From the NCBI GenBank assembly GCA_026419785.1, contig JAODTK010005076.1:1-64000 (forward strand): a stretch of DNA of 64,000 nt. The letters run 5' to 3'. This document shows, one piece after another, positions 1-64,000 of this stretch. The notes below the pieces were generated by a model, which saw only the letters and a program-made list of their open reading frames with translations, was not told where the DNA came from and searched no databases. Position 1 is the stretch's first letter, and each line of letters begins with the position of its first letter. The DNA is from Sclerodactyla briareus (lineage: Eukaryota > Echinodermata > Holothuroidea > Dendrochirotida > Sclerodactylidae). The translations under genes and the position numbers were made by a program.

Positions 1-304
1 AATTGCCCTCAGATGACTTTGACCTTGGTCAAAAGCAACAAGGAATCTCATCTCATGCGGTGATTAAATATTGCAGGTGATCGTTTGTGTCAAGTTGTGG
101 TTTGAGTTGGCAACACACTTATTGCCGGGGTTTGATATAGCTGAAGTAAGCGGGAAACAAGTCAGGAAAAAAGGCAAGGACTCACTACGCCCAGAGTTGC
201 GTTTCTGTTTATTCCTGACGAATCGAGGCATCTATGCAGTCATGACAGTGTGTGTGTGTGTGTGTGTGGTGTGTGTGTGTTGTGATGTGTGTGCTTGTGT
301 GTGT

Positions 305-335
<31 letters not shown>

Positions 336-1180
336 GTGTGTGACGCCCACCTTGTTAACCGAAACTCGTCCCCACCTGACTGGATGAAAACTTAATTTTA
401 CTTGGTATATGGTTTCCCATGAGTAACAGGGATCCCATATTGTTTGGGGTAAGGTCAAAGTCATTCCGTCGAGGTCAAGAAGAGGTCAAAGTTTGAAAAT
501 TTGTTAACACGTTAAGTCAAGAATGCCTGGTCCGATCGGAATGAAATTCAGTGTATCAGCTTTCTTATGGAGAGTTACAAGAACCCTATTTTTTGGTGTC
601 GACTGGGTGTCAATCTTGATAATCTGATAATTTGGCAATCTTAGCTCGTTAACACGAGAAACTCGCCTATCCACTGATAAATGAAGCTCATACTTGATAT
701 AGGGTTCGGCATAATGAGTACTGATCCCTATGTCATGTTAAGGGTCATCTGAGGTCGAGATAGGTCAAGTCCGAAAAATCTCGTTAACACGATAAGCCAA
801 GTATGCTGATGGATTAGGTTTTTAAAATTCCGTAGACAACTCTCTTATGGGGAGTACAGGAGAAACCACTATTGAATTGGTGGGGGGGACCGGAGGTCAG
901 TTTTCGAAAAACTTGTGAAAAACTGATTACTTGGCAAATTTTAGCTCGTTAACAGGATAACTCGACCACACCTAGATGGATAGAGTCAAACTTGGTATTG
1001 TTGGTTCTCCATGGGAGTACATGATCCATTTTGGAGGCGGCTCTCAAAGGTATTGGAAGTCAATGAGTCAAAGTCCGAACATCTTGTGTTAACTGATAAG
1101 TCAGAAGTACTGGTCCGATCAGGTTTTGAAAATTTGGCCATGCCTCAAAGGCATCACCTGGGTGGAGGAAGTTCAAACTT
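1..1180. repeat. Diverged ~145-300-bp repeats with GTTAACACGATAA and GGTCAAAGTC
   Basis: CTCGTTAACACGATAAgTC-like strings recur near 355, 500, 648, 785, 945 and 1085, with TTATGG/GGAGTAC and GGTCAAAGTC between them. Similar wording occurs at 57800-57860 and, reversed, at 13548-13930. No gene seen. Confidence 0.6.
247..341. repeat. (GT)n microsatellite
   Basis: Nearly pure GT dinucleotide for about 95 bp, with a few interruptions. Open frames of Val-Cys or Thr-His here are artefacts. Confidence 0.97.
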
Positions 1181-1183
1181 TGT

Positions 1184-2470
1184 ATGATGAGTTCCGCAAG
1201 AATGAGTACTACTCATCCCAATTGTAAGTTTTGTAAGCATGTGAAGTTAACAATGCCAGCCCTGATTCATCAGGATCAGTCAAGGAATCACGGTTACTTT
1301 CATGCGTATCATAGGTGCATGGGACACGTACTGACGTCATATTTCAAGGCGGGACTACAGGTCAAACGCTTTCCGCCAACTGGAGAGCTTGTAGCGCCAA
1401 AAAATGTTCTTGTACGCTGCGCGGCCAGTTCCATGGTGGACACTTCCGCTCAGATGGTATGTTCAATCGCACCCGCTGATGATGTTGAATCGAAGGAGCG
1501 CAAGAGTGATACATCGGGTAAACCACAAAAACAGACAAAACCGTCAATTGTTCGATTAAATTGTAACATTAGAAGACAAAGATTGGTGGTAGACGGGACA
1601 GGGGACAGGGGCGCACAGGGCACGTGGCGCAAGGCCAAGGGAGTATTAATGTTGGTGGGTATGGATGGATGAGGGCACGTGGGGATATGGCGACATTGGC
1701 AAACTTGGTTTGTATGAATCTGTATTTTATTATTATGATTCGTGTATCACCTTCCCACCTGATAATGGCTTAGACAGGTCGGATCTCAGATAAATCGGAT
1801 ATTTTGCAGATATATGGTGTCCATATTCCAATACTGGTCAAATGCAGGTTAGGAACTGACGAAACCGTGTACCGACCAGCTGGAGAGTTGGTGAAGCATA
1901 AGCAAAATTCTTGGTGGCACCGCGCGAACCTGTAGTGGTGCTCCGCGCTTATAGATGCGTCTCTGTCCAGACACTCCCCACTCTTTCAACCCCTGGCGCG
2001 GCCCCCCAACTTATGAACTTCAAGGTAAGCCTACGGTGTACATGCATTAGAGCGTCTGTCAATTATGCTGAGGCTCCTATGTGGAAACCGGAGTAAACAT
2101 ATGCAATAATTCAATCGCAGAGCCTAGGGGAAATACCATGCAGAAACGGGCATTTCGCATGTTTCTTGCGTGAGATGGCGCAGGCTGTATGAGTTTTCGA
2201 CAATATTCTTCCAGGTCATCTGTGGGAATTCCAAGTGGATTAAGGCCAACCAGGGCCATTCAGGACGTTACGTAAACTTAAGGAATAAGGAGAGGGGGGG
2301 GGGTTCGTTAGTTCACGTTGTAGAACCCGGAACTGTAAACTGGATACTGTGCGTCTGAATAATGGTTTCATGCATAGTCGAACAGAACCCTTCCAGTTGA
2401 GGGTGCCAGAATTATGTTGCTCGAATCTGAAAATCACCCCACGTAGAAGCAATACCGCACGCGAAATTTT
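1184..2470. other. Unassigned stretch, weak internal duplication
   Basis: A 162-codon plus-strand frame (1184-1672) shows no family features. The wording around CAACTGGAGAGCTTG (1378) recurs loosely as CAGCTGGAGAGTTGG (1878), followed in both by a TTCTTG and a GCGCG string, so an old duplication is likely. No gene is supported. Confidence 0.35.
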
Positions 2471-3169
2471 TGCATGTATTTTGGCATGTAACTTTTCTCA
2501 CAGATGCCTGGGTCGATCTTAGTGTGTTGCTGCCTCCTTTTTAGCCTAATTAGCTAGTGGATGTTGTGGAGCCTTGAAGTTGGAATGCATTTGATAGATT
2601 TTGTATTACTTTCATTTATATCTGTATCATTCCAACATTTTATATAGGCCTATCGCAATACTCAGTAATCAGCACAAAGCTACATGGTGAATACAATCAG
2701 GGAATCTAAATATCAGAATCTCAGGTCTCGTTAGTCCTTGCTCTTTCGGTTTACTAAACAGTTCAGGCGACAAAAAGAAAAACGATTGCAGAAAATTCAG
2801 ACTGAATCAGCACTCGCAGTGCGATTTTTACGCAGTGGGTGAATGAAAAGTTGGTTTTACCCGCTGTAAAATGTAGTAGTCTATCAACGTTGTTGTTATG
2901 GTGGTATTTTTATTAAGTTTTCAGCTTCCAATGGCTTGCACTCCGAAGAGCAGGCGAGTCAAAATATGTGAAATTAAATATGCGTATGAAAGCTCTGTAG
3001 CTGGATTGTAATGAATAAATATTTTAATATTATGTTTTAGGCCAGTTGTAACAGAGCTATCGAAAGTGTTACTATTTCTTGCTTACAAAGTTACAATGCT
3101 TTTTTACAAACAGCTGCGGCCCACTCCTGTTGTCTTTCTCATTATTTCCTGTTACACCTGGAACATGAT

Positions 3170-3560
3170 ATCCAATCAAGTTCTGCTTACATTCCGATTC
3201 TTCGGGTTGGGTCAGGTGCACATACTATCACTATGAGGGCTTACGGTGCGGCATCGAAAATGCGGCCAGGTAACGTCACAAATTGCGTTGTCAAAAAACT
3301 TTTAGGACTGTTTGAAATTAGAGGAAGAAGTCCAACTATTGCTGGATTTTCAAGGGATGCCCAAAGTGTTGTTTTTGAAGAAAAGGAGGTTGAGGCGACG
3401 GGGTAAGTCTACCACCTTGCGGGGACCTGTGGCATTTATTGTAAGGCCTATATAGTTTATTTGCAAATCAAAATAGAGTATTCGCAATCAATTTATGGGG
3501 GCAACCACTTGTTGAAGTTGGGTGCTGCACGGTGCCACTTACTAAGGGGGCAAGCACACG
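3170..3560. repeat. Dispersed repeat, copy 1 (partner 27640-28020)
   Basis: GTGCGGCATCGAAAATGC, CAAGTCTACCACCTTG-like and TTCGCAATCAATTTATGG occur here and, in the same order, at 27640-28020. About 380 bp, same orientation. No coding capacity. Confidence 0.75.
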
Positions 3561-4389
3561 TTAGGAACCCCTTAAAATAAAAGGGAACGAGAAGACATGA
3601 TCAGAATCGGTGAAAAATTTTCGATGGAATGTCCGACACGAAGAAAGTGTTAAAATTTTCTGTGGTTTTTATACTCATTTGTGGAAGCTGTGGGATTCAA
3701 GATGCTCATTTGGGAAGATGGTGACGGAGATTTTGGTTGGACCAAGATTCTGGAATTATGAAGGACATGCCATTATAACTGTGCATCATAGAACAGACAT
3801 CTATGGAGTTGGCATCAGCACAGGCCTACCCGGTCGTTCGGATTTGCAAGGATCCCGGAATGAATAATCTAACAGGCGAACGTATAGGGTATAATGACAA
3901 GGGGGAGGGGGGGGGGGGCAGGGGGGCAGACACGTAAGAAATGGCATATCTGTTGAAAAGGGGGGAGAGATGAAGCCAGAAAAGCCTCCCTTGGATCCAC
4001 GGCCTGGCTAAGTTACAGGATAAATCCGGCCCTGCACCCAGTACCAACAGGTGAGGAAAATTGACCCGTTCTATAGCAAGCACTGCAATGCATGCAGCAA
4101 GGTAGGATGGATATGCATTAAATTTGTGAAATCAAATAGAAAGCAAAATTTGCACAAAAAATGCAACTATTTATTCTATACAGACTTTTTATTTATTTCC
4201 ACCATGGAAAACCACTTTCAGCACTGAACTGAATATTCCCAAGACAGTGAAAACAGGGTATATAAGTGATTTGGATCACTTATACGATAATTGATCACAC
4301 TCGAGGTATGATCAAGTCCATAAAGACTTCGAACAGGCTAGACATGAATACAATCAGTTCTATGTCTACACCTAAATGAACCACCTCCC

Positions 4390-5970
4390 CTCCTCATGTC
4401 AACCACAGGAACCTTTTGTGTATTATAGGTAATTCTGAAATATTAAAATGAGATCTTTAAATTAGTTACATACACAAGTTGACATTCAAGGTTGATGACA
4501 GGGCAGGATCCCTCAAAACATAAAGTTCATGAGTCTTGACAGGCTAGCCAATGACAGGATTCCTCAAAAAAAAATCCAGGAGAGAAGTAGAGTGTCCTTG
4601 AACAGGCTAGGCCAACGAGAGGATTCCTCGACTAAAGTTATCGACTCCTTGAACAGGTAGCCAAGATAGGATACCTCAAAAATAAAGTTCATAGAGTCCT
4701 TGAACAGGCTAGGCCAATGACGGATTCAACAAAATTAAAGTTCATAGAGAGGTCCTTGAACAGGCAGTGAATGACCGGATTCAACAAAATAAAGTTCATA
4801 GGTCCTTGAAACAGTATAGCCAATGACAGGATTCCTCAACATAAAGCCATCGAGTACTTGAACAGTTAGCCAATGACAGGATTCCTCAAAATAAAGTTAT
4901 TCAGAGTCCTTGAAAGGCTAGCCCATGGCCGGGGGACTCTCAAAATAAAGTTCCATAGGAGTCCTTGAAACAGGCGAGCCAATGACGGGATTCTCAAAAT
5001 AAAGTCATAGAGTCTGGACAGGCTAGCCAATGCCAGGATTCCTCAAAATAAAGTCCATAGAGTCCTTGAACAGGCTAGCCAGGACAGGATCCTCGAAATA
5101 GTTCATAGGTCCTTGGACAGGCTAGCCCAATGACCGATTCCTCAAAATAAAGTCCATAGAGTCCTTGAACAGGCTAGCCAATGACAGGATCAGCAAATAA
5201 CAGTTCATAGAGTCCTTGGACAGGCTATCCCATACAGATTTCCTCGAAATAAAGTTAGAGAGTCCTTGGACAGGCTAAGCCAATGACGATTTCCTCGAAA
5301 TAAAGTTCCTAGACTCCTTGGACAAGGCTAGCCAATGACAGGATTCCTCAAAATAAAGTCCATAGAGTCCTTGAACAGGTAGCCAATGACAGGATGCCTC
5401 AAAATAAAGTTCATGAGTCCTTGGACAGGCTAGCCATGACAGGATTCTAGAAATGCAAGTCCATATAGCCAGGGATAGGATTCCAGTCCATTGAGTCTAG
5501 AAACATGGTTCATGTATCATGGAACACTTATTATTAGGTATTAGGTGAATTTAACCCGGATATATAAATTAGTTTTATATGACTCATATGAGTACATTCA
5601 AGGGCGTACCAAGGCTTGGCAGATTTTATTGAGTCCCTAAAAGATTAGCTGAGAGTCGTGGCAGTATCAGCCAAGTCTAAAATTAGATGAAACCTACACT
5701 CTCCATGGCTTTCAAAACACATATGGGGAACCTAGCCAGGGACAGGATTCAAGTCCATCAAGTCCAGGAACACATGTTCAGGTCATAATGGAACCACTTC
5801 AGGTATAGGGATTATGGAATATTAAAAACAGGATATCACTACTCTAATTTAGTACATTACAAGGTGCGAACAAAAGGCTGGGCAGATTATATTTGGGAGT
5901 CATTAAACAGGTAGCTGGAGTAGTGGCATATCAGCCAAGTCTACAATCAGCGAAACCTACACTCTCAATG
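4390..5970. repeat. ~52-bp satellite array nested in a ~255-bp repeat
   Basis: About 19 copies of a unit reading roughly GGCTAGCCAATGACAGGATT, CCTCAAAATAAAGTTCATAG, AGTCCTTGAACA run from 4490 to 5480, each with several indels. Flanking it, 5455-5700 and 5710-5965 are two copies of a ~255-bp unit (both contain TATCAGCCAAGTCTA and GAAACCTACACTCTC), and 4390-4490 resembles its first half. The array therefore probably grew inside the longer repeat. Confidence 0.88.
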
Positions 5971-7540
5971 CTAGAAAAACAACGAAAGAAAAATAAGAAA
6001 ATTAGATGTTAAGAAACAGTCAGGTGAATAGCTTCATTTTTGTAGATTTCTAAATTGCAGAAAATTGTGAAATGTGTAAAAGTACTACAATCGAGTTAGA
6101 CAGCTAAATACTAACAGCACCGAACGGATACACCACACAACCAGGCTAAATAAACACAGCTTGGGTTTAATGATGGGCAAATTACTAGGCTAACTATGGG
6201 TTCAAAGGTCAATAAAAAAATTGACAGGGAGGTAGGTTATGTTTAGTCAATCTACATGTGGAACCGAGACAAAATATTTCGGCTGGTTACAACACACAAC
6301 TCACGACTGGGGTGGGGAAACCCACCCCCCCCCAAACTCAGTGAGTCGAGCAGCCCCCTTCCAGATGAGAACACAGTCCCCTACGACCCTGCAAAACCCT
6401 GTTAATTCCAGGCAGACTTTAACATATATACGTTTGGTCTTGTAAGGGGGAGGGCTAGGGGAATTTTTACTGATGGCAGCTGCCATAAAACACCAATTTT
6501 TCCAGTTATCTGGGGAGCGAGCTGTGAAAGTGTGGTGGGGGGGGGGGGAAGAACCAAAATTATCACTAGAAGTGGATGCGATAACGTAATCTTTACAGTC
6601 TTTCCGCTATGACAAGGGGAGGGGGATTATCACTGGAGCGGTGCCATGGCATGATCTTCTGTTCCCAATGTCTCTACTGGCTCCCTCCCTGGTCTGCTCT
6701 AACCTCGACTATCCCGTCCTCAATTATGATGCTGCTGCCTAACAAACTTAAGTCGTCATATCACATATCTGAGAGCGGCTTTTGAGTGTGAAGCCACATG
6801 ACTCGTCGCAGACCCCATTTTGTAGTTAATTTGGTTGAGTCATTAAACGTGTGTCCCATATTCAGTATTTTCAAGGTATTCTCCGAATACTCTCCCAAAG
6901 TAGAGACATTAGCTTGACTTGAACAATGAAATGTGGAGGTAAATTATATCCATGACCTCAATACAGGAGACACGGGAGAGGAGCGCCTGTATCCTCCTCC
7001 TCCCCCCCCTCCCCCTAATAATCCCACTCCCCCCCACCTTCCCCCCACCTTCCCCCCTGGAATATCAGGTTCTCTTATTCAATATATGATTAACAAGCTT
7101 ACTTTGCATAGTTTACAATAAATATTACAAATAATCTCAATATGTCAAGATAAAAATATGATATAACTATTCACACATCAAATGATTAATGCTCCCAATA
7201 CAAAGCCCACTTTCTGATCAAAGAGGCAAACCAGTCTCATGAGATCGAGAAATATAGGAAATAGTAAAGGACAACTTCAGGATTGAAATAATGGAGGAAT
7301 ATATGAGATCTGAGTACTGTGGAGAATAGGGGATTAGCAACATGAGTTATATATGGATAAGTGACCGCGATCAATTAGTATCAACTTTTTTCAATGAGGT
7401 CTTAGGTGTTGTTCTTATGTACTGGCATTATGCCGCTTCAACATCTGAGGACCATTACAATGGGCTACAATGATGAACTCTATGGGATTGACCACTAATT
7501 CCCCTGGTCATTCCATAGTAGCACATAGGAGGTGGAGATT
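5970..7540. other. Non-coding stretch
   Basis: Contains G- and C-homopolymer runs (6538-6549; 6999-7045, C-rich) and A+T-rich sequence. I see no gene, RNA or transposon end. Confidence 0.5.
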
Positions 7541-7544
7541 TTCC

Positions 7545-7763
7545 GTCACTTTGCAAGACTCCAAGAGGAAGGTCAGCGAAGATCGCTATAAAGAGAAGCA
7601 TGGCGACCTACTGCTAAACCAGTTGATAGACCTGTGACTACATTGCTCCAAAAAATTCAAATTGCAACTCAAAGACATCAACATCAAACAGTTTGAGGAA
7701 GCAAATAAAACCTTGAACAAGATTGTGAGAGTGGCGGAGATTGATCATGCGCATGTCGGATAA
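7545..7763 (+). pseudogene. Possible decayed or mis-sequenced coding fragment
   Basis: One plus frame reads KRKVSEDRYKEKHGDLLLNQ, LIDL, stop, then KFKLQLKDINIKQFEEANKT and LNKIVRVAEIDH before a stop. The charged, helical composition looks protein-like, and a neighbouring frame upstream gives EIFRHFARLQEE. I do not recognise the family; it may be a transposon remnant. Confidence 0.25.
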
Positions 7764-7769
7764 ATGAGA

Positions 7770-10620
7770 CTCAACCTACTAATATGTATTGTGCTGTTGT
7801 ATTGTGCTAAGTAATTGTGGTTTTACAAGTGTATCTATCAACCCTTTACCTACCCAGTCCACTCAGAGTGACCCACTCTCACAGAATAAGATTTTCCCAC
7901 AGGTGAAAGTAGTGGTTGAAATTGTAATAGAAAACAAAAAATGTTGTCTTGTCAGTCTTGTGAGTAGCATCATACATTTTGGTAGGGATGTTTTTCGATA
8001 TTGCGCAATTCACATGCAAAAACTTCAATGGCTTCTCGATTATAACAGATATTGATGATTAGGGAGCTTAGCTCTCACACGGTGATGCCAACTTATTGAC
8101 GTAATGTTTTTCACTTGTAGACCATGGTCGCCATCCTGCAGTGAGGACGATTTAGATTTCCCAGGGCGGTCAATGGGCCAGTTGCATGATGTAGATGAGC
8201 ACGTTTTACGATTGCGTGTTCGAGTATTGACCGTTATAAATTCCCAAATTCCATCTTTTTAGCCTGTTGAATGATGCCACGCACTGGGTTCAAGTTATTC
8301 GTAGGGACAATGTGAGAAGTGCTCCCGTCGTAGTCGACAGAAGTAAGGAAGTTTGGTGAGGTCGCATGCGCAGTAGGTTTAACTGCGTCATTCGTGGGCG
8401 AGTTGCAATCGCCGTCGTGGAATGAAGAGCTCCCCATGTCATGTTCGACTGGACACCAGTTCTGACAAGTTTTTCCTCTTTTATAGGTATCAACAATTAG
8501 CCTCTTATAATCAACCCTTGTCAATTGCCTCAACTAATAAAAATGACAAAAATTATGGTGCCTCTTTGGCGCAGGAGCAGTCACATATAGATAGATAGAT
8601 TTACAAATCGGGAGTAGGTGCAGGAGAACCTCCCCTAAGCACGGGGTGAACATCAGTCACTAAATTTATGACATTCAAAACTTGTACCAAAACCATGATC
8701 AATATGCACTTCAACTCACAGAATCCTTGGATCCTTCATACATCCATTTATTCTTCATGTCTTACTCTTATACTCATGTGAGTATCAATGAGTACAGTTT
8801 ATGCCATTCAATGCCTCGTTGCCAAAACCTTGTACAACACCAATTTTCACCTTTTTCTGCATATCTCTGGATCCCTACAGACAGCATGAAAGAGATTATT
8901 TGGAATCTCTTGCTCTCACCCGGCTGACCAGTGGGTTTCAGGGTTGCTGTTACCAAGGGCATGGGTGGAAAAAAAATTGGGAATTGGGGAAGCTACCTCC
9001 GGGAGATCTTGCAATCTGGAGGGAAATTTTCCACGTTTTGGAGTAAATCATTTCCATTTTGCTGGGAAATGATTCGCCTTCCCAGGTATTCACATTTTTT
9101 CCAGCACTGATCAAGGGCCTTTGATTTCCAGAGATTTCCACCACAGTGGAGTTGGTAGGATGGTCCAGGTGCATTGCTGGTTGAGCAGAGTAACACAGTT
9201 TTCGGGGGTATTGACGTACCCACTGGTGCCAAGGTGAGGAGTGTTATTCATCAGTAAGGTTAGGCCATTATTGCCCTGATCGGGCACTCTCGGACTGATT
9301 TCAATTGTCATGCATTGAGATGCTGGAATACATTGCTATGTTACTACTGTTTGCATTCAATTCCACCAGACATGCAATGCAAAGTTTAAATTCGTTAGCT
9401 CAAAACCTCGCACACGGCAAGGGATACATTTATTCATTATACAATACAATTCATGCTTACAGTCTTCCTGTGAGTATCAATTAGTAAAATTACAGCACAA
9501 TGGATGGCCTAATTACAAGAACACTCCTCATTAAAGTTTCACTCACATCAATACACATTTTAACCATTTATGCGAGTGTCAACCAGTAATTTCAGAGATT
9601 GGCTGCCCTGTGCCAAATAGTGCAGACAGTAAAGCTCTGTAAAAAATAACAAAAATGAACAACACAATTGGAGTGGTCACACCTCAGCGATAAAAGCTCA
9701 CAAACCACAGCGGGTCTGTGAGGTCAAAGCAAGTCTCAAGATGAGTCAAACAGGTGGATTGTTCCAGTTCATAGGATTGGATTTTTTTTGCTCAAAGATT
9801 GATCCACGGTTATCATGAGGGTCATGGGACGAACGCTATCAGGGTTTGTTTTTGAGAGATTAATTTTCATTGTTGAAGGAAAGTCCAGCCAAATAAATAC
9901 TCTCTTTGGTGTTATAATGTTACAGAGAATAGAAATCATTAAAATATCACTTTGTTCCAGCGTTTATAGAATGTTCGGTTGGGAAGAGATGGCTTCTTCA
10001 AGATTTCCATAATAATTTTGGATTTGCAAAACTTTTTATGATGTCATACCACCAATTATAAGGGAAAAGATAAGACTATTTCTTACCCTTTTCTTCAAAA
10101 TGGTGATTATGACGTCATCAAATGTTTGCAAATGCCAACTTAGCAGTGATAAAATAATATCTTTAAAAAGAATTATAAACCTTTATAACCGAACATGCCT
10201 ATTGAACATGAAACAGTTGATTAGACATGATTGGCAAGCACAATCATAGACATTTGAATATTTGTTGGCTGGACTTGCTCTTAATGTTCATCGTTACGTG
10301 TGACCCTGTTTTTATGTTCACATAGGTGGAGATATCCATGAAAACATGCATTCTCGAGGTCCCGGAATTCACAGAAACCTGTATGAGTACTGGGTGGGCA
10401 TATTTAAACTGGTATGCCACCGGTTGACAAAATCATGATGCGTGACAGGTGTGGCGCCAGGGTCAGTATGGACATGGGGTCCACAGTCCCCAACAGGGGG
10501 TGGGAAGGCAGAGAACATCATCGGACCTCACACGAACTCCCTGATCACAACAGCATTCTCATTTCTTGGCTTCTTCATTTCCCCTTTTATTCAACTTCTC
10601 CCAACTTCTTCAGAGAATTA
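7770..10620. other. Non-coding stretch
   Basis: A+T-rich DNA with no recognisable gene. A CATTTTGATGACGTCA-type stretch at 10040-10140 is flanked by loosely inverted TGATGTCATACC/GATTATGACGTCATC wording. Nothing else stands out. Confidence 0.45.
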
Positions 10621-10629
10621 CCTTGAGAG

Positions 10630-11889
10630 TAGTGTTGGGCCGATTATCGGTTGCCACTATCGCTATCGCCGATATTGGCGCTATCGGCCTGATATCGTTA
10701 TCGGTAAAATTTGTGACATTTGCCGATAATGACCAACCGATATCCACCCTGGCGTGGTTCATGGAGAACCTTCGAGTTTCCCCTTGTTTTTTTCTTATTT
10801 ATCCCAGAGAATAATTGCCTTGTAGTTTTAAGTAGTAGAGAAATATATACGATAATGAAGCCAAATCGACCACGCCACTCGCGCCGCTCTGTGTCAAACC
10901 ATGCAATAGATTACTCGCTTACATCAGCTCATTTGCATCCACCTTGGTTTCCACATCGACACAACAAACTGACCTGTTGCAGCTGCGATTGTACACATCG
11001 ATCACAGCCTTCGCCACTCGCGCAGCTCTGTGTCAAACACTGCAATACATCGCTCGCTAACAGCAGTTACACTAGCCTAGCATCCCACGTGGTCTTCGCA
11101 GTCGACACAAACCTGACCGGCAGGGCCTTCAACGATCACCAGAATGTACAGTCTGCACACACTCCACTGCATAGCGCGGGCCTGTACTACTACATGCACC
11201 TCGATCCGAAGGGAGAATCGTTATCATTGTATGTAGACTGGGGGTTCTCTAATTTTCATTGCTATTGTGTACGTGTTTGGGTGGAGATCTTGTAACGTTT
11301 CTGTATTGAACAATTTCGCACATAGAAACTGGGGACTGTATTGGATTATTACTATAGCTGTGAGTGAACAGGGTCGTAGGGTATATGCACTGGGTTTGCT
11401 AAAATATGTAACTCCTCAATTTATTTACGCAATAAGTGGCGGTTATCGCGACTGACATGCAGCGCTACACAAATCGTGTCACACAATGCCGAGCATTCTT
11501 CGTTCGGCATGCAAGAACAAACAGTGTGTGTACACTGCACTCTGTTTCTCATAGCCTATGCGATAGTACTACTGCTGCTTAAGCGAATGGTTTAATCGAA
11601 GTCAATTATTTTCCAGCTAGGTATGGAACACGATATGACTGAATTATTTTTGAAACTTGAATTTATTTGGGGAATTTATGTGTGCCTTTGTGACATCACG
11701 GAACCTTGTAACTCAATAGTTATGAATCAAACATAGTATGATAGTACTACTAGCATGTTTCACGACCATATGAAAACGAATCACTTCATATGCAACTTAC
11801 TGTGTTAAAAATATCGGTATCTGCCGATACTGAACAAAATTTTATCGGATATCGGTGAAAACCGATACTGGCGTTATCGACCCACACTA
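10630..11889. mobile_element. Non-autonomous hAT-like element, 1.26 kb
   Basis: Inverted ends TAGTGTTGGGCCGATTATCG and (reverse) TAGTGTGGGTCGATAACGCC, with subterminal ATCGG/CCGAT repeats. Flanks CTTGAGAG (10622-10629) and CTTGAGGG (11890-11897) form an 8-bp target duplication with one mismatch. Inside, a ~100-bp segment containing GCTCTGTGTCAAAC occurs twice (10880 and 11020 regions). A 191-codon open frame inside is not transposase-like. Confidence 0.82.
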
Positions 11890-11897
11890 CTTGAGGG

Positions 11898-13085
11898 AGC
11901 TGTGATGGCAGGCTGTGGAGAGGCGGCTGGCGGCACCACTGCTCTGTCTCACCACTCACACCACCCTCCGCACCCATCAGTCAGTCACGGAATACTATTA
12001 ATGTATTCACTCACAGATGGTAACAAATGACTTGCATACCTTAACAAGTGACAAAAATGTCATTATCTACAAAACTCACATTTTCATCAGTGTATCTTGG
12101 ACAGAGCAATCCCAACAGAGGATGATTTTGAACATCTGTAAGCCTGGAGAAGCTATTCTCAAGAGAAAACACATCTAAAATTCCTAAGAGGCAGGGCACC
12201 AGGATCCACGAACATGCTATTTTCTACTGACAGCCAAAGCAGGAATTAGTTCTTGCTAACGTCCAGAAGATTCTGTCGGTTGAGAATCAGCCACTAACCA
12301 CTGATGATATTCAACATTAATATTGAACTATCGGCCCTATTTGGGAGCACTGGGAGTCCGTTTCGATCGAGCTTGTCAATTTTTGTGATCTCTACAGTTC
12401 CATCCTGAAGTTTTGGAAGAGACATCAACAAACTTGGACAGTGCCATCAGATTGAAGGCTTGCAGCTCTCCCCTCAATAAGTTATGAGACCGGTTATGGC
12501 AGGGGTTGGCTCATCACCTTATGGTTATTTACCCCACCAGTCACAGGGGGTGCCCGAAGATGAATCGTTAAGTGCTGGTACCAGCATTCCAGGGTAAGCC
12601 TGAGGAGGATCTGATGTCACTCCTGTTGGCATTTGAGTAGTTTTGAGATGATCCAAATGACTGCAAGTTTGAGATTGCCCCATATTGAATCAATGATTAA
12701 CTGTAGCAGTTATACCAAACTATTAGGAAACGTAACATGTATGCTCCCCAGGGTGAATGAATCTGCAATTCTGGGGAAAATCAGTTTTGCCTGTTTGTAA
12801 TACTTATGGTATAAAATAATGTTCATGCAGTCTTTTAAATTAACTTTTCATATTCATTTCGAGACCGCGCGATGATATTCTGTATCGGACTCCTAAATTC
12901 AGGTGCAAGTCACAGCCAAGATCTAAATCATCTCAATAACGCGCTTCAACAGCATTAAGCCTCCATACCAGTAAACAGCCAAACTTCTCATGCATACGCT
13001 GCCCGAATCGCAACATCATAATCTGCTATACATCTCTCGTCCTCGGTGCTGGCCGTTGTCCAGATGCGGATGGTAACACCTGGTT
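11898..13085. other. 3' flank of RABL2, no feature recognised
   Basis: Non-repetitive sequence that should include the RABL2 3' untranslated region next to 13085. I found no convincing poly(A) signal, which on this strand would appear as TTTATT. Confidence 0.4.
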
Positions 13086-13250
13086 TCAGTCTCCATATAT
13101 ATTCCTCCCTAGAGTGGCTGCATCGTCACGATGTCCCCGTTGCTCCCACGCCCCCTCTTCCGTGTGGTTGGTCCGATCGCTGTCTTTCCCTTCTGAGTCT
13201 GGGGCGGTGTCTAGCCCACTGTCCGGCGACAGCTTCAGGTCTTCCATGCC
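13086..13250 (-). CDS. RABL2: RABL2 last coding exon and stop
   Basis: Following acceptor TCTCTCAG the frame opens GMEDLKLSPDSGLDTAPDSE and runs 54 codons to TGA at 13086-13088. The acidic, Ser/Thr-rich tail resembles other RABL2 C-termini only in composition. It ends without cysteine, so no prenylation is expected. The frame is intact and phase 0 with exon 7. I did not identify a polyadenylation signal. Confidence 0.8.
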   Translation of the reverse strand, partial: GMEDLKLSPDSGLDTAPDSEGKDSDRTNHTEEGAWEQRGHRDDAATLGRNIYGD

Positions 13251-16200
13251 CTGAGAGAAGAGATATTACTGTATTCATTTTTCATTAATAATAGTTAATA
13301 ATTTAGAGTTAGAACGTATTTATAAAATATTGCCTATTAATGTTTGTTTTTTGTTTTGCCGTTTGTAAAGCGCCTTAGAGCCGTCTTGACTGATTGGGCA
13401 CTAATAAAGGAAGCAAAATGTTCTAAGTGTGACACACTATTCATGCCTATTTATGTACTATGTTCTATCGCTTGCTTTTTTCTTATTTCTCATGAATGCT
13501 TTTGGAGAGGACGTACTTGTGGATTGGACCAGAAAGCCAGAAGGCTTAGTGATCCTTCCTGGACTGTTTTGATTTCTGTTGACCCCAAATGACCTTTGAC
13601 CTGACCCTCAAAATAACTAGTCTTCATGGGGAACCAAGGTACCAATATCTTGATCACAAGTCAAAATAAAAGCTCAAATCCATTTTTTCCATTTCTTGCC
13701 AAAAATAACCATCAAGCTATCCCATAAAGAATACAGTTACGGTACTCCCATATAGGGAAGCTACATACCAGATTTCCGCTTGGTCGGACTGAATACTCTG
13801 GGCTTATCACTCATCACGGATTTCAGACTTTGACCTCTGTTGACCTTTTGATCGCCCTCAAAACAGTAGCGACAAGGTACACATTATGGGGAATCTATAC
13901 CAAGCATGAGCTTGACCCATCCAGGTGGAACCAGGTTATCATATTCACAAACGAGGGGTTACAAACACACTGTCATGACTACATGGAATAACATCCATCC
14001 CTCTTTGAGAATGCAACATCCCGAGGTGCATTTATTGGACATTATACAGTATAGGTATCTTAACAAGTATATTCTTTGGTCACATGTATTTATCATAATT
14101 TTGGAACGATTCAGACATCGTAACTTTGTGTGTAATGTTGTGATTTATTTTGGACGTCAAGAGGTAAACAGGGTTTTCAACCTTGTTTCTGCTTTTATTA
14201 GAGTTGATTTCTTACTTACATGGAGTCAATGACAGTACCCATTTTATGGAGGATTCCTTTTCTGACTCACGCGTTTCGTTTCAACTTTGATTCAAGAACT
14301 GCTACCTAACTGGCTGACGAATGTCTCTAAAGTAATCAGTTCTCACCTCTAATTCCTGAAGACCTCGTCATGAAGTCGGTCGGGTTGGCCTTGTAGCTGC
14401 GGGCCTTCTTCACAGCATCCCTGAAAGCTGCAAGTGGGGAATAAGGAAGTCTGACTGATTATTGCTGACTGGATGCAGCATGAGGTCTTACACTGCTGTT
14501 TCTAACTGTGGAGTTCAACTAAGGGTGCCAACAGTCCTTTTCCAATTCTGGGAACCTGAAAAGCTTCTCTCACATTAGTCTTGTGTTAAGACGATGATAC
14601 TTGATATTCCCGATTACCTGCTGCTTCATGTACACCACTCACAGAATTTCTGCAGTGCGGCATCATTTGTTTGTGTTCGTATCTGTATCCTCGTCTTGTC
14701 CAAATTGCAATTTCCTTCCAATCTTGGAGGGAGCCAATCACAACACGGATAGGGAACACACCCCCACTCTGGAGATTCAAATATGTCCGTGAATGGTTGG
14801 AGTGTATTAGCTGTTACCGCACGTGACATCAAGGATTGCTGTTCAGCAGTTTGACAATTCAAACATGTTTCTTCTCACATGACCACTCCCACATTTTTGT
14901 AATTTGGAAAGCCGCGATTTCAGCCCCGGTCCGGGGCTGCAATATTTTTTGTGTATACAGATAAGAACAATCTAGCTTCAAGAAGCGCTAAAACAATAAT
15001 CGTCTTATTAACGCAAGACTACTCTCACATTGGCTGGCTGTATAGTGTATAGCATGAATGGGTAGACAATGAAACGTCAGAACAGAGTGAGTAAACTACG
15101 TGGAAATATTGCTAAAAAGAATTGTGGAGTCTCTTTTCCAGTTGAATGACTACAACATATCAAGTCGGTGAGAACCTGGAACCAGTGGGATATATCTAGA
15201 GGAGGCCTGGTGGTTGAAGCAGCAGGTTGATGCAGGTGAAGAAGTGCCTTTCATGCATGTGTTCCCATGAGTGAGTGAAGGAAACCCCCCCCCCCCAACC
15301 CCTCCCCCAAGAAAAAAAAAAGACAGGCTAAAATTTATATCACATGAGCCATGAGTTGTCGAGTGGCTGACACAACTGGGAGAGCTGAGCCTTCCACTTA
15401 GGACATCGGGGTTAGAATCCCGGTCGCATCATACCAAATACTTTGTAAATGGCGCCTGTTGCTTCTCGCTGGGAGCTGAGAGACTGGGGCGGGCAGAACT
15501 GCTGTTCAGGGAACACTTGCCCTGTCGTCTGATATTCACAGCAGGTAGGCTCAGGCCGAGGTTCTTGATCATCGCCCCCCATCCTGCCACCCCCCCCCCC
15601 CCCCATCCTGCCACCCACCCCCCCCCCCCTCCCTCCCCCCAGCTCGGTGTTGTTCACAGCATTGTTCCAATTTGTCTTTTCCCTCTTTGGTCATGAAAGG
15701 AGCATTCAGGCAACACTTCTCCATGCAAAAATTGGACTCAAGTAAGCCAGGCTGCAATGAATAATTTAGCTGTTTTTGCATTCATCAGAACCCTTTTCTG
15801 CCTTTTGTTCATTCCTCAGTAAAATGATTAAAATATGATAAGATAAAGAATTCACCTTTATAATGACTGCTACTGCTAATTAGAACACCCAATGTTTGAG
15901 GAACTGTTTATATATTTCGATTTTCCCCAGATACTGTGGAGAGGGCTAGTGTTTTCAAAAATCCACCCGTGGGATCTATTGCATATAATTTACATTAATT
16001 GTGAAGGTCAAGGACTGTGACAGGACAACAATAGCGATTCTGAGCCTTTTTGCTGAGAATATTTTGTTTCGTTTTTTTGTAAATGCAATCCAAGAGTGAT
16101 TGCAAAAATGTTTAGAAAAGTGTTTAATTGTTGAATCCTTATCAAGGTGTGGTGGGATGTCACTAAATCACTCAATGGAGATAGCTTTGTTGTTTATTGA

Positions 16201-19200
16201 TAGCCAGGAGAATCAGTTATTTTTCACAATCAGAGGAACGTGATGACTAGTTTTATAGCGATGATGTTTACGATGACCATGCTGAATTTCCCGTCACGGC
16301 ACTTTATTCAGACACATTTTATGATAGGAAAAAATATGCCACAAATTCATGTAACTGGCTGGCTATTCCTTACAAAAATACTAACCTTCACTACATTTGT
16401 ACCATCAGCCCAGAGACAAAGTAGAACGGCATGTTGTGCTCTTTCCAAAATTAAAATTCTTCTGTGTTACCTTGTAATCCACTGTGAAGAAGGGGGATAT
16501 TAATACTCAATTAATAACAAATAAAATTTTACCTATCTGCATAAAATTTAATTGCTATGGAAGCCTGAAATAAAGCCACCTGCAGTTCAGTGATTGTCCT
16601 TTCGATTGAGGGCCTAATATAGTGGTCCCGGGGAGCAGGCTGTGGATTGGTTATACCTCTGCCTCATATCATCCGAAGCACTGGTCAAGAAGAGCTGGCC
16701 AGTTATTGCCGTTGCTCATCTAATATCAATACAGGTAGGGTTCCTCAATTAGCCTCAAGTGGCTTCCTGAACCCGTAGAAATCAGAACCTTTTTTTTTCT
16801 CGCAATCAGCATCTGAGCTGTTCTAACACTGATGGATGAGGAAAACTTGCATGGCAATTAATTATATCCATATTACATCATTCAAACCTGAGTTGTGTAA
16901 CCAGAAGCAAAATTGGAGTTCCATTCAGCCTTCAAAAGATTTCGAGAAAATGAACATCAATGATATTGAAAATGAATGCCATCGTTCAATACCTATTATA
17001 AGAACTTCAGTCAAAATTACAGCACTCAAATCATTTTTATTTTGGAGAAAGAGTGTCATTCCGCGAATTAAAAAAAAGCCCGTCGGTCGTTACAATGTAT
17101 TCGTTTCGCCACAGTGACCTATTCCACGGAATTACAATTTTGACCTAATACTATTCCGTTTCACAGATTTTTTTTCCATCTAGTTACGATAAATTACTAC
17201 AGTTTGGGTAGCTTCATTGCTGGAAAGAAGAACATGAAATAAAGGCTGAATGGAGCTTTAACTTTAATGAAATCACAAATTTTATGAACTGTGACTAATG
17301 TGTTTTGGTGAGATGGCCAGAAAAGTGTACCTAGTGGGCATTTCCAATTCAGGGAGGGCATGACTTGATTTTTAGATTTTTTTTCTGGTTGTCCAAGGAA
17401 CCTTGGTTTAATTCCTGCCTGAAAGAAACTCGTTTGTCAGAAAACTTCCTCGATTTTTGGTCATAACTAGGCTGCTAGCCCCCTATTGATTTGGAAATTG
17501 AATTGGTGGATGGTCAGGGCTTCTGGGTAGGTTCTGTATCTTAACTCAAAAGGTACACCGTTTGCCTTGAGATTATGTAACCACAGGGAATTGGTAACTA
17601 CATATCAAAATATGTCTCTATTTCATGGACCATTGTTTAATATACCTGTTGGTGACAGATCTATCCTACTACACAGGCTACACAGCATCTCATTCGATAA
17701 GTTCCTCTTACCATCAATTTTGTTGGCAGCTAAAAGACAGGGTATCTCTGGTCGATATTCTTTCTTTCAATTCTTTGTACCACGTCGGTAAATTCTTGTA
17801 GGTTATCTCCTAGTGATCAAAGACCTGTGGCAGGACAAAAATAGAAAAAAATTTTTTTTAGTGTCAACAACTTTCATTCTAATTCTATGAAAACTGTAGA
17901 CACGCAGAAATAAATCAGTCCTTTTGGGCAAGGGCAATGCATATGAGATTCTCAGTGGTCTACAGCCGCACATACATTTTATAATCCACCTCTGTACTGT
18001 TAACCCATTGGAAGGTCCTCCAATTCAGTTCCCCTACAGAGCCACAGTTTGCGAATAGTGGGAAATCAAGGGCAAGCAGGCACACTGCCTTCCTCTTCAT
18101 TTTGTCTCTGCTCCAATCTCCCGTTCTGAGCGGCCAACCGGGAGGCACCGACTGTACTGTCCTAAACCCTAGACAGGGTAAGACCAGTGGCGCCGGTGCA
18201 CGGGGGAGGGGGGGGGGGCATGTGCCCCCCCTGCCTCAATCAGAATTTGAGCCGAAAAATATTTTTGGATGAAAATGCATTTGAGCACTGTTTGTTTGTT
18301 TTTGTAGGAGGTGGGGTGAGTGTAAAATGTGACCATAAATAGCACATATACTCTAAGGACCTTAACACACATCACAAATTTTTCCAAAGGCGAGGGGAGC
18401 ACCCCCTCCCCTATACCCCTCCCCATATCGTCTCCAATACAGATTGTGTCAAAAGCTACATATGCCCCCCCTCATCGTACCCTGGTCCGCCATGTTTTTT
18501 TTTTTTCAGAGGTAAGACACTGTTAGGTGGTCCTCCTGTACTAAATTTTTGTACATTGATGCACCCTCGCTCCATTGATGACTGAAAATACCCCACCACT
18601 AATGCATAATCATTTCCTACATAGTTGAAAGCACCTCGAGTCAATAGTCCTGAAACTGACTGAATGTGCCCAGGGTTAAGAAGGTTTGCCATGCAGTTGA
18701 CAAATCATTGCATAATTTCTAGTGGCACCTACTACCTTTATATCCCCCGATTTTTTGTTTTACCTACTCTGATGTTTTAAAAAAAAACCGTCCTCCAACA
18801 GAGCCTTGAGCACAACGATGAATAGAAGGCCTCAGGCAGGACCATTGACGTCGAGAATCACTACAACCCGTATGCCTCCCAAAATCACATCTCTCACCAT
18901 GAGCGATTGGAGCCTCCTCCAATTTTTTTTCCGGAGCGAGAAACATCCGCCAACTTTTAACCAACGTTTGAACGAATCAGCAACAAAGCCAACACGGCTG
19001 ACACTAACAGCTGTCCCGATTCAGCTTTAGGTCGACGGCGCAAAGTCTGCATTATCCATTACAAACATTCATCCCGGTGATACAGCTTTGTTTATTCAGT
19101 CGAAATGTATGCTAAATAAACATGTCCCGATTCAGCTTAGATCGATGGTGCAAATCCAGCAATATTCATTGCAAACATCCATCCAAGTGATACAGCTTTG

Positions 19201-22200
19201 TTTATTCAGTCGAAATGTATGCTAAATAAACATGTCCCGATTCAGCTTAAATCGATGGCGCAAAGTCGGCAATATTCATTGCAAACATCCATTGTGCCTG
19301 GGTTTGTCTCATTAGCGCTTCTTTTAAAAGCTTTTTGCAAGTGCATGAGGCTTTATCTAGGGGCATACAATAAGTGTTGTTGATGCATTACATGTCTGGC
19401 ACCTTCATACATAGTCTGTACAACAAGTGTTTCACAAGAAGTGGCTCATCATGACAAGAAACTGTTTTGGATCTTTTTCTAATAGTATTCTTTGCCTACC
19501 CACACAAGTCATTGTTCTTTGCCCACCCACACAAGTCATTGTTCCTCACAGGTTCGGACCACCCATATTTCCTTCAGGGGATTAATTCTCATCAGATTTT
19601 GCACTCACCAATATACAAGCATGTGCCTTGTGGTAGTAGGATGGATGTAGACTGCTAACCTCTCCTGGCCAGCTGTGTCCCAGAAAGCTGCAAAGAAGAG
19701 GAAAGAGTTGTTGGCTCACTTTCAAATTGCTGCCATACTTTACAATACTGGGCCTGTCTATTAAGGCCTAGTTCGGATGGCTGCAATAATCAAGTTTATT
19801 TAGTTTAGTTTAGTTGGAAAGGGTCATGAGTCCTCATGAACGACCTTGAAACCACAAAAACCCAAGAAACGTACAACAGAACTCAAAGAATTCTCCCACA
19901 ATTCCTGAGAAACAAGATTAAATTGTCCTTGAAGGCATTAGCACTCTTAATAGAGCAAACAACATATCTGCAGGGAGGCTGTTCCACTCATCAATCACTT
20001 TTTGCCAAAAAGAATACCTCTAAATGCCTAAACTGCAACATGTACCACAAAGCTTGTGACATTGGCCCCTATTAGTGGTAATATGTATATATACCAGATG
20101 TCCTATAATTAGTATAAACAGTTTCAATGTTGATGGGCAACCCGATGTACTCACCTACGGTGACCTCCTCCCCATCGACCCTGGTTTCGTACCTGAAGAG
20201 CGTAAGGGCATAGGTTGACAGCTGCTGTGGTTGACTGTTGGGGTAAAAGGCTAAGGAAAACATCAGCCGTGAAATGAGGAAAACGTACGGACCATTTGAT
20301 TTGCTTTACTGTAGAAAGTGCTAACTACTAGATAAATACCCATGTGACATAGGCCCCCCCCCCCTCCTCCTTGGTGACCCAAACTTAGGAGATTGGCAAA
20401 ACCAGTCGATCCGCTGAATTTCAAGCAATGTTTTTCACAAGCATTGCACCATTTGCAGCTAGGGGACCTGAAAATGTTTTTTTTTTTTTGCCCAGGTCTC
20501 GGAGAACTCTGACCCTCTACCCTTATGGACAATACCTGCATATCCATATCCTCCAAATGCCATCTCTCCTTTTTTCAAATTATGCCCACCTGGAAGAGAT
20601 TGGCTGAAGACATTTAATATTCATTAAAAACAATAAAATGATTCAATTGAGAATTATGGGAACTTGAAATCCCCCAAACACTCACCTGGTTTTCAGGTAC
20701 CTATGAGCAGCAAAACCTCCCTCATACTCGCTTACAACACCACATCTTGGCATAAGGCGCCCCATTGTACCCTTTTGCCAGAATCCTTCAATAACAGTCA
20801 CATTCTTGCAGTTATACAATGTTACAGTTTAGCATGCATACCATCAAAGTGTTCTACCATTCATGGTTTCCATCAATATCGAAAGAAGACCTTCGAGAAA
20901 TTTCTACTCGTCCAGTATATTGATTGTGAGGACAATAAGCTACATGCTGGATTGACAAGCCTCACTTCAGCTGTTAACTTCCCAATGTTATTACTTGGGC
21001 ATGTCTAATGTTACATGTCAGGGCTTCCCTTAACTTTTTTTTTTCACTCGCCCGACGGGCTAGTGATCCTCAATTTTTGGTCGCCCGCAGACTATTTTCA
21101 CTCGCCCTGCAAAAAGAAAGAATATTTACCATTGTCTACCTATTTGCCTACTGTACTCGCTGAGAGTATTATAGTCGATCTCCAGGAGTTATTTTCCATT
21201 TACCAATTTTGCTATCCAGCATCGGAAAACTATGGCAAAACTGTACTCTCCATGTGTATAATACAGTTTTGTAAATGAACATTATCAGTTAAAAAGAAAT
21301 AATGAGGATACAGTTAGCTTCGGGCTGAATGGCAGAGGTGACGATGATGTACTAACCCCCCTTCCCTCCATGCTACCAGCACCGTCAATCAGTAAAATAA
21401 TCGTGCGGGGTTTGCTATGACTGCTGTTGCGCTTCGCTACCATTTTTGCCTCTTTTTAGTATATTATTTCAAATTCAATTGCATTTAGGCCCTCACATGC
21501 ATGCAATTATGGCCTACTTTACATGTTACATGTTCCCCAAATGAGTGCACTTGGTGAATCAGTGATAGCAACAGTGATGTTCTTTTTTACATTCATTGCT
21601 TTAGAACTTCCCAGTTCCCATCAAATGAAAGTGTGGTGTAACGGGGTACGAAACTATTAGTACTACCCCCACCACCCCTTCGAAAAAAGTGTAAGCCATT
21701 TTTTTTTTTTTTTTTTTGGGGGGGTTTTTTTTGGTGGGGGGGGGGTTTTTTTTTTTTTAAAAAAACACAAACAACAATTCTGTAATATTATTCCTTATTT
21801 TGCATCAGATTCCACACATATTGGTGCGAGGAAGGGATTTCAGAATATTTCGAGGCCTACACTGTACGTGATGTTTTATGTTTATTAACACATTATCACT
21901 GATGCATGGTTGGTTATTTAACCTTATCTCCTTTAATACTTGGAGGTTTCCCAAGCAGTGGTCATAACTCATGCACTTTAACAGTAGGTCCCTATATAAA
22001 GTAAATGGCTTAGACGGTGAAATGAAACTGGGAACTTTCACAGCCTGCATCACCGAAAAGTTATCTCATCCCACCGAATGCCCCATCTTGTATCAGGAAT
22101 TTTCTTGTGATCCATAAATTATGTTCTCTTAGGGCACTATTCTTTTCCATAGAAAAGTATCAAGACAGGGGTCCTCATGTTCTGTCAACAGGCTTAACCT

Positions 22201-25200
22201 TGCCTAAGCTGTTGAATTTTTATCACTTTATACAGGGGACCCAGTTTAGCCTAGAAACTTGAATCCACCGTTTGAAGACACATCGCAAAAATGTGCTTGA
22301 AACTTTCGTGAAAAGCATTGCCATTTACCAATGTACATGTCTGCTTCATCATTTAACATTTTTTGGAAGAAATCAGATTGTTGTTTTTAACCTTATTCAC
22401 AGATTTTGCCTACCAAACACTGACTAATATAATTACTATACCTATGGTTTTCCAGGTTGTGCAAACATCCACGTGAAGAATAGATGTTGGTGCCTAATGT
22501 AGTGAACAGTTTTTCCCATGCCCTGCTTCTGAATAACAATCAATTGCTAAATATTACATCGTGTGCTATGATCGATGTCAACAATTTTTCGGACGAAACA
22601 CCGGTGTATTCAATATATACACAGCACAGTAAAATACATTCACATTCAGCGAGCCAGCTCCGCGCTACAGCGACGGGAGACTCGGCCGGTAGGGACCACA
22701 TGCTCTGCTAGCGCGGCCGTACATACTGAATGTCGGGCTACGTTTGTAAATGTAATGACTCAAAGCATAATCTTGGTTATTTTGGTATTTTGTTTTGTGG
22801 AATTGATGGAAATTGACTTGCTTTTTAACAATCTTTCAAAATATTACTGATTTGGAACATAATTTTCTTATTATATCTCTTCTTTTTCGGCGGTTAAATC
22901 TTACGCAACCCCTGTTCCAAACCCTGACGATGATGTTTGCGTTCAGGCAAAATTAATTTCACTGCCTATTTCGAGCCCTGCATGTTACTCTCTATGGCAG
23001 CAGCCTTCGCTGACATTAGCTCATCTCTATTGTTCGAAATTTCTAATGTTCGTATCCCGTAACCCGTGCCAATTTGAGAGCCTTGAAAATATATCACACT
23101 GTTATAGCCAACTTGTGAGGCACTGGTGAAGGGTGCTGCAACCACAGTTTGTACAGGGGCCTATATATCTAAATTGGCTCTTGATGTCCTTGTACGAAAA
23201 GGCAATGTGCCTAATCTCCGATGCCCCACATGTGGTGTACTAGACATCACAATGGGCAGACTATATAAAGGATACTATCCATCCATCAAAAATCGCTCCA
23301 CCAATCTGCAAGTAGGAAAGAAGAAAGGTTACTGCATCAATTGTGGAATTTTTTAAAAGTCTTAAGATCTGTGGAAGTGCACACATTTAAATTACGAATT
23401 GGATGCTTGAATCTTCCAGGGAAAGGGCCCATTTGCGTAGTTTCCCTAAATCTCGATTTCAGAATTCCAAACCCACCTTGTTTTTATTATTTACTTTGTC
23501 TGGGTCTGATGACATCATAAGGTCAATGGAATGAATGTAGCTACTGTAAGCTAAATTGAGTCTGGACTCCAAGCCTCCAGGCCTGGGCCCAACGCAGGGC
23601 TGGAGATGATGATACTTGCTGGTAAAATACTAAAATGTGGGAAACATTCACTGCAACAACGTCTGACTAACTATAGACCTGCCTCACACTTTATTATATT
23701 TTACTGCCTGAAAGTTTGCAACAGCTGGTAGCCAACAATTCTTGCACTACTGCCGGGTGTGAGGCAATGACAGCAGGACCATGATAGCCACCACAAGCAC
23801 CAAACTGGCCACAAGCCTCGCAAACTTTGACTGAAAGTTTTGGATAGTTTTAAAATTCAAGGACTCCACCAAATCCATATTATAGATTAGGCAGAATGCT
23901 GATTGAAGTAGTATATCTTTTTTTTTGCTATGAGTGACCAGTCAAACTAATGCCCAGTGGGCGCTTGGAGTATTCAACACAGACGAAGACTTTCTTCAAT
24001 ACTCCTTGGAGGGCTTCCAGGCGGAAACTTACAATGAAACATAGCCTATCTCTGTTCTTTTTTTGCTGTGACCTTCTCCAGTGTGTGTCCATAAACAATA
24101 CGGTCAGTGCTCGCAGATGTATTCGCAAGAAGTCACAAGTGCCCCTATGAAATGAGTTTTCGCACACGCACATTGCCTATAGGCTACGTGCGAACTCATT
24201 TCATAGGGGCACTTGGTTTAAGCGGTCAATAGAGCAAGCCAGAAAATTAAAATATTTCACTCATTCGTAGGTGCAATCGCCACCAAATCCTGATATTTTG
24301 TTCTTGGTCTTCTAGGCACTTCACATAGAAATTTCAGAAATTCCGATCAAAATCTGATTTTTCTGTATAGGCAGATCTCGGTGGTAGCAGCAATAACCGT
24401 TTTGCAAAAAAATGTTGTGGTGCACTGTGGATAGTTTTGATGCATGCTGGGATACTTCAGGGGGCAGTTTTGTGTTAGCATGTATTGGAAAACCTTGGTG
24501 CCATTTCAATTAGATTTATTGTCTGTGCATATCTCTCAAAAGTTAGTATTTTGTCCCCAATAATTTTTTACATCTTTAACGTGACACATCTTTCAGGACC
24601 AAAGTGCTTTTTCGCAAGAAAAATAAAAAAATTTGATCCGCTGAAATTCCGATTGGCTTTCATAGATTGCCTACTTTGCCCTTGAACTAGACCACAATGC
24701 ATTGCGAAAGGCTATTTGCGAAAAACTAATGTGCGAAACTCATTTCATAGCGGCACTTTAAATTGTGTTAGCAGTCAATGGAGTCAAGCCAATAAAACAT
24801 GATATTTTCACTCGTTGTGGTATATCGCCACCAAATTCTGATCATTGTTCTTGTTATTCCACTTCACATAAAACTCCTGAATTTCTGATCGGAATCCGAT
24901 TTTTCCACTCAATCAAGCAATTGAAGTAGCCTTAGGTTTGGGTTTTTGGAAATTTGGCTCAATGTGTTCCATGGAGGCCATTTGAAAGTCTTGGGTTCAA
25001 ACAATCGTTAGGATCCGTGTCCTACTTTTCCCTTTTTGTGTATGAAGTAGTGGACGGAGCCTAACACGTTACAGCGCCTGTGGTTAACTAGAGCCTGAGC
25101 CTACAATTTGTAGGCTTTAGGGAAGTTCACATTTCAGCTTAGTGTTATACTACAACGTGTAATGCCCATAGTAGCCTAACGACGCTACCCAGGCTCGAAT

Positions 25201-28200
25201 TAACCGACCGAATAAACCGACGGCAATCGCCGTCGTTGCCCTGCAATTTGGCCTGTAATGCCCTCACATTTCAAGCTCAGGTTTCAAGCTTCACCGACGG
25301 CATGACTGCCATGCCCTAATTGCTTATTGCCCGTCGGTGCCCTCCCCCTCTCAAAACTAGCGATAATAGCCTACAGCAACTTCTGAAAGTTTCCATTGAA
25401 TCATCAGCCCATTCATGTACAAGTGTCCTGAATTTTCCGCATTTCATTCCTTACATCAATTCTGCATTGGATAGTCCCTTTCAATTCATTGTATTTTGTC
25501 TTGTTTGTGCACCATACATCCGTATATCGGTGTATGTCCAATGGTACTGTACTATTGCGTAGTGAAAGTAAATGGAGCTAATTATATAACCGCATCCGTA
25601 CTGTACAATTCATCGCGTAGGCCATCGAATACTTGCTCTCCGCAATCTGCACATACATCGGTTATACTTCAACCATCGATTTACTAACATTTCTGTTCGT
25701 AGGAATGGTACGTGGAATCAATAGATAAAGTGCAATAATTAAACGTTAACCCAGGCCTGGCCGGCCCCGTGCTGCCCACACATTACATAATATTAAACGG
25801 CAGACGAATGCAACCGCACGGCCTACGTACGTAAGTCACATAATTATACATACACCTCTGATGCTACTTATTATCACTGCATGCTAGCTATATGCATTGC
25901 CGTTCTGCGCTCATGGTTGTTGAAACTCTTGTTCGAACCGTTTTTGCGGCAGAATGCAGGACAGCGCTAGCGTGTGGCGGGGCGGTGCGGCGTGTCGTAT
26001 GTGTGTGGTGTGGGATTTGGAGGTGATACGGTTATGATTTTAGTTGTCCGCAGACAAAACTTTTCACATCACATTTATAATTGCAATATATCAGTAGCCC
26101 TACATGATCGCGTGAATTCATTATATGCCGAGAAAGCTACCATTTGTTTTTTTCATGAAAATATAAAAAACGATCTCATTTGAGTATCTAGAGCAAAACA
26201 TAAGTTAATTAGCAGTTGAAAAATCATTGTCAAAATCGAGCGCGTTTGACCGACCGATAATAATACGCTGGACTCGCTTAAACGTTACGTAGTAGATGAG
26301 AGAGTTACAGTCACAATAAAACCTTTTGCGGTAATTTTCAATTTGCTTCTTGCCCTTGTCTTTTTTCTCTCTTTCAGATTGCCTTGCTGCCCTTAAAAAT
26401 TGTTCGAAATCGCCTTGGTGCCCTGCCATTTTGAATGTAACCGACGGCAATTTTTGCATTGCCCTCAAAATTGCCTTGCCCCTTCCAACTTTTAATTCGA
26501 GGCCTGGACTCTACTCCATCGATACCAACTTGGGCTTGATTTTTTCTCGAAGGAAACAACATAAGAAAGGTTAAAAGAAATTCAAAAGCTGACAGCATAT
26601 TACTTTGACTTCCCGATGGCAGAATCTCCCAAGCAAATGATTTTCAGCTCGTTTTCACTCGGTTTTTCGACATTAGCTGGCATCTTGTCATTACTTTCCA
26701 ATATAATCCATTGGATGCGATATATACCATGTCCATGATATGTCAGTGCAACGTTATATTTGTTATATATCGCGAGTTCGCGACGTCACACAAAGGGTGG
26801 TCTGCGAGACATGATATGCGAGAGAAAGTCCCCACAAGAATAATGAAAATGACGCATTGCCGCAACTGCTCTGAAAGAAAAACACTGAACACTGAACAGT
26901 TTACTGGAGAAATGGGTTCCTGGTTTGAGTAAGTGAGAAGAGCGATAGTGATCATGGAAGTCTCTTTACATTTTCAAATGGTCCTTATTTACCTGAATTT
27001 TCCCCGAATTTGTCCACCTCGGCAATTTTCGGAAACGACAAAATTTTGGATTTGCTATAGGAATTTGCACTCATTGAATTTAGGACAACTGCAGGTGATT
27101 TGTACAGGGGCCAAGGGCGGCGATCATGGAGGGGGGTGGGAGGGGGGGGGATGCATCCCCCCCATATTTGAGTTGGGGGGACGCAGTGCATTTTGTCCCC
27201 CCCCCCCCAATTTGAGTCCGACTGCTATTGTCGCTGACCCTGTATCCGTCATCCGCCAATCCATCAGCACCACTGTAAAACAATGTATGATGACCTGAAT
27301 GATCGTTGAGGGAATTCTGCCGCTCCATTTTCGAAATTTTTGCGCGCTGCGCCCGGATATTTCATGTGTCGGTAGTGTTCAGACATAATGATGTGCCTTC
27401 TGCAGACATATGATGTTCCTTAACAAAAAATGCCTAAATTTACTCTGGGTTGTTCTCAATTATCAATGAGAATCCCTATCGTTTACTTTAGACTAGCTTC
27501 ACCAGCTTAGGTGTATCTTCCTCATTGGACGTGGTCAAACAAATCGCTATCCTGAGGTGAAGGGGGTTGAGACGACGGGGGTAGGCCTGCCACCTGGTGG
27601 GATCTGTGTGTTTTATATTATTTTGTGCTACCACTTGTTGAAAGTTGAGTGCACTAGCTGTGCACATACAATCACTATGAGGACACGGTGCGGCATCGAA
27701 AATGCAACCAGGGAACGCCACAAATTACGCTGTCAGCAAGACATGATTCAAAATTCAAGTGAAGAAAAGGCTGTCCAAAATGAAGTCCAAATATTGCTGA
27801 ATGTTTGATGGAATGCCCAAAAGTGTAAACTCTGTTGTCTTTGAAGGGAAGAATGTTGGGGCGATGAGGTTAAGTCTACCACCTGGCTGGACCTATGATT
27901 TGTTTTGGCAAAATATGGTCTATCTGCAAATTTAAAATAGAGTATTCGGCAATCAATTTATGGTGCGACCCTTTTTTGTAAAGTTGGGGTTGGGCGTTCA
28001 CCAGTGTCACATACTAAAAAAGGGAAAGGAAAAAGAGGGGCAAAAGGGCGACGGAGCGGTGTAAAAGGGCGTCAGTTGGGGTGGAAAACCGGAAAAGGTG
28101 GGGAAACAAGACTGCAGACAGCATGAGAGTCAGTGCACTATGGAGGAATAGTTTACACAAAACAATACTTGAGTAGGAAAAAGTGACCGGTACGCGACTA

Positions 28201-28560
28201 GATACTATTTTCACCTTTGTGTGTATAGTAGATAGGAAACGGCCTAACACGTTACGAGCGCCTGTGGTTAACTAGAACCTGGGCCTACAATGTTGTAGGC
28301 TAGTTAGGGAAAGTTCACATTTCAGCCTAGTGTTATACTACAACGTGTAATGCCCATAGTAGCCTAACGACGCTACTCCATCGATACCAACTTGGGCTTG
28401 ATTTTTTCTCGGAGAAAACGACATAAGAAAGTTAAAAGAAATTCAAGCTGACAGCATATTACTTTGACTTCCCGACGGCAGAATCTCCCAAGCAAATGAT
28501 TTTCAGCTCGTTTTCACTCGGTTTTTCGACATTAGCTGGCATCTTGTCATTACTTTCCAT
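13086..28560 (-). CDS. RABL2: RABL2, Rab-like small GTPase of ciliary transport (whole gene, 8 coding exons)
   Basis: RABL2 is a Rab-like GTPase that acts at the ciliary base and with the IFT-B complex; it lacks the prenylated C-terminal cysteines of true Rabs (family knowledge). The spliced minus-strand exons are 28463-28560, 23276-23305, 20155-20234, 19609-19687, 17712-17824, 16386-16481, 14347-14427 and 13086-13250. All GTPase motifs are visible: the P-loop GDSAVGKS, the switch segment around QPQQLSTYAL, WDTAGQER, ANKID, and the Ser-x-Ala-Asp-Gly of the guanine specificity loop. The product is about 249 residues against 228 in human, and ends Gly-Asp with no cysteine motif. Phases join without conflict once single-base indels in exons 4-7 are allowed. 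The start is the ATG at 28560; upstream in-frame ATGs exist but the encoded sequence there is not family-like. The gene lies downstream of USP47 on the same strand. Identity is secure; whether the indels are real is not known. Confidence 0.93.
13355..13415 (+). repeat. SINE tail fragment
   Basis: GTAAAGCGCCTTAGAGCC followed by GGGCACTAATAAAGG matches the common invertebrate SINE tail wording (GTAAAGCGC..GCACTATAAA) also seen at 35390-35450 and 49215-49300. Confidence 0.5.
13548..13930. repeat. TGACCTTTGACC-type diverged repeat
   Basis: TTGACC/GACCTTTGACC/ACCTCTGTTGACC motifs alternate with AATGGGGAA and CATACCAGATTTC strings, as the left-edge repeat does in reverse orientation. Confidence 0.5.
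14347..14427 (-). CDS. RABL2: RABL2 coding exon 7
   Basis: It encodes FRDAVKKARSYKANPTDFM and then, in shifted frames, DEVF and ELE. Three single-base deletions (C-TTTC, ATG-ACG, AGG-AAT) bring 81 bases to the 84 needed for 28 codons that align with the human segment DAIRLAVSYKQNSQDFMDE. Acceptor TTGCAG, donor GTGAGA. Confidence 0.85.
15355..15440 (+). repeat. tRNA-like SINE head fragment
   Basis: GAGTGGCTGACACAACTGG (A-box-like) and GGGGTTAGAATCCCGG (B-box-like, 15408-15423) lie 45 bases apart, as in polymerase III promoters of tRNA-derived SINEs. C-homopolymer runs follow at 15590-15640. Confidence 0.45.
16386..16481 (-). CDS. RABL2: RABL2 coding exon 6 (G5 loop)
   Basis: The exon reads DYKVTQKNFNFGK, then HNMPFYFVS, then ADGTNVVK, matching the C-terminal GTPase core. 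Two single-base deletions (after GGAAAG, and in TCTGGG) explain the frame changes; adding two bases gives exactly 33 codons with the leftover base of exon 5. Acceptor CTTCACAG, donor GTTAGT. Confidence 0.88.
16905..17290. repeat. Dispersed repeat, inverted partner at 55330-55760
   Basis: AATGAACATCAATGATATTGA, AGTCAAAATTACAGCACTCAA (shortened here to fit) and GACCTAATACTATTCC recur in reverse complement near 55690, 55600 and 55480. About 390 bp; no coding capacity recognised. Confidence 0.78.
17712..17824 (-). CDS. RABL2: RABL2 coding exon 5 (NKxD, G4 motif)
   Basis: VFD opens the exon, then ITYKNLPTWYKELKE follows in frame, then YRPEIPC and AANKID in another frame. The Val-Thr-Arg stretch after VFD lacks about three bases and shows a false TAG; a further shift lies in the AAAGAAAGAA stretch near 17765. 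Acceptor CCACAG, donor GTAAGA. Confidence 0.86.
19011..19291. repeat. 2.4-copy tandem repeat, unit about 117 bp
   Basis: TGTCCCGATTCAGCTT starts copies at 19012, 19123 and 19233; each continues with a TCGAxGGxGCAAA string and ATTGCAAACATCCAT, and the first two with AGCTTTGTTTATTCAGTCG. Copies are about 90% alike. Confidence 0.88.
19609..19687 (-). CDS. RABL2: RABL2 coding exon 4 (DTAGQ, G3 motif)
   Basis: The exon encodes FWDTAGQER and, in a second frame, LHPSYYHKAHACIL. One base is missing in the T-run after the ER codons (TTA for TTTA), which brings 79 observed bases to the 80 expected. The acceptor is TTTGCAG and the donor GTGAGT. Confidence 0.88.
19836..20030 (-). mobile_element. LINE reverse-transcriptase 3' end fragment
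   Basis: On the minus strand RYSFWQKVIDEWNSLPADM is the C-terminal motif of many non-LTR retrotransposon ORF2 proteins (R..FF..RVI..WNSLP). The reading frame is broken afterwards. It lies in RABL2 intron 3 and is truncated. Confidence 0.65.
20155..20234 (-). CDS. RABL2: RABL2 coding exon 3 (switch I region)
   Basis: The exon reads QPQQLSTYALTLFRYETRVD and then GEEVTV, between acceptor CCAACAG and donor GTGAGT. Its 80 bases are one base, 26 codons, one base, which fits its neighbours exactly. The segment QPQQLSTYALTL is a RABL2 signature that separates it from ordinary Rabs. No indel. Confidence 0.94.
21019..22980. mobile_element. Possible hAT-like element in RABL2 intron 2
   Basis: CAGGGCTTCCCTTAACTTTT followed by CACTCGCCCGACGGGCTAGTG at the left; the right end reads, in reverse, CAGGGCTCGAAATAGGCAGT. 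The ends share CAGGGCT only, and the flanks (TTACATGT, CATGTTAC) are not a clean duplication. The pairing of these two ends is a guess. Confidence 0.4.
23276..23305 (-). CDS. RABL2: RABL2 coding exon 2 (30-nt microexon)
   Basis: This 30-base exon reads LVERFLMDG between a TTGCAG acceptor and a GTATCC donor. Its first base completes the Lys codon of exon 1 and its last two bases (TA) join the T of exon 3 to make Tyr. The human protein has the matching segment LMERFLMDGF here. The frame is intact. It is too short for any ORF caller and was found by searching for the missing segment. Confidence 0.9.
24133..24905. repeat. Palindromic element with a second direct copy of one arm
   Basis: AAGTGCCCCTATGAAATGAG (24138) and CTCATTTCATAGGGGCACTT (24193) form an inverted pair about 35 bases apart. 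The sequence after the right arm (24190-24370) recurs as a diverged direct copy at 24735-24905: both contain CTCATTTCATAG.GGCACTT, ATCGCCACCAAAT and a CACTTCACATA string. Confidence 0.82.
25189..26506. mobile_element. Non-autonomous hAT-like element, 1.3 kb, with empty site in window
   Basis: Ends are CCAGGCTCGAATTAA and TTAATTCGAGGCCTG, an inverted pair. Flanks are GACGCTAC (25181-25188) and GACTCTAC (26507-26514), an 8-bp target duplication with one mismatch. The paralogous site at 28369-28376 reads GACGCTACTCCATCG without the element, directly showing an insertion. The 8-bp duplication and CAGG-type ends are hAT hallmarks. No transposase frame is evident; the interior holds short GCCGTCG/TTGCCCTC repeats. 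Confidence 0.85.
26604..26700 (-). pseudogene. Duplicate of RABL2 first coding exon, start codon lost
   Basis: 97 of the 98 bases of RABL2 exon 1 are repeated here inside intron 1, with the donor GTAATA kept. The ATG is TTG here, and similarity stops exactly at that codon. The P-loop Val is Ile (GDSAIGKS). An internal in-frame ATG (MPANVEK) is preserved, so use as an alternative first exon cannot be excluded, but a dead copy is more likely. Confidence 0.85.
26940..27092. repeat. Inverted repeat arm (partner 30538-30695)
   Basis: TGGTCCTTATTTACCTGAAT and GACAAAATTTTGGATTTGC recur in reverse complement at 30538-30695. The arms are about 85-90% alike and enclose RABL2 exon 1. Confidence 0.88.
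27540..28020. repeat. Dispersed repeat, copy 2, with a partial third copy of one end
   Basis: Shares GTGCGGCATCGAAAATGC and GGCAATCAATTTATGG with 3170-3560. The GAGACGACGG..TGCCACCTGG stretch at 27565 resembles GGCGATGAGGTTAAGTCTACC at 27860, so part of the unit is repeated within it. Confidence 0.7.
28463..28560 (-). CDS. RABL2: RABL2 coding exon 1 (start codon, P-loop)
   Basis: This exon encodes the N-terminus and ENELKIICLGDSAVGKSK, the G1 nucleotide-binding loop. The donor is AA|GTAATA, leaving two bases of a Lys codon that exon 2 completes. The frame is intact. A near-identical copy of this exon without its ATG lies in intron 1 at 26604-26700. Confidence 0.93.
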
Positions 28561-29576
28561 GGCTTCAAAGAAAATATGTGCGGTTTGCAGTGCATTTTGG
28601 AAAATTAAAGGCCATATCCCAAAGCCAATGGTTTTCATCAACTTTGAAAAATGAAGGCGCTGTCTGATTATCTATCGGCTGTCGGTCAGGACTTTACGAT
28701 CGATTATACCCTACCTTGAGAACCGTCGAAATTCTTTTGAATAAGACAAACACCAGATTTGACATCATCTTAATAATTGCGACATACCAGTAAATACTAC
28801 CAATAAAAATGTTATTCTCGAGGTCCTACCCATTTCCGTATACGTGTCCTCAGAGTCGGCGGTACCGTCTATAGATATATATAATTCAAGAAAGGAAGTA
28901 GCCCAGCAAACCTGTATAAAACGAAAAACGTTTGACAATTTTTGAAAAGGTTTGTAAGAATGTTTTTCACACCGTTAATGCGGTGTTTTAAAACCTATTT
29001 TCATGACCGTTTTTCATGGACGTACATGTTTTCACAAGCGTATAACAATGTTATTGTTGTCCATAAATATAAATGTTGTCAAATATTTTTTTGGAAACAT
29101 AGGCTACTAGTTATTACTTATTACACCCACAGTCCACAACATACTAGAATATGAGACGGACACTTTTATTCATATTTCATAATTTTTCCATCCAATATAT
29201 ACATATAAATATATACAAACATATAGAGACATGACAGGGGACTGGACCTTCAAGGTTCTGCTTGCCATAAAGGCAATGGTCCTGTGAATATGATGGAGTT
29301 TTGCGCTTCCCATTCATTACATTAGGCTATGACCGTCATTAAGACACCAAGGGACCTATTATTTCAGCTGACCGGCTAGGCTGACAAGGCACGATCGGCT
29401 ATTAACAAAATTTGTCATGTGACATTAGGGGGGGAACCATCATTACGTGTCCCCTCTAATACAAATTCAATGTAAAATGTTGTTTTAGTTTAAATCTTTG
29501 GTCCGAACAAACTATGCTTCGATTTGATTAACAAGTGGTAACGACCTGCGGAAATCGTTTTCACAAAATATTGAAG
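28561..29576. other. Upstream flank of RABL2
   Basis: This should hold the RABL2 promoter and 5' untranslated region. No TATA box or CpG island stands out. 28920-29040 has GTTTTTCACACCGTTAATGC wording reminiscent of the repeat at 51720-51780. Confidence 0.35.
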
Positions 29577-29698
29577 AATGAATGAAAGTCTAAGTGAATA
29601 TTTTTCTTTCGTCTTTCCTCTCCATCATGGCGCAAATGCAACACTGTGTAGAGTCTGTGGGCGGCGTTTGGCGGCCGATTCCTCGAATTTATCACACA
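29577..29698 (+). CDS. Possible BED-type zinc-finger first exon
   Basis: From the ATG at 29580 the plus strand reads MNESLSEYFSFVFPLHHGAN, then ATLCRVCGRRLAADSSNLSH, and reaches a GTAAGA donor. An aromatic pair followed by C-x2-C and SSNLxxH is the BED zinc-finger pattern of hAT transposases and ZBED genes; the final His would be in the next exon. I could not find that exon. It might be a domesticated or autonomous hAT fragment. Low confidence because it is 40 codons long. Confidence 0.35.
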
Positions 29699-30149
29699 AG
29701 TAAGATTTACATATCTCACGAGCATTTGCTAAAACTCAAATTCGTATGTGGGATTCTGATGTCCCTTTTTTCACATGTCATATATGTAGCATTTCGGTCA
29801 CATGCAGACCGTGATTGACCTCTAACAATTAACAATACATCTTGAATCGAACTATAAAATACAACAAATAACCAGGGGACAAAGAATAACTATTGAACAG
29901 TCCCCGGGATAAAATATGGTATATCCTTCATTGCAGTAAGAGGAATGCAAGGAGTCACCAAGAAGCTGTTTTCCTATCATCAATAGTCAAGTTCCTGGAC
30001 CAAAGCTGGGGAAAGCAGTATAATGGGAGTGATTCAGAGCGTGTAACTCGGAGCGGATCAACTTAAACACGAGAGTGTTGTATTAACAACAAAATTAGAG
30101 GTCACCTGAACTCTCAACTCGTTTATGAACGCATGCATAAAATACAGTT

Positions 30150-30556
30150 AAAGGACAACTGGCAAGATGATATTTTTTACAGGCTAATTATAATTTAATG
30201 GATCTGTTGTCTTTCTCTCAACAAAAGTAACCATCACCTACCAACCCACTATACACTACAAGCATCCTTCCCCATAGACTAATGCTTTTCGAATTGAAAT
30301 TAATGTTTGAATTTCATGACAAACGATAAATGTGTTGCAGGGTTGCAAGTAATGACATCATTTATTCTCGCATGAAGGGATGCATTCCGATCTTTCGCAA
30401 TACACAACTTACACATGCTTCACAATACACAAACTCAAATAACTATAACTCTCAATACGGAAAGTCCTATGCACTTACGGTTTGGACTGCGCTTCAGTTT
30501 ATATCCAGCTATCAAATAAGGCCCATGTTTAAATCATCCTCAGTTGTCCTTTCAAT
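30150..30556. mobile_element. Possible MITE with AAAGGACAACTG ends
   Basis: TTAAAGGACAACTGG at 30151 and CAGTTGTCCTTTCAA at 30540 are inverted. The same terminal wording ends the repeat at 26940-27090. No target duplication is clear. Confidence 0.4.
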
Positions 30557-30695
30557 GGTGCAAATTCCTATGGCAAATCCAAAATTTTGTCGTTTCCTCC
30601 CGAAAATGCCGAGGGTGGACTTTATAACAAATTCGGGGAAATTCAGGTAAATAAGGACCATTGAAAATGTAAGAGAATTTCCATGATCGCATCGG
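30538..30695. repeat. Inverted repeat arm (partner 26940-27092)
   Basis: GCAAATCCAAAATTTTGTCG and ATTCAGGTAAATAAGGACCA are the reverse complement of the arm at 26940. A (ATT)n microsatellite follows at 30700-30772. Confidence 0.88.
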
Positions 30696-30784
30696 GCTCT
30701 TTATTATCTCTATTATTATTATTATAATTATATTTATTATTATTATTATATAATTATTATTATTTATTAAAAACGCATAACTAA

Positions 30785-30975
30785 GTGTTTAAACCTACAG
30801 ACCGGTGTTCTTTTCTGACACCATTTGTTCTAATGTCACGATTACGGCTCCACTATTAAAACTTCACAATTGACAGGTTTTGGAGATTTAATTAGCAAAT
30901 ACTTGACCTTCATGGTTTAAACATCTAAATATTGTTCAATAGGTGTCCTTGGCCCGTTAAAAATAGAGACATCTT
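30785..30975. repeat. Dispersed repeat, inverted partner at 51575-51775
   Basis: CAATTGACAGGTTTTGG, CATGGTTTAAAC and TTAAAAATAGAGACA here match, in reverse complement, CCAAAACCTGTCAATTG, GTTTAAACCATG and TGTCTCTATTTTTAA at 51580-51700. Each copy abuts an (ATT/AAT)n tract. Confidence 0.85.
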
Positions 30976-32119
30976 TATAAAAAATCTCATCCTAGTTGTT
31001 GAAACAGTTTATGAACGTTGTTCGGGAACATTATTTGAGAACATAAAATTGTTCCTCTACTCTGATTATCGTGCTACAGCAGTAAGATTGCAGGAAAAAT
31101 CCCCTGAACTCGCTTACGAAATCCACTCGGACACGCGGGCGGGGCGGGAAAAAATCGCTACATGATCGATTCGAGAAAAACGGCCCGCCGCCCGCCGTGG
31201 CCTGGATTGGTCCTCCATTGAATAAAACGATAGAGCGATTTTAGACGCCCGCCCGCCCGCCCGCCTGCGTCATGGAACGCGGCCTACTTTACCCTCATGG
31301 CCATTTTGGGCCCCCAACTTAAATCCTCTCACTTTTCATTCTTCCCACCTTTTCTAATTTTCCCACCATTTTTCCCTCTTTTTAAGCCGCTCACCCCTAC
31401 AAAACTAAACCTACCCTCCTCCTTCATTCCACGTTTTTTTCCAAGCCTTCCGATTTCCCGATCCACCCTCGCGATCTTTTTGGGGGCACTTGCATGATGA
31501 AACCCCACGATACAGCGGCTCGGAGCGACTGGATCTGAGTAGGTCTGTAACGTTGGCGTGATTGGTCAAAAGTTTTGTTGTTCAAGTTTATCCATATTTA
31601 TGCTCACAGATCGATTGCAGTTCATTGTTATGTTCATGTGTGACCATCGGTTATTGGGTTGTTGTCATGAGCGATAATCTTCATTGTTATTATTAGAGAG
31701 TGTTGGGCAGCGACCTCCATCTTGGGATGCCCGGCACACCTTTTTTTCTGTCATAAGATCTTGGGTTTCACTTTCGTATTCGCATTCTCATGCCCCACAG
31801 CAGTGGACTTGAAACTCTTAATATATAGCCGAACGGGACAGTCCTTTGAACTTCCAGGCTTTGTAAAGTGCGATCAGTGGAGCACATAATGTGCAAAATG
31901 TTGTGTGTGAGGGAAGGGGGTTGTGAGCTTCTGGGGAGGGCCGAAATTCCTGTGTGAAAACATCGATGGGAGCATCGCCAGAAAGTGGAGGTTATATCCT
32001 CCCGTCCATATGAATGGAAATTTCATGACCACCAGACTTCACATTCCATCTTTGAGGAACTCGGGGGGCACTCCATGGACTTGTGCACAAGGCTGTGTAC
32101 TTAAATATTTTTTCATCTA
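30976..32119. other. Non-coding stretch with a GC-rich segment
   Basis: 31180-31270 is rich in CGCCCGCC repeats, standing out from the A+T-rich surroundings. No CpG-island gene start was recognised next to it. The rest is unassigned. Confidence 0.4.
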
Positions 32120-32645
32120 ATCTACTTTGACAATCCTGTTGAACCAACAGATGGTCTCTGGTATGACCCAACGTTAGGCTCTGTAATAACCTAACATAGC
32201 TCTGGTATGAACGAACACTAGCCCTGGTATGAGCCTAAAATTATCTCAATTGTCTCTGGTTCGACCAAACAATGGCCTTTGCCATGACCACAACAACTGT
32301 CTCTGGTATGAGGCAGACAAGGTCTCTGGTATAACCAACCAAGAGTCTCTAGTATAACCCACACTGTCTTTTCGGCAAATGACCATAAAAGTGTTTCAGT
32401 TTGAGCAAATGATGGCTCCCATTATTACCCAACATTGTTATTGATATGATTTAACAATGGCCTCTAGTATGACCCAACAGTGGTCTTCATTACGACCCCA
32501 CAATGGTCCCCATCAGGACACAACAATGTCCCATGACACAACAATGGTATATGGTATCACCAACTTGTCTCCCGACTTGCCAGTCAATGACCTCTCGTAT
32601 GACCCAATCTGGATTTCTGGACTGACAACGGCAGGATTAACGGAC
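32120..32645. repeat. Diverged minisatellite, unit about 23 bp
   Basis: Units such as GTCTCTGGTATGACCCAACA repeat about 20 times with heavy drift (TCTCTGGTATAACCAACC, CCTCTAGTATGACCCAAC). Confidence 0.8.
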
Positions 32646-32979
32646 TAACCTGGGTGTGTGAATCCCATAGCAACATATACTGAGCCCCATACGCACGAAA
32701 AATCACCCACTTCCATCCTTTGCATGGCAATCAATCTGATGATTCTTCACCACCCGCGACCCGACTATACATCTCTCCCAATCGGAATAGACATAGTCAG
32801 TATTGGGTGATTAAGAACCAACGGATTAAAGTGGGAGTGATGAAACCAGGCCATGGGTGGCAAAAACTGCAAGATTGATAGCCCGATGCCCAGGGCGGGG
32901 GATCTGTGTCAATATTTGGGGGGGGGGGGGGGGGACATGTGAGGCTAGTCCCACTGAGCGAAGCGCCACCATTGGTGGC

Positions 32980-33890
32980 GCGGAACGTTTCAAGCTAATT
33001 TTTTCGTTTTCAAGAGCCCCTAGATTGCAGGAAACGCCTTCCGGGCCTATGGCAGTAAGTAACCTCCCTAAAACTGACAATAAATTCCCGATTGTTTTTC
33101 CAAGAAACATTTTCGAAAAAACTGATCGATGTTCATTCCGTGCAATTCGGGCCATGCACTATACGGTTGGACGCGTAGGGTACCAGGAAAATTTCGTATT
33201 TCCGAGAACTCCCAGATGCAGAAAACGGCACTTCCCCGATCAGTTATGGCAGTAAGCAACGCCCTGAAACTGGTCATATCTGCCAGAAATTTATATATCA
33301 AAGAACCTTCCTGAAGGACTGTTCGATTTTTATGCCTCACAATGCGGGCCACATTAGTGGACGCTTATGAATACATAGGCCAATCACAATCCCCCCCAGA
33401 TTGCATGAAAACGCACTTCCTGGGCAGTCATGGCAATTAGCAACGTCCCAAAAATTGGCATGATCGCAAAGAATTATATTCAAGAAACGGTTCCTTGGAG
33501 GAACTGATCGATGTTCATTCATTACACTTCCCGCCACGATCAGTGGTCGCGTAGAGTACAAGGAAATTTTGAGCCTGGCGACCCCCCCAGATTGCCGGAA
33601 ACGGGACTCCCGGGTCTTATGACAGTTAGCAATATCCCTGAAATTGACATAAACTTCCCGAAATTATATCTCAAGAAAACGCTCTTGAAGGAACTGATCT
33701 ATGCTTATTCATTAAAATTCCCGCCACCCAATGTCTTAAAAACAGACCTCCCCTCCCCCCAACCCAGATTTTGCAGAGAGCGGCACTTCTCCGGGCGTTA
33801 TGGGCAGTAAGCAGCATCACCGAAATTGACAATAAATTTCCGATCGATGTTAATTCTTACATTGTCTTCATCGTGGCCCGCATTCCGATC
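32980..33890. repeat. Tandem repeat, unit about 188 bp, about five copies
   Basis: The anchor GCAGTAAGCAAC (with variants) occurs at 33051, 33249, 33434, 33622 and 33804. Each unit also holds a CAGATTGCAGGAAACG-like stretch before it and GAACTGATCGATGTTCATTC after it. Copies differ by many indels. A G14 run precedes at about 32919-32933. Confidence 0.85.
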
Positions 33891-34674
33891 CTACCATAGC
33901 CCTAACTTTTTAGTGGTCTTCCACGAAGGACCCTTCCAATTGGATGAAAAGTTGCTCGCATCTTGAAATTTTGCTTGAACATCATTGTCCTGGAAAATGT
34001 ACAATATTTTCGGGCAATTTTATTAAAAGGAAATGAGCAGTCACCATTAAATTCGGTCATTTTTCCAGATTTGTGTCCCGTTCCAAATTTTCGTCAGAAA
34101 ATGTTCATGTCTCCAGAATCGTTCCGCCCCGCATCGCGCCTTTAGTGGCCCTCGTCCACTCACGAAACCTCCTTAGGATGTGCACGAACACTTGCCCTGT
34201 TGTTTTTCGTTGCCTATAGCTTTCTTCAAAAAGCAGCAGGCTGGCAAAGCCATAAGGCAGTCTGAACACAAAGGATCAGAACTTCAGAAGTAGACTCGAA
34301 CTCTAGCTATTGGTTGTGTGCAGTGTTAAGAAATGGGCAGTTGGTTCCATCATTGTTGTAGTGGGGAGGGGTTCACATGAACCACGTCCCAAGCAAATTC
34401 TCCTTGTGGCCTACCCATGTTCACCCACTTGAAGATGGCACGTTATGGAGAAAAGTATATTTGAATTAGAATCGACAAAGTTATTTATACATGGGCCTAC
34501 TGTATTAAACATGTAACAGCAATGATAGAATCAGCGCGCATCGCGACTTTTTTGCAATTCGGCCTTCCTCAACTAAAATTAAGCATCTGATAAAATATGA
34601 GGTTTAGACCCTTGTGTTCTGGCAGTACTGTACATATGATTATAGGAATTTTTTAACCATTCAGTCCGAAAAAT

Positions 34675-34846
34675 ATTGGGGGGGGGACATTTGATATATG
34701 TTCCCCCCACCAAAAAATATTGGGGGGCCATGTTCCCCCCGTCCCCCGGGTATCGCCGCCCATTCCGATTTTTTTGGCCAGACGATAAAGATCGCCCTCT
34801 GTGGTTATGGGTGTGGGTATCTGAAACACAACCCCCCCCCCCCCCG

Positions 34847-34878
<32 letters not shown>

Positions 34879-34960
34879 ACCCCCCTTTTTTCCCGAAAAA
34901 AAAAAAAGATTGGGGAACAAAAAACAAAAAAAAAATTTTTTTTTGGAAACTATTTTAACG
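34675..34960. repeat. Inverted/low-complexity segment with very long C run
   Basis: AATATTGGGGGGGGACA and CCCCCCACCAAAAAATATT form an inverted pair at 34675-34720; a C tract of nearly 30 with a shorter one before it spans 34832-34878, then A and T runs. Base calls here are unreliable. Confidence 0.7.
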
Positions 34961-37283
34961 TCAGACTAATTTTGTTATACAGTTGTAAACAGTTCAAAAC
35001 CTCCCTCTAACAAATTTGCTCAAGTGGGTGGTTTTGTTTTTCCTACTTTATATGCAAGGCAGCACACACAACAAGATTAGGGAATGTTTTTTTTATATGA
35101 TGTGGCCTGACCCCCTCTTCTTCTAGGCATCAAGTTTGCATAGTCCTCTGCCAGCAGGTGATGAATCCCCGGTTATGACCCAACAACAGTCCTGGATAAT
35201 ACAGGCAATCAAATAGCTTGGGTAGGAGGATCTCACAACCTCAGCATAGCGTCGCTTAGAGCACCCTCTTGCCAGGCGAGGAAAAGGGCTTCAGTCCTAG
35301 TCCAGTCATACTAAAGACTTTAAATAATGTACCTGTTACCTTCTTGCAGTGGTCTCAGCATTAATTATAATAAAATAATAATAATAATACATTTATATAG
35401 TGCTAAATACAACTCACAAAGAGCAACGATCTGAAGCGCTTTACAAATTATGATTCAAGAAAGCCTGATTGAAGATCTAAGTCTTCAGTCCCGACCGCTG
35501 CAGAATTTTTGCATAGCCAGGGGGAGAGCCTTCCAATAATGTGAAGCAACTTTTACTTAGAGACTGGAGCAGGGAAAAACGATGAGTAGGCAATTGGCTG
35601 TTGGCCACCTGCAAAAGATTATCCCAATTTCCACGATGAGGGTGCCACCAAAGAGGCATACCCTTACTGCATGCCCCTGGTGAGGGCTTCACAGCTGACA
35701 ATCAGGGCAGTATTTAAGGCAGCACCCTTAGGTTCGATTCTCTGCTCGGCAAGTATATCACAGGGTAAAACATACAACGAAAAGAAGAGAAGGAATGCTT
35801 GATTATATATAATTTTCATTCTTCATTTCTCTCTGCATAACACGAGACCACCGTGACTGCCCAAATCTGTAGAAATTAGGGGCAGTGACAATGTCTACAA
35901 ATTTATATTTACCAAATTATCACATATGCTTTCTTATTCATAAAATTACGAAACACTATCTCAGTAATCCACAACCTTACCTGCTGCATGAATGAAGCGG
36001 AGAAAAAATTTTCATTCCTTCTTACTACCCAAAAAGTTATTTGACATGTCTCTGCGCCTACCAAAAAGCATGAGAAGAAAGCACAAGTCTTGCTGCTGGC
36101 TTTTGAAGATTAGTCCATTACTTCCACCTGGCTCGTTATCTAGCAAAATAGGAAGCATTCAAGAGTGCCTGCCTCCCGTGGTGAAGCACCCCCCCCCCCA
36201 TACCCCAACGGTGGTTCATTGGTGAAGGTGGCCATTAATTCTTTTACACTTGACCCTCAACCCCTCAGGTCTTCAAATCACTTGCACTCCCTAGGCAGAA
36301 AGCCCTTACTCAATTGTCCCCAGAGAGCCACTATCAACCCCCACTGCCCTTTTTTTCGAAGACAGCTAGTGTTGCAATAAATTCCCACCCCAACTGCCGT
36401 AGGGACCCGCGGTTGTCTACAAGGATCATAAATCTTCGGACCAGAGTCACGGTCGCAAGAGTAACAACCACCAAGGACAATCTTGTTTACTTCCAGCCCA
36501 TTGTTGGTCGTAAACAGCGGCATAAATCTGCCATGACACAAGCTACGTCATTAGCAGGGAAGGGCGGATTGTTCTCTCTGGGGCGACTTTTGCCTCAATG
36601 TGACTTTCAAAACACACATCTTAATAGTCACCTTTGTGACTGACCATTTTGGGAAGTGATGCACGTGTTGAGTCCGCTTAGGATTTACAGACCCCCATCT
36701 GACTGACCATGCCTGAGGTATTGGGAGGGGGGGGGGGGGGGGGGGGGGGGGGATGGGGGGAGGGGGGTGCATCATGCAATTGACAAGTACATGAGGCAGG
36801 ACTTTTTATATTAAATGGTTTAAAAGTGTTACATGGAAATATAACTTAACCGCGTAGTAAAAAGCTTTCGTACCGAGAAATGCAAGGCTGCTTCACGTCT
36901 GTTACTCCCCCACCCGATGGTTATGATGGTTCATCGGCCAAGGTAGTGAATGTTACTTTCAAGGATTCATGTTGTATTCATGGCTGGCTCTACTGTCATC
37001 CTAAGTGATGGGATTAATTAATCCAATCCCAAAAATGTCAGAACCCAAGTTTCAACATCACATGCAGGTCAAAATCTACAGCTCAGCTCCCACATGTACC
37101 CTTATGTAATATACCATCAAGGAACGTTTTTGACAGTTATTCAACCAGTGGTGTTTCAAATTTCAGTATTCCTCACTTGCTTGCCAAATAATTGACGAGG
37201 GAGCCACAAAGTAGCTAATAATCTGGTCATGTAATTGACGGCCAGCAATAATTTGCCATTTGAGAGTTAATCAGAAAGAGTTG
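34961..37283. other. Intergenic stretch with SINE fragments
   Basis: 35390-35450 (TTTATATAGTGCTAAATAC, GAAGCGCTTTACAAATTA) is a SINE-tail fragment in minus orientation; 35715-35755 contains the B-box-like GGTTCGATTCTC. G26 lies at 36727-36752. No gene recognised; open frames at 36.2-36.6 kb overlap on both strands and look random. Confidence 0.45.
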
Positions 37284-37291
37284 GTTCTCAC

Positions 37292-37533
37292 AGGGCTGGA
37301 ATTAAGGTTTTATGAGGGCAGGCCATTTTTTCACTTGTTTTTTTTCAAGGGCACGTCATTGAACTGTCAGGGCACCAAGGCCAAAAAGAGAAAATGTATT
37401 GGTGGTTCAATGTTTTATTTTGGGTGGAAATGAGGCCAAATGGCTTGAAAGGAGAGCAATTTTTTTAGGGCACTAATGCCATAGCCCAAAATCCGATGGC
37501 CATGGCCTTGTGGCCTCCAGTTAATTCAGCCCT
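37292..37533. mobile_element. 242-bp hAT-type MITE with perfect 8-bp target duplication
   Basis: AGGGCTGGAATTAAG at one end and CAGTTAATTCAGCCCT at the other are inverted. Both flanks are GTTCTCAC (37284-37291 and 37534-37541). The interior alternates GGGCA/TGCCC-type and purine-rich stretches and has no coding capacity. Confidence 0.88.
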
Positions 37534-37541
37534 GTTCTCAC

Positions 37542-38762
37542 CAAGGTTGATTTTATAGCTGGAAAGCCAGTGAGAAGATGTTGGCATACAGACTTGCAAA
37601 AACTTCAATACTGTTGGGAAATTGTACACTGATTTTCATGTTCTCACAAAAATGGAGCCTGTTTCCATTCTTCTAAATCACTCCTGGTTTCTCACTCCCA
37701 AACAGGTAACAACTCTGTTTCAAGGCATAATGACTCACCCTGTCGAGTAGTGTGCGCATAGATCCTGTGCAAGTCATAGGCGACTTTGTCAACATAGCAA
37801 TTGTGAAATATTTTTTTTTTGAAAATAATACTTCGTAGTTATTGGAACAACCTTCAATAAGGGCAACTCCATAGTTGGGACGAATGCTACACAAACTTCC
37901 TAACACCATATAACATTCACATATTCATGTGAATTCATGTAGAGTGGTAACCCAACCCATCAGCACGTTTGAATAGCGCCCGACACGTGTTCAATTTTTG
38001 AGAGGGTGGGGGGAATTGTAGCAAACCTTATGCTGTCTTACTTTTGTGTACAAACTGAATGATATGCACATCCAAAAGTTTACAGCAATCTTGCTCATTT
38101 GAGGAGCATTTCCGATGTGGAGACCAGCTATCCGAACGCTGACACCCAGTGGTGGTGGCACTGGAAGGGTTAGACACTGTGGAACAATTTGCATGCCAAA
38201 TCTATTGTTGATGAGTTTTAAAGGGTGACTGTCTGAAGACTGTTGATGTGGTAGAAGCTGGTCAGATGCCGTAGTGACAGAACTCTCGTCTCGCTTGCTT
38301 TGGCTTGTAGTCATTGCATACATATTCGCATCACGACAGTAACGGCTGAACCTTCAGGGGGACTAAAGGATCACCCAACCTCACTTCCATCGCTCCTTCT
38401 ACACACACACACACACACACACACACAACACATATACCTTGCACGGACCACAGCGAACAACCTCCACTCTGCCACAGCCGGCATGATTAGTACTTGCATT
38501 CTTGTTCGTCAGAGAGGACAGATAATGCGGCTGTGCAATACTTAGGAGGTTGCTTCCCCTAATTCTTAAGTGAGCCCAACGAGACAAAACCACAGCATCG
38601 CAAGTGTCCTTTCGACAGGCTTTTTGTACATTTGCTGGTAGGAAAGTCACATCCGACTGTCCTCCGACTGTCAGTAGTAACACACGTTCTTCACTCAGTA
38701 TCGGTCTGGAATCAGTCCCATGGGTGCGGGTCCTATATGTGAACCTCGCCCCCCACTCCTAC
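37542..38762. other. 3' flank of USP47
   Basis: Contains the end of the USP47 transcript unit by inference. Only the AC microsatellite stands out; no poly(A) signal or other gene was recognised. Confidence 0.4.
38401..38427. repeat. (AC)n microsatellite
   Basis: Thirteen AC dinucleotides ending ACAACACATATAC, in the 3' flank of USP47. Confidence 0.97.
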
Positions 38763-38844
38763 TTAAGTCTTATCTGGTGGTAGGTAGAGGTGGATCTTCA
38801 GCGCTCGCTCCTTCCTCGGTGAGATATAGTTTGTCTTGGGCTGG
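38763..38844 (-). CDS. USP47: USP47 last coding exon and stop
   Basis: QPKTNYISPRKERALKIHLY followed by LPPDKT and TAA at 38763-38765; human ends [26 protein letters not shown]. The acceptor is GGAGGTAG. The frame is intact. This fixes the 3' end of the coding part; I saw no clear polyadenylation signal below it. Confidence 0.88.
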
Positions 38845-41800
38845 CTACCTCCCAATCTACAAACAAAAGAGGAAGCCTCCTAAGTATGTTTCTCTCTTCT
38901 ATATAGGGCCTAGAAAAAAGGCTTTGAAAACACTGCGGATAAAAGAGTGCAACTGTCTGGTGATGAGCTGAGGAATACACTAGGACCCCCCCCCCCCCCC
39001 CCCCCCCCCCGTGGTTTCACACATCTCAAATACTTTTTATCCTGAATGGAATCCAAAATTTTCTGAACCAGCTCACTGTTTTATTTCTGATTATGGAGAT
39101 AACATACTATAATTACAGAACTGATAAACAGGGGGTAGTATTCTCCTAAACATAAAGATAAACTGTATTTCCCGAAATTGTCCCCTTCCTGTTTTTGTTT
39201 GTGTGCTTTTGAGAACCCAGATTCCCTTATTTTTGGGAGGAGTGGAAACACTGCACTAGGAAAATATTCCAACAGAGCTGTATCTTGTCCAGATTACCAT
39301 TTGGGACTTGACCAAGGGCACAAGTGTTACGAGGTATAGCCTAGATTGAAGAAACAGTACAGTATTCAAAATGACCTCTGAAAAAGGAAGGATTTCCGAA
39401 ATAACTCTTGCAGGCACAAGCTATCCATGGCTAGAGAAAAACCATATCTCGTTATTTATCTCTAAACATCCAGTACATTGGGGGGACAGGCAACTGTGAC
39501 ATAGTGGTTCCATCACAGGCAACTGACAAACCGTATCGACATGTTCAATGAGTGATCAGCGAGTTGTTGGCGGTATAATTCAATCATGATGGCAGCACTA
39601 CGTGTGTGGCAAAGATTCGTCGGGACTCAATTCACGTTTGAATTGTAAATGGATCAAAACATGGGTGATTGGCTGATGACTAGACGAATAAACCAGTCAT
39701 GTATGATTTGGTTGTTAACATTTCGTACGCGTTTCTGTGTTTGGTCTGACTGGTAAAGGCCTCGAATCACTCGCGAACAGGTAACTATTTGATTGGTGAG
39801 TTACTCGACTAGCTGGCTGTCATTGAAAAAATACGAACTCCTATTGCAGAATAATGGATGGCCATGTGATCAAGCTTAGCCAATCAGAAATCAGTATTCA
39901 CAATAATGATTAGCTGGGGGGGTGAGAATTATTTTCATAAAAGTGTCGCTATGACCCGAACCCCTATCATACCTGGCAGTCTCGGAGTTTCTTACAACTC
40001 TTGTTTCTCTTCCTCGGTGAGGTCATTAACTTCCTCGTTCGGTCACTGTAATAGAAAACCGGGATGGAATAGGAATGAAATGGCACACTAGAGCGTGGGT
40101 TTAACTTCTAACTCCCTCTTTCAATGGACAACTGCACAGAAAGTGGTATTGACACATTTATGCCATGTCGATGGAAACCTCCTACATTATACTCTGGGAC
40201 AGAGTAGTCAGGTTGGTGTACCATGTCAGAATGGTATTCTTGAAGGTTGGGTCGTACCCTTCTTGTATTGATCCACTTCTCGTCACTCCAAAGACTTACA
40301 ATAATTGAAATGAACACCCCAGAGTATGACTGACAATCTTGGGAACGTGAGCATGAGTGGCCTTGGTGTCTGACGATGACCCCATTTGAACGACCATACT
40401 TATTGGGGGTGCATTGAGCGGGTACCACAAGTGCATCATTATCCTTCCTTATCCTTTTTTGCCCCAGGAGCTAATGCAAAAACAACAGTCGGTTAAAATG
40501 TTGCTCAATGTAGCTGGGTGTAAACATGTGTGCCCAGAATCAAACCAAATAAGGGTACACATTAAGAAAACTGCAGTAACGACTACCATGCTTCTCATGA
40601 ATTGTGTATATTTGGGGCAAGTCGAGCGTCCAAAATTACTTGCCGAAACCAATTGTAGCTTACCTTGACAAAAAAAGTTTTTTAAAACCTTCAAGTGACA
40701 AAAACTGTGTGTTTCTGTTTAGCCTATATAGTTGTGGATGAAATATTTAATGCAAGCGGTCGTGAGTACAGTCAAACTTGAGTATTGTTAACTCAGGCTC
40801 TAGGTACGGCTGCACAGTAGTGCTGAGCAAAAACCGGTCGGTTCCGATTTGCTAACGAGGAAATCCGGTGTTTTCGGTTTTGACCGATGCCGTTCGATTG
40901 AACAGCAAAACAAAAAGAATATTGCGCCTCGGGGACGTACTTCACCGTGAACCCCAAACACGGTCACGCCCAAGGCGATTGTTAAACTTCAGGCACGACG
41001 GGTATGGTATCCAGTTGAAAGTATATGTATATCCCTTAGAATTATTTTGTAGTACTGAATTGTCATTCTAATGAAAACAATAATAAGAAAACAAGTCAGC
41101 ATGATCTTGATATGTGGGTTTACATAACTTATCTAGTTCTTTGCCATTAATGATAAAATCCAGCATTGTTATCCCCTCCTCATTCGTTTATGTATAGTAC
41201 AATGTTTCCGCTGTGTAAAACAGGACAATCCTTTTCATCAATCAGACTGTGCATTATAATCGGGGGATGAAAAAATAATGCAACTAAACCTGACGGAGCA
41301 TCATACCACGTGATTTCTTTATTAAAACATGGCAACGCCGCCTGTCGCCGCCATGCACAGTGCAAACAGATCATTGTGGCAATTACCGGTGAGCCAAAGC
41401 CCCAAAAGTAACTGTGATTATTTTACCAAGGAAACTGAAGCACGGCACAGTCTTAAATCAGCCCTAAAAACCACCAGATCTGCGTAAACCTTTATGTATA
41501 AATATTTTCTTTAACCAATTGCCCAATTATTCTCATTAATCATTTATAGAATTGTATGCCCACACGAAAATAACAAAGCAGTATCGCGATCGAAGTGGAC
41601 GCGATCGCTACTTAATTCCGTCCTTTACCCGAGTCCCAGTTAGAAACTTCCCTAGATTTATTGTGTGCCGCTAAAAGTTCGCTGTCGGCGGCCTGTAAAA
41701 CCCCCACAAAAAAAATTCCCCAATTAGGAGTGGCCGACTTGGTCGTTGTGTAACGCATGTACCATTCTCAGTGGGGATGCCTTGTCCGCCTGCCCGTGCC

Positions 41801-44800
41801 AGTAGTCGGTGCTGGACCAGCTGTTCACACAGGGCTATGTCTTGAAACCTAGTGAACCAGCATTGAGCGAGTACAGCCGCCCCTCTAAGCTTAGGAGCAG
41901 TGCAACAAGCTTTTGCTAACAAACGTCCCACAGCAACCAGCTGACAAACGAACAACAAGTCCAACGCAGAGCAAGCACGGTATAACCTAGCGCCCCAAAT
42001 ACATAAGGCAAAAAACCCCAGACCAAGCACACCACACAAAAACGCAAAACAAGAAACAAAACAACGCAGAAACGGGACGAACAAAAGTTTAAATAATCAC
42101 ATATTCATCAACAAACAGGTTACGCATTGAGCTGCGATGTACGGGGCGGCGGCTTGAATCGGCGAAACTACATAATTGATTTTCGTACCGGGTTTGATGG
42201 CTTAGGTAATTAATTCCGAAACAATGCTGACGTTGACAACAATGAGAAGATGTCAACTTTAGTACACCAGTGCACAAGTCACACACCTCTTGTGAGTTTG
42301 TCACCATGTCATAAATGGACAGTCCAAAAACTGAATGGGGCGCGGATAACATGCAACCAACAAGAACAGGATTACATTCACTTACCTGTCTGGGAAAGCG
42401 TGAAAGAGTAAAGTTAGCAACAATAATGGTGGATATGAGGTACTTTATAGACGATGGTAATGTCAAAGAAACGGACACAGAGACAACAGCGTGATGAAAT
42501 TGATAGGTTCTATAGATCACTATGACTTTATGTGCAAGGAAAGTACACATAATCCAGTCCCCAGTGACCATTTAATTGAGTTACTATGCGGCGTCTATGG
42601 CGGTGCATAATATACATGAATGTTTCACAGACCCTCCAGGGGCTCTGCCGCTTTAACCGAGTGTGGATTGCGGGCAGATTTTTCAAGGACTCGGTTTTTA
42701 GCGTTAGCGTCGGGCGGACTGGTTTTGTTTTCGGCGTGTACGGTTATTCGGTTTTCTGGCAATTTCAAAAACCGAGTTAAAACAAAAACAGAGTAACCGG
42801 ATTCCGTTTAACTGAGTAACGGGGAAGCCTTAGCTCTAGTGAGACCAATTGGTTAAAGAAACGGGATTGTACATAAAAATTTATCTAATTTAGTCTGTTT
42901 CTTACCTTTTATCGAGCACAAATTTCTATCAGAGTTGCATGTGTGCTATACTCTCGATACGGATTTCTGTTTGTTACGCACCATTGCAATGCGGCTAAAC
43001 CACTATTCTACTGTTGTCAGGTACAAGTTGACTATTTGATTATCTTGGGATACGCATGAGGAAAAGATTTAGTGTCTTTTCGATCTCCACTGCCCGAGCC
43101 ACTTACCCGTATACAGCCCGCCCTCTTTAACTGGCTCACTATCCCTAATCAAGACCACTCACGGTAGTACCGCACGGCCCCGTCGTCAAGATTGTAAAGG
43201 GGCCCACCTCCCCCAGGGTCCCTCGAGGGTTCAAGTCCAGGTCGGCCTGAATATCCAGATATTCTGCTGACTAGTTCACAGGGGAATATGCTGTCCACCC
43301 GAGGTTCCCGAGGCCATTTTTTTTACCTCGTATTTGTGGGTTGTGCCGTCGGCTTGGATTGTTTCCCCCTTTGTTCTGAAGCTGAGAGCAGGAGAGAAAG
43401 AGGACTAAACAAGCGAGGCTCTCAGAATCAAGACATAGGAATTCTTTCGAGGAGACGCTCCTGGGACAGTGAAAAAGATGCCGTTTGTGGGAGCCAGCCC
43501 ACAATTGACTCAATTGAATGTTCAATCAAATGTTATTTGACATAGTAGTATAGGGAGGCAGGATTAGCGAGGAAGGTTTAGCTTGAGAGGCTGTTCGTTG
43601 AAGATGTCTGGCAAGATCCAACTCTCCTATGTTAAAAGTTGTGTGGAAGGGAGAGAGAAAGGTCTAAAGGGGGCTCCCAAATAGCCATGCAGAATTATAG
43701 GAGAGAACAAGTTTTCAGCCCCAAATAAAGCCCGGCCAGAATGGGAATGGGGAAAGAAAGGTTTTACAAAGGCGGCTCCTAAATGAGCCATTGCCCAACG
43801 ATAGATACTCACAAGAGAAGATCACAAAGGACGCCCAAAAATCGACATTATCAGGGAATGTATAAGGGCAAGCAGTTATAGCCAGTAATGTACAGAGTGA
43901 GAAAATGTTCACGAGGTGGCTCCTAAATCAGCCATTGCCATTAATGTCAGGTGGGAGAACAAGTTTACAAGTGGGTCCTGTATCAGCCACGGCAGAGATG
44001 TTCTATGGCATTCTTGCAGAGTCTCCAGCCCCTGAGGTTTCTAGAATGCTGAGAAGGTCCGCAGTGATTTCCGGGATCGAAATAAGGATCAAAGTCCAGT
44101 GGTTACTTTTCAGGAAGAGCCCCTGTTTGTGAAATCTGGCTAGACCAGGTCATTTTGGTAGGACCATTGGAATTTTGGTAGGAACAGGGGCTCTGATCAC
44201 TTTCACGACTTCTGCATTGAGAGGACCAGGGCTTCAAATGAGAAAATCACCCCAGAGGCAATAAACCGCTGACATGCATACTACATAACTGAAGTACATC
44301 TGCCACACAACATTGAAATCGTTCTGCTGCATTTAATTAGATAGGCCTACCTGAATGTGACCAGGTGAACCACAGGGATTATTTGCCTCTTCTCAAAAAT
44401 ACTCCTGGTATACAATTTCAAATTCATCAGGACCAGGGGTTATTGATTTATTTTTGGGGGGCTAATAGCCCCTGGGCCCCTGCTTACCGTGAACCCTAGG
44501 TGGTTTTCTCAAATGTTCTGCTCGGCAAGAACGCTTCTTCGTTCTGGAAGCTGCAACAATGTTGTATCATTTAGCAATTCATATAATTCAAGACGAAGGA
44601 CTCACCACTCTCTCTTCAATTCTACGATAGTACAGTCGTTGAGGACGATCTCCCTGAATGGATCCACCTTGAGCTCCGAAGTGCGCCCCCCGCCGCTTGG
44701 TGAAGACCAGGAGCTGTCTGTGAATTTTGTAGCTCTCCGGTTTGCCGAGGAATGAAGAGACACCATTTACTTTCAGCATTGAGCTACAGTTAATGCCACA

Positions 44801-47800
44801 AATCCTCAAATGCCACAAGAACAAAAAAAAAAAACAATAACAGTTACAATAACAGTACAATATCTTATCTAACATGTTCTCTGTATGATTGTGGGGCTAT
44901 TGTCAATAACACATGTTATCAAATGCAGAATTGCAGCTTCACTGTGTAAGTTTTAGGGGTGGCCTCTGGCAGGACCCCCTGTAGGGTCATCATTCTGAAT
45001 GAATTGAAACAATTCAACAGGCAACATATGCGAGATCCTTTTTTGTATTGCCCACTTTCCCCGTGTAGTTGAAGGGAATTTGTGAAGGCCCATTTTGAAG
45101 AATCAGTGAGTGTCAAAACGAGGATAATGGGGGTTCGGCCACCATGGATGAAGGAAGACGAAACTGGAGAAACAACAGAGCAAGAAGTTAAGCCTGCCTG
45201 CACACTGTAGGAATTGCTGTGCAAGGTTAGATCAATTGGCAATCATGGTCGCTGCGTGACCGAGACGGTGAGGCGACGATGTCCGGTTTGGAGAATACGC
45301 AAGGCCCACTAGTAAGGAATTGTTGTAATAGCTCCACTACTCAAGCTTATCCTCTCCTCTCTGCTTCTCCTCTCTGCTTCTCATCTGCTGCTTCTCCTCT
45401 TCAATGATTCTCGCAGGAGGTCCAGAAAGAACCTCAAAATATAAAACACCTGTTCGCCTGCCGCTATTTTCGCAATGTGAGACAATTTTTTTTTTAACAA
45501 CCATGAGATGAACTACGGCTACGAACTTGGATGTACAACAATCTTTATAAATTTGCATGAATCCTGCAATTTAGTCACACTAAACAACTTCTCCGATCAG
45601 GAACTGTTATCTCCTGTTAAAATTAAACAGGATCAGTAGACCTTATCCCAATTTTTCTGAAAAACCAAACAAAGTCTCATAAACCAGCACCCACTTACCG
45701 ATCAGGAATATCTACGTTTTCAAAGTCACAGGGTAATCTCACAATAGCAAATTCTCTTGAATTAGTATGATCTTCCGGGGAAAAAATTTAGTAGTTAAAA
45801 AGTAGTTGTATAAACACTGAACGGCACCGACACACAAAAATTTCACGTTAGGGGATATCATGATGCACCATATGGTAACTTGATAACTCAGATCATATGA
45901 AGATTAGACATATCGTAAATGACATCCAGTGACCATGGTTTTACTCAAGATTTTTCACTACCAAAGGAAGACACAATCTGCAATTGTTTAATGTGAATCA
46001 GACAACCTTGAAAACTTGCATGAATTATGTGAATTATTTCACATTGAATGTCAATGACTCAAAATTGAATCTAGTTGGACTGAAGAGAGACAATATCACT
46101 TAAGTTCTGTTGAAAAAGCCAACAAACTTCAAGAAAAACAAAACAAAACAAAAAAAAAAAAATCAAAAAACATGAATTAGTGAATAGACAATACTCAATT
46201 AGCCATATACTATTTGGCCCAAAAATTCAATCAGCATGTGTCCATTTCATAGCTGTCATACACACAAAGGATAATCCTGAAACACAAGCTTTCAGGCCAA
46301 ATTTCGAATAATTGGGGAATTTGGGCGAGTAGTAGTTGTGATTGTTTGAGGCTGAAAAGGGGAGACACAGAAACATTTGGATCAGGACATACCAGACGAA
46401 ATGTCAGCAGTAGCATGGTCCATCCCCATTTGCGACTAGCACTCTAACTGCAAATAATTTTTTTGTATGACTCCGATCTAATAATAAACAAACATAGGAA
46501 TCCACCTCCTCACGATCCTTCAAAATGATACCTAACCGGGCCCTATCCAGTGAAAATTCAGAAAATAGTGAAGAATACAAATCAGTAATTTCTCTGAAAC
46601 CCCACCTCCCAATTTGCGCATTTGCAAAGGGGTCGGACCTGCCACTAAATCAGACTTTTTTCAGGAAGTAATATAAAAGGTACAGATGATACTCATTCTA
46701 TGAAAAAATTGGATTTGACTAATGGAAGACGATTGGAAACAGCACGAAGACTGAAAACAATTTGCCGATTTTCGGAATTAGGCTACCATCTTAGGCTACG
46801 GATTTAGTGTGGTCGGTATAAGGGACAGTTGCGCAAATTGAGGGTAGTTGACGATAGAACCCAGACCTCCACTCACCGTCAAGGATTTCCGCGCAAGCCT
46901 CCCAGCTGGTGATCTGGAGATGTCTTCATCGTAGACCTTCTCGTTTAAGTACGCTGCCGTGGGTTTTTTCCAGACTTTCTGGCGGAGTCTAACCTGCGGC
47001 ACAGAGAAGAAGAGGGGTATGTACCTCATTGGAATAAGATAACATGACTGTTGAATGTCTCTATTAATTGGACTCTGGTCCATAACTGACTTAAATTGAG
47101 GGCGGGGGCTTCATTTTGGCCTCCATTTTGTTCCGCAGGAGTGGTCACAGTGACTGATAAGATGAAACCCCGCCCTCCAATCTGCTATGTGACAATATAA
47201 GTTATGGGTTGCAAATTAAGGCACCTGATTGGCCTTAGATATGCAATTTAGAAATTCGGTTTTAGCGCCAACCTCATTGGACAACATAGTCGCCTACAGC
47301 AGATAAGTGTTAAAATAACCAGACAAGTTTTCAAGTTTTCAGGTAACACTACCATTAACAAACCTGCCCCAGGAGCCTCCGATTCCAAGCTTCCTATCAT
47401 GATGCCTCTCAAATAGAAAGAACCGACAGCAGACAGAAATTTTTCAACAGGCATTCTCTAGTTCCATGGAATCCTGCAACAACGCGAGTCATGAACCACA
47501 CACCAACCACACAACAACGTGATCACTGAGCTCTTTTCCAACTTGGTTCATTGAGAAAAACCAGCACCACAGTTTTTTCGAAGCCAGTAGACGTGGCAAG
47601 GTTATTTTCTTACCTCTCAGTGCCTTGCGTTCTTACCTCTCACCGGTCTAACCTCTCAGTGCTGCTGCGTTCTTACCTCTCGTGCTTGCTTCTTACCTCT
47701 CAATGCTTTTGCGTTCTTACCTCTCAAGGCTTGCGTTCTTATTTACCTCTCAATGCTTGCGTTCTACCCTCTCAATGCTTGCGTTCTTACCCTCTCATGC

Positions 47801-50800
47801 TTGCGTCCTTACCTCCACTGCTTGCGTCCTTACCTCTCATGTTGCGTCTTACCTCTCATGCCGATGTGAGATTTGATGCCATCGTAGCACATATTGCTGG
47901 AAGGAGTTTGTACTTGGACTCTTTGACTGTCATGCCCTTTGCCAGAACCCACTCGACAGAAGGAATTTACAAGGCTGCAGAGTTTTTTGGCGAGAAGGAA
48001 TGACAAAGAGTCAGACCCTTCAACAAATATCTACATGGAAATGAAACATCACATGTGTGCCTTTTTCATCACCCCCTACGGAAACCAGAAAATACCATAA
48101 GCCTATGCTAGTATCTGCATTTGGTTGTTCTGCAGTAATTGATCACCTTCTCAGTACCAAGAGACTTGGCAGAACAAACACCCGAATGCCTCAAAAATTT
48201 CCCCTATTATCTAACAGCGAGCGCCAAAAGTGTCTTCCCTGTTGCGCGATCAGGGGTTTGTATTATTCACTCACACCAACAACCAACTAGTCATGCAGAC
48301 CATTGTCATGTCAAATGGACTAACCCCCCTTCGTTAAGGGGTCTACTTAACGAGGGGTGTTGAAGCGGCCGTTTGCCGAAAATGCAATTTGTTATTAAGT
48401 CCAGAAGGTAAGTGCCCTGAAGTAAGTAAATCACAATTTTCACTATAACACATTGAAAATTCCTAAAATACTGACCAATATGTGTTCTCCTCAATACAAA
48501 CGGTCCCTTATTGTAACCCAAATTTGAAATAAAGTTTTAATCGCTCACAACTCACTCACTTCCCCCCAAATCCACGTGTTTCTAAATCCCCCTTAGCAGC
48601 CTGGCTCCTTTGCCTTTAAAAAATCATAATTGCCTTCATTTTCCTTCATTGTCTTACGATGAATATTTTCTATTCATCTATGCAGGACATTATGGCATTG
48701 TATGCACAAGTGAGTGAAAATGGTGGGCCATCCAGGCCACATATCGGGGGGAGGGGGGGGGGGGGGGCTGTCGTGCACAACGTCCGCGAAGTAAGAGGAA
48801 TAGGGGAAGAAAAATGTTACATTATTCTTGTACGGTCAATCACCTAAGCAATTGGCTTGGGAATAGGATGGTTTGCTTGTGGCAGCTTATAACAGCATTA
48901 AATTGTCACAAGGAGCTATGGTTTACATCCTTCCTCCGTGCTTCATTCTAACAGGAGCTATTACTGTAATGAGTAATTCAACTCAAATTCATGAACATCA
49001 AACGACGTCAGAATCCAGAAATGTTCACCAGACCATCCTACTACTGAGTTTGAGGAATTCTTATTAAGTTGGAAATTGGATAATTGGTGCCAATTAGCAC
49101 ATCCAATGACCTCTATCGACCCGCTGGACCGTCTAAGTAGGAATCAGGATCAAAGGTGGATCACATTTACCCAAGTTTGTGGCAATCCAACAAACTTTAA
49201 ATAGCAAATATAATAAGATATCTCGTTCTTATATAGCGCTTATCCACGTCAAAGACAATGCTTAAAGCGGTTCAATATAATTACCCCTCCCATTTAGTGA
49301 ATTGTCACAAACCCCCTACCATAGCATGCACTCTCGCTTGTTCTCTCCCAATGCACCATTCTCTCCCAGTACGTCGCTTCATCAAATCATCAATCGGTCC
49401 TCCCGGGGGACTTCCCAATAGGGCTGTGCAATCGGCGCTCGCTACTCTTCACAATCACCTCACAAGGTACCCACTTTAACTCCCACGTGGGTTGCGTGTA
49501 ACATTCAGGAGCCATCCTCGTCCAACAGCAACTGCGGGAAAGTCCTCTCGGGCTTCCAAGGGCTCCGAACTCAAAATCAATGGTTTTGCAGTCGAGCTCT
49601 ACCAACCACTGAGCTAATCCGCCTCCCTTACACATTAAATGGACCTCCAGTGACCCCGACTACTTCACTTGAATTCCTCGGTAACCATGGTAGACACACA
49701 TCCACCAAGTTATCCAAGAAAATCCAACAAACTTTGGAAAATTTGCAGAAAATAATGCAAATTAGATTAATTAATTAATAATAGTTCCATCTACCCACCC
49801 TGCCATCCAGTCTTACATGCCAAACTACTCAACTGTAACACATACGTTCTGCATAATCTTGCTCATGAAGCCTAAACAATACTTACTAAAAAAAGCTGAT
49901 TACCCACTAACAGATCGCTTACACACCCAACCCCGTGCTAACGCAAAATTCCCGTCATAATCGGCCTCACGGTTTTGTGAGAAATCCTGCTACAAGAAAG
50001 TGTGACATCACACACACAAACATACACACACCAAAGTGACCACTAAGTCTCTGAATTCAATTCAGGCGAGACAAAAAATAAATCAAGACTGTTCCTTAGA
50101 CAGAAAAAATCTTCGGAAGTATTCCACTCATCAATAACTCTCTGCGATAAGGAAGATTTTGAATGTCCATCTACGGTTTTACCACAAGCTGACTAAATAT
50201 GGCTGACCATCAGGGAAAGGACTCACATGGAGTTACTTTGGATTGACAATGAATTCACGATTTGCCAGACTATGCCCATGGTACTGGAGGCCACGATAAC
50301 CAGGCTAAGTAAAAAAATAGGTTAATAACAAACATCTCTCTGGAATTCCTTAAATATTCAATTGGAATCCAACTCAGTGAAGAGGAGGGTTACGAGACGG
50401 CGGGCGATAGATCTGGGTTCTAAACCTTTCATCTACCTCCGGAGAAGCCCGTGTCATGTTCTACGAGTTTGGAGAACCCCAGGTGGTGATTGATGGCACC
50501 CTTTTGGGGATTTTTCCCATTATGTTACAAGATACAAAAACATCATTTGTTGTATCGTAAAAGCCCACCCCCCCCTGTTTTGCCCGCTCTTACTTTTTCA
50601 AGAACCCCCGGCTCTACTTTTTGAATACCCCTGTGGACCCAGTTGCACCACAGATCCTAAATAACTTTTGGCAACCTCATGACCTGGGCCCTGTGGCCCC
50701 CTACGTTGAGGTGATATGCCAAGCCTACCTTTGCATTGATATAATTCTCTAACCTATCACTAGATGTTTCTCACCTTCAGGTTCGTTAGGTGATAAAAGA

Positions 50801-53800
50801 GCTAAGCTTCACTCTGTAATCCCCCTTCTTCCGAGCCCTGCCAGCCTGATCCTATCTGGCTGTCGTCATTGTAGGAGGCAGCGTCTCGTTCATCGGATGC
50901 TCTCAAACTCTTGGCTGTTGGCGTAAACCCTGTAGACCTGAAATATCAACAAGATTCCAGTATTCATCAGGCCTATAATGCGGCAGGCATTGAGTGCTTT
51001 CAAATATTAACAAAATATTACATTTGAGAGAGTGAGCCTTTAAAAATAGTTAGCTGGAACACTGCGCGAGATGGGTTCTGGAGATGCATAACCATCTCAT
51101 CAGAATGCTATCATTTCAAGGAGGGGTGCATGAAGGTTGAAGACACAAAAGCCAAACCAGGAAAAAAATATTAAGGTATCATATTAAGGGCAATATACTC
51201 TGCAGAAATAGATTTGCTTTCCTCATCCGTGTGCTGTGTGCACACAGCATCCGTTCAGCCAAGTCAAGCAAAAATGGACGACTAAAGCACCATACAGAGA
51301 TGTGACCAGCTCAATCAGAAGATTAGGCGTTCAAATTCTGCGGAGGATCGATCAGCCTTCCTGGCATACCTAAGCAAAACAACCCGGGCGGGCACTTCTG
51401 AAATCGGTCATGTAAACAATTTTTCCAACCCACCGCGTGTCCGCGTGGTATTCCGGGGATTCCCTGCAATCTCACCAGCTTATAGCCCGATAATGGAGAG
51501 TTAGAGGGACAATGATGTTCAAATAATGTGCAAAACAACATTCTAACTGTTTCAACACTAGGGATGAGATTTCATACAGAGTGTCTCTATTTTTAATGGG
51601 CCGGAACCTATTGAACAATATTTACAGTTTAAACCATGATGTGTCAGTATTGCTAATAAATCCCAAAACCTGTCAATTGTGAAGTTTAATAGGGGCCGTA
51701 ATTGTGACATTTGAACAATGTTTTTCAGAAAATGAACACGGTGTTTAGGTTTAAAACACTAGTATGCAGGTCGGTGTTTTTGAATAATAATTGTAATGAT
51801 AATAATAATAATAATATAACAAAATAATAATAACGATACTTACTTACTTGAAGCAATAAAGATTATTATACTAACAAGAACACAATGATTCTGTATAAAA
51901 CAAGCAACAAATCAGGAAAAAACCTTGTGAAAGTAAACCTGCAACAGTGATCAATAGGGCCCCAGGACGCCAATCAAGAGGATCGTCTCAATCATAGCAT
52001 AAATGAGGTGGTAAAAGAGTCGCTACAAACTATTTTTCAATTACTTTGAAATTTTCGGAAATGTACCAACATAGTCTTTGAGGCACTCTTTGAAATAACA
52101 GCATCATCTCTTGTCTAAGTAAACGACCAAAATGAAGGAGGCATTTGATAGTGGGGAAAAATATGTTAAGAATGTTAATCAGCATAATTTTTTTAATTTT
52201 TTTCAATGATAATTCCAATTGTGCTTGAGGTGCTGACATTGATTCTCAGCAGTGGTATGTCCAAACCCTACACCTTACACCTGTAAGCACTGGCTTAGAC
52301 CCAGGGTGAGGAAATACCCTCCCCCTCAATAGTCCAACAACAATTTTTATATAAGGAAAGGAAAAGGAGTGGCTAGTAGCAGACGTACATTTTAGCATGT
52401 ATCTAATTCTTCTGGCTGTAAGTAACGATTTAATCAAGCAATGTTCTGTGGTGTACTGGCAACACTGAGGAGAGACCTGTTGCAATAATTGGTAACCAAC
52501 ATGTTATGAATGTCAATACTTTCCTTCTGAATTAAATCAATCAAATGAACTTCTTTCAGATCAAATTCATAATTTCTATGTAAGGCTCTCCAAAAGCTAA
52601 ATTTTTTAGTTTTGCATTAAACAGCTGCAACGAACTGGAAACCGAAACGCCCATCAGGTTAGATTGATACGAGGCTCTGGAATTTGTGCCTGAAAGGACA
52701 TCAAGGGAATCTTCGCCTTCTCTTTTTTGAATGTACCCTGAAGCGCACGGCAGAGAAGCCCGCTAAACCGCCCCCGACCTCCGGAGGATGTGGGCGCAGC
52801 CTTCGAAGTGCAGCTTCTTCACCTACACTACGAATATGCGAGGGGTAAATTTGAGTTAGATGACACTGAGGTTCAAACCAAGGGCTGAGGCGCGAACCCT
52901 CTCGCTCTATTACCCCGCAAGTATGGCCTCCAATGAGATGTGTTGCAGCACCTCTTGTTTTTTATTTCTTCAGGCCCTGAAGGCCAATTAGATATTATAT
53001 CAGTTTGCTGTTTCACTTATAATTACTACTATGGGTTGCCAGAGTGATGGTTGCTATGTTATCCACTTATGGTGGTTTAGGAAAAACCAGTCAGGGAAGA
53101 GCGATATGTCAACTGCACTGATTCAAGGTTGTTATCCCAGTTGGGAGAGAACAATTTAACAGGTAAACTGCTATCACATATTTCCACGTGGCCACAACAT
53201 CTCTAACTGGATCATCCCAGGCATACACAGCACAGGCAATGTGTTGAAAAACATCTTGCTGATTTTGTCTCTGTCAGGATATCAATAAAAAAGGACACAA
53301 GAGCATCACTATGAATATTACTTTCTGACTTTCATTTTACGTAACTTGGATTTTGGAAATGCCCACTCTGTCTCCATCTTCATCTTCTCATCCTCCACCT
53401 TGAAGTACCAGTTGCTATACTGCCAAGCAGGGGAATAGCTACCATCAGAGTCATCCTGGTCCTCGCGGTTTTCTCTCGATCCCTCGTGTTGTATGGCGCC
53501 CTCACAACTGGACCTCCTCCTCCGGACCTTGTTTCCTTCTGTCACTACACTACCCCCCTCTCGGTTACTATTGTCCTCACAATTCTCTGGGGCAGCCTCC
53601 TTGTCCCAGTCTTCCTGTGTGGGGACTTTGAGCAGATGTTCATTGGGGACCTCGGTGCTACTGGCCCTGCTACCACCCGTGGCCTGGTCCCCTGGCAGGG
53701 CAGGGCCACAGGCTTGATTCTCCTCCCACCCCGCCCCTGAAGTCCTCTCCTCCCAGTTCGCCCCCGAGGCATTGTCCTTCTGCCAGTCGGACACAGAGAC

Positions 53801-56800
53801 CTTCGCTTTTTGCCACTCCGGCACAGAGCTGCCTGCCTGGGACACCAGCGGCAGGCTTAAATGTTCCCTGCTGGGCTGACTCTCGCTGACTGGTGCACTG
53901 CTGCCCTCGCTGGCCGCAGAGTGAGTGACGTGTGATGACGGGGCCTCTCTCCGCTTGCCAGCTCAGAGGCTTGCAGCCCCTGCAGCTTTAGGCGACCCTG
54001 CTTGGGTCAGGTAAATCTGAACGTAGGTCGGGCATTGAGCCCCTAAGGGGGCGGTCCATGGCCCATATACCCCTGATTGCCCACCCCCCGCGTCCTGCGA
54101 CCCTGTGTCTCCCGGAGCATGCGCTGAGGTCATCCTCTGTTTGGGAGCGACCCCTTCCTTCGTCCCCGATCAGCGGGGGCTCCTCCCCAATTGGTGCCTC
54201 GTCGCCATCCTCCCTCGTCGCCCATCCTCCCTTCGTGCAGCGAGACCACTCCGCTGTCGGTCTCGCTTCCGACGAGGTTCACAGAGTTTTTGTCGAGCGG
54301 TTGGTCGTCGCTCAGGGTCGGAGATGCTCCCTGTGGGGCTCGGGGTGGGAAGGTTGTTCGGGGAGAGGTTGGCAGAGTCCAGCTCAAGGTCGGGGAAGCA
54401 CTCCTGGACTGATTGGACGGAATCGTTGGAGGCACTGCTGAGGGTTGATTCCGCCTGACTGGGAAATGTGTCACCTGCGCAGAGGAATCGTTACCATATT
54501 TAGCAGCTTATAGGGACATCAACAACAGAGAGAGTTCATGCGAAGATACCTAAAGTAATTTGAACCAGTTGCATCATGTATAAGAAAGCAATTTTTGAGA
54601 AGAACACTGTTGTACAATTGAGCACAACAGTACAATTGAGTACTCCGACTAATTAATTATTAGTTCCAAAGTGTTTGTATTTTCCAGAAATAAGCTTGAT
54701 TAACATAACTGAAAGAAAAAATGTAATGCCATAAACTGGACAAACTCGAAACCACTGATTCATTTATGAATGTTCGATCTGGACCTACCCTTCCCAAATA
54801 AAATATAGCAGGAAGTGAAATTATTGTAATATAGCTAATACATAATAAAGCAGCTGAACACCTGCAAAAGAAAACATTTCAGAACCTACTCCCCGAGACA
54901 AAATTTGTACTTATGGAAATTGAAAAATGTCTATAACACAAACCAATCAGTTTCACTGTAATACCATGCCACTGTTATATTGAACAACACATCAGAAACT
55001 ATGTGTCATATATTGTCTCTAACCACCGAACATTTGAGCAGAATCAGGCACAATTTTCCAATGGCCTCCCGGAAATTCAATAAAATGTCTGCAAAATGTG
55101 CAAATTGCTTGCATGCAGTGCTACTTCCCTTTGTTGCATCAATGCATTGAAATTTGTGCTGAATTGTATTCTGCAGAACCACTCACGAGGGCCTGTTCCA
55201 CCATAGGTCACTGATGAGTTTGGGGGGCATGCCAGTTTAAAAAGGGGTTTCAACCCCCTGTGGTAGTGTGTGTGATGCGATCAACAGAGAAAAAACATCT
55301 CGTCAACAGCTTAGCATCATAAAATTGCTTAGAATTTCATTAAAATCCAAGTTCCATTCAACCTTTATTTCAGCCTTTCCAGTCACAAAGCTACCCATAC
55401 CTGGTAATTTATTGTATCTACTGTGTGGAAACTACAATTGAAATCAAAAATCTCTGCTGAAACATAGTATTAGGTCAAAATTCCTAATTTGGTGGAATAG
55501 GTCCCTGCGGTGAAACAAATATATTTGTTAGGCTGTCTGGCTTTTTTTAAACTTCACGGACTGATCACTATTATCTCCAGAATAGAAATTATTTGAGTGC
55601 TGTAATTTTGACTGACGTTCTTCTTGTAGATCGAACGATGGCGTTCATTTTCAATATCATTGATGCTATTTTTTTCTCGAATAATGCAAAAGCTGAATGG
55701 AGCTTTAACAACAATATTGAAAGAACGATGAAAATCTTCTTCCGAGGAATACTCACTGCTTGGCTTTGGCGGTAACGTCACATAGACTCTGATTGTGGTT
55801 GCCTGCTGTCCAGCACCCAAAAAAGCTTGACTTGGAGAACGGCTTGATGAACCGGTCCTCATTGTCTACTCCACACTCTATGAAAAGCTGATGAGTAGCC
55901 AGAGAAAAAAAAAGAAGAAAACTCACATCCAACAGAACAGGATTTGGTTGTGTCAAAATGGTGAACTTTTCTTACTTTGCAAATCCTAAAGCCTTTTTCA
56001 TTCCCAGTTTTGCGGGAAATAAATTTAGTGTTTGCCTTCACAGGGTACCATGCACAACTCTCTGTACACCCCAAATGAAAGAATCCCATTATTTCCTAGT
56101 GTGCTTCTTCAAGACATCTTTTGATAAGTACAAGAGAAATGAGCCCCTTTTCTGTTTTCACTTTATCCTCAAGTTTTTGATGATGGATTCTCAAAGTACA
56201 GCAGTCATGAAATCATGATATGATGGTCGGTATTTTTCTGTTTATTAGATTACAGGAATCAAACCCTTCCGTTGGAAGAATTTCAGGTGAATGCGGTAAG
56301 TGACGATACACATCATGAGATAAGCAAAACGCATGAAAAATTTTGGGCTCCACAAGAATCCCCAGGTGGCTATAAATAGCCCTTTCAGAGTTTTTGAAGC
56401 TAATTACATTCATTCTATTTTTCGGAGAAGGGAATGCACATGGGTAATTCTCCAAATCACCTTGCGGCCACATAGAATCGTCCCCAAACTGTCTCTGTAG
56501 GTTCCCCACCCCTGGCCTAAATAGTCCAATTTTCTCACTTTATTGCTTTTGTTGAAGCCTTCGGCTTCAGGGATTTCCCAGAGTCCACCAGGAGCTTCGG
56601 GTCCTCGTAGTACTTCTCGAGGACCATGCGGAGACTCTCCTCCGGCGTCCCTGTCATCTGCGGGATGAAACCGATCACCGATTGGCCGATTTTGATGATG
56701 TTTAGCGATGCATGCACACACGTGTATCATGTGGGGCTTTCCGAGATGCAGGCGATCACAATGGGCATGAGGTGCAAAATGCACAATCAATCATAAACTT

Positions 56801-59800
56801 TGCAATACATCCTTCTTCATCTGGGAGTTTCTACCAAAAGGTATATTGAACCATATTTTTGCTACTTATTGAAAACTTCATTAAATAATTCATGTTGGTA
56901 ATATCTGCAGTTTTTTAAAGTTCATTTTTCATGCTCAACCACTTTGTTATCATATCATTTCATCAATATAATCAATATCTCTGAGCCTGTCCTCCATCCA
57001 TGTAATTCAAGTGCGACTTCACTTTCAACAAAGTTGAATTTGTGAACTATACATTGGACAATAAAACTCACAGATTAGATTAGCAGATCAACCCTCCAGG
57101 TCGATGACAAACTGTCAAAAATCAGCCATATCATGTAACTGACACTGTTATTCTTTCAAGCATGTGTTTAGGTTGATAACTAAATCGCATATAAAACTGT
57201 ATGTAGGACCTAGGCTACGACTCATCATTTGAAGGTGTCATCAGACAGTTCCATGCAGTTTAGTCAGATGGATGTGAGTATTATTGTGTAACTCTATGAT
57301 AAAAATACTATTTAGTGTGGACAGGGAATACGAATACTGTCCAGGACGAATACAAAAAGTGTAACAACGTTGCCCCTTCAATGGACTATGGTCCCACCTT
57401 AGCTATCTTCACCCTCAGGTCGGCCACGGACATGCTGAGGTACACCCTGGTCCTGACGGGGTAGCCTATGCACCCCTCAGCAAGGTCCACATTGTACACC
57501 CTCAATGACGCCCCTGGAGGAGAAAGAAAACAAAACGAAGGAGAATGAGTGAGAAATGCAAGGGACACACAAATCAGACTAGGGGTACACAATTGAGATA
57601 GAACATTCGGGTCGAAGAACAACTGTTAAATTTCAGGCAAAGAGTAAGCACAAATGCCAATTCTTCTTTGCTTACACCACATTCATTGCTGCCACTGTTC
57701 CTTATCATGTTGCACCGTCTTGAAGCATGTATACCTCCCTCAGTGATGCCTTACTGGCAAAAAATCTGAACCATAATATCTCCACATGTCTTCGCCAGCA
57801 AATTTTCTTGTTAACTCGATAACTTTGTCGGATTGACTTGAAACTTTGCACACACGTTTATCAGATAAAATCTTGAATGAGTTCAAAAAGTGGGCGTTGC
57901 CGCAACACCACCACGGCGGCCAGCTTGGGTTTTTGACAAAACTTTATCATCGCAGATTTGCATATTTGGGAACATCGCGACCATCTTGGAACCAACTTGC
58001 ATTTCAAGTTGTCTGCAACCGACTAACTAATTTGGCTTGTCACAAACTTGGAAACCCTTAGGCCTATAGCAAACTTTTTACAAAACTTTCCGCACACCAC
58101 AACCTAGGCTCATGGATACTCTTTGATGTCAAATGAGATTGACATAGTCGCTCACTGACTGCTCAAATGTGGGTTGTACACGTTGGCGATTCACCACCGA
58201 CAGATGTTTCATAAATGTGCTATTTTCGTGAATCCATGTTCCAATAGACATGTAGGCTCGCTTAAGTGTTTGCACCCTGGCAGAGCCCTTCTTCTAGAAT
58301 GAATATGGTGACACACCTCAATGATTTGACCCCATTTGATCATTAATTGACAAGAACAACAGCGAATTGTGATAGCTGCTCCCACCCCACTCACCCCCGG
58401 TCCTGTAGCTCTCAAACTCCTGATTGGCAGCCCTCGTCTCCAGGAAGAGGTCAAATATGTAGGGGGACTTGACCCCGCCTAGGATGGTCCCAATGGGGGT
58501 GTCAGGTGGGTCGTCGAAGGACTGCTCTATGTTCTCGTGGAACTCGTCGTATTTGACAAGTCTGCACCTGTACAGATATTGCACCCTCAAATTCTAAAAG
58601 CTGGAAAAGGAGAGAAAATTTTGTAGTTGAACAATCAGTGGTGAAATAAGTTGAGAAATATAAGACCTGTTCTCAATATGCATTTCTACAGTACGCAGGT
58701 CACTTAAAGGCTTACAGAAAATAACCAACTGCTCGAAAACTCAAAAATAACTGAGAGTTGGAGCATTGGCCATAACTGGCTCAGTGACGGGGTCTGACCA
58801 TATTATTAGCAAGGTGTTGGCTCACAGAAAACCCTGTTTGCCACTTCAGTGAGGTACATGTGAGTCACTGGTAGACCAGCTCTTCCTATTTATTTTCTGG
58901 ACATCCAAGTAAAATGACATACCCCAGAGCCAGCCTTGTGACTGCCATTCAAGGGAAGTGAGGTACATGTGAGTCACTGGTAGACCAGCTCTTCCTATCT
59001 ATTTTCTGGACAATCCAGTAAAATGACATACCCCAGAGCCAGCCTTGTGACTGACCATTCAGGGAAGTGAGGTACATGTGAGTCACTGGTAGACCAGCTC
59101 TTCCTATTTATTTTCTGGACAATCCAAGTAAAATGACATACCCCAGAGCCAGCCTTGTGACTGACCATTCAAGGGAAGTGAGGTACATGTGAGTCACTGG
59201 TAGACCAGCTCTTCCTATTTATTTTCTGGACAATCAAGTAAAATGACATACCCCAGAGCCAGCCTTGTGACTGACCATTCAAGGGAAGTGAGGTACATGT
59301 GAGTCACTGGTAGACCAGCTCTTCCTATTTATTTTCTGGACAATCCAAGTAAAATGACATACCCCAGAGCCAGCCTTGTGACTGACCATTCAAGGGAAGT
59401 GAGGTACATGTGAGTCACTGGTAGACCAGCTCTTCCTATTTATTTTCTGGACAATCCAAGTAAAATGACATACCCCAGAGCCAGCCTTGTGACTGACCAT
59501 TCAAGGGAAGTTATGCACATGTGTGAGTCACTTTGGATTTGATTTGAATTTTTATTTGATCCTACGGGTTCAGGAAGCCAATGAAGGCTCATCTAGGAAC
59601 CCTGGCTGTATTGATCGTGGATGAGCCCCGGCGATAACTCGCCTTCTCTTCTCGACTAGTGCTCAGATGTTAACGAGGCAGGGGTTGTAACCAATCCCAG
59701 CCTGCTCCTGGGACCGCCATTTTACGTCCCCATCCGAAATGACTATCAGTGAACTCCAGGACCTGACCACTGTACTCAGGAAATGGAAGAGAGAAAGTTC

Positions 59801-61198
59801 AAGTTCAATATGACTGCTCACAACCCACCCACGAGACTTATGGGACTAATATCCCATAACAAACCCCAGTAACCCCAGAAAATCCACTCCCATGCATCAC
59901 AGCAGAACCATGAAGTCCAAGACCTGGCCCAGGGAAAATTGTCCGGCGACTGCTGGAAATGGAACCCGAAATATTTTGGTAGTTAAATGTGTCACGGATA
60001 CCACTCTACCATTCTTCCGCTTCTCAGTACCACAGCTGACAATGACCCATATTCAACTGACCATACCAGGGGTGTGTCATACAATTGAAAAGTGTATTTT
60101 AGAGTATTTTAGGTTCCAATATGATCCCAAGCAATCCCCTTCAGTTGCCTTGTATGACAGGTGGGGGGTTTATACTAGAGGCAACCACCAGTCCAGCCAT
60201 GGAACTCACCCCATACGCACTCTGTGGCTTCCTGTAGCGTCTTATCCCTGTGCACCTCCAGCTTCGTCTCTTGGAGCTTGTCAGTGGTGGGATGAATGCC
60301 AAACATGTGATCTGCACGAGAATGAATCACGGGCAACATACTCATTGTTCGAGCAGCCTCACTGTACAGCTACTGAAATAACAGCTGAGATACTGGCAAT
60401 GTGGCGAATGGTGATCCTTTGACAGGAGCGACTGGATTTTCAAGCTCCAGACTGTTGGTTCACATCTTGCGGAAGACTGATTCATTCTTCGAATACCAGG
60501 CACTATAACTATCGCAACCGCTAATCTAACCCAAGGCCATAAAACATTGAAACGAAGAGTAGCTATAAGATCTAAATATTGAACCAGAATATATACCATA
60601 CGGTAATTAAACAAAAGGAATTGAGGAAAGCCAATGAAGGTAAAAACTATGAAAGTTAATGCAATATACATTGATCTACAATGTAAACAATCAAAACTGG
60701 TGTACCCAGGGAGTTTGAATGATGCAACAAAACTAAAAAGACATCATCATTAAAAGAACTGCAGACAAGACAGCGGGAATCAATCGTAAGAAATCAGAAA
60801 TATATAAGACTATCAAAGGTTAAAAAACATGTACCTCTTTTGAGTAAACCTTAAAACCATTACCCACGGTAGCTCTTCAGTCTTATGTTTGAAAGCAGAT
60901 AGTGATCTGGCCTCTCTACATTCGTCTGGTTATCTGTTCCAATCATAAGCTGCTTTGTGAGGGAAACTTCTTTTGTGATAATCCATTTTTCCAACTTCAA
61001 TAAACAAGCCGTTAGTTGTGGACAACGCAGCTGAAGCACCTCCTCAAGCATTCAGGGGACAGTGCCAGGGAGCATTCAAGGACCTACCTTACAAGTGTTT
61101 CTCTCAATCTCTCTCGCTCGTTTCTCATATTCCTCCTCGTCTTGTATCCTCTGCACCAGGTTCGTCAAATGCTCAGGGAACTTCCCTTCTGGAGGAAC
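38763..61198 (-). CDS. USP47: USP47, ubiquitin-specific protease 47, C-terminal half (partial gene, 14 exons seen)
   Basis: USP47 is a cysteine-protease deubiquitinase; it binds beta-TrCP and stabilises DNA polymerase beta in base-excision repair (known for human). Only the part after the catalytic domain is here: the segment before NTCK, the tandem ubiquitin-like folds, the acidic Ser-rich linker and the extreme C-terminus. Exons in order: 61088-61198, 60210-60311, 58395-58600, 57398-57513, 56539-56657, 55757-55887, 53322-54474, 50775-50937, 47853-47974, 46877-46993, 44606-44732, 43163-43381, 39973-40045, 38763-38844. Diagnostic matches to human USP47 include CRLVKYDEF, GGVKS.Y.FDL.LETR, AEGF.KSNK, RVYA..QEFES and SPRKE.ALKI.L. 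One exon (around WLMVHVDKR in human) was not found. The catalytic Cys/His boxes lie right of the window. Most exons hold one or more single-base indels. Confidence 0.92.
39973..40045 (-). CDS. USP47: USP47 exon (DRTEE..LTEEEKQEL)
   Basis: The shifted frames give EVNDLTEEEKQEL and KKLRDCQ; human has [27 protein letters not shown]. Acceptor TATTACAG, donor GTATGA. At least two indels in 73 bases. Confidence 0.8.
40815..42841. mobile_element. Probable hAT-like element, 2.0 kb, in USP47 intron
   Basis: Left end CAGTAGTGCTGAGCAAAAAC, right end (reverse) CACTAGAGCTAAGGC, with AACCGG/CGGTT-rich subterminal repeats on both sides (40840-40890 and 42650-42800). No target duplication is visible. It carries open frames of 137 and 160 codons on the minus strand that I do not recognise. 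Confidence 0.5.
43163..43381 (-). CDS. USP47: USP47 exon (FPCELVS, DIQADLDLNP, LDDGAV)
   Basis: The segments FPCELVS, EYLDIQADLDLNPRGTLGEV and PLYNLDDGAVRYYR appear in successive frames and match human FPCDISVLDIHQDLDWNP...WPLYICDDGAVIFYR. Indels lie near 43262 and in the C-run near 43193. The acceptor CTGCTCTCAG at 43382 has a good pyrimidine tract, but the first ~80 bases are poorly conserved. Donor GTGAGT. Confidence 0.82.
44606..44732 (-). CDS. USP47: USP47 exon (RRW..ELKVDPFREIVL)
   Basis: YKIHRQLLVFTKRR is followed, after an extra G in a G6 run near 44693, by RTSELKVDPFREIVLNDCTI and VELKRE; human reads [25 protein letters not shown]. Donor GTGAGT at 44605. The 5' end is approximate because no acceptor there is strong. 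Confidence 0.88.
45000..46870. other. USP47 intron sequence
   Basis: Intron between 46877-46993 and 44606-44732. A CTCTGCTTCTCCT tandem stretch at 45350-45405 gives a charged minus-strand frame that is low complexity, not an exon. An A-rich run lies at 46135-46165. Otherwise nothing seen. Confidence 0.45.
46877..46993 (-). CDS. USP47: USP47 exon (LRQKVWKKPTAAYLNEK)
   Basis: VRLRQKVWKKPTAAYLNEKV and YDEDIS, then in the next frame ITSWEACAEILD; human has RLRKKTWKNPGTVFLD..IYEEDI..SNWEVFLEVLDG. One missing base near 46915 restores 39 codons plus one base. Acceptor TGCCGCAG, donor GTGAGT. Confidence 0.92.
47606..47868 (-). repeat. ~22-bp tandem array carrying the USP47 5' splice site
   Basis: On the minus strand the unit is about GAGAGGTAAGAACGCAAGCA, repeated 11-12 times. 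Each unit carries GAG|GTAAG, a consensus 5' splice site. The array begins exactly at the end of exon 47853-47974, whose last bases CATGAGAG are part of the unit. Units drift in length from 19 to 26 bp. Confidence 0.9.
47853..47974 (-). CDS. USP47: USP47 exon (CKFLL..LAKGMTVKESK) with amplified donor
   Basis: PCKFLL is followed in a second frame by VEWVLAKGMTVKESKYKLLP; human has [24 protein letters not shown]. One indel at about 47957. The apparent donor is GAGAG|GTAAGA at 47852, which is the first of about a dozen near-copies running to 47606 (separate entry), so the true exon end is ambiguous. Confidence 0.87.
48004..49214. other. USP47 intron sequence
   Basis: Contains inverted CCCCCTTCGTTAAGGGG / CTTAACGAGGGGTG wording at 48325-48360 and a G-run at 48748-48768. 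No gene seen. Confidence 0.4.
49215..49623 (-). mobile_element. Full-length tRNA-Cys-like SINE
   Basis: The minus strand starts GGCGGATTAGCTCAGTGGTT, then GGTAGAGCTCGACTGCAAAA, with a GCA anticodon position, and GAGTTCGGAGCC as a degraded B box. The tRNA 3' acceptor strand is absent, so this is not a functional tRNA. The element runs on to a tail reading AAGCGCTATATAAGAACGAG and ends near 49215 with an AAGATATCTTATTATATTTG string. About 410 bp, inside a USP47 intron. Confidence 0.72.
50100..50172 (-). mobile_element. LINE 3' end fragment
   Basis: The minus strand holds the nucleotide string TATTGATGAGTGGAATAC, close to the VIDEWN coding stretch of the fragment at 19836-20030 (TGATTGATGAGTGGAACA). 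Short and decayed; in a USP47 intron. Confidence 0.45.
50775..50937 (-). CDS. USP47: USP47 exon (VYRVYANSQEFES, KKGDYRV)
   Basis: It begins VYRVYANSQEFESIR in one frame, then NETLP, then ARKKGDYRVK and LLSPNEPE in others; human has FRVYASNQEFESVRLNETL and RALKKGEYRVKVYQLL. At least three single-base indels. Acceptor TATTTCAG, donor GTGAGA. Confidence 0.87.
51575..51830. repeat. Dispersed repeat, inverted partner at 30785-30975, with (AAT)n tract
   Basis: The reverse-complement copy of the 30.8-kb element, ending in an ATAATAAT tract at 51785-51830. It lies in the USP47 intron in which one expected exon was not found. Confidence 0.85.
51831..53317. other. USP47 intron sequence; one exon expected but not found
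   Basis: The human protein predicts an exon for the WLMVHVDKRITLAAFKQHLE segment between 53322 and 50937. I could not find it. A GC-rich patch at 52735-52930, with a GAGGTTCAAACC B-box-like string at 52871, may be a SINE remnant. Confidence 0.4.
53322..54474 (-). CDS. USP47: USP47 large exon (Ser/acid-rich linker)
   Basis: A long exon encodes the disordered linker between ubiquitin-like folds. From the acceptor at 54475 it reads DTFPSQAESTLSSASND in one frame, then LDKNSVNLVGSETDSGVVSL, then EAPIGEEPPLIGDEG and TEDDLSACSG, showing at least three frame changes, and then about 170 codons open from 53845. It holds WQK repeats (PEWQKAK, SDWQKDN), an RRRRSS basic site and the family-like SNWYFKVE near the end. 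The 3' end is uncertain: donors GTGGAG (exon end 53399) and GTAATA (exon end 53322) are both possible. Sequence conservation is low, as expected for this linker; placement rests on phase and the YFK(A/V)E match. Confidence 0.75.
55330..55756. repeat. Dispersed repeat, inverted partner at 16905-17290
   Basis: Reverse-complement copy of the RABL2-intron element, lying in USP47 immediately after the donor of exon 55757-55887. Contains two CATTCAGC/GCTGAATGG-type stretches in opposite orientation. Confidence 0.78.
55757..55887 (-). CDS. USP47: USP47 exon (LFIECG..TIRVYVTLP)
   Basis: LFIECGVDNEDRFIKPFSKS is followed, after an extra T in a T6 run at about 55825, by FLGAGQQATTIRVYVTLPPK. Human shows VFVESSETLDYQ..FADS..ANTIRLFVLLPE. 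The splice with the previous exon reads SNK|LFIE in phase. A ~400-bp dispersed repeat begins just past the donor, at 55756 and lower. Confidence 0.88.
56539..56657 (-). CDS. USP47: USP47 exon (LRMVLEKYYED, AEGFNKSNK)
   Basis: The exon encodes SLRMVLEKYYEDPKLLVDSG and, after a one-base deletion at AAG-CCG (about 56567), AEGFNKSNK. Restoring the base gives exactly 40 codons, in phase with both neighbours. Human reads TMRIVLERCYNDLRLL..KTLKAEGFFRSNK. Acceptor CCCGCAG, donor GTGAGA. Confidence 0.92.
57398..57513 (-). CDS. USP47: USP47 exon (ubiquitin-like fold, strand 1-2)
   Basis: Two bases plus 38 codons, starting ASLRVYNVDLAEGCIGYPVR and ending SVADLRVKIAK; human has MVKVHVVDL...TVTEFKQLISK. 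Intact frame. The acceptor has a long pyrimidine tract; the donor GTGGGA is weak. Confidence 0.9.
58395..58600 (-). CDS. USP47: USP47 exon (CRLVKYDEF / LLLETR segment)
   Basis: This is the strongest single match: CRLVKYDEFHENIEQSF, TPIGTILGGVKSPYIFDLF and LETR. The 5' part (LLEFEGAIS) is in another frame, so one base is missing near 58575. Acceptor TTTTCCAG, donor GTGAGT; the last base G completes a Gly codon with the next exon. Confidence 0.93.
58851..59520. repeat. Tandem repeat, unit 109-111 bp, six copies
   Basis: GAGGTACATGTGAGTCACTG begins copies at 58851, 58960, 59069, 59180, 59290 and 59401; a diverged seventh start is near 59510. Copies are about 97-99% identical, much cleaner than the 4.5-kb or 33-kb arrays. 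It lies in a USP47 intron. Confidence 0.95.
59545..59790 (+). repeat. Dispersed repeat fragment (GGTTCAGGAAGCC family)
   Basis: CCTACGGGTTCAGGAAGCC here resembles, in reverse, GGCTTCCTGAACCCGTAG at 16760-16778. The following 200 bp (AACGAGGCAGGGGTTGTAAC, CAGCCTGCTCCTGGGACCG) looks like a retroposon body, family unknown. Confidence 0.45.
60210..60311 (-). CDS. USP47: USP47 exon (ubiquitin-like fold, KLEVHRDKTL)
   Basis: It reads FGIHPTTDKLQE and TKLEVHRDKTLQEATECVW, matching human LFCLHPTKQ..NKLEVHKDKTLKEA. One base appears missing near the 5' end (ATCACA-TGTTT). Donor GTGAGT; the phase at the 3' side is off by one, probably in the CCCC run. A 176-codon open frame on the opposite strand here is only a shadow. 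Confidence 0.85.
61088..61198 (-). CDS. USP47: USP47 exon (charged segment before the NTCK motif)
   Basis: Exactly 37 codons between acceptor GTTGCAG and donor GTAGGT, beginning VPPEGKFPEHLTNLVQRIQD and ending ERNTCK. Human USP47 has the same EDLTQLVQ..EEEE..ERNTCK order. The frame is intact. Its acceptor lies only 72 bp from the end of a hAT element at 61271-63539. Confidence 0.9.
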
Positions 61199-61270
61199 CT
61201 GCAACGAAAATTACACTCTCCTTGTTGAGATTCTGTTTACGATAAGTGCACTTAGTACATTAACCCATAT

Positions 61271-63539
61271 CAGTGTTGTACTGTCTCGAGACTGGTCTCG
61301 GTCTCGAGACCGGTCTCGAGACCAGCTTTTTGCTGGTCTCGGTCTCGATCTCGGTCTCGACAACCTGTGGTCTCGGTCTCGAACCCTTCTGGTCTCGGAA
61401 AATTCTTCCGGTCTCGCTTCGAGACACCGCAAAATATTGTGTGGTTCTTTTTTTCTCTTTTCTTCTTTTTCGGAAAATTCAAGTTCACGCAAAATCACTG
61501 CAATTCATGCGTTGAGCTTTGCTATGACTAGCAAGGGGAGTGGGCCTTTAAGTAGTTGGTCAATGTGGGAAAAGGCCCAGGCCTAGTACCTAGGGCCCAA
61601 TATTGTTGCTAGCTTCAACTTGTTTGCAGTCACCACAGTAAGTCACAGTACAGTAGGCAAGGAGTCAGGAGCCTGGTAACTGGTTCATTCGTGTTGCTTA
61701 TAGTGAAGGATATATAGTTGGCGCCTTCTCTATGGTGTTGCTCCACTTTAAGAATGCCTGTATTTGACAGTGGATATATTAGGCTTAGCCAATCAAATTG
61801 CTCCGAATAATTGTTATGTGTCTTTTCAAACCTGGATAGTAATCATGTTCTTCCACGATTTTCGACGAAGCTGTATTGTTAGGGCTATCCAACCTAATTT
61901 CTATCCACCACCAACCCTAATATAATTGAACCCTAATCATGATGAAAAAAATGATTGAATAAAAAAGAACCCGGGCCTATAAACATGGGAACCCCGTACG
62001 TAGGCACCCCGATACAACTCAAGCAGGCACTAAACCCTAATACTGATGACAGAAGAGAAGGAGAGGTGAATATTTAGTGATTTCAGTTTACTAATTTAGT
62101 GGGGAGGAGGGAGCATTAATTGGTAATTAATTATGCTATAACTGCCGAGCCTAAATGACTATCCATTATCAATGTTATGAACTGTGAACATTAATTTGTT
62201 TCGATTTTCCAGATGGGTTAGACCTTTATGACATTGGTAGCAGTTTCGCAAAAGTTGATCTGACATTCGCTGCACAGTCCTTGAATGAGGAATTGTTCTC
62301 AGTACACTTATTAACATGTACCTTGGATGCTTCATTGGCTACTTTGCCATGAAGTAGTCATGCCCATGTCAATCAGTGGAGTATTTTCAAGAGCTTTATA
62401 GCAATTCAGGCCTACGATACTAGTACTGGGCTAGCCCCAGTGGTGCATTGTTTGTCCAGGGGGTATTTGCTAGCTGTTGATTAGTTGAGAAATGACCACC
62501 TTAAACTGTACAGGTATTTGTGAAAAGGTCCAAAAGTAGAAACCTGGCCTAACACTGAATTCTCATTTTGACATACGGTGAGGACTACGTTTAACAGTAC
62601 ATGGTATATGGACTTGGTATCCAATCATAGAACAAAAAGCAATGGTACGGCCTTTGGAAAGGGTCAGTTATTGGTTTTAATTTTGGAATCTAGGGATGGG
62701 GCTATGTATGGAGACACAATATCGCCCCCACCTGGCCCACATAAGGAAAGCGGGTGTCCTGGGGTGGGAGGGGAGGGGGAATACGACATCCGAAAGGCTA
62801 TTGGAATACAGCGACTCGATAGAACCTGATCAATATTTCCTGGTTTAGGAGCTGTATTATTCGAATGCTCGCTCGCATGAATGGATCGGGAAGAAGCTCC
62901 CAGGCAAGGAAGAGGTAGAACCAAGTGAGAGGGTGGAGGGGCTCATCCAGGGGAGTCGCAGTGGCAATTGTTACTGTGTATTGGTGCCATCTTCAGTAGT
63001 GTTGAATGACCTAGAGGTCAGTCCTGCATCCTGGCGGGGTCTTCACAATCTGATTTTTACATTTATTTTGAATGTGATGAGGCCATGAGGGGTTGTATTT
63101 GGTTCATGGCTTCACCGATATACTTGGCAAAATAGAGGAGGGGGGGGGGGGGGGGGGGGGGGGGGGCTGACTCGAATTGGCGGGAGCATGCATGCTCACA
63201 TGGCACCAACCTTGCTTTATGCTCAGGGTTAGAACCTATTCCTCTTGATTGTGGAGAATGATCTGAAGTGTTGGCTTGTTTTGCTGATCGTAGAAAAAGC
63301 AAATGTAGCAATGAGCAGAGGTTGTCTATCATGTCAAAAAAATAGAGCATGTGGTTGTAAATGGCTACATACAGTGTGGACTTTGAATTGTTGCCCTAGA
63401 CAACTAATACATTTGGTCTTGGTCTCGAGTCTGACCTTGCTGGTCTCGGTCATGGTCTCGAAGTTGTGCTCCTGGTCCCCTCGTCTCGGTCTCGACCCCT
63501 CTGGTCTCGGTCCGGATGTGCCGATCTCGACTACAACTG
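61271..63539. mobile_element. Non-autonomous hAT-like element, 2.27 kb, in USP47 intron
   Basis: Left end CAGTGTTGTACTGTCTCGAG, right end (reverse) CAGTTGTAGTCGAGATCGG. Flanks ACCCATAT (61263-61270) and ACCATAT (63540-63546) look like an 8-bp target duplication with one lost base. GGTCTCGGTCTCGA repeats fill the ~150 bp inside the left end and ~120 bp inside the right end. The interior holds a G27 run and no recognisable transposase. Confidence 0.82.
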
Positions 63540-64000
63540 ACCATATCGTGTTTGATTGGAGACTGCAGTGTCAATGAGACCTCCTTTAATTTTGCAGAGC
63601 GGCTATGCCAATATTCAGGAAATGCGACATCAGGAGCTTTGGTTCATTGAGATATACCATTTTAAAACATGGTGTTAGAGCACCTTTCACATATGTTCAT
63701 TTTTTTGGTACCTGTCAGGCAGATATCGACAATCAACGCAGACCCAGCGAGATTGCAAACTTGAATTTTACACCAAGTCTGCACCATGACACCCTCCCCA
63801 ACCTGTCAACACCTTAACCACAGGCAAGATATATAGAATAGACCAATCAAATCACATGTAGGCCAATTGGTTGAGTTTGATTCTGTAGTTAACCTGGGCT
63901 GCCATAAAGGATCATTTCCACCACCGAGTGCCGGAGCCCCCCCCCCCCCCCCTGCCACCACCACCCCACTGGCCTGCATATCGATTTGACATTCTTCTGA
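63540..64000. other. USP47 intron, right edge
   Basis: No further USP47 exon was recognised between the hAT element and the window edge. A C-run lies at 63938-63951. Confidence 0.45.

Follow-up and report, generated by a model that had tools for sequence, protein, structure and literature searches.

Minisatellite-like duplications of exon-intron boundaries, termed mirages, have been described in the lancelet globin, Adh3, TnC and PGBD5 genes; in the parts of these reports drawn on here, many units carry AG/GT, the Adh3 units measure 10-72 bp, alleles differ in length (6 versus 3 units in BflGb6) and regular splicing is reportedly left undisturbed (PMC3087553, PMC3902484). Portions of one of these reports also indicate that the extra mirage sites could yield alternative transcripts and that introns can be gained by tandem duplication of AG/GT segments (PMC3087553). 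In the human gene IFI6 (6-16), according to the excerpts available, the repeat units of a minisatellite constitute several splice donors (PMC4526556; Turri 1995 as referenced there and in PMC2572611) and three mRNA species arise through downstream units (PMC4526556). Additionally, variable internal tandem repeats at exon-intron boundaries are reported, in part of a further account, to alter gene structure in genes of human segmental duplications (PMC2812944).

The array described here, a 22-nt minisatellite at a USP47 exon end of Sclerodactyla briareus, lies in a window of 64,000 nucleotides (the whole stretch of DNA that was analysed) and belongs to this already known kind of structure, to which USP47 itself is an addition. 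The lancelet mirages (Adh3, the globins BflGb6 and BflGb9, TnC and PGBD5) have the same anatomy, whereas USP47 is a different gene and is known here from sequence alone; the parallel is one of kind, not of lineage, and a COX1 search aimed at lineage gave no match. The IFI6 unit is 12 nt long and in frame, and its likeness to USP47 lies in repeat units that hold multiple donors; the USP47 unit, however, has 22 nt and its extensions hit stops. The repeats of human segmental duplications are likewise minisatellites at exon-intron boundaries but, in the portion of that account considered, are linked to recent paralogs and to novel introns. Gain of introns by duplication shares the duplicated AG/GT with USP47, although no new acceptor or intron was noticed here in an inspection that was not systematic.

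The USP47 exon and its repeated 3' end

The tandem array was confirmed on the minus strand (TRF: period 22, 11.6 copies, 76% match, 17% indel; Table 1). Its first bases are the last bases of a USP47 exon and the remainder extends into the intron, as in the mirages; the sequence-only reading had placed the start of the array in this way, and the limits of the exon were recovered. The unit (minus-strand consensus CATTGAGAGGTAAGAACGCAAG) consists of about 10 nt of exon end and about 12 nt of intron start, joining the coding exon end (I-E-R) to the intron; in one frame it encodes N-A-S-I-E-R, and the exon-end I-E-R corresponds to I-D-R in human USP47. Splitting the array at each GT gave 12 units with successive GTs 16 to 26 nt apart in the assembly, so the earlier spacing of about 22 nt stands as a period and not as a constant distance. 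Neighbouring units share variants in the alignment (CATGAGAG in units 1, 2 and 4; GGACGC in 2 and 3; CAC in 9, 10 and 12), and in this the array behaves as real minisatellites do. Allowing up to 2 mismatches, a 20-base pattern of the unit was found at 3 places genome-wide, all 3 inside the array. Of the 49 matches obtained with the surrounding 1800 bases (40 of 958 candidates scored), none other than the self-match reached the array or the exon, so that no second allele was among them.

Dispersed repeats flank the array at 47085-47316 (74-80%) and 48195-48323 (83-89% identical to other genome places). Two other readings of the array were rejected. A plus-strand coding array is not supported, the 157-aa ORF at 47530-48003 being a by-product of a unit that is stop-free by eye in all three plus frames, and neither is a structured RNA element, since the array with short flanks folds worse than 200 of 200 shuffles; Rfam gave no match at the gathering threshold within the window.

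Table 1. Features of the USP47 locus (positions in the window) and of exon-end or possible exon-end donor arrays elsewhere in the assembly (contig handle and kb); a slash marks the splice junction.
Feature	Position	Strand	Basis or remark
USP47 exon, C-terminal region, 3' end repeated	47853-47974	minus	acceptor ctctgcag/CCTTG; joined USP47_C match
22-nt minisatellite, 12 units	47607-47858	minus	TRF and unit alignment
TGA in conserved frame, two codons before donor 1	47856-47858	minus	outside aligned stretch
Donor 1 (GT), exon-proximal	47851-47852	minus	U1 duplex -9.6 kcal/mol; joining here collinear with USP47_C
Donor 12 (GT), intron-proximal array end	47612-47613	minus	U1 duplex -9.6 kcal/mol
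Intron if donor 1 is used, 859 nt	46994-47852	minus	
Next USP47 exon, reads VRLRQKVWKKPTAAYLNEKVYDED	46877-46993	minus	acceptor ctgtgccgcag; Pfam USP47_C
L013, EGF exon, 37-38-nt unit x24	C1746:545.1-546.0 kb		unit repeats D-R-C-E-T-N-R/GTAAG; EGF E 2e-8
L066, EGF exon, ~32-nt subunits	C2839:66.1-69.6 kb		GFTGTNCEI/GTGAGTCA; E 1.5e-8
L016, putative MRPL9-like exon, 38-39-nt unit about 24 times	C2492:77.1-78.2 kb	minus	..KVILLEDVPG/GTAAGT
L047 and L050, possible exon ends, 34-36-nt AGGTGAG arrays	C1626:21-30 kb		after similar open stretch (..GYQGK)
L069, possible exon-end donor array	C2965:543.1-543.5 kb	minus	read by eye

Further USP47 exons lie in order on the minus strand from 58566 down to 38769 (tblastn), the one at 38.8 kb probably being the last, and one USP47 exon peptide was found at a single place in the 319-Mb assembly. 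The exon with the repeated end reads PCKFLLSSGF and then, in another frame, AKGMTVKESKYKLLPAICATMASNLTS (AKGMTVKESK). The next exon alone matches the Pfam USP47_C profile at 49-80 (E 6.3e-4, below cut-off), while the two exons joined via donor 1, with X placed in the query at the frameshift and at the stop, match it collinearly over 14-80 (E=9.5e-10, 38.9 bits, cut-off 27).

Frameshift-aware alignment gave 14 frame-breaking events in 7 of the 9 USP47 exon regions counted (8 loss-like, 6 gain-like), these counts being approximate because the human USP47 reference was itself approximate. The 9 regions, out of 11, include two clean ones (58600 and 38900); left out of the count were 40000-39500 (poor alignment, six frameshifts), 57650-57350 (one tail event) and a tail event at 50788. 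No in-frame stop occurs in the aligned exon stretches, and frameshifts without such stops suggest uncorrected sequencing indels rather than decay; a pseudogene was set aside on this ground together with the single place of the exon peptide. Since single-base indels are many, the exact spacing, copy number and frame of the array are provisional. The assembly is also locally poor in the USP47 exon at 50758-50943 (minus), where four single bases appear to be missing within about 50 nt.

The TGA just before donor 1 is possibly an assembly error. An alternative reading, TCG-GGC-ATT-GAG-AGG, is composed of bases present in array units, departs from the assembly by three run contractions of one base each and codes S-G-I-E-R, collinear with the S-I-D-R of human USP47. 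With the exon end read as an array unit has it (GIER), the USP47_C score of the altered sequence rises from 38.9 to 42.4 bits. Three run contractions could thus explain the TGA, but they predict pure losses, unlike the mixture of loss-like and gain-like frameshifts in the exons. Indels reach 10.2 per 100 nt in the array, whereas a second array of the window, with a 111-bp unit, has 1.0, and therefore much of the divergence among units is probably real, or else the consensus of this repeat is poorer. The 111-bp array (58848-59532; 6.2 copies, 97% match) lies about 280 bases from the USP47 exon at 58566 and its units hold GTGAGGTAC and GTGAGTC; with other minisatellites at 4594-5447 and 32156-32528 (51-bp x16.6; 22-23-bp arrays), the region is rich in tandem repeats.

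Donor strength and reading frame

The exact motif GAGAGGTAAG is present in 7 of the 12 units and AG/GTAAG in 8, which agrees with the many, though not all, mirage units that have AG/GT splice signals; unit 4 reads AGG/GTAAG, and weakened donors (GTAGAA, GTAAAT and GTTAGA) are found in units 5, 6 and 10. The claim that every unit repeats GAGAG/GTAAG was therefore too strong, and of the up to a dozen consensus donors proposed with it, the multiplication of the donor in 12 units stands, with eight about as strong as others of the gene, but three are weakened. Allowing one mismatch, the window holds GAGAGGTAAG at 14 places, nine of which belong to the array, and none of 100 window shuffles reached 14 (mean 2.83, maximum 8). 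Minus-strand GT sites matching CAG/GTAAGT at 7 or more of 9 positions number 46 in the window, with 9 in the array, and outside the array no 260-nt stretch on either strand holds more than three such sites.

Eight units have predicted U1 duplex energies of -9.6 to -10.1 kcal/mol, unit 4 has -8.9 and the remaining three range from -5.7 to -6.9, compared with -6.9 to -11.5 kcal/mol for six other USP47 donors, which were placed by eye among 10 printed exon ends (none could be placed at 56.5, 55.7 and 53.3 kb). Eight array donors hence pair with U1 about as well as these six. The other six are GTGAG or GTGGG, and the amplified donor is GTAAG. The array is 74% purine and, given its low folding, its donors would be open. 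Conservation of the donor core does not clearly exceed that of the other unit positions (10 errors at 10 core positions, 26 at the 12 others; permutation p = 0.088).

In the consensus, reading on through n units adds 22n nt and keeps the frame only if n is 3, 6 or 9, and three consensus units always include TAA or TGA. An in-frame extension thus requires three units and hence a stop, so that the consensus provides no useful alternative donors, and this arithmetic speaks for donor 1; the graded alternative exon lengths put forward in the sequence-only reading are not borne out as useful isoforms. In the assembly, donors 7, 8 and 11 keep the register, yet the TGA closes their reading as it does that of donor 1, and no open path to the next exon was found from the 12 donors with three entry frames each, which means that the donor-1 reading needs an assembly error. 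Units acting as alternative donors for translatable isoforms, as in IFI6, would not be expected from this sequence, in which extensions shift the frame or stop.

Donor arrays elsewhere in the genome

Two scans of the genome, for three AGGTAAG with gaps of 6-30 nt and for three AGGTGAG with gaps of 6-36 nt, gave 15 rows in 7 loci versus 62 rows for the reversed motif and 62 rows in 20 loci versus 85 rows, respectively, enrichment being compared in rows and not in loci. Since donor arrays do not outnumber those of the reversed motif, a special favouring of them in this genome was rejected; some donor-like arrays simply arose at donors. The upstream flanks of all 27 loci were inspected, and four arrays lie at coding exon ends (USP47 included) and three possibly so, while no exon was seen by eye in the upstream flank of the remaining 20. 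The four are a lower bound, since Pfam coverage was uneven (99 ORFs from the six other AGGTAAG loci and only five peptides from AGGTGAG loci). The sequence-only reading had considered arrays of functional donors uncommon, which is doubtful in view of exon-boundary arrays in lancelets, in human IFI6 and at three more places in the same genome.

Two of these three follow EGF exons (Table 1); the one on C1746 has more EGF-like stretches downstream, and its first copy also has an in-frame TGA as assembled. The third, L016, would follow an MRPL9-like exon, an assignment made from sequence with moderate confidence. One of the 99 ORFs from the six loci matched Ribosomal_L9_N (4.4e-4), and this match coincides with the L016 array (20.2 bits against a cut-off of 20.7; one of 7 ORFs); MRPL9 peptides put together across frames had no Pfam match. 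A human MRPL9 query gave three weak tblastn matches (E 0.88, 7.3 and 1.3), in order and on one strand, over L016 and L028, and a fourth on the other strand. The consensus unit of L016 has 39 nt and codes KSVKVILLEDVPG in frame and stop-free, so at that locus each additional donor could lengthen the product by 13 residues, in the manner of IFI6. Among the possible cases, L047 and L050 are perhaps duplicated genes with a common exon-end array, their peptides having no Pfam match; at L069, a Lys/Glu-rich open stretch after ..ccccag ends in GAG/GTCAGT, and irregular ATTAAG/GTGAGT repeats resembling that end follow.

Donor choice and its possible consequences

We consider it likely that the USP47 array is a mirage-type minisatellite of which donor 1 is used and the remaining units are intronic passengers. 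Slippage or unequal exchange would have multiplied a short segment straddling the exon end (..I-E-R) and the first intron bases; the spliceosome would most likely use the exon-adjacent donor and the other units would leave with the intron, whereas occasional use of a downstream donor would, judging from the unit arithmetic, shift the frame or introduce a stop, and its products would be removed by surveillance. The additional splice signals are most probably harmless intronic passengers, and this is the simplest working explanation. Downstream donor use is nevertheless plausible, since SRSF1 acting between competing donors favours the intron-proximal one, in the part of that study considered here (PMC5585400), and the array is rich in purines.

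If downstream donors were used regularly, stop-containing products would be degraded by NMD and the repeat number would tune the level of USP47. Such a dial through unproductive splicing is possible, resting on eight strong donors made accessible by the low folding and on the stop that any extension beyond about two consensus units meets, but published mirages reportedly give no aberrant mRNAs, in the portions of those reports drawn on, and the donor core shows no clear sign of selection; we regard it as unlikely. Nor is clear core conservation seen in favour of the earlier proposal of donor redundancy, in which spare donors selected to buffer mutation of the real one would account for the many intact copies. 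In the consensus a spare donor would break the frame or lead to a stop, so it cannot take the place of donor 1, and across the genome arrays of the donor motif show no enrichment relative to its reverse; we regard selected redundancy as very unlikely.

Graded in-frame isoforms have a precedent in IFI6, where two downstream repeat units serve as donors in the excerpted account (PMC4526556), but with a 22-nt unit the extensions divisible by three are not open (in the assembly those to donors 7, 8 and 11, in the consensus those of every third unit), and this explanation is scarcely credible here. Long-read error may also have inflated the copy number or corrupted units, as the frame-breaking indels in the exons and the indel excess over the 111-bp array would allow; we give an assembly artefact very little weight, given the variants shared by near-neighbour units, as in real minisatellites, and the exon-end arrays at other, unrelated loci. 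The mirage-type array with donor 1 in use is accordingly the reading that we retain.

Overall, USP47 is one more gene in which a minisatellite crosses a splice donor, and the present cases indicate that a single animal genome can carry four or more of them. It is a highly speculative idea that the fraction of USP47 transcripts that are unproductive is set by the repeat number of this exon-end array, the fast-mutating minisatellite then being a heritable, perhaps somatic, deubiquitinase dial, with similar arrays acting likewise at several genes of this genome. The locus represents a natural experiment, as eight near-identical donors within 250 nt face one acceptor and splice-site choice can be read from position only; transcript level could also be compared with the length of the allele.
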